From a virus: a stretch of DNA of 28,720 nt. The translations under genes and the position numbers were made by a program. Positions 1 to 28,720 of this stretch are shown one piece after another. Every line of letters starts with the position of its first letter. Position 1 is the first letter of the stretch. Under the pieces are notes generated by a model. That model saw only the letters and a program-made list of their open reading frames with translations, did no database searches and was not told the DNA's origin. The DNA lies in IMG/VR virus record IMGVR_UViG_3300020213_000095, positions 1 to 28,720 of that record. One strand, 5' to 3'.

Positions 1-215
1 TTCACGGGCGTCAGTTCGGATTTAACGATGAAGCGAATTATCCAGTCGGTGCCCCAGTCCATCCCGATTCCAGGTAAAAGCCTGGCAAGATCGTCAGAGC
101 CGCAGGCTTGGCATTGTCCCGTGGGGGCCTCTTTGTAGCATCCGCAGCAGAACGGAATGGATTTCTTGAGGGCCAGCTTCTGTAGTTTCTCTTGGATTTT
201 CGTATTGTTTTCCAT
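1..215 (-). CDS. Zinc-ribbon protein of mobile-element type (5' part only)
   Basis: Leftward gene starting at ATG 215-213 and running off the window; about 71 codons are visible. The start is supported by an AAGGAAG Shine-Dalgarno just upstream. The protein begins MENNTKIQEKLQKLALKK and then has a zinc ribbon made of CCGC and CQAC pairs (residues 23-39), followed by a GSDDLARLLPG segment and a DWIIRFIV segment. From memory this matches the N-terminus of a family of roughly 140-residue proteins found on integrative conjugative elements and plasmids; its function is not established. The DNA is more G/C-rich than the phage genes to the right, so I read it as flanking DNA, not phage. Coding call is firm, family call moderate. 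Confidence 0.75.
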   Translation of the reverse strand, partial: MENNTKIQEKLQKLALKKSIPFCCGCYKEAPTGQCQACGSDDLARLLPGIGMDWGTDWIIRFIVKSELTPV

Positions 216-284
216 ATTCACTTCCTTGGTAACTAGTATTGCAATCAAACAGCCAACTATTTAGGCTTAAGCTTGCAAACGAAT

Positions 285-303
285 CTGTCGACGATATCGA
301 CAG
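285..303. repeat. 19-base interrupted palindrome
   Basis: CTGTCGA, five central bases CGATA, then TCGACAG: two perfect 7-base arms. The size and symmetry suit a dimeric DNA-binding protein (operator or recombinase site), which is inference. A related ATCGACGA lies about 45 bases further right. Confidence 0.5.
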
Positions 304-434
304 TTCCTAGACGGGAATATAAGTTTGGTGGTTAACTAATTGAATTCTATCGACGAGAAGAGGGTGTATAACTTGTTTGCACTTTTGCTAACTTGGTCAG
401 TTATAGGTTTTAACTATGGTAATTACGTTCGTGA

Positions 435-469
435 TTAGAGGGGTGAATAGATTCTATTCCCCCCTCTAA
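435..469. repeat. 16-bp stem hairpin with 3-base loop
   Basis: Left arm TTAGAGGGGTGAATAG (435-450), loop ATT, right arm CTATTCCCCCCTCTAA (454-469); 15 of 16 positions pair. A third partial copy of the right arm (TCTATTCCCCC) follows at 471-481. There is no T-tract after it on either strand, so it is not a typical intrinsic terminator. Possible structured RNA, protein-binding site or origin element. Confidence 0.55.
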
Positions 470-585
470 ATCTATTCCCCCATTGACGAGTCCCATTCGT
501 CGTGAACGTGTATTGCGACGGATTTTGTAGTTTACATAATAAATATTATAACGACGGTAAAAATTACAATTAACGACCCATAAAA

Positions 586-618
586 GCATTGCAAGGAAAC
601 CACGTTTCATTGCAATGC
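586..618. repeat. 15-bp stem hairpin with CAC loop
   Basis: Left arm GCATTGCAAGGAAAC (586-600), loop CAC (601-603), right arm GTTTCATTGCAATGC (604-618); 14 of 15 positions pair. It is not followed by a T-tract. With the hairpin at 435-469 it marks a strongly folded stretch in a region without genes. Confidence 0.55.
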
Positions 619-879
619 CAAGCTAAGTATTCGGATTTGCAATACCATTCCAACCAGTGATAGCATATTACTAGGCGCACATATAATGTATGGCCCCTTA
701 TAAGCGCTGTATGTCAACCACTCAACCATGCCCCTTATCTTACCTGCTTATGGTATGGTCTAAACAAACCCCAGACCAGGCTGGTACCAAACGCTACTAA
801 CCAAAAGAACCGCACATAGTTGTACTTTAACCAATGGTTTTCCCTATTCGCTAAAGTATAGCTATTCATGCGGCTTTTT

Positions 880-1054
880 CGGGTTAGAATAGGTCAAATG
901 CACTTAAAAGCTAAACGCCCGAAAATTCGGGTTAGAATAGGTCAAATGCACTTAAAAACTAAACGCCCGAAAATTTAGAATAGGCCAAATGCACTTAAAA
1001 GCTAAACGCCCGAAAATTAGGTCAAATGCACTTAAAAGCTAAACGCCCGAAAAT
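880..1054. repeat. Four-copy imperfect direct-repeat array (iteron-like)
   Basis: Four head-to-tail copies share a core with GTCAAATGCACTTAAAA and then CTAAACGCCCGAAAAT. Copy 1 is 880-927 and copy 2 is 928-975 (48 bases each); copy 3 is 976-1018 (43) and copy 4 is 1019-1054 (36). Copies 3 and 4 are shortened progressively at their left ends only. At the copy 1/2 junction CCCGAA-AA-TTCGGG forms a dyad. Copies differ by single bases (AACT for AGCT in copy 2, GGCC for GGTC in copy 3). Without unique spacers this is not CRISPR. Iteron-type origin or tandem regulator sites are the likely readings. Confidence 0.75.
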
Positions 1055-1146
1055 ATTGAAGTTTTGGCTAGAATCCGGGGGCTGGGGGTCAATTCTTTTC
1101 TTAGAATTAGCTTCTACTCGGTGCGATTTTTTTACGGGACATAAAA

Positions 1147-1899
1147 TTGACAAGTGAAAATGACTCAGCATTCCAAGACCTAGATTTATCTAATCCTCGC
1201 TCCCTCCTAAATCTCGTCTCCGAAAATTTACGTCTCCGCATCGCAGAAATCCCAGACGAATTTCTAAATAGAAAAGAGCACGAGATAATTAATCTCTGTT
1301 ACTCAGACGAGCCAGACGGAAGGCCCGGCGCCATTGATTCGGTTTTACGTAGAAACTTTTGGGACGAGTATAACCGCGTGCTCGCAGACGAACTTCCAGC
1401 GATGCTCATGAAAAATATTTATCAGGAAACTTGCAGCTTACAAACCTTCAATAGAATTCTCCATGACTATAAACGCCTAGCCTACATCATCACTGAGCCC
1501 CACAGAGACAAGGTTAAAAGTCAGTACGCCCTAGATTGTGTGTGGGAGAAAATAATTAAGCTTGCAAAGATGGATCCTGAGATAAGCACAAAGACAGGGC
1601 TTCCTGATTCTAAGGTCTGGGACTTACAGCTTAAGCTCTTTCAGTTTTTGGAACAGCAAAAGCATGGCTCCCTCATTCATCGCATTAAGCAGGAGACAAC
1701 TAATTTAAATGTGGAAGTAGACGGTAATAAAGTTATCGCGCAAGCAAATACTGAAGAAGAGGTTCGTAAAATCCTAGAGCAAGTAAAGGCTAGGCTTTCT
1801 ATTTTACCCACTCCTCCGCAGCCACAAATTGAGCCCCGCTTAGTTCTTCCCACGGAAATAGCGCACCGAGATGCTAAGAAAGCAGAGGTAGAAAGATAA
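1147..1899 (+). CDS. Putative terminase small subunit / packaging protein
   Basis: 250 residues, starting at TTG 1147; the next in-frame ATG would lose about 85 residues. There is no strong Shine-Dalgarno. The protein is mostly helical and charged. A C-terminal helical stretch (about 195-217, TEEEVRKILEQVKARL) leads into a proline-rich segment and a basic tail. I do not recognise a named family. Its place as first gene of the rightward block, three small genes before the large terminase, is where the DNA-recognising small terminase usually sits, so that role is inferred from context. The stop codon overlaps the next start. Confidence 0.6.
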   Translation: MTSENDSAFQDLDLSNPRSLLNLVSENLRLRIAEIPDEFLNRKEHEIINLCYSDEPDGRPGAIDSVLRRNFWDEYNRVLADELPAMLMKNIYQETCSLQTFNRILHDYKRLAYIITEPHRDKVKSQYALDCVWEKIIKLAKMDPEISTKTGLPDSKVWDLQLKLFQFLEQQKHGSLIHRIKQETTNLNVEVDGNKVIAQANTEEEVRKILEQVKARLSILPTPPQPQIEPRLVLPTEIAHRDAKKAEVER

Positions 1900-2153
1900 T
1901 GCCACTTACGTTTGACCACCACCAAAGGAACCTTCCAAAGATAATGATTAAGTACAAATGCGCAATAACCAATTGCTCAAAGGATGTACGCGCTACGATA
2001 GATTTATATATAGGCGACATCAGGCATTTCTTTTGTTCGTCAAAATGCCGCAATGATTTTAGGCAGGTGCGCACAGCTGGAGCGGCTGAGCGCGTAGCGG
2101 CTTTCTTGGAAAAGAAACGAAATGCTATAATTGGGAATCCCAAACGAAAATGA
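1899..2153 (+). CDS. Small treble-clef zinc-finger protein (TRASH/MYM-like)
   Basis: 84 residues; ATG 1899 overlaps the upstream TAA. An internal ATG at 1944 (MIKYKCAITNC) is a possible alternative start. The core has a CAITNC pair, then about 22 residues later FCSSKC followed by RNDFR. A C-x4-C / C-x3-C set with an aromatic just before the second pair resembles TRASH/MYM-type zinc fingers. The C-terminus is strongly basic (EKKRNAIIGNPKRK). A nucleic-acid or protein-binding accessory role is inferred. It is one of several tiny zinc-binding proteins in this phage. Confidence 0.6.
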   Translation: MPLTFDHHQRNLPKIMIKYKCAITNCSKDVRATIDLYIGDIRHFFCSSKCRNDFRQVRTAGAAERVAAFLEKKRNAIIGNPKRK

Positions 2154-2331
2154 AAAAGACCTTTTAGACGAAGCCGGTGAGTTTTATCTAACTCCCACGC
2201 TTTTGTATTATGGAAAAGATGGAAAGCCCAAGATGTACCATGAGCCGGATACTGAGTGTTGGTGCAGCCCTATAGTGTACTTCTTCGAGGATGGGAGTAT
2301 AGACTATGTTGAGCATCGGCTCCCTACGTGA
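2131..2331 (+). CDS. Small acidic phage protein, unknown function
   Basis: 66 residues from TTG 2131, overlapping the previous gene by 23 bases; no clear ribosome-binding site, so the start is uncertain. The sequence contains a YLTPTLLYYGKDGKPKMYHEP segment-like beta-rich core and a CWC motif (about residue 43-45), then a FFEDGSIDYVEHRLP tail. I do not recognise it. Its tight placement within the packaging operon supports a real gene. Confidence 0.45.
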   Translation: MGIPNENEKDLLDEAGEFYLTPTLLYYGKDGKPKMYHEPDTECWCSPIVYFFEDGSIDYVEHRLPT

Positions 2332-2346
2332 TAGCCTCACATAAAA

Positions 2347-2457
2347 ATGAACGGCCCAGTAAAATACATTTGTATTATTTGCAAGAGGTATGAGCGCCAT
2401 CCCGCCGTTAGGATTTGCGACAAATGCCGCAAAGAAAAGAAGCATTTTAAAAAATGA
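2347..2457 (+). CDS. 36-residue zinc-ribbon mini-protein
   Basis: Short ORF starting MNGPVKYICIICKRYERH with two CxxC knuckles (CIIC at residues 9-12 and CDKC at 24-27) and a lysine-rich end KEKKHFKK. Four cysteines about 12 residues apart make a plausible single zinc ribbon. Its TGA stop (2455-2457) overlaps the ATG of the large terminase (2454), which implies translational coupling. Compare the 33-residue zinc-ribbon protein at 27,920. Function unknown; nucleic-acid binding is a guess from charge and fold. Confidence 0.6.
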   Translation: MNGPVKYICIICKRYERHPAVRICDKCRKEKKHFKK

Positions 2458-3935
2458 GCTCCCAAAAAGAATTAGAGCAGCACTTAGCTGCAGAAGAAAA
2501 CGCAAGCCTTCTTCCCCATCTTTTTGGACAAAGGCTTTATCCGTGGCAAAAGAAATTTATAGAGAGTACGAATAAGCAAGTGTTTGTGGTTGCTGCGAAC
2601 CAAATAGGAAAAAGCAGCATCCAAATTAAGAAGATGATTCAGTGGGCGACTTCCCCGCAGCACTGGAAAAACCTCTGGCCCGAATGGGCAAATATTCCTA
2701 GAATCCTCTGGTATCTTTATCCGTCTAGCGGCGTTGCTACGGTTGAGTTTGAAAAGAAGTGGGTGACTGAATTTCTCCCCCGGGGGAAAATGAAAGATGA
2801 CCCAGTCTACGGCTGGAAGGACGAGTATAAGGGCGGCTTTATACAAGCTGTCCACTTTAATAATGGCGTGAGCATATACTTTAAAACCTACTCACAAAAT
2901 GTGCAGGACCTACAAACCGGAACAGTGCATTATATCGGGTGTGACGAAGAATTAGACGAGTCGCTCTGGCCGGAGCTGCAACTACGCCTTGCCCACACAG
3001 ACGGATACTTTAGCTGCGTATTCACAGCTACCCAAGGCCAAGATTTCTGGAGAGAGGCGATGGAAGTTCATGGCCACGGCGAAAGATTCCCAGATGCCCT
3101 AAAGATGCAAATCTCTATGTACGATTGCCTAACGTATTGCGACGGCACGAAATCATTTTGGACAGAAGAAAGAATCCAGATAATAAAAAACTCTTGTAAG
3201 TCTGAAGCGGAAATTCTTAGAAGGGTTTATGGCAAGTTCGTTTTAGACTCTGGGCTTAAGTACCAAAGTTTTAGCAGAACCCAAAACATTATTAGCCCTG
3301 TTACTATTCCATCTGACTATAATGTTTTTGTGGGTATCGACGTTGGCTCTGGAATAGATAATCACCCAAGCGCGATTGTATTTGTTGCGGCGGCACCAGA
3401 TTTTAAGAGTGGTTTTTTATTCAAAGGCCAAAGATTTGATAACATGGAAACCACAGCGAGTGACGTAGTTACTCTGTTTCAACAAATGCGCTCCGAAATT
3501 AACCTGCCCATAAGCGCTGTGTTCTACGATCATTCGTCAAAAGACCTTGCAACCATTTCCGCTAGAATGAATGAGAGCTTTATGCCTGCGGAAAAATCGC
3601 ATCCAATTGGTGAGCAGTATTTAAACGTGCTGTTTAAAAACAAAATGCTTAAATGTTTTGATACGCCGGAACTTGCCCCGCTTTACACGGAACTTTCTAT
3701 GCTTAAGCAGGCAACCCCGAAGAACCAAGCTAAGGACGATTTCTGTGACGCTCTACGCTATAGCATCACTAAAATCCCATGGGATTTTTCCGTTATAAAC
3801 GGAATCCCCATACTCCCCGAGCGCGAAAGAACAGAAACAGAAATGCGGCGCGACATGTTTTTCCAAGAGCAGGAAGTAGGCTACGACGTAATTCGCGAGA
3901 TGGAAAGCATCCAAGAGTTGCATGACATTTGGTAA
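2454..3935 (+). CDS. terL: Terminase large subunit
   Basis: 493 residues, the usual size for the DNA-packaging motor. The N-terminal ATPase has a variant Walker A, AANQIGKS (47-54), and a Walker B ending in CDEE (163-166) after HYIG. The C-terminal RNase H-like nuclease has its metal-binding acids in FVGIDVGSG (D296), VFYDHS (D359) and a late DDFCDAL motif (about 430-437). The enzyme translocates DNA into the procapsid through the portal and cuts the concatemer. The start is coupled (ATGA) to the zinc-ribbon gene upstream. Family assignment is secure; the packaging type (headful or cos) cannot be told from sequence alone. Confidence 0.93.
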   Translation: MSSQKELEQHLAAEENASLLPHLFGQRLYPWQKKFIESTNKQVFVVAANQIGKSSIQIKKMIQWATSPQHWKNLWPEWANIPRILWYLYPSSGVATVEFEKKWVTEFLPRGKMKDDPVYGWKDEYKGGFIQAVHFNNGVSIYFKTYSQNVQDLQTGTVHYIGCDEELDESLWPELQLRLAHTDGYFSCVFTATQGQDFWREAMEVHGHGERFPDALKMQISMYDCLTYCDGTKSFWTEERIQIIKNSCKSEAEILRRVYGKFVLDSGLKYQSFSRTQNIISPVTIPSDYNVFVGIDVGSGIDNHPSAIVFVAAAPDFKSGFLFKGQRFDNMETTASDVVTLFQQMRSEINLPISAVFYDHSSKDLATISARMNESFMPAEKSHPIGEQYLNVLFKNKMLKCFDTPELAPLYTELSMLKQATPKNQAKDDFCDALRYSITKIPWDFSVINGIPILPERERTETEMRRDMFFQEQEVGYDVIREMESIQELHDIW

Positions 3936-3958
3936 AACTACGTATTAACTTACTGTAA

Positions 3959-4270
3959 ATGGAAATTCTGCAGCCGAAAGACATTCTGTGTATAATAAAG
4001 TCTTGTAGCGTAAATATGGTTTCCCGGTTGCAATTTGGAAACCTCACGATAGAATTTCAACCACAATCAAAACAAGAAGCACAGGTAGAACAATCAGTCC
4101 CGATGGAAATTATTGTCGAGCGTCCAAGCGAAGAAGAATCCTTGGAAGTAAAGGGGCGACGGCAAAAGCAAGAGTATGAAGATTTACTAGAAGAGGCGCG
4201 ATTAGCTAATCCTGGGTTGTATGAGGATTTAATACAATTAGAGGGTGACGATGCCGGAGACAGAACCTAA
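3959..4270 (+). CDS. Small acidic protein between terminase and portal
   Basis: Up to 103 residues from ATG 3959; no Shine-Dalgarno is visible there, and ATG 4016 (MVSRLQFGNLTIEFQP) would give an 84-residue product. The second half is very acidic and helical (EEESLEVKGRRQKQEYEDLL), suggesting a coiled helix. It ends inside the portal gene, overlapping the portal ATG by 20 bases. A TATAAT hexamer at 3991-3996 lies inside the longer version, so the shorter start could have its own transcript, though no good -35 is seen. Function not recognised. Confidence 0.55.
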   Translation: MEILQPKDILCIIKSCSVNMVSRLQFGNLTIEFQPQSKQEAQVEQSVPMEIIVERPSEEESLEVKGRRQKQEYEDLLEEARLANPGLYEDLIQLEGDDAGDRT

Positions 4271-6395
4271 GAGCATAAAAGACCTAAACGAAGTATGGAA
4301 AAATGCTGAAGCTTGCGACAAAGACCTTAGGTCCGAACAGCGTACAAACATTCAGCTCGTAGCTGGCGATCATTATAATCGACAGGGCAGCCGTTACTGG
4401 AACCGAATTCGCGAGTCTAAAAAATTATCCCCCGAAACACGGCTCCGCATAACAAAGAACCACATAGGAAAAATTACTAAGCTTTATCGAAACGCTATCC
4501 AGCAGCATTCCCCTGGTGTTGCAATAGTTCCAAAGAATGAAACAGAAATACAAGACCAAAAGGCAGCAGAGCAACACCACGCCGTGTGGCAGGACATTAA
4601 GTCCCGGCATAAAGTAAACAAAAAGATTCGCACATGGATAAAAGATTTCGTGGAAATTGGTGAGGTCGCGTGCAAAGTATTTTGGGATCCGGATGCAGGT
4701 ACTCAAATCGGGTGGGAACCTGAGCTAGACGAAATGGGTCAGCCATTAATGTCTCAGCCTGAGTTAGACCCGCTTACTGGGGCCCCGCTTTCGCAACCGG
4801 AAATGGTTCCGTCTAAGCGTCCCGCAATGAGCGGCGATTTAGTGTTTGATACCATTCTTGGCCCTGATTTACGCCGCGACCAAAATTCAAAGGATATGGC
4901 AGACTCCCCGTGGATGGGTCTTGCAAAAATGGTTGCGATAAAAGACCTAAAGAAAAAATATGCGGGCGACGACGCGAAGATAAAGTTTATACAAGAAGCG
5001 ACAGAAGACACGTTTCGGGTTTTTGAGAGTGGAAATAATTCACATAAGAATACGAAGGATTTATCTCAAGTAAGGGAGTTTTACTACCGCCCTTGCGCCG
5101 ATTACCCAAAGGGATATTTCTTTATCACCACAGAGCTTGGCATACTAGAGGAGGGAGAGCTTCCTTTTGGATTTTTCCCTATTATCTATGAAGGATTTGA
5201 CGAAATCACAACTAGCCCGCGTCACTATTCAATTATCAGGCAATTGCGCCCTTACCAAATTGAGATTAACCGCGCTGCGAGTAAAATGGCAGAACATCAG
5301 GTCACAATTGGCGACACGAAGGTATTTCTCTTATCCGGAAGTAAGCCGGGCGCTGGCGCCACGAAACCTGGTATTAGGTACGAATCTATCACTGGCCAAC
5401 CTCCGGTTATTGTACCGGGACAAACGGGCGACCAATTCCTACCGTACCTTGAGAGCCAAATAAAAGAAATGTACATGATAGCAGACCTGCAGGAAGAGCT
5501 GGAAGAGCAGCCTACGCAAGTAGAGGCTTACGCGCTTTTATTCCGGTCACTCAAGCAGAAAAAGAAATTTGTAATTTACGCTGAGAAATTTGAAAGCTTT
5601 TTAACTGAAATTGCCTACGCATCCCTGCAGCTAATGAAAAAGTATGCGCCGCCACAGTTATTTGTAAACATGGCTGGTAAAAACGAGCAAGTAAACGTTA
5701 AGGAGTTTAAAGGCTCAGATGATTTGCGCTGGCAGATTAAGGTAGAGCCGCAGACTGACGATGTCGAGACAAAATTCGGTAAGCAGCTCGTGCTAAATAA
5801 CATCATCCAGTATATTGGTGCAAACTTAGACAAAAAAGACGTTGGAAAGTTTATTAGGCTATCTCCGTATCTTTCAAAGGAGAAAATGCTGCAAGAATTT
5901 ACAGCAGACTGGGACAACTCACAGAATGACATTCTTGCAATGGATAGGGGTGAGTACCCGCAGCCAAATAAGTACGAGGACCATAAATACTTACTCGCCG
6001 CTATGACAAATAGGGTAAAGCAGCCAGACTTTCAGTTTAAAGAGCCTAAGGTAAAGCAAGTTTACGACCAAAAGATTAAAGAGCACGAACAGGCAATCTC
6101 AATTGAAGCGCAAGAGCTGCAAGCAGCACAAGCTGGAATGATTCCTACCTCTGGTGGCTCTGTGAAATGTGATTACTACGTTCCAGACCCAAATAATCCT
6201 ATGGGTTCTAAGCGCGCAACCATTCCTGCTGACGCAATTCAGTGGGTGATAAAGAAATTAGCCGACCAAGGAACTTTTATGGAAGGGGTTAAGGGCTTAA
6301 CCCAAGATTCACTTTCTGAAATTGCTGCGATGGCGCAGCAACAACCACAAATGGAGCAACCTGGGCAAGTGCCTCCACAATATAGGAGTAACTAA
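4251..6395 (+). CDS. Portal protein (P22-like)
   Basis: 714 residues from ATG 4251, chosen over GTG 4245 because GAGGG (4241-4245) then sits 5 bases upstream. Size and N-terminal signature (helical, with AGDHYNRQGSRYWNRI and RLRITKNHIGKITKLYRN) fit the large portals of P22-type podoviruses. It follows the terminase and precedes the scaffold, the standard order. The portal forms the dodecameric ring at the unique vertex for DNA entry and tail attachment. The C-terminal stretch (about 610-714) is rich in Q and A, compatible with a long helical barrel. The stop overlaps the scaffold start (TAATG). Confidence 0.88.
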   Translation: MPETEPKSIKDLNEVWKNAEACDKDLRSEQRTNIQLVAGDHYNRQGSRYWNRIRESKKLSPETRLRITKNHIGKITKLYRNAIQQHSPGVAIVPKNETEIQDQKAAEQHHAVWQDIKSRHKVNKKIRTWIKDFVEIGEVACKVFWDPDAGTQIGWEPELDEMGQPLMSQPELDPLTGAPLSQPEMVPSKRPAMSGDLVFDTILGPDLRRDQNSKDMADSPWMGLAKMVAIKDLKKKYAGDDAKIKFIQEATEDTFRVFESGNNSHKNTKDLSQVREFYYRPCADYPKGYFFITTELGILEEGELPFGFFPIIYEGFDEITTSPRHYSIIRQLRPYQIEINRAASKMAEHQVTIGDTKVFLLSGSKPGAGATKPGIRYESITGQPPVIVPGQTGDQFLPYLESQIKEMYMIADLQEELEEQPTQVEAYALLFRSLKQKKKFVIYAEKFESFLTEIAYASLQLMKKYAPPQLFVNMAGKNEQVNVKEFKGSDDLRWQIKVEPQTDDVETKFGKQLVLNNIIQYIGANLDKKDVGKFIRLSPYLSKEKMLQEFTADWDNSQNDILAMDRGEYPQPNKYEDHKYLLAAMTNRVKQPDFQFKEPKVKQVYDQKIKEHEQAISIEAQELQAAQAGMIPTSGGSVKCDYYVPDPNNPMGSKRATIPADAIQWVIKKLADQGTFMEGVKGLTQDSLSEIAAMAQQQPQMEQPGQVPPQYRSN

Positions 6396-7336
6396 TGCCG
6401 GATGAAATAATTGAAACGAGTCCCGAAGAAAAGGGGACTGAAATTGGAAATGCGTCGACAGAAACACAAAATACAGAAGTAATTGTTTCAAAACCAGCAG
6501 AAGTGGAAGCAAAAACACCGGAACTTCCATCTTACACTCCTAATTTTAAGTACAAAGTTAATGATAAGGACCAAGAATTCGACGAATTCATTCGCAGCTC
6601 TATAAAAGATAAAGAATCTGAAGAAAAAGTACGAAAACTGTACGCAGATGCCTATGGATTAGAGGCTATTAAGCCGAAATACGACGATTTAAAGGCCAAA
6701 TACCCGGTTGCAGAGCAGAATTATCAGCAGTTAAACGATACAATTAACGAGGTTTTGGACCTGAAAGACAAGGATTTAGGGGCCTTTTTTGACCGTTTAA
6801 AGTTGCCGGAAGAGAAGGTCGCTCAGTGGATGCTTGATAAAATCAAGAAAATGGAACTTCCCCCGGAGCAACAACAGGTTTACAATCAGTATGAAGAGAC
6901 TCGGAGACGGAACCTAACACTGGAAAAGCAATTCCAGCAGTTGGAAGCCAGGACCCAAGCGCAAGAGATTCATGCAAGAATCTTAGAGCTGGACACTAGC
7001 CTACAAAGACCCGAGGTAAGCTCATTTATGAAAGCGTTCGATGACGCCAGGAAAGCTCCCGGCGCCTTTAAAGAGGAAGTCAGAGAACGCGGAATCTATG
7101 AGTGGAAGGTTAATGGCAAAGATATTTCTGTTGCAGACGCAATTGCGGCAGTTATGTCTCGGTACACTGGAATGGTAAATCCCACTGAAATGGGAACCCA
7201 ACATTCGCAGCAACCAGGCCAAGAAAAACCGTTACCTGTAATACCCCGCGTGCAAGGAAAAGCGGTTTCCTTCGTGGGTAAACAACCAAGGTCGATAGCA
7301 GATTTAAAAAAAATCAGCGCGGAACTGTCGGGATAA
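6395..7336 (+). CDS. Scaffolding protein
   Basis: 313 residues. An AGGAG box precedes ATG 6395, which overlaps the portal stop. The N-terminus is acidic and rich in E, T and P; the middle (about 100-205) is long charged helix (QQLEARTQAQEIHARILELD), likely coiled coil. The C-terminus is a short basic helix ending SIADLKKISAELSG. Between portal and capsid, this composition is typical of scaffolds that template procapsid assembly and then leave. In P22 the scaffold C-terminus binds coat protein; the same is inferred here. The SIADLKKIS tail resembles a motif in other virion-cluster genes (see findings). Confidence 0.8.
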   Translation: MPDEIIETSPEEKGTEIGNASTETQNTEVIVSKPAEVEAKTPELPSYTPNFKYKVNDKDQEFDEFIRSSIKDKESEEKVRKLYADAYGLEAIKPKYDDLKAKYPVAEQNYQQLNDTINEVLDLKDKDLGAFFDRLKLPEEKVAQWMLDKIKKMELPPEQQQVYNQYEETRRRNLTLEKQFQQLEARTQAQEIHARILELDTSLQRPEVSSFMKAFDDARKAPGAFKEEVRERGIYEWKVNGKDISVADAIAAVMSRYTGMVNPTEMGTQHSQQPGQEKPLPVIPRVQGKAVSFVGKQPRSIADLKKISAELSG

Positions 7337-7407
7337 TCTCGGCACTTTCTGGATTTAAAAACAAAACTTTATAACCACGGTCATACGTGTGTTCTTAGGA
7401 GGCTAAG

Positions 7408-8667
7408 ATGGCAACGACTGCAACAGATAGAAGCTTTAGCGCGATGCTAAATGACTATCTTCCAAATGCTCTTTTAAAAGAGGAAATGATTAAACGCGAT
7501 TGGATTTTATCAACCGTGGAAAAAGACAATTCATGGAAGGGCGGCCCACTCGTTATCCCCTTCAAATCACAAGGTGCCTCGTCTATACAGATGGGTAACC
7601 TTGCGGCAGCGACGGACATTTCCGAAGATGACCATTTGCGTGGGGAAATCACAACTCAGCCAGAGTGCTGGGGCTCGATGATTTTCAATCATCGCGACCT
7701 GATGGAACATGAAAAATTATCTGAGCAAAATTTTTTAAAAATTCTCCCAGATGCGATTGATGATTTCATGGAAGCAATGAAACAAGTTGTTTCTTTGCAA
7801 TTCCTAAACGGCGGGAGCTTTGCAGTTGTAACGGATGCAACTGACGCTGCAACCGGAATTATGGTTGTTGACCACCCTGAAAGATTTACCCTTGCACAAA
7901 AGGTAGCTCTTACGGATAGTGGAACGGCTGTAGCCAACTACTACGTCACAGCAATCAACATGAACACGTCAAAGATTACCGTTTCCGCGACTCGCGGCGG
8001 TGCTGCTGCTAACGTTTCTGCGTATTCAGTTGCAGAAGGTGCGGCATTCTCCCTAGTAGGCTCTGCCGCTGCTGGATTTACCAGCTTGAAAGCTTCATTG
8101 CTTCCGAGTGGCGTAACTTCCGGTGGTGTTTCTGGTTCTTCCACTCTTTATGGAAAAACCAAAACGGCAGCTCCATACTTGCAGTCAATCGCAAGCTCTG
8201 GCGCTACTATCACTGCGGCAAATATCCTAGATTCCATTTTTGACCATTACACACGGGTCAAGAATTTCGGGAAAGGAAATCCAAATAAGGTCGTTGTTTC
8301 CTATAAGCACTTAGGAAGCATCATGAAGCTCCTTGAGACACAAAAGGGCGCTTACCATATTGACCAAAAATCAACAAAGGTGAACGTGTACGGATGGACC
8401 GAGATTGAAATCTTCGGTGTAGCCGGTTCACTTACTGTTGTTGGAATTCAGGAGCAGAATGACGATGCAATTCTATTTCTGGATATGCGCGCTCTAAAAA
8501 TCTACTCCAACGGGTTCTTCCGCAAGCGCGTAAGCCCAGATGGAACAGAGTATTTCGAAGTGCGTAACGCGGCTGGCTACCAGTACATCGTTGATGTTTG
8601 CCTTTTTGGCGATTTGGTGCTGTTACGTCCTAGCTATTGCGGTATTCTCTACAGCGTTAGCTACTAA
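7408..8667 (+). CDS. Major capsid protein
   Basis: 419 residues with a perfect AGGAGG Shine-Dalgarno (7396-7401), the best in the window, as expected for the most abundant virion protein. Position after the scaffold, length, and an HK97-fold-like sequence order (N-arm, long helix DAIDDFMEAMKQVVSLQFLNG, A/S/G/T-rich insertion at about 140-250, then KVVVSYKHLGSIMKLLE and a beta-rich C-terminus) support the call. The N-arm begins MATTATDRSFSAMLNDYLP; the ATDRSF-x-x-MLN motif recurs in a 30-residue gene at 18,190. A GC hairpin follows the stop codon. Confidence 0.88.
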   Translation: MATTATDRSFSAMLNDYLPNALLKEEMIKRDWILSTVEKDNSWKGGPLVIPFKSQGASSIQMGNLAAATDISEDDHLRGEITTQPECWGSMIFNHRDLMEHEKLSEQNFLKILPDAIDDFMEAMKQVVSLQFLNGGSFAVVTDATDAATGIMVVDHPERFTLAQKVALTDSGTAVANYYVTAINMNTSKITVSATRGGAAANVSAYSVAEGAAFSLVGSAAAGFTSLKASLLPSGVTSGGVSGSSTLYGKTKTAAPYLQSIASSGATITAANILDSIFDHYTRVKNFGKGNPNKVVVSYKHLGSIMKLLETQKGAYHIDQKSTKVNVYGWTEIEIFGVAGSLTVVGIQEQNDDAILFLDMRALKIYSNGFFRKRVSPDGTEYFEVRNAAGYQYIVDVCLFGDLVLLRPSYCGILYSVSY

Positions 8668-8680
8668 TTAATTCCCATAT

Positions 8681-8698
8681 GGGGGCCTTTCGGCCCCC
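8681..8698. terminator. GC-rich hairpin after the capsid gene
   Basis: GGGGGCC, loop TTTC, GGCCCCC: a perfect 7-bp G/C stem starting 13 bases after the capsid stop. No T-run follows, so complete intrinsic termination is unlikely. It may slow polymerase or protect the 3' end of the abundant capsid mRNA, which is inference. Confidence 0.6.
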
Positions 8699-8726
8699 AC
8701 CTGGACTAAACAATTTTGGAGGAAAG

Positions 8727-9254
8727 ATGAAAAAGATTTTATTGGCTTTACTTGCCACAGCCCAAATTTTTGGGGCGGCAGCTATCACCAGCTCTGGCGG
8801 TGGGTATGAACTTAACAGAGCAAGTTCTTTAAACAGAAAGTATGCTGTTGGAACATATTTAGGAAACGGGCCTTTCGGTGTGAAGGCTGTTTGGGACTTT
8901 GCCGTATCGGGCGGAGCCGCAAATACTGACATCACGCTAAAAGATGCAGAAGGTGTTGCGGTAACGCTTCCTACTGGCGCAATTATTCGCGATTGCCTAA
9001 TCAGCGTTGCCACACAGCCAACGTCTTCTACAAGCTCTGCAAGCATGGCGTTTAGCTCAAAAGCTGTCGCAGACTTAAAAGCAGCAACCGTTGTTGCTTC
9101 TTATACGACCACAACTCCGATCGTTTGCTTACCGGTTGGAACTGTTGGTACGATGATTAAGCTAGCGAGTGAAGCGACACTAAAAGTCCGGATCGGGTCC
9201 GAGGCGGCCACTGCTGGAAAAATCAATCTCTGGATTGAATACGTTCTCGAATAG
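8727..9254 (+). CDS. Phage structural/decoration-type protein with signal-like N-terminus
   Basis: 175 residues from ATG 8727, preceded by TGGAGG (8717-8722). The first 20 residues (MKKILLALLATAQIFGAAA) look like a Sec signal peptide with an AxA-type site. The remainder is beta-rich with KAVWDFAVSGGAA and AVTLPTGAIIRDCLI, a pattern I associate with a family of small proteins commonly encoded next to phage capsid genes. Two cysteines are present. A head-decoration or virion role is inferred from position and pattern; the apparent export signal is odd for that and could instead be a membrane-contact segment. Confidence 0.65.
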   Translation: MKKILLALLATAQIFGAAAITSSGGGYELNRASSLNRKYAVGTYLGNGPFGVKAVWDFAVSGGAANTDITLKDAEGVAVTLPTGAIIRDCLISVATQPTSSTSSASMAFSSKAVADLKAATVVASYTTTTPIVCLPVGTVGTMIKLASEATLKVRIGSEAATAGKINLWIEYVLE

Positions 9255-9277
9255 TTTCTAGTCGAGGCATTAAAAAT

Positions 9278-9508
9278 ATGAAGGCGCTTACCGAAAGTAC
9301 ATTTGTACCGCTTGGCATAGCTATAATTGCAATTGGCGGCGGGGCAATATGGCTTACTAATGTTTACGCACAAGTAATGGAAAGCAATGTTGCGATAGAG
9401 CGATTGTGGCAAAAACAAGAAGAGTATAATAAATTAGTTATTGAAATTAACGGCAGGCTTTCACGTATTGAGTGGAAACTTGAAACAACAAAGGAATCAA
9501 GGAAATGA
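9278..9508 (+). CDS. Small single-TM membrane protein (holin/spanin-like)
   Basis: 76 residues with one N-terminal transmembrane helix (about 9-29, VPLGIAIIAIGGGAIWL), followed by a charged coiled-coil-like region ending RLSRIEWKLETTKESRK. One membrane segment plus a short helical domain is seen in phage holin, spanin or XhlA-type proteins; none can be assigned. It is coupled by ATGA overlap to the next gene. If it is the holin it is far from the endolysin at 26,531. Confidence 0.6.
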   Translation: MKALTESTFVPLGIAIIAIGGGAIWLTNVYAQVMESNVAIERLWQKQEEYNKLVIEINGRLSRIEWKLETTKESRK

Positions 9509-9879
9509 GTGAAAAATTAGGAGTAGAAAAATTAAAGGTACTAGTAGCTGATTCGGTAAAGATTCTTAATGCTGTTAGTGCGTTCGCGCACAAGCAGGGT
9601 TTGATTGCCCTATTCCCAGTTATTGGGGCGGCTCAAGACTTGGTAAAGTTAGATTACGCCGCTGTAAAAGCGGAATTGCTAGACCTAAGCGCTGCGGAAA
9701 GCGACGAACTGGAAGCCGTACTAAAAGCTGGCCTCCATTTGCAGAATCAAGCCGTGCAGGTGAAGCTTTCTGAGGCTGTCGATATTCTGCAAGAACTAGC
9801 GGCACTCGTCGTTGAAGAGCTTGCGCTTATAGAAAAAGGCAGTGCTCTTGTCTTTAAGGTAAAGGCGCTTTTAGCATGA
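9505..9879 (+). CDS. All-helical phage protein, unknown
   Basis: 124 residues, almost entirely amphipathic helix rich in A, L, V, E and K, without cysteines. It contains a GLIALFPVIGAAQDL segment (about 31-45) and DLSAAESDELEAVLKAG, a pattern that recurs in helical proteins of phage structural clusters as I recall them. Start overlaps the previous stop and its own stop overlaps the next start (ATGA both times), so it belongs to a tightly coupled four-gene set with its neighbours. Function not known. Confidence 0.6.
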   Translation: MSEKLGVEKLKVLVADSVKILNAVSAFAHKQGLIALFPVIGAAQDLVKLDYAAVKAELLDLSAAESDELEAVLKAGLHLQNQAVQVKLSEAVDILQELAALVVEELALIEKGSALVFKVKALLA

Positions 9880-10574
9880 AATTACTATTAATTCTTTCAT
9901 TGCAGTGCTCCCTCGCTGTCTGTTACCCACCGACAGAAGAGGAGCCTGTGATGAATTCAGGGGAGTATGAAATATCAGCTCGCACCGAGCGAATGGCCGC
10001 TAAATTTGAAAATGAGATTCGCTCTGGGCTTTTACTTAAGAAAACAGACGACACTTTAAACGCGATTATTCGCTTAGCTGTTTATAAGCTAAAGCGCACC
10101 GGACACATAGCAGAAGGCACCCAGCTTTTAAAAGAATGGGAGAATCAATGGTCTGGCTATTTACTTAATAGGGGTATCGGCGACCATAGGCCACTTAGCA
10201 AGTGGCTCGCCGAAAAGACCGCAATGCTTGAACTCACTCTTGGTAAGCAAGCTATGCATCTGCTAAGACTAGACGATTTAATTACAATAAACTATGCACT
10301 CCCAGTTGTTATAAAATGCATAGATGAGGTAGACGTAGATGAATACGCAAGGCATTTCGTACATGATGAGGCAAACGGTTATCGTGGCCTTGGCCCCGTT
10401 GTTTCTTATTGGACTAGCTTCTTTGCTTGTGTTGGATTTACTTGGGGCACTGGCTTTTTATTTTGTGCGCCGATAGCCATGGGCGTGGAGTATCTGGTTG
10501 ATAACTTTGTTGCACCAAAACTCAATGAGCCACTTTGGAGGCGAGCATGCCATCAATCCCAGTATGGTTACTGA
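9876..10574 (+). CDS. Putative exported or membrane-anchored protein, unknown
   Basis: 232 residues. The N-terminus (MKLLLILSLQCSLAVCYPP) is a signal-like hydrophobic stretch; LAVC resembles a lipobox but has V at -1, so lipidation is uncertain. The middle is helical and charged (about 35-165). A second hydrophobic segment lies near 175-205 (VVSYWTSFFACVGFTWGTGFLF). This would give a periplasmic or membrane-bound protein. It is coupled to the preceding helical gene and overlaps the next start by 28 bases. I do not recognise the family; envelope exclusion, lysis or tail association are all possible. Confidence 0.55.
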   Translation: MKLLLILSLQCSLAVCYPPTEEEPVMNSGEYEISARTERMAAKFENEIRSGLLLKKTDDTLNAIIRLAVYKLKRTGHIAEGTQLLKEWENQWSGYLLNRGIGDHRPLSKWLAEKTAMLELTLGKQAMHLLRLDDLITINYALPVVIKCIDEVDVDEYARHFVHDEANGYRGLGPVVSYWTSFFACVGFTWGTGFLFCAPIAMGVEYLVDNFVAPKLNEPLWRRACHQSQYGY

Positions 10575-10789
10575 ATTTAATAATTCAGGTAGCAATTAAA
10601 GTAGGTCTCCCTTGGGTTATTACTAAGTTCCCAAAAATCCCAAGCGAAGTAGTTGCTATCATCGAACAACTAATAAAAGATTTAAACAACTCGAAAGTAA
10701 GCAATTCTGTTTCTAAAAAGATCGCGATTGCTATGGTTAGAAACCAACTACAAATTACACCGCAACCACAAGATTTAAAGAAAGGTTAG
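10547..10789 (+). CDS. Small helical protein upstream of and in frame with the tail fibre
   Basis: 80 residues from ATG 10547, supported by GGAGG at 10537-10541, five bases upstream. The first half is hydrophobic (IPVWLLNLIIQVAIKVGLPWVI), the second amphipathic and basic, ending PQPQDLKKG. It stops at TAG 10787-10789. The frame stays open after this TAG all the way through the tail fibre, so readthrough would fuse the two. Function unrecognised. Confidence 0.65.
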   Translation: MPSIPVWLLNLIIQVAIKVGLPWVITKFPKIPSEVVAIIEQLIKDLNNSKVSNSVSKKIAIAMVRNQLQITPQPQDLKKG

Positions 10790-10795
10790 TGCCTT

Positions 10796-13267
10796 ATTGC
10801 AACTACTTTAACGTATGGATTAAAGCTTCCTGTCACTGGGGATAAAGGTAGTGTTTGGTTTGTCGCCCTAGAAGGCAACATCACCCAACTCGATGCTCAC
10901 GACCATAACGGCACAAATTCCCCCCAACTTGGAAATGCGGCAATTCTTTCCTCTGCTGCAATTGCAAGAACAAAAATAGCAACTGGAACAGCTTATAGGG
11001 TTCTCGCAAATACTTCCGCTGGAGTGATGAGTGAAAATGCGGCGCTAACGTTTCATCGGGTTATAGTTGCTGACACTGGTGGGCAGCTAGCAAATAACGC
11101 AGCTCTCACAGCTGCTCACGTAATTTATGCCGACGCAAACGGGGAATTAGCTGGGGAAGCAACGCTTGCTAAGTCTCGCGGCGGCTCGGCTCAAGATAAT
11201 TCTTCGCTCACATTCCCTGCTACTGGAACACTAGCAACTATTGCCGGGGTGGAAGTATTCACTAACAAAGATATCGACGGCGGAACAGCTTCAAACTCAT
11301 CTCGTATTACCGTACCGAAAGCATCTCTTGCAACACTAGCCGCTCTCACAAGAAAAGAAGGCGTAATAGTTTATGCCTCAGATGTAGACAAACTATATAA
11401 AGATGACGGAGTCATTTTAACAGAGATTGGCTCTGGTGGTGGTGGTTCAATAAACTACATCTTAAACCCAGACGCCGAGGGTGATGTTGCAGCAGCACTC
11501 CCTAGCGGATGGGTAACATATCTCGATGCCGCTGGTACAACGCCAGTAAATGGCGTTGATGGAACAGCGGTAAGCACTTTCGTTGCAAGCTCAGATACAA
11601 CCCTTCGCGGCACAAAGAATTTACTATGGACTAAATCCGCAGCGAACAGACAGGGTGAAGGGTTCTCTTACCCATTCACAATTTCAGCCGCCGACCAAGC
11701 CAAGGTTCTAAACGTATCTTTCGACTACATAGCTTCAAGTGGAATGGTTGTTGGTAGCTTAGCTGATATGGCCGTGTGGATTTATGACATGGACAATTTG
11801 GTCCTTATCCCAGTGTCCCCGTATCAGCTCCAAGGTAACGGAACACTTCCAAACAAATTTACAGGCACATTTCAGACAAATGTAAAAGCAGCTTCGCCAG
11901 TAGCGCCCTTGCAATATAGATTAATCATCCACACATCTACCGTGAGCGCCGTTGCCTACACGCTTCGTATAGATAACGTAGTCGTGGGGCCACAGATCCA
12001 ATTGTACGGCGCTCCTATTAGTGATTGGGTTGCATACACACCTGCAAGTACACAAGGGTTTGGAACTGTAACCAGTGCAACTTTCTATTATAGAAGAGTA
12101 GGCGACTCGGTAGATTTAAAAGGGAGATTCAGTGCGGGAACCGTATCTAGCTCTGAATTAAGGATTAGTCTCCCAACTGGAATGACTTCCGCTGATTCTA
12201 CAAGAATAGACGGAACTGCCTCTCTATGTGGGTATGCAGTAAGAGGCGGCGCTGGGGCGCAGATAAATGACATATTAATTGAGCCCAGCGTAACCTATGT
12301 GACAATAGGACAGCAAGCCTCAGGAACTAGTGGGCTTACCAAAGCCACCGGCACCGGCGCTCACTCTAACAGCGAAGCATTCGCGTTCTTTGCAACTGTT
12401 CCCGTAGCAGGTTTTTCAAGCACGGTTTTGATGAGTAACGATACTGATACGCGAGTCGTGGCAGCGGTGGTATCGGGTGACGCGGCCTCTGCTACAGTAA
12501 ATAACCCAATCATTTTCCCAACTGTTGGTAGCGATACCCATTCGGCTTATTCGAATAGCACTGGTAAGTACACTGTGCCAGTCTCGGGTTACTACCAAAT
12601 CCAAGGAGCACTACAAAGCTCTACTGCTGGAGGTAGAAACATTTCTGTTTACGTTGATGCGGTAGCCGGTGCGTTCTTAGGATTAATACCAGCGTCATCG
12701 AATGGAACATTTGCCGGAATAGTAAAAGTAACCGCGGGGCAGCTTATTCACATCGGGGCTGATGGAACAATAGACGTTTCGGCAAATAGTAACATGTCTA
12801 TTTTCAGACTTACCGGCCCATCAGCAATTGCAGTAAGCGAAAGTGTAAATGCTAGATATACAATGAGTGCAGCTCAGGCAGTAACCACTACAGCAACAGT
12901 TATTGCCTATGACACAAAAACTTTTGATAGTCACAATGCCATGTCTGGAGGTACGTTTACTTGCCCTTCCAGCGGTAAATACCGGGTCACGGCGTCTACA
13001 GAGGAGGCGACTAACACAGGCGTTGTTGGCTCAAATTCAACTGTTTTGCAATTATATAAAGATGGCAGCAACTATTCAAATATTGCGTATATCATAAATG
13101 AAACCGTGCAAAACACACAAAGAGTTGTTAAGGGCTCCGACATCGTGAGCTGTGTGGCTGGAACGCTTCTCAAATTAATGATTTCAAGAAGTGCTGGAGC
13201 AAGCGCACATAACACCTCAACCGATACAAACTCAAATTATGTTTGCATTGAACGAATCGGAAACTAA
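10796..13267 (+). CDS. Tail fibre / receptor-binding protein (apparent ATT start)
   Basis: The first ATG/GTG-type start is GTG 11,024 (747 residues). The frame is open back to TAG 10,787 and encodes TTLTYGLKLPVTGDKGSVW and DAHDHNGTN, which match the usual N-terminus of such fibres as I recall them, normally begun by M-A-T/S. Here an ATT (10,796) occupies the methionine position, with GAAAGG upstream; full length would be 823 residues. Domains: N-terminal attachment part with short repeats (1-200); a jelly-roll/carbohydrate-binding-like module beginning NYILNPDAEG (about 225-400); a DWVAYTPAS-type module (about 410-540); and two C1q/TNF-like beta domains at the C-terminus. Role: host binding. 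Start codon unresolved. Confidence 0.75.
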   Translation: MATTLTYGLKLPVTGDKGSVWFVALEGNITQLDAHDHNGTNSPQLGNAAILSSAAIARTKIATGTAYRVLANTSAGVMSENAALTFHRVIVADTGGQLANNAALTAAHVIYADANGELAGEATLAKSRGGSAQDNSSLTFPATGTLATIAGVEVFTNKDIDGGTASNSSRITVPKASLATLAALTRKEGVIVYASDVDKLYKDDGVILTEIGSGGGGSINYILNPDAEGDVAAALPSGWVTYLDAAGTTPVNGVDGTAVSTFVASSDTTLRGTKNLLWTKSAANRQGEGFSYPFTISAADQAKVLNVSFDYIASSGMVVGSLADMAVWIYDMDNLVLIPVSPYQLQGNGTLPNKFTGTFQTNVKAASPVAPLQYRLIIHTSTVSAVAYTLRIDNVVVGPQIQLYGAPISDWVAYTPASTQGFGTVTSATFYYRRVGDSVDLKGRFSAGTVSSSELRISLPTGMTSADSTRIDGTASLCGYAVRGGAGAQINDILIEPSVTYVTIGQQASGTSGLTKATGTGAHSNSEAFAFFATVPVAGFSSTVLMSNDTDTRVVAAVVSGDAASATVNNPIIFPTVGSDTHSAYSNSTGKYTVPVSGYYQIQGALQSSTAGGRNISVYVDAVAGAFLGLIPASSNGTFAGIVKVTAGQLIHIGADGTIDVSANSNMSIFRLTGPSAIAVSESVNARYTMSAAQAVTTTATVIAYDTKTFDSHNAMSGGTFTCPSSGKYRVTASTEEATNTGVVGSNSTVLQLYKDGSNYSNIAYIINETVQNTQRVVKGSDIVSCVAGTLLKLMISRSAGASAHNTSTDTNSNYVCIERIGN

Positions 13268-13270
13268 ACA

Positions 13271-15925
13271 ATGCCCTATGATTTCTCCCCACCGTTAGAG
13301 GTATTGGATTTTAGTGGTGGTTTTTCAGATAATTATCTGGATGCTCCAATAAATCAGGGTCAGACATTTGAAAACTTCCTAATACAAAAAAATAAAAAGA
13401 TTCTATCTCGCTCTGGAACTTTAATATACGACTCCACCGCCTACCAAATCCCCGCTGGAAATCAGCGAATAGGCAGACTTATTTTTCACCCGCAAACTGA
13501 ATTGTTTGTTCAATCGGCGCGTGCGCTGTACTACATAAATTCTACATACCAGACCTTGGTCGGCCCCGTAGATTCTAACCCCGCATTTTCTTCAAACGCC
13601 ACAACGAATTACATTTCAGATTCTAGGTGGAAGAACCATGTTTACATGGTGTCTGATAGTTTTGCTGACCCAATAAAAGTTTATAAAGATTCCTCAAATA
13701 CATGGAGAGTAAATACAGCCGGACTCCCTTCGCTTGATTTAGAGGGCGCTGTTGATTTAGCAAACGCGATTAAAACTGCGTACAACCTCCACATTGCAGA
13801 TATCACGTCTAAGCACACTGCAGCCGATACCACGAATGCAATTGTTGCTGCTACATCCTATGATTTTGATACACTGGTTACACTCGTCACAGAGTTATTA
13901 ACTGATTTTGCTGCACATGATTTAGACGACGCAAGCGGAGCCGGTAGTTACCACCAGGCCGCTGGAGCCGCAGGCGCACTAACCTCGACAGTGGCGCCAA
14001 CAACTACCCAAGAGTGTATTACTAAACTTGCCGATTTAAGAACGCAGTATAATCGTCACGATAACGATGCGGCAGCACACACTACTGGCGGCGACAGATT
14101 AGTTACAGTCGTACAAACACCAGAGGTTACTGGCACTGTAGGAACCGGAAATTATCTTTATAAGCTTCACTATCGGCACACTTACACTGTTGGGACAGTT
14201 ACTTTTGAAGTACAAGGCGCAACACTTGAAATAAGCGGGCTTTTACTCTCAACCGGAACAAAAACGGTTTCTTCTATTCCTGCAATATCTAACGGCTCAA
14301 CTCGTTGTTACGACACTGCAACTATTACGTGTGACGTATATCGCACAGAAAACGCCGGGACTGTTTTTTACTACGTTGGGAGGGTTACTAATGGCACAAC
14401 GAGCTTTTCTGATACTGTTACTGACGCTGTCCTTGTTGATAATCCTACAATCTATACTAATGGCGGGGCTCTAGACCACGACACTCCCCCAAGAGCAAAA
14501 TTTATTCACGTTGTAAATAACACAACCATTTTTGCAAACGTCAAAGAAGGCTCCGTAAACTATCCCACAAGGTTTAGGCAATCTGTCCCTGGTTCCCCTG
14601 ACCACTGCCCGGAATCTTTGGGCGATGATGTTGAGATACCAATCACCGGATTAAATTCCGTTGGCCTTTACCCGATTATTTGCGGGCGAGATAGAACGTA
14701 TCGTCTCGAAGGTATCTTTGACGAGTTAGGAAGGGGAACCGTACAGTCGCGGGAAATTTCCAGAACCAAGGGAACTGTTTCAAATCTATCAATGGTGCAA
14801 ATTCCTGGCGGATTGGTATTTGCAGGTATTGACCAGTTTTATTTTACTGATGGGTATAGGGTTTCTCCGATAGATGTCCATCATGTGGAGAGTTATAAAG
14901 AGCTTGTTTCTCTAGCCGCGTATGAACAAAAAATTTCAGGGCGTTACGACTCTGCTGAAAACAGGGTCTATTGGTGTGTTGCAGACAAGACTACAAATGC
15001 GGATAATAATAAGTTATGGGTACTAGACCTTAACTTTCCAACAGCTCTTTCTCCGGAATCTACGTTTACCAAATTTTCAAACACTGACAGCTGGAGCCCT
15101 ACCGACGTAGAGTTTTATACTAACGCTTCTGCCATAAGAACTTTTGTAATTGCAGACACCAGGGGATACCTTTTTAAGTTTAATGATAATACGTTTACGG
15201 ACCCGGATATTAACACCGCTACTAACCCAAGCACATGGCCAACCAATCAGGTTATTTACAACTACAAATCTTTCGCAACTTCTTTTGGAACAGTCACTAA
15301 TTTTAAGTTTGTCCCGTCCATCACGTTACAAGCCAAAAATGTTGGCGACGTGACGGTACAGATTAATTCTAATAACGAAGACTCAGGGCTGTTTAAAGCT
15401 TTAAAGCCAATTCGCAAACGCGGCGGCATTACCTGGGGCGACCCAAACATACTCTGGAATTCTGGAAGCATTGAGTATCTATGGAACGTAAACGCTCTAA
15501 TACGAGAACTCAGACTTTTCCCAGCTGGAAATTTGCGTATGGTTTACAAACAAATCCAAATAACGAATGCGTACACAATCATTATTAACTCAGACACTTT
15601 TGGAACGGGTAACATTTCAGATAGTGCAAAAACGCTTACACTCACAGATGTTACACAATCCTTACCAACCGATATTGTAAATTACCATGTCAGCTTTGCT
15701 GCCGATTCTTACACAAAAGATTTTCAGATCCTAACCCGCAATTCCGCCACTGTTCTTACGTTCTCGGATGCAAGTAACCTATCTGTCACCGCAAGCGCCT
15801 CTGCGTGGGTTATTAAAGGATACCGAAAAGGGGAACAATTAAGCCTTCTTTCCTATACGCTCGCAAATGCACTGCTGGGCCAACACCAGACGGTTTACCG
15901 AGGGGAAACCGGGGGGAATGCCTAA
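13271..15925 (+). CDS. Large tail protein (nozzle/hub-like, beta-propeller character)
   Basis: 884 residues, starting three bases after the fibre stop. The N-terminus (LDFSGGFSDNYLDAPINQG) resembles openings of podovirus tail-tube or nozzle proteins. At about 165-275 there is a His/Asp-rich helical insertion with two copies of a YN-x-H pattern (AYNLHIADITSKHTAADTTN and QYNRHDNDAAAHTTGGD) that recurs in phage structural proteins. The later region (about 510-640; GIDQFYFTDGYRVSPID and AENRVYWCVADK) has repeated blade-like beta motifs. Together with the adaptor downstream, a tail nozzle or hub equivalent to P22 gp10 is the best fit; a tail accessory role is the alternative. Confidence 0.65.
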   Translation: MPYDFSPPLEVLDFSGGFSDNYLDAPINQGQTFENFLIQKNKKILSRSGTLIYDSTAYQIPAGNQRIGRLIFHPQTELFVQSARALYYINSTYQTLVGPVDSNPAFSSNATTNYISDSRWKNHVYMVSDSFADPIKVYKDSSNTWRVNTAGLPSLDLEGAVDLANAIKTAYNLHIADITSKHTAADTTNAIVAATSYDFDTLVTLVTELLTDFAAHDLDDASGAGSYHQAAGAAGALTSTVAPTTTQECITKLADLRTQYNRHDNDAAAHTTGGDRLVTVVQTPEVTGTVGTGNYLYKLHYRHTYTVGTVTFEVQGATLEISGLLLSTGTKTVSSIPAISNGSTRCYDTATITCDVYRTENAGTVFYYVGRVTNGTTSFSDTVTDAVLVDNPTIYTNGGALDHDTPPRAKFIHVVNNTTIFANVKEGSVNYPTRFRQSVPGSPDHCPESLGDDVEIPITGLNSVGLYPIICGRDRTYRLEGIFDELGRGTVQSREISRTKGTVSNLSMVQIPGGLVFAGIDQFYFTDGYRVSPIDVHHVESYKELVSLAAYEQKISGRYDSAENRVYWCVADKTTNADNNKLWVLDLNFPTALSPESTFTKFSNTDSWSPTDVEFYTNASAIRTFVIADTRGYLFKFNDNTFTDPDINTATNPSTWPTNQVIYNYKSFATSFGTVTNFKFVPSITLQAKNVGDVTVQINSNNEDSGLFKALKPIRKRGGITWGDPNILWNSGSIEYLWNVNALIRELRLFPAGNLRMVYKQIQITNAYTIIINSDTFGTGNISDSAKTLTLTDVTQSLPTDIVNYHVSFAADSYTKDFQILTRNSATVLTFSDASNLSVTASASAWVIKGYRKGEQLSLLSYTLANALLGQHQTVYRGETGGNA

Positions 15926-16257
15926 TGCCACAAATAGAGTACGAACTTTCTGGAGTTAAGGATCCGATAGTACGGGACGTGTTGCAGAGCATCAGGGATT
16001 TTCTAAGAAAATTCACTCTTTTCTCGGGGGAGTGGGAGGTTTTTGAGTTTGTTTTTACTCAGGCGGAAGACAATATAAAAATACCGCACCGACTAAAATT
16101 TACTCCTAAAGACATCTTACAGACTGCTATAATAGGGGATGCGGGTGTAATCTGGCATTACGATTTATTCGACTCCACAAATTTAAATGTTACAGTTAGC
16201 TCTGCTTGTACTGTGCGCGCCCTCATAGGGCGTTTAAAAATTGGGGGACGTGTTTAG
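15925..16257 (+). CDS. Small tail/virion protein
   Basis: 110 residues, ATG overlapping the upstream TAA. It begins MPQIEYELSGVKDPIVRDVL, has a helix (IRDFLRKF), then a beta-rich domain with FTQAEDNIKIPHRLKFTPKDIL. I recall similar small proteins in podovirus tail clusters, but no function is attached. The TAG stop overlaps the GTG of the adaptor gene, implying coupled translation. Confidence 0.6.
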   Translation: MPQIEYELSGVKDPIVRDVLQSIRDFLRKFTLFSGEWEVFEFVFTQAEDNIKIPHRLKFTPKDILQTAIIGDAGVIWHYDLFDSTNLNVTVSSACTVRALIGRLKIGGRV

Positions 16258-16970
16258 TGCAACTCTTTACCTATTCAGATATAAAGACAAAGTTGCTGAA
16301 TGATTTGGATATTCAAGACTTGGACTTTATCAATGGTGAGACAGAGCTTCTCGGTTATATCAACGAGGCGCTTAATGACGCTGAGGCGTTGGTACACACA
16401 CTAGGGCTAGAGGCTGATTATTTTCTAACCCCCTCGACGATTACCCTCGTATCCGGTACCGAGGACTACGTGCTACCCACAAATATTTACGCCTCTAAGA
16501 TAAAAGCACTTTTCTATGTCAACGGAGAAAAAAAGTATGAGATTATTCGCATCAGGAATTTGAGAGAAACGCCCTACTTCCAAGCTGGTGAAGATTATAA
16601 GTACCAGCTGCTTACTACTACCGGCACTGCCAACAACATGCGCATGCGCCTTTATCCAACTCCTGCAGAGTCCGGTGCGTTTCTAACAATGTGGTATATC
16701 CGAAATCTGACGACGATGACAACCAGCACTGCCGCAACAAATGTTTGCGAGTTGCCAGAGTCGGTTAACTTTTTACTGCAACATTGTAAGGTTAGAATTT
16801 ATGAGAAGATGGGAAATCCGAACCTGCAGCTAGCGATGCAGCAATTGCTTATACAAAAACAATTGATGGTGGAGACGCTTCAAGAAATGGTCCCAGATGA
16901 AAATACTCTAGTGGAGCCGGACTTAAGCTTTTATGAAGATGCGTACTCTGACCGCTGGAATACTTACTAG
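16257..16970 (+). CDS. Head-tail adaptor (connector) protein
   Basis: 237 residues from GTG 16,257, chosen because a GGGGG Shine-Dalgarno lies 8-12 bases upstream and the codon overlaps the previous TAG; longer in-frame starts would run into the neighbour. It begins MQLFTYSDIKTKLLNDLDI, then GYINEALNDAEALVHTLG helix, a beta section with TLVSGTEDYVLPTNI, and a C-terminal helical part (LLQHCKVRIYEKMGNPNLQL). This order is typical of phage adaptor proteins that bind under the portal ring, comparable in role to P22 gp4. Context (tail genes) agrees. Confidence 0.72.
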   Translation: MQLFTYSDIKTKLLNDLDIQDLDFINGETELLGYINEALNDAEALVHTLGLEADYFLTPSTITLVSGTEDYVLPTNIYASKIKALFYVNGEKKYEIIRIRNLRETPYFQAGEDYKYQLLTTTGTANNMRMRLYPTPAESGAFLTMWYIRNLTTMTTSTAATNVCELPESVNFLLQHCKVRIYEKMGNPNLQLAMQQLLIQKQLMVETLQEMVPDENTLVEPDLSFYEDAYSDRWNTY

Positions 16971-16978
16971 GAGATATT

Positions 16979-17788
16979 ATGGCCACAGTTTCTTTACAAA
17001 GAGGCGGAACAGTAATGCGCGTCCCGGTGGAACGCATGGGAGAGTACGGGGCGCAGGGATGGACTGACCAGGGCGACCTAGTAAAAGAAGCTAACGCAAA
17101 AGAGGGTGTTGGTACCGGATTTGAAGGAGCTGCCGCTGCTAACGCAAGACCAGTAATGCCGGAGTATCAAAACCTACTTGGACCAACAGGGCTACTCAAA
17201 GAACAGTTTCAAATTAAAAAGGGCGCCGACATCAAGAGCACTCTTGATACCTCAGCGCTGACAAAACTTAGAGGAGAAGCCATAGCTGCTCCAGGTACTT
17301 CGCTTTGGGAAAAACTGCAAAAGGGAAGACAGGACATTGTATCTGCCGATGCTAGGGATAAGGGCGTTCGTGGCGCCGATGCCCAAAGACTTTCTGGAAT
17401 GTCACAACTAGCAAGCAGTGGCGGGCTTACAAATTCCGCAAGAGAAAGACTCATTCGCGGTGCCGGAAGCGACCTATCTAGCGGTAAGCAGGAAATGGCA
17501 AGGCAAGACGCCGCGGCTAGGTTAGGCATTGAAACTACTGCTGAGCAGAATAGGATAAATCTTTTATCAGCGCAACCAAACCAAGAGCTAGGCGCCGCAA
17601 ACTACGACACTACTTTGGGACTCTCTAACCGAGACTACGCAACCGGAATAGATACGAAAAATATTGGCGCAGCACTAGAGCGCACAAAGCTACAAGACCT
17701 TGGGAAGTTTGGAAACTACCAAGAGCAAATGAGGGGCTGGGCTGCCGGTAAGCAGGCAGACGCTACGGCTAGTAGCGGCGGAAAATAA
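16979..17788 (+). CDS. Internal virion / ejection-type protein
   Basis: 269 residues with AGGAGA upstream. No transmembrane segment; rich in A, G, Q, K and R. A basic helical second half (SARERLIRGAGSDLSSGKQEMARQ, then QDAAARLGIETTAEQNRI) is typical of internal ejection proteins of podoviruses. It is the first of a series of alanine/glycine-rich proteins (16,979, 18,682, 19,117, 20,301) that together resemble the P22 gp7/gp20/gp16 set that enters the cell with the DNA. Assignment is by composition and location, not by a recognised motif. Confidence 0.55.
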   Translation: MATVSLQRGGTVMRVPVERMGEYGAQGWTDQGDLVKEANAKEGVGTGFEGAAAANARPVMPEYQNLLGPTGLLKEQFQIKKGADIKSTLDTSALTKLRGEAIAAPGTSLWEKLQKGRQDIVSADARDKGVRGADAQRLSGMSQLASSGGLTNSARERLIRGAGSDLSSGKQEMARQDAAARLGIETTAEQNRINLLSAQPNQELGAANYDTTLGLSNRDYATGIDTKNIGAALERTKLQDLGKFGNYQEQMRGWAAGKQADATASSGGK

Positions 17789-17789
17789 C

Positions 17790-18200
17790 TTGAAGGTGGT
17801 AAAGGTTGAAAAGTATGCGTGGAAATCAATGTCAGAAGAAGCCCACAGAATATGTTTCTCTGAGGTCAAGCCAGTCGGTCGTGAGCGGGTTGATTTTGCT
17901 TTGCTTGTTACAAATGATGATGATTTTCCGCTTGGCTATACCACATGTAAAGAATTGGACAGCGAAACCATCTACCTCCAATTCGGTGGGTGTTTTCCAG
18001 GAACAAAAGATTCAGTACTTGCGTTTAAAAGCTATGTAGCTGGAATTGAGTTTTTGAAAAAGGATTATAAGAACGTTTGCTTTTATGTGAAGAATGATAA
18101 TTTTGCGATGTTAAAATTTGCGATGAAAACAGGGTTTAAAATTATTGGGGTTAAAAACAGGAACGGCGATATTTTACTGGAGCATGTAAATGGCAACTGA
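17790..18200 (+). CDS. GNAT-like acyltransferase
   Basis: 136 residues from TTG 17,790 (GCGGCGG lies upstream; GTG 17,796 and ATG 17,829 are alternatives). The pattern of beta strands, FGGCFPGTKDSVLAFKSYVAGIEFL helix, KNVCFYVKNDN strand and NFAMLKFAMKTGFKIIGV ending is that of the GNAT acetyltransferase fold: xN-x-xM-xxK-xxGF is the family's C-terminal hallmark. The acetyl-CoA P-loop (RxxGxG/A) is not well preserved, so activity is uncertain. Its place between ejection-type genes suggests a product acting early on host or virion proteins. Confidence 0.65.
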   Translation: MKVVKVEKYAWKSMSEEAHRICFSEVKPVGRERVDFALLVTNDDDFPLGYTTCKELDSETIYLQFGGCFPGTKDSVLAFKSYVAGIEFLKKDYKNVCFYVKNDNFAMLKFAMKTGFKIIGVKNRNGDILLEHVNGN

Positions 18201-18282
18201 TAGGTCATTCGGAAATATGTTAAATAATAAGCCTGTTACAAAAAAGCCATACTCGGCGTTGGAAAAAATTGTAAAGAAATGA
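18190..18282 (+). CDS. 30-residue peptide with capsid N-arm motif
   Basis: Begins MATDRSFGNMLNNKP and ends YSALEKIVKK. ATG 18,190 lies within the end of the upstream GNAT gene and its TGA overlaps the ATG of the next gene (ATGA at 18,279), so it is coupled at both ends. Residues 2-12, ATDRSFGNMLN, match the capsid protein's ATDRSFSAMLN while codons differ, so the similarity is at protein level. C-terminus is basic. It may bind a partner of the capsid arm, which is inference. Confidence 0.6.
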   Translation: MATDRSFGNMLNNKPVTKKPYSALEKIVKK

Positions 18283-18680
18283 ATATCCGCAAATACACAG
18301 ATAAAGACTACGAGATGATTTGTAGCTGGTGGAAATTTCACGGCGAGCCCATTCCACCGGAAGAACTAATTTCTCAGTTCACGTACATCTTAGAGGCGCC
18401 TATTGATAAACCATGGCTTTGCCTTTCTTTGATTACGTTTAATACGCCGTGGGTTGCATGGAGCGCAGGGCTTGTCTCTAATCCGGATATAAGAGCCCAC
18501 GGCAGAAAAGAAGCTGTAAAGTTACTTTGGGACCACGTCGCAGACCTTGCTAAGAAGATGGGGTATAAAAACTTACTATGTATTGCCCCATGTGAATCAT
18601 TGGAAAAGCGCTATGCAGAATTAGGATTTGTTGCAACAAAAAGAAACCAGACCTTTATGGTCAAATCTTTAGGAGAATAA
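18279..18680 (+). CDS. GNAT-family acetyltransferase
   Basis: 133 residues, beginning MNIRKYTDKDYEMICSWW, a classic GNAT opening. A strand with WVAWSAGLVSNPDIRAHGRKEAVKLLWDHV supplies the acetyl-CoA region (R-x-x-G-R-K-E-A leading into helix 3), and ESLEKRYAELGFVATKRN gives the hallmark YxxLGF C-terminal segment. Substrate unknown. It is the second GNAT-like protein in succession within the virion cluster. Phage GNAT proteins in such positions are known, but their targets are generally not defined. Confidence 0.78.
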   Translation: MNIRKYTDKDYEMICSWWKFHGEPIPPEELISQFTYILEAPIDKPWLCLSLITFNTPWVAWSAGLVSNPDIRAHGRKEAVKLLWDHVADLAKKMGYKNLLCIAPCESLEKRYAELGFVATKRNQTFMVKSLGE

Positions 18681-18681
18681 T

Positions 18682-19098
18682 ATGCCACTTGGTGGATTGA
18701 TAGCAGCAGGGGTTCTTGGTGGGGTTGGGTTTGCTAAGGGTAAGTTGATTGACGAGCCAAAGGCTGACAAAAAAAGAGCGCTAGCGGCAGAAACCGCACG
18801 CTATTCCCCTTGGACTGGCATGACTCCAGGATCAGTACAGGAGGCAGACCCGTGGGGATCCGGACTACAGGGAGCAATGACAGGAGCAGCACTAGGGCAA
18901 AGTATTTCTAACGCCGATTCCGCAAGAAAATTTCAGGACGCACAGGCTGGTTATCTTAATCGTGGTGGCGGAGGCGGGGCTATTTGGGCTGGCATGCCGG
19001 GCGGCGCGGACGCCTATAGTGGTGGAGGGATGGGGATGGGGGGAACATCTCGGTATCCAAGTGGCTTTTCGTGGAACAAAAAAGGATTGATGGATTGA
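18682..19098 (+). CDS. Small glycine-rich virion-cluster protein
   Basis: 138 residues, one base after the previous stop, with AGGAG upstream. The N-terminus is a glycine-rich hydrophobic stretch (LGGLIAAGVLGGVGFAKG), which could insert in membranes; the second half is very glycine-rich (RGGGGGAIWAGMPGG, YSGGGMGMGG). Such proteins sit among ejection genes in podoviruses and may help form the DNA-translocating channel; this is inference from composition and context. Confidence 0.55.
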   Translation: MPLGGLIAAGVLGGVGFAKGKLIDEPKADKKRALAAETARYSPWTGMTPGSVQEADPWGSGLQGAMTGAALGQSISNADSARKFQDAQAGYLNRGGGGGAIWAGMPGGADAYSGGGMGMGGTSRYPSGFSWNKKGLMD

Positions 19099-19116
19099 GT
19101 AGAAACAAGAGGGTTT

Positions 19117-20301
19117 ATGGCACTAACTAATGAACAGCTGCAAAGCCTACTAGCAAAAGGCATGTCACCAGATAAATTAATTGAGATGTCTGGAATGCCG
19201 CCTGAGTTAGCAGAGAGGCAAATGCCTGTGGACTACAGCATTTTCTCCTCCCGGATTCCCCCTATGGCGCCACCCCCAATGTCACGAGACATTGCGGCAG
19301 AAGCGCAACTTGCAACGGCTGTAAATCCACCGGAAATACCACCGGAAATACCACCAGGGAAACCTGAAGTAGATCCAATCCTTGCAATGTTTAGAAAAAC
19401 ACCGGAGCAACTCTACACACAGAAAAAAGCGATGGAACTTTCCAAACAGCAAGAGGGTTCGATTGGGCAGCTGCAAGACTTAATGCGTGGGTATAACGAC
19501 AGGCCAGTGCAAACAGACTTGTCACCTCTCATGGCGCTCACTGATACTTGGACTGGAAGTAAACTAGCTAGCGGGTACGCAAAACCGCAAGACCAGGGCG
19601 AGAAAATTAAGTCCCTCGCAGAATTCCAAAACATGTCTCAGAAGCAAAGAGATACCATTGTGGATAACCTCACTAAAATGGCTGGCATTGGGGAGGGAAG
19701 CAAATTAGCTGAGATGGTATATAGACAATCTAAAACTGACGCCAGAAAAACCGATAGCGATATGCTAAAGAAGGAAAATAGACTGGCCGACGACTTGGAT
19801 AAGTCTGTTATAAAACCACGCGCTGCTAAAGAGGAGCAATTCGGGCTACTAGAAAGAGCGTTCGAGACCGGTGATTATCAGACAATAAACTCTGTTTTCT
19901 CTCAATTTGCTAGAGGTGTATCTGGTGAAAAAGGCGTACTGACAGACAATGACATCAGTAGGATTATGCCTAAAAATATTTACGGAGACGCCGCTAGGGT
20001 CAGGGCATATTTTAGCTCCACCCCAACAGCGGAAATGCCTCCAGAATACTTAGCTAAATTAAAAGAACTTATGGCCCTAGCCAAAGGAAATATTAATACG
20101 ATATACGGTGACCTTTTAAAACAAAAGCGTGGAATTTACAAAAGCTCTAAGTCTTATGCGCCGTTATTTAATGATGGCGAATCTGGCGACATGATGTTTA
20201 GGCAAGTGGAGAGTCAGTTAAGTCCGGGTGATAGAGCTACCACAGCCACTAAAAAAATGTTCCGCTTGCCTAGCGGTGAAATGGTGGAGGCGTCCGACTA
20301 A
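19117..20301 (+). CDS. Internal virion / ejection-type protein
   Basis: 394 residues. The N-terminal helix is followed by a proline-rich linker with a short tandem repeat (PPEIPPEIPPGKPE, about 70-84), then long charged helices. The region FSQFARGVSGEKGVLTDNDI (about 263-282) precedes a helical C-terminus. KIKSLAEFQNMS (about 167-178) resembles the scaffold-tail motif. The stop overlaps the next start (TAATG). Part of the putative three-to-four-protein ejection set; no enzymatic motif was seen. Confidence 0.58.
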   Translation: MALTNEQLQSLLAKGMSPDKLIEMSGMPPELAERQMPVDYSIFSSRIPPMAPPPMSRDIAAEAQLATAVNPPEIPPEIPPGKPEVDPILAMFRKTPEQLYTQKKAMELSKQQEGSIGQLQDLMRGYNDRPVQTDLSPLMALTDTWTGSKLASGYAKPQDQGEKIKSLAEFQNMSQKQRDTIVDNLTKMAGIGEGSKLAEMVYRQSKTDARKTDSDMLKKENRLADDLDKSVIKPRAAKEEQFGLLERAFETGDYQTINSVFSQFARGVSGEKGVLTDNDISRIMPKNIYGDAARVRAYFSSTPTAEMPPEYLAKLKELMALAKGNINTIYGDLLKQKRGIYKSSKSYAPLFNDGESGDMMFRQVESQLSPGDRATTATKKMFRLPSGEMVEASD

Positions 20302-21800
20302 TGGGAAGAAAATACACACTAGCAGAGCTTCAGGCTATGGGAGCGGTGCCAGTAGAGGCCGCGCAACCAAAACGTTATACGACGGCAGAGCTTCAGGCTA
20401 TGGGAGGAAAGCCAGTAAACTTTAAGAGTGACCCAATGTCTTATTCTGGAGACATCGGAATCATGGGCGAGCTAGCTAAAAGAACTTTGGGTTTTGCTGG
20501 TGGGGTTGCAAGGACCGCTGCTGCTTATAGCCCGATGGGACAATTGGCCGCACTCGTAAATAAAAGAGGGCCTGTAACTCCAGCTGAAGATTTTGGCAGA
20601 GCCCTTGTTGGCGACGCCCCTAGCACAAAGGAATATTTAAAAAGATATACCAGTAGGGATTTTGGAAAATACAAATTACCCATAGACGTAAGTATGGACC
20701 TAAGTAAATTCGGAAGATATGCTCCGGAAACCGGCCCCGAATTTACCGGGGCAGATGTAATCGGATTTACTGGTGATATTGTTAGCGATGTTGGGGCAAC
20801 AGTTTTAGCAAAAAAAGCTTTAGGGAAAATATTAAAAGAGGGCGGAGAATCGTTTTTTAAAAATGGATTTAAAAGAGATGATGCAATTGCAAGACAGGCT
20901 GACAAAGTAGCGCCATCACAGCTATTCCTAGAAAATAACCAGGTCCCGTTTACGGCTGGTGGAAAACTTGAAGGGGCTGAGAAAATATTAGAGCAAGAAG
21001 GCTTAAAAAGAGCGGGCACAGTCGCAGACGTGTCGGCAACTGGGACCCGCGGTAGTGCGGTAAAACCACTAGGCCCTGGGGGAAATGTTATTGAGAGCCT
21101 TAAGAAGCATATGCGTATTTCGCCGGAAACACAGGACGCTGTTCCACATCTAGAATCTGACCTAGCTAGACGAATGTCGTACAGAGAAGCTCCGGCTGTG
21201 GCCCCTAGTATTTCCGTATCTAAAGTGCCTTCTACTTTGTTCAACCCGCAGACTGGGAAACCATTCATAACAGAGGTTGAAAAACAAATACCTGGAATTG
21301 CCGCTGTCCCAGGGCCAACGATTGAAGAGCTTCTAAGAGCAAAAACAGCCACAGGGCAAACGATATCAGACGAGGCCTTTAAAGCATTTAGCACTGATGC
21401 GGGAAGCCAGTACAAGAAAGCTCTTGCCGGTGGTTACAAAACTGAGTCGGAGAGGCTTGCAGAATTAGCGATCCCCGGACATGGGACGAAGTTAGCAAAA
21501 GAGAATGCAAATATATCCAGTATGCTATCAATGCTCCCAGATGCAGCTAGAAAAGATTTGGTAGAGGCAAGCAAACACGGGATAACAGAAGTGGATGCGG
21601 TCCTAGCGGCGCTAGACCCAACTGCATTTGCAGCAAAACAATTTGGTAAAGTTGCAAAAATGCCTGGGTTTTATACCTATCCAGGGTACGGAGCATATAA
21701 AACTGGGAAAGCAATTGATGCTATTTCCACGCCAGCATTAGGGGCATCTGTTGGGATTAAAAACATCTGGGAAAAGATGGGCGAAAGGAAAACAAAATGA
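20301..21800 (+). CDS. Internal virion / ejection-type protein with N-terminal repeat
   Basis: 499 residues. It opens with two copies of a motif, KYTLAELQAMGAVPVE and RYTTAELQAMGGKPVN, within the first 40 residues; the two copies share a 21-base identical DNA stretch. Similar 'Y-T/S-L-x-E-L-x-A-M/L-G-A-K-P' openings occur in large internal proteins of other phages, as I recall them. An Ala/Gly-rich potentially membrane-active part (AKRTLGFAGGVARTAAAY, about 55-75) follows. No lysozyme motif was found. Likely released into the cell with DNA. A 296-codon open frame on the other strand is a shadow. Confidence 0.6.
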   Translation: MGRKYTLAELQAMGAVPVEAAQPKRYTTAELQAMGGKPVNFKSDPMSYSGDIGIMGELAKRTLGFAGGVARTAAAYSPMGQLAALVNKRGPVTPAEDFGRALVGDAPSTKEYLKRYTSRDFGKYKLPIDVSMDLSKFGRYAPETGPEFTGADVIGFTGDIVSDVGATVLAKKALGKILKEGGESFFKNGFKRDDAIARQADKVAPSQLFLENNQVPFTAGGKLEGAEKILEQEGLKRAGTVADVSATGTRGSAVKPLGPGGNVIESLKKHMRISPETQDAVPHLESDLARRMSYREAPAVAPSISVSKVPSTLFNPQTGKPFITEVEKQIPGIAAVPGPTIEELLRAKTATGQTISDEAFKAFSTDAGSQYKKALAGGYKTESERLAELAIPGHGTKLAKENANISSMLSMLPDAARKDLVEASKHGITEVDAVLAALDPTAFAAKQFGKVAKMPGFYTYPGYGAYKTGKAIDAISTPALGASVGIKNIWEKMGERKTK

Positions 21801-22033
21801 CAGAAGAACAAATCTACAAAGTATCTGAGGTCGAGTCACCCGATGAGAGTGATTTGGAGTATGCAGCAAACCTTTTAATAGAAGCGCAGAAGATTCAAGA
21901 TAACGATGCGCTTTATAAAAATGTTATGGCGCACTCTAAAAAAATAGCAAACACGTATACAAGCATTGGCGATTTGCGTTCCGCTGCAGACGAGATGAAT
22001 TTAAACCCAGGCAAATCAAGAAGAGAGGAATAG
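21797..22033 (+). CDS. Small acidic protein
   Basis: 78 residues, ATGA-coupled to the preceding ejection gene. Very acidic N-terminal half (YKVSEVESPDESDLEYAANLL), helical throughout, with SIGDLRSAADEMNLNPG near the C-terminus, a possible distant form of the ADL-type motif found in other virion-cluster proteins. Possibly a chaperone or partner of the ejection proteins; not recognised. Confidence 0.55.
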   Translation: MTEEQIYKVSEVESPDESDLEYAANLLIEAQKIQDNDALYKNVMAHSKKIANTYTSIGDLRSAADEMNLNPGKSRREE

Positions 22034-22034
22034 C

Positions 22035-22199
22035 ATGAAAAAAGTAAAATCAGTTGCAGACCTTAGAAAACTAAGTAAAGCAATGGGAGGAGATGGCCCA
22101 ACCCCAATGGGAGATACCCTAAAGGAACCGGAAATAGCGAAAGATGACAAAAAGAAATACGGAAAAGAATGCCCCCACTGCGGAAAGGTAATGTCCTAA
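22035..22199 (+). CDS. 54-residue protein with scaffold-like motif and CPHC knuckle
   Basis: Starts at ATG 22,035 one base after the previous stop, with GAGAGGAA upstream. N-terminus MKKVKSVADLRKLSKAMGG closely resembles the scaffold C-terminus SIADLKKISAELSG. The C-terminus ends in one zinc-knuckle half, CPHCGKVMS; only two cysteines and a histidine are present, so it may bind zinc as a dimer. It is the last gene of the rightward block and its stop region overlaps the stop of the convergent leftward operon by four bases. Confidence 0.6.
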   Translation: MKKVKSVADLRKLSKAMGGDGPTPMGDTLKEPEIAKDDKKKYGKECPHCGKVMS

Positions 22200-22603
22200 T
22201 TTAGAGAGTCTATTCCGTCTAAAATATCCGTAAGTGCGATAGCTTCAGCGCCAGTAAGTAATGCGGCGGGGATTTTACTTACATGGATTTTGTTTCCTTT
22301 TATCTCAAAGGAATTATCAGAAAGCTGGGTTAATTCATTCTCGTACTTCGCCTTATTGCCCTCTTCGAAGTGGTACTCACCATTTGCAGGTTGTAAAAGC
22401 TCACCTTTTTCGTCCTTTTTAGCCCATTTGCGAAGGATATTCATATTCAGTTCATGCGCCTTTTGCATTTGTGACTTACAGGCGTCTGCAATTCTTCCCG
22501 CCGTATACGTCTCAGGAAATGGCATCTTGTCGCAATTGTATAGTTTATTAAGCCCAAGCACAGCGTCTTGATTAGCTAATATTTTCCAAGTCAGCTTTAC
22601 CAT
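22196..22603 (-). CDS. DUF1617-like phage protein
   Basis: 135 residues, leftward, last gene of the DNA-metabolism operon; GGAG lies about 8 bases before ATG 22,603. Helical N-terminal half (LGLNKLYNCDKMPFPETYTAGRIAD), then a charged helix ILRKWAKKDEKGELLQP, a GEYHFEEGNKAKYENELTQL stretch and a beta C-terminus IHVSKIP. The order of a long helix, K-D-E-x-G-E, a filled-in parameter-like loop and a last strand is what I know from DUF1617 proteins in phages. Function unknown. It overlaps the gene upstream by 32 bases. Confidence 0.6.
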   Translation of the reverse strand: MVKLTWKILANQDAVLGLNKLYNCDKMPFPETYTAGRIADACKSQMQKAHELNMNILRKWAKKDEKGELLQPANGEYHFEEGNKAKYENELTQLSDNSFEIKGNKIHVSKIPAALLTGAEAIALTDILDGIDSLN

Positions 22604-22901
22604 TTGTCATCTCCGAGAATGTAGTAAGTACTTCTTTGGTTTTAGAAAAGTTTTGAGGATGGCACACAAGACCGAAACCCCCAGCATCCACAATCTTTTG
22701 TAGCTTGTAGGTCTGCAGCTTCGAAACTCTGGATTCTTCAGAAGCCTTGAGTTCGACAGCAATAAAAAATCCGTTAATACATAAGATTTTATCCGGATCA
22801 CCGCAAATGGTTTGCTGCTGTACGGAAAGCGCATAGGTATTTTTAAGTGTGGATACAAAGGCGTCAAACCGCTTCCGGAATTTCGTTTCGTCTTTTTGCA
22901 A
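22572..22901 (-). CDS. VRR-NUC-type PD-(D/E)xK nuclease
   Basis: 109 residues from TTG 22,901 (weak AAGAAG upstream; no better start keeps the fold). Core motif: GDPDKIL (D37) followed by FFIAVELKAS (E50-x-K52) and LQTYKLQKIVDAGG, matching the G-x-P-D ... E-x-K ... Q-x-x-x-L-x-x-I-x-x-x-G pattern of small VRR-NUC nucleases. These act on branched or structured DNA in phages and probably resolve recombination intermediates. Overlaps both neighbours, consistent with an operon. Family call good, substrate inferred. Confidence 0.78.
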   Translation of the reverse strand: MQKDETKFRKRFDAFVSTLKNTYALSVQQQTICGDPDKILCINGFFIAVELKASEESRVSKLQTYKLQKIVDAGGFGLVCHPQNFSKTKEVLTTFSEMTNGKADLENIS

Positions 22902-23061
22902 TCTTCTTAACTATAAATGGTATTTCCATACTTGTTCTCATATAGTTAAGCATCTCGTCAAGACACGCAGCGCGAGACATCTTTGTGGCAGATGACAACT
23001 CATCTAGGTACTTGATGTTTGGTTTTGTGACTCTGGTAAATAGGATTTCTGTTTTTTTCAT
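22864..23061 (-). CDS. Small ribbon-helix-helix-like DNA-binding protein
   Basis: 65 residues. ATG 23,061 overlaps the exonuclease stop (ATGA). The segment ILFTRVTKPNIKYLDELSS followed by KMSRAACLDEMLNYM fits a ribbon-helix-helix: one beta strand (TRV), helix, then S-R-A-A-x-x-x-E-M helix. These bind DNA as dimers and usually regulate transcription. It may regulate its own operon or another phage promoter; the symmetric palindrome at 285-303 is one candidate site, unproven. Fold call moderate. Confidence 0.55.
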   Translation of the reverse strand: MKKTEILFTRVTKPNIKYLDELSSATKMSRAACLDEMLNYMRTSMEIPFIVKKIAKRRNEIPEAV

Positions 23062-23591
23062 TTGTCTAATTCGGGCCTTTCACTAAAAAGTCTTACTAAG
23101 TATTTAGCCTGGTGTAAAGCGTCAGGCAATGCCCCGTGTTTTATGCCCTCAAAAGGAACGTCTAGAGGAAACATTCCCTTTATAGTGCGAAAGCACCTGT
23201 GCCGCCAGTAACTCCATGGGACCGTCATCTTATTGTCCTTGATTAAGCTTTCAATAATAGGCATGTCAAAGCTTGCGCCGTTGCCCCACACACGCCCATC
23301 TTTCCCGCAGTTAGTGGTAAAGAAGGTTGCTAGTTCGTGGCAAAAATACGTTATATTAACTGTGTTCTGCCTCTGGAAAATAGCCCTAGCTTCGTCTGAT
23401 TGCTTGTTCCACCACTGCAGTGTCGCGTAATCAATCTTTCGGCCTAGTTTTATTTGTGGCTCTACCTCTAAAAACCATTCCTTTTTATCGGTTATTCCGT
23501 CTCGGTTAAAAGACACTGCCCCGGCACTTAATACTACAGCGTCGGGGGATTGCCCTAATGTCTCAATATCTAACATTAATGACTGAGTCAT
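23058..23591 (-). CDS. DnaQ-like 3'-5' exonuclease (DEDD)
   Basis: 177 residues. MLDIETLG gives the exo I motif (D8, E10); VWGNGASFDMPIIESL gives exo II (D in FDMP); HGALPDALHQAKYLV gives exo III with H and D. These are the four metal-binding acids of the DEDD superfamily; the HxALxDAxxQA form suits the small exonucleases related to ExoVIII/Rv2179c rather than polymerase proofreading domains. It may trim DNA or RNA in replication or recombination. Start is coupled to the SSB-like gene (TAATG), and its stop to the next gene. Confidence 0.85.
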   Translation of the reverse strand: MTQSLMLDIETLGQSPDAVVLSAGAVSFNRDGITDKKEWFLEVEPQIKLGRKIDYATLQWWNKQSDEARAIFQRQNTVNITYFCHELATFFTTNCGKDGRVWGNGASFDMPIIESLIKDNKMTVPWSYWRHRCFRTIKGMFPLDVPFEGIKHGALPDALHQAKYLVRLFSERPELDK

Positions 23592-24292
23592 TAAAATGGT
23601 ACCGCATCATCCGTGTTGTCTGCGGTTTCAGTTAACGCAGTTTTAGAAAGTTTAGATAACTTTTGGAACCATTCACCAGCAGCCTTATTCTGCTCTGGCG
23701 TAGCCTTTTCACCGCGCTTAAACGAATAAACGTAATAATCATGATCCTCATAGCGCTCCATCATAGTGTCTAGCATATAAACATTATCGGCGAGAGTGTT
23801 ACAATTAGCTTTAATGGATGAGAACAACCTTGCGGAGTGTTTAAGATTGCTCTTTTTACACGTTAAGATGTACGGAATACCGCTAAGCTGTGATGTTGGA
23901 AGTATAAATAATTGATTCGTCTCGTAGCGTCTCCACTCGCCCTCTGGCGTTGTCCACTCTTCAAAGTTCTTATAGTTTAGGGTTGTGGCGCTATCAGGAG
24001 TTTTGCCCTTAAAGCCGTATTCCGTTTCCCCTGCTGCCTTACAATGGTCGTGCCATTCTTTTAGAAAGTAGCAAAGCACAAACGGCATTCCGGTACCGCG
24101 ACCTGCGACAACATCGCCGGAATTGGAATCTACAATTTCTCCCGCTTTCCTGGTTTCCTTTTTTACTTCGTCTGTTCCAAAATTATATAGACGGAGCTTC
24201 CCCGGTTGAAAGAACCGGGCTGTGATTTCTTCAATGCCCCAGCCTGCTGTTGCTGGTAAATTTGCTTCTTGTTTAATTATTTCAGTTGTCAT
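23591..24292 (-). CDS. Putative single-stranded DNA-binding protein
   Basis: 233 residues with a strong AAGGAG upstream of ATG 24,292. The last residues are DNTDDAVPF, an acidic tail closing in PF just like the C-terminus of bacterial SSB (DDDIPF), which docks replication and repair partners. The body has mixed beta segments (LFILPTSQLSGIPYILTC) but no canonical OB-fold signature that I can read. It follows the helicase and precedes the exonuclease. The call rests on tail and context; a recombination accessory is the alternative. Confidence 0.65.
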   Translation of the reverse strand: MTTEIIKQEANLPATAGWGIEEITARFFQPGKLRLYNFGTDEVKKETRKAGEIVDSNSGDVVAGRGTGMPFVLCYFLKEWHDHCKAAGETEYGFKGKTPDSATTLNYKNFEEWTTPEGEWRRYETNQLFILPTSQLSGIPYILTCKKSNLKHSARLFSSIKANCNTLADNVYMLDTMMERYEDHDYYVYSFKRGEKATPEQNKAAGEWFQKLSKLSKTALTETADNTDDAVPF

Positions 24293-24301
24293 TAGGGCTC
24301 C

Positions 24302-24802
24302 TTATTTTTTAATTTTAAAATGAATTGTAGAAAACTCAGATGCATCCACGACGCCAGGAATTTTGCAATCCCTACCTTCTTCTTTGGCTATTTCTGATTC
24401 CTGCTTGTACATAGAGTTTAATCTCTGGCTGTTAATTGAAAAGTATTCCCACCCAAGCTCTGCTCCCTTCCCATCGAGATAGGCGAATAATGCTTTTTTG
24501 TCTTCCACTGACTGAGGTACTTTGACAGATAATCTGGAACGCATTTCGACAAGTCCAAAGGCTGATTGGTAATTGGTTTTTCCAAAATGGGTAATATATC
24601 GTCTAATTGTTTCAAGCTTTACACCCTTTCCTTCTGCCTCTGTATCTAACTGTTCTTGCAGCTGCAGGATTTTTCTCTCATGTATTGCGGTTTGCTCACA
24701 TAAATTCTCTAAGTCTTTTATCGTTACTTCGTCTATTGCTTTTTCTTCAAGCCCCCATGTAGGTAAGGACTCATCTAAACTTGCCGCTTCTTCTAGTGTC
24801 AT
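24302..24802 (-). CDS. Coiled-coil phage protein of the replication operon
   Basis: 166 residues, ATGA-coupled to the helicase. An acidic N-terminus leads into a coiled coil (about 28-55, KDLENLCEQTAIHERKIL), then MRSRLSVKVPQ, a conserved-looking YLDGKGAELGWEYFSINSQR section and a basic C-terminus IHFKIKK. I recall related proteins beside phage SSB or recombination genes, without known activity. A role as replication or recombination accessory is inferred from the operon. Confidence 0.6.
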   Translation of the reverse strand: MTLEEAASLDESLPTWGLEEKAIDEVTIKDLENLCEQTAIHERKILQLQEQLDTEAEGKGVKLETIRRYITHFGKTNYQSAFGLVEMRSRLSVKVPQSVEDKKALFAYLDGKGAELGWEYFSINSQRLNSMYKQESEIAKEEGRDCKIPGVVDASEFSTIHFKIKK

Positions 24803-26268
24803 TTTAATTTCTCCCTAAGCATTCCAAGAATTGCTTCGCTAGTTGATAGCTTATTTTTTATAGCGAGTACTATCAGTTCGTCAATTGAATCTTTTATTAG
24901 TAAATCAATGCGAGTAACCTTTATATTTTCGCCCATATACTGCAGCGCTTCCGTACTTCCGCCCCTATGGTTTCTGGCTTCTGCCTGCAAGTCAGCCTCT
25001 AGTGAAAAGCCCCTAGAGTAAAAGATGCAATAACTTGCACAGGTTAGATTTAGGCCAACGCCTCCCGCTGCTGGAGATGCTATCATCACCCTGCATGTAG
25101 GATCGGTCATAAACCTTTTTACCTCAGCGTCTTTGTCACTTATGCCACCGTGCAATTCTGCCGTTTGAAACCCAAGCTCGGTGCAAGCGGCTTTTATGTC
25201 GCTGTAATTTCTCTTATAAATCGCCCAGACGATTACCTTATGCACTGGGGCTATGTCCGTGAGTAAGTCTTTTAGTGCTATTAACTTTGGAAACTCTAGG
25301 AATGATTTCTCGCTATCGTCGTCAAACTTCATAAAGCCCGAAACGATTTGCTGTAAGCGGATACATTTAGTAAGCGCCAATTCTGCCACACACGCTCTAT
25401 CCACCTTGTCATCTTGCAAGAAAGCGATGAGGTGGTTTTTCATTGAGTCGTATTGCTTGCGCTGTGATTGGCTCAGCTCGACAAATATTTCCTCCCTTAC
25501 GAGTGCAGGAAGGTCCATGCATTCAGCCTTTGTGATTCGGTATGAGAGCGGTCGGATTTTGTCTTGTATCCTTTGGTTTGTATCCGGCTTTGGCTGGAAG
25601 TCTGGAAAGTAGCCCTTACCGCCTTTCCAGCTAGAGTTTTTATCCTGAAAATACATTGCTCTAAAATGGAAAAAGTCTTTTCCAAACGCCGCTCCCTTAT
25701 CCAGAATTCTAAACTGTGAGAAAATATCTAATTGAGAGTTTAGTATCGGTGTGCCGGTTAGGATGTATCTATACTTTGCAATATCGCCTAGTTTTATACA
25801 TGCCTTTGTACGTCTTGCCGCGTGGTTCTTACAGCGCGTGGATTCATCGACGATAAGCACCTCGGTAAAGCGCTTAAAGAATTCAAATAACACAACGTTA
25901 AAAAGAGATTCGTAATTTGTAATAACTACAAACCTTCTATGCTTATCTAGCTTCACGGACGTGTTTACGAGTCTTACCTCGTTTGCTTTGTCGTTTCCGG
26001 TACCATTCATGGCTATGATTAGGCCCTTGTCTATGTCGGTAAAGCGCTCAAATTCCCTCTTCCATTGGAGGATTAGAACGGGTGGGCAGATAACGAGTAC
26101 GTTATAGGGTTTACCTTTATTCTGCTGGACCTTGTCTTTCACTATCTCTATAACGCTTCGGGTCTTTCCTGTTCCCATTTCCATTAAAAGCGCAAAACAG
26201 TCGGGATACTTTGCCCTTGCAATGACTTCTCTTTGATGTTCCCATAGTGGCGGTATCTCTTTATCCAT
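24799..26268 (-). CDS. SNF2-family DNA helicase/translocase
   Basis: 489 residues, first gene of the leftward operon, with TAGGAA before ATG 26,268. Walker A is MEMGTGKT (29-36). Motif Ia is VICPPVLILQWKREF, the DEAH-box variant is DEST in VLIVDESTRCKN (near 138), motif III is LTGTPILN, and the second RecA domain has ELHGGISDKDAEVKRF, motif V ASPAAGGVGLNL and motif VI QAEARNHRGG. Size fits minimal phage SNF2 proteins. The role is likely unwinding or remodelling at phage replication or recombination; no polymerase or primase accompanies it. Confidence 0.9.
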   Translation of the reverse strand: MDKEIPPLWEHQREVIARAKYPDCFALLMEMGTGKTRSVIEIVKDKVQQNKGKPYNVLVICPPVLILQWKREFERFTDIDKGLIIAMNGTGNDKANEVRLVNTSVKLDKHRRFVVITNYESLFNVVLFEFFKRFTEVLIVDESTRCKNHAARRTKACIKLGDIAKYRYILTGTPILNSQLDIFSQFRILDKGAAFGKDFFHFRAMYFQDKNSSWKGGKGYFPDFQPKPDTNQRIQDKIRPLSYRITKAECMDLPALVREEIFVELSQSQRKQYDSMKNHLIAFLQDDKVDRACVAELALTKCIRLQQIVSGFMKFDDDSEKSFLEFPKLIALKDLLTDIAPVHKVIVWAIYKRNYSDIKAACTELGFQTAELHGGISDKDAEVKRFMTDPTCRVMIASPAAGGVGLNLTCASYCIFYSRGFSLEADLQAEARNHRGGSTEALQYMGENIKVTRIDLLIKDSIDELIVLAIKNKLSTSEAILGMLREKLK

Positions 26269-26282
26269 GCGACAATATTCCT

Positions 26283-26534
26283 ATGTGGATTTCCCTATCC
26301 CTTACAATTGATTCTTCTGACATCTACATCCCTAAAGAAAATCTTTTGTTCATGAAGTGCGGATGCGGTAAGCGGGTTTGTTGGCGCGATACCGCCGAGA
26401 TGAGTAGCCTTAACGCTACTTGCTGTGCTGTGTATGAGGCGTACCCAACAGACCGGCAAGGCTCTATGTTTCGCATCTTCACAAAATTAATTGATTGGTC
26501 CAACGTTAGAAAGCTATCAGTGGTAGACCGATGA
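26283..26534 (+). CDS. Cysteine-rich small protein
   Basis: 83 residues from ATG 26,283; ATG 26,352 (MKCGCGKRVCWRD) gives a 60-residue version. Neither has a good Shine-Dalgarno. Cysteines form CGC...C...CC clusters (MKCGCGKRVC and LNATCC), consistent with a zinc-binding knuckle. The gene stop overlaps the endolysin start (ATGA). With the longer start, only 14 bases separate it from the divergent helicase start. Function not recognised. Confidence 0.5.
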   Translation: MWISLSLTIDSSDIYIPKENLLFMKCGCGKRVCWRDTAEMSSLNATCCAVYEAYPTDRQGSMFRIFTKLIDWSNVRKLSVVDR

Positions 26535-26899
26535 CGGCAAGTGATTTGAACCCGAAAAATCACCCTCTTAATGACGTGCAAGATATCAACTTAGAACAGC
26601 TTGCATCAATACTGACAGACTTGGAACACGAATGTGGATTGCCATTTACGGTAAATAGCGGGTTTAGAACATTGGAAGAGCAAGAAAGAATAAATCCGAA
26701 AAATATTAATTCTGCACATAGAACAGGAGAGGCTGCGGATATTTATGATTTGGGCCATCCCATCTATAATTGGTGCGTGGATAATCTTAGTCTGATTGCA
26801 GAATTAGGGTTGTACATAGAAGATAAATCCTCAACCCCGCGCTGGATTCACCTACAAATTAGGATGACAAGAAGCGGTAATATTGTTTTTATTCCATAA
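26531..26899 (+). CDS. M15-family peptidase, endolysin candidate
   Basis: 122 residues. Motif NSGFRTLEEQERI (42-54) then SAHRTGEAADI with zinc ligands H63 and D70, and WIHLQI with the third ligand H107. This is the Peptidase_M15 pattern of D-Ala-D-Ala carboxypeptidase or L-Ala-D-Glu endopeptidase endolysins that cleave peptidoglycan cross-links in Gram-negative hosts. Length matches minimal phage M15 enzymes. No signal peptide, so a holin or equivalent is needed; the 76-residue membrane protein at 9,278 is a possible partner. Its stop overlaps the next start (TAATG). Confidence 0.85.
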   Translation: MTASDLNPKNHPLNDVQDINLEQLASILTDLEHECGLPFTVNSGFRTLEEQERINPKNINSAHRTGEAADIYDLGHPIYNWCVDNLSLIAELGLYIEDKSSTPRWIHLQIRMTRSGNIVFIP

Positions 26900-27948
26900 T
26901 GGATTTTAATTACTTCGCTTTTTATTGGAACATCGCAACTCTCTTAGCCGTATGGTTATACGGCAAGCACTTATTTAAAATATTTCATTGGAGCTTTGTC
27001 ACGGCTAGCATTTATACCGTCGTAAATAGTCTATGGGCTATCCAGTACGTAACTCTCTACGAACCATTTGCGGCTAAAACAAATGTTACTCTTGTCCTCC
27101 ACCATTACGAAGCGCTAGCAACTTTTATCTTTGCAGTTTTTATCATGGAAAAAGTAAAGCCAAAAGAGGTTTGGTTTGCGTGGATATGTTTTGTAAATGT
27201 CGTCTTAACGATATGGCTTCTGCCGCTTAACTTAACTGGTGATTGGGTTAGTGGGCTTACGGTAAATCCATCGATGAATCTGTGTATCATTGCCATTACG
27301 TTTCCATTTATAGGGTTGTTGCCAAAATTCTGGATGCGGCTTCTATCTGTTGTTGGTGGGCTGGGGCTTATGGCTTACAGCTATGTATTGCACAGCACGA
27401 GCACTCCTATTCTTGCAGTAATTGTAGCGTTAATTGTTTTCTTCTTTTTTCATTCCAGGGAGGGGCGTGGTGTCGCGGGTTTTTTACTTGTCCTTACGTG
27501 TGTGCCGGTGCTTCTTGTCCAAAAGCTCTTAAGCCCCGGTGACAGGCTTATGCAGTGGAAAATATTTTTTAACTACTGGAGGGAAAATATTAACTGGCTA
27601 TTTGGCGCAGGGAATGGATCATTTTACGTATTAGGTCCAGTGCTGCAGCAAATAAACGGAGGGGTAACTGATTACTTTGTGTGGATGCATTCCGACGTAT
27701 TACAAACCCTGTTCGAATTGGGGTTTGTCGGATTTGTTTTGTGGGGAATTGCCATCGGGTACGTGTTTTATAGGCTTCGAAAAAAAATACTATGGTTAGC
27801 TGCAGGGGTTGCGTGGCTTGTTACTGCTGCCGCGTACTACCCGCTCCACTTTCCGATACAGCTCTGGCTTGGGATGATGGTAGCAACGGTGGCTATCAAA
27901 AAAGAAAGCGGGAAAATAAATGATATACTTCTGCCCCAGGTGTTATAG
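26899..27948 (+). CDS. O-antigen ligase/polymerase-like membrane protein (Wzy_C type)
   Basis: 349 residues, about 9-10 transmembrane helices (for example LLSVVGGLGLMAYSYVL and TPILAVIVALIVFFFF). A loop with NWLFGAGNGSFYVLGP followed by YFVWMHSDVLQTLFELG then FVGFVLWG is the recognisable H-S/N-D-x-L-Q-x-x-x-E-x-G signature of the Wzy_C family (O-antigen ligase WaaL and polymerase Wzy). Such proteins join undecaprenyl-linked sugars to lipid A-core or polymerise repeat units. Phage-encoded members change surface polysaccharide in other systems (phage D3). It is coupled to the endolysin by a TAATG overlap. Family call good, activity inferred. Confidence 0.75.
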   Translation: MDFNYFAFYWNIATLLAVWLYGKHLFKIFHWSFVTASIYTVVNSLWAIQYVTLYEPFAAKTNVTLVLHHYEALATFIFAVFIMEKVKPKEVWFAWICFVNVVLTIWLLPLNLTGDWVSGLTVNPSMNLCIIAITFPFIGLLPKFWMRLLSVVGGLGLMAYSYVLHSTSTPILAVIVALIVFFFFHSREGRGVAGFLLVLTCVPVLLVQKLLSPGDRLMQWKIFFNYWRENINWLFGAGNGSFYVLGPVLQQINGGVTDYFVWMHSDVLQTLFELGFVGFVLWGIAIGYVFYRLRKKILWLAAGVAWLVTAAAYYPLHFPIQLWLGMMVATVAIKKESGKINDILLPQVL

Positions 27949-28021
27949 AAAAATGCAAGTGACAGTTAAGGAATATTTTCGTGGCCTTACGTGTGCAAGA
28001 TGCCTAATCACAAAAAAATAG
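27920..28021 (+). CDS. 33-residue zinc-ribbon mini-protein
   Basis: Begins MIYFCPRCYRKMQ and ends LTCARCLITKK: two CxxC knuckles (residues 5-8 and 25-28) spaced as in rubredoxin-like or zinc-ribbon folds. ATG 27,920 lies 29 bases inside the end of the membrane-protein gene; the stop overlaps the following gene's start region. It parallels the mini-protein at 2,347 but shares no close sequence identity with it. Role unknown; DNA or RNA binding is possible. Confidence 0.55.
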   Translation: MIYFCPRCYRKMQVTVKEYFRGLTCARCLITKK

Positions 28022-28152
28022 TTAGGACAACAAACATCACCAGAGAGCAATACCTAAAGCTTCTCGCACTCTCAAAAATAACTAAAAGGTCTATGAATAG
28101 TTATATACAGGAGGGAATTGATTTAAGGCTTGCGAAGGAGCCTTCCTCATAA
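28000..28152 (+). CDS. Small ribbon-helix-helix protein (Arc-like)
   Basis: 50 residues beginning MPNHKKIVRTTNITREQY. A strand (VRTTNIT) is followed by helix REQYLKLLALSKITKRS, then the second helix MNSYIQEGIDLRL. The R-S-M-N-x-x-I-x-x-G-I pattern is typical of Arc/MetJ-type repressors with N-terminal strand and two helices. Overlaps the zinc-ribbon gene by 22 bases. It is the best candidate for a transcription regulator in the rightward arm. Confidence 0.6.
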   Translation: MPNHKKIVRTTNITREQYLKLLALSKITKRSMNSYIQEGIDLRLAKEPSS

Positions 28153-28164
28153 GGCGGATAGGGG

Positions 28165-28272
28165 GTGTCTTCTAACTCTTCCGATGGCATTGGTGGGTAT
28201 TCCCACATTGGTGCATCGTCGATAAATTGCCGCTGTGGGACACAGTCCTCAGAATACAAACCGCAGTCGTAG
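28165..28272 (+). CDS. Possible 35-residue Cys/Ser-rich peptide
   Basis: GTG 28,165 preceded by GGCGG. It contains INCRCG and is serine/glycine-rich. It follows the ribbon-helix-helix gene at 12 bases. Too short to be sure; chance ORF remains likely. Confidence 0.25.
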   Translation: MSSNSSDGIGGYSHIGASSINCRCGTQSSEYKPQS

Positions 28273-28335
28273 AAATCTTTTACTAGAAAAAATAGAAGTA
28301 GTAAGGTGATAGCTTAAAGGATGTCTTCGATTGGT

Positions 28336-28720
28336 TTACTCATCGTCGGTGTCGGCGAGGTTCATCTCCCGGACCTGGGATTCGATGTATGCCTGCTCCT
28401 TTTTTGTAATGTCGTATTTCTCGTAAAGCTCGTCGTCCGTCCAAGTACGATCCCATTTCTGGATCGGCACCCAAGTGTAAGTGGAGTGCGAGGCATCTTG
28501 AGTGATCTTTCGCTGAGAAACGAGGAAGCGAAAAAAGCGCGTCGTGTAGTAGGACTGGAGACTGGCGGCAGCCTTTCGTGAGCCAATGTGGAAGAACAGA
28601 AACGAATGCGTGCAGACTGAGGGTGACGGTGAGATCAGCGGCTTGCCCAATATCTGATTCGGCAATGTGTCTCCACCGTGAGCCGCTTTGGCGACAAGAA
28701 CCTTCCAAGTGTCAATGAGG
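28336..28720 (-). CDS. Eco57I-type restriction-modification methylase, C-terminal part
   Basis: Leftward, stop TAA at 28,338-28,336, running off the right edge; 127 residues of C-terminus are visible. The sequence NQILGKPLISPSPSV and the end RFLVSQRKITQDASHSTYTW then WDRTWTDDELYEKYDIT and YIESQVREM match, from memory, the conserved tail of Eco57I-class methylase subunits of restriction-modification systems, which use S-adenosylmethionine to methylate adenine; the catalytic domain is outside the window. Base composition is distinctly more G/C-rich than the phage genes. This is flanking, non-phage DNA; with the zinc-ribbon gene at the left edge it brackets the phage. Confidence 0.72.
   Translation of the reverse strand, partial: LIDTWKVLVAKAAHGGDTLPNQILGKPLISPSPSVCTHSFLFFHIGSRKAAASLQSYYTTRFFRFLVSQRKITQDASHSTYTWVPIQKWDRTWTDDELYEKYDITKKEQAYIESQVREMNLADTDDE

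Follow-up and report, generated by a model that had tools for sequence, protein, structure and literature searches.

A phage tail fibre-like gene with a probable AUU start codon that recurs in its family

A probable start codon ahead of any standard start

The tail fibre-like gene described here is probably translated from an ATT codon at position 10796, with an 823-residue product, as judged from its sequence and from that of its relatives. It lies in the window, i.e. the whole stretch of 28,720 nucleotides analysed from the virus record IMGVR_UViG_3300020213_000095, whose phage also has genes for terminase, portal and major capsid protein. AUU starts are already known as a rarity; the noteworthy part is their recurrence within one phage gene family. 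In a comparison of 80 distinct N-termini from the family, the position of ATT 10796 is occupied by ATG in 73, by GTG in four and by ATT in three, and by no other codon.

The frame of the fibre is open from the TAG at 10787-10789 to 13267, its in-frame stop occupying 13265-13267. The first in-frame GTG is at 11024 and the first ATG at 11027, with no ATG, GTG or TTG earlier, so that 76 codons (10796-11023) separate the ATT from the first standard start. Counted from the TAG, this stretch amounts to 78 codons and is the longest of its kind in the window, the runner-up among stop-to-stop frames of more than 100 codons having 43. A preliminary description of this DNA had given the positions of the TAG, the ATT, 11024 and 13267 and had mentioned the same-frame 80-residue gene, all of which proved correct on re-check. 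The relevant features are:

10547..10789, + strand: upstream gene of 80 aa, an ORF in the same frame as the fibre, ending at the TAG; strong Shine-Dalgarno (SD) site TGGAGGC
10780..10785, + strand: weak SD-like GAAAGG, -3.6 kcal/mol with the anti-SD; aligned spacing to the ATT about 8 nt
10782..10795, + strand: small hairpin AAGGU-UAGU-GCCUU, -4.6 kcal/mol, z -1.66 on 25 nt; marginal
10787..10789, + strand: TAG closing the upstream gene, 6 nt ahead of the ATT
10796..10798, + strand: proposed fibre start ATT, aligned with ATG/GTG of 77 relatives and ATT of two others
10796..10951, + strand: conserved N-terminal fibre module (GDKGSVWF ... LDAHDHNGTNS), 43-57% identity to 14 relatives
10796..13267, + strand: fibre-like gene, 823 aa from the ATT, with a C1q-like domain at about 12482-12604
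13271..15925, + strand: 884-aa gene of tail/virion structural type, also present behind the fibre N-module in relatives

A search for an upstream promoter found none, and the exact junction pattern had zero matches in viral contigs.

The codons ahead of the first standard start encode a conserved fibre module

The 76 codons from the ATT begin with IATTLTYGLKLPVTGDKGSVWFVALEGNITQLDAHDHNGTNS, and the first codons of the fibre encode TTLTYGLKLPVTGDKG together with DAHDHNGTN. Both motifs are conserved across many other phage contigs, which bears out the earlier perception of a recognisable fibre start upstream of 11024. The N-terminal 50 residues are common to many uncultivated phage contigs and have no confident Pfam or PHROG family match, while a C1q-like domain is found near the C-terminus (PF00386, E=5.5e-7; phrog_15750, E=1.2e-9). 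Annotated phage genomes yielded no DNA match and a sole protein match, weak and C-terminal; GTDB genomes contained one relative, with an ATG start. By tblastn, the N-module is followed by a homologue of the 884-aa gene in L253, L254, L036, L062 and L114, and the homologue of that gene in L076 matches the tail appendage family phrog_8094. The fibre itself combines the shared N-terminal module with a variable C-terminal body and adjoins tail genes. The synteny and the tail-appendage match therefore make "tail fibre" a reasonable label, based on architecture rather than on a curated family match. In the two other phages with ATT, a short separate protein makes up the N-module, and the body with the C1q domain is encoded kilobases off by another gene (coordinates in L253, 2450-2827 and 4312-6243 (minus); the same holds for L254); in the window module and body are fused in one gene (10796-13267).

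These observations bear directly on a start at GTG 11024 or ATG 11027, which would produce a truncated fibre and leave the preceding 76 codons as a remnant. These two are the first standard starts, which a gene caller limited to such codons would choose, and a GGAG is present just before them. However, its spacing of 0-2 nt is too close, the homologues begin at 10796 with their strongest conservation within the 76 codons, and the fibre frame runs uninterrupted through them. Homologues starting at the residue equivalent to 11024, which the preliminary description had named as counter-evidence to its reading, were sought and none occurred. Truncation is thus considered very unlikely.

ATT recurs at the family start position

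The three carriers of ATT are the window, L115 (contig 3300046018_000240; identical with L076) and L116 (3300049844_000134). L189 is entered under ATG, the codon that aligns there. Some of the 80 N-termini are closely related to each other, and a 66-row tree yields the same three ATT cases; the census leaves out a few new loci from the last viral contig scan, the contigs of which were nearly the same as in the preceding scan. The ATT rows fall in separate places on the tree, with three changes, at least two of which are forced by supported branches (the alignment being short and the forks weak), and ATT therefore arose at least twice. The nearest relatives of the window fibre have ATG at the aligned codon. 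AUU is thus present in more than one independent sequence, L115 and L116 lying on separate branches; the window's own phage is a single record. Aligning the fibre start to relatives, as had been proposed as a check, shows that homologues begin exactly at 10796, two of them with ATT. What counts for initiation at the ATT is that this codon is the start position of the family and that ATT occupies it in two other lineages; these two distant relatives therefore make a real weak start probable, as against an error or readthrough.

In control genes, homologues of the capsid (28) and portal (30) have standard starts throughout, and for the 884-aa gene a single row of 160 (L250; redundant set) showed no start within the limits searched, although its sequence has an in-frame GTG there.

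In L115 the ATT is preceded by TTAGGAGGTGCCCA, overlapping the end of the upstream gene, and in L116 by TAAGGGAGGTGTCCC; in both contigs it lies 6 nt past AGGAGG/GGGAGG. The SD energies are -11.5 kcal/mol for L076/L115 and -12.6 kcal/mol for L116, ranking fourth and first of 65 family members. If ATT is disallowed, only 76-77 residues are left of the 125-residue proteins of L115 and L116. A general habit of these phages to use ATT was considered and rejected, as the other large genes of both contigs have normal starts. The sequence GTG(C/T)C(C/T) precedes all three ATTs, beginning exactly 7 nt before (window 10789-10798; L076:2488-2497; L116:1494-1503), which may be chance.

The initiation site of the window is weak

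SD strength is split among the ATT members, being high in L115/L116 and the weakest of 65 fibre starts in the window (-3.6 kcal/mol), which thus lacks the compensating SD of the other two. The hairpin at 10782..10795 holds the SD in one arm and the TAG in the loop, its end abutting the ATT; it is lost or not significant in longer folds. As modelled, such pairing with the spacer may cover the window SD. A hairpin as a device shared by the ATT members was also entertained: its ranks by energy are 1, 3 and 23 of 66, and given these uneven ranks and the instability in longer folds it is not claimed. The points counting against the ATT are the weak SD, the possible hairpin over it, the coverage of this base by a single record of the phage, and the one-base distance from ATG, which would also be expected of an error.

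If translation starts at ATT 10796, the initiator tRNA would read AUU as methionine and the protein would begin (M)ATTLTYGLKLPVTGDKG, with ribosomes of the window phage initiating there at a low rate. Given the weak SD and an upstream gene that ends only 6 nt ahead of the ATT, the supply of ribosomes would probably come from re-initiation after the TAG at 10787-10789. Ribosomes are known to re-initiate beside a stop codon, also close to an upstream stop without a strong SD, and where mutant initiator tRNAs match them, codons other than AUG can serve (PMC2268962). The AUU would then act as a brake, holding fibre output low relative to the neighbouring virion genes. A stronger version of this proposal sees the ATT as a selected dosage control: it arose repeatedly, it stands immediately behind the spacer GTG(C/T)C(C/T), which could pair with the SD, and it would be made accessible by ribosomes that complete the upstream gene, thereby tying fibre synthesis to that gene. 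This version is offered tentatively, as an unlikely elaboration.

Readthrough and recoding

The fibre shares its frame with the upstream gene, and only two codons lie between TAG and ATT, an arrangement inviting the idea that ribosomes pass the TAG at 10787-10789 and fuse an 80-residue leader to the fibre. No relative has such a fusion, however, and the upstream protein is not conserved, a search for its relatives among viral contigs having found none. The window has TAG as its in-frame stop and L116 has TAA, whereas the upstream gene of L115 is in another frame; with stop identity and frame differing in this manner, readthrough cannot be the common cause. Programmed readthrough would be expected to keep an in-frame stop between two stretches of one frame among the relatives, and these do not display it. 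The TAG is followed by T, a context in which termination is strong in E. coli. No tRNA genes were found in the window, which is thus without a suppressor tRNA; TAG also closes other genes normally, in agreement with the earlier view that a recoded genetic code is unlikely. Taken together, readthrough appears extremely improbable. A frameshift from another frame was set aside as not needed, the three ATT members having no common arrangement.

Sequencing, assembly or variant artefact

The dominant phage might instead have ATG at 10796, the record carrying a wrong or rare T from sequencing, assembly or a minority variant. Consistent with this, the nearest relatives have ATG, one substitution away, and contigs from two samples break around the fibre-start region. 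Of these near-identical contigs, L018 ends at 10293, shortly after a dense run of differences (10220-10241), and L001/L059 begins only at 10847, so assembly is difficult around 10293-10847. Read error is retained as a rival because no near-identical contig covers 10294-10846. Against it, the same codon is found at the same place in two distant contigs, none of the 80 N-termini shows another non-start neighbour of ATG, and a chance error is unlikely to have yielded the exact codon of two other lineages. Moreover, comparison with two strains, with a divergent patch at 13.5-14.0 kb left out, gives eight window-only differences in about 10.8 kb, seven of them synonymous; these look more like real variation than errors, and errors would thus be rare here. 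Between the window and its near-identical contigs, start and stop codons are unchanged in every strain compared, and most strain differences are synonymous. Nevertheless, the SD is not strengthened in the window, which keeps an artefact in consideration, as an unlikely explanation but the main rival.

The same comparisons show patches of high divergence at 13564-13963 and 18688-18854 of the window against L059/L060, otherwise 98-99% identical, which suggests recombination or diversifying segments. A short direct duplication of ~48 bp at 878-1054 is seen as double alignments of L019.

The preliminary description had left four options unranked. Initiation at the ATT is now clearly preferred, given the homologues that start at 10796, two of them with ATT; readthrough and truncation find no support, and a read error is kept as the rival with the low probability given above.

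Significance and comparison with known systems

With gene callers restricted to ATG, GTG and TTG, the window fibre loses 76 residues, the conserved N-terminal module among them, and its 125-residue homologues in L115 and L116 lose about 40%. A family with recurring AUU starts also offers a natural test of how the strength of a start codon governs the amount of a virion component.

Phage T4 gene 26 has an internal AUU start giving a second, shorter product, 26*. Like the window fibre, this would be AUU initiation in a phage tail gene, but the 26* start is internal and makes an extra product, whereas the window ATT would be the sole start of the main product. M13 gene VII has an AUG start, in contrast to the ATT of the window fibre. 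The coupling of M13 genes V and VII nonetheless presents a comparable arrangement, with a start adjoining the upstream stop, a poor SD and supply by re-initiation (PMC2268962); in the window such coupling would be a prediction from the layout.

Among bacteria, AUU is a working start in infC (PMC5472188), and an AUU start in Yersinia is supported by a mutational test (PMC10191623). E. coli infC (IF3) and pcnB share the AUU start with the window fibre and have low output; infC is autoregulated by IF3, whereas the fibre is a virion gene with nothing tying it to IF3 control. In S. aureus cvfC1, AUU with an extended SD gives an output of about 10% of that of AUG (PMC13009471). The SD ahead of its AUU is strong, which also holds for L115 and L116, while the window instead has a weak one.
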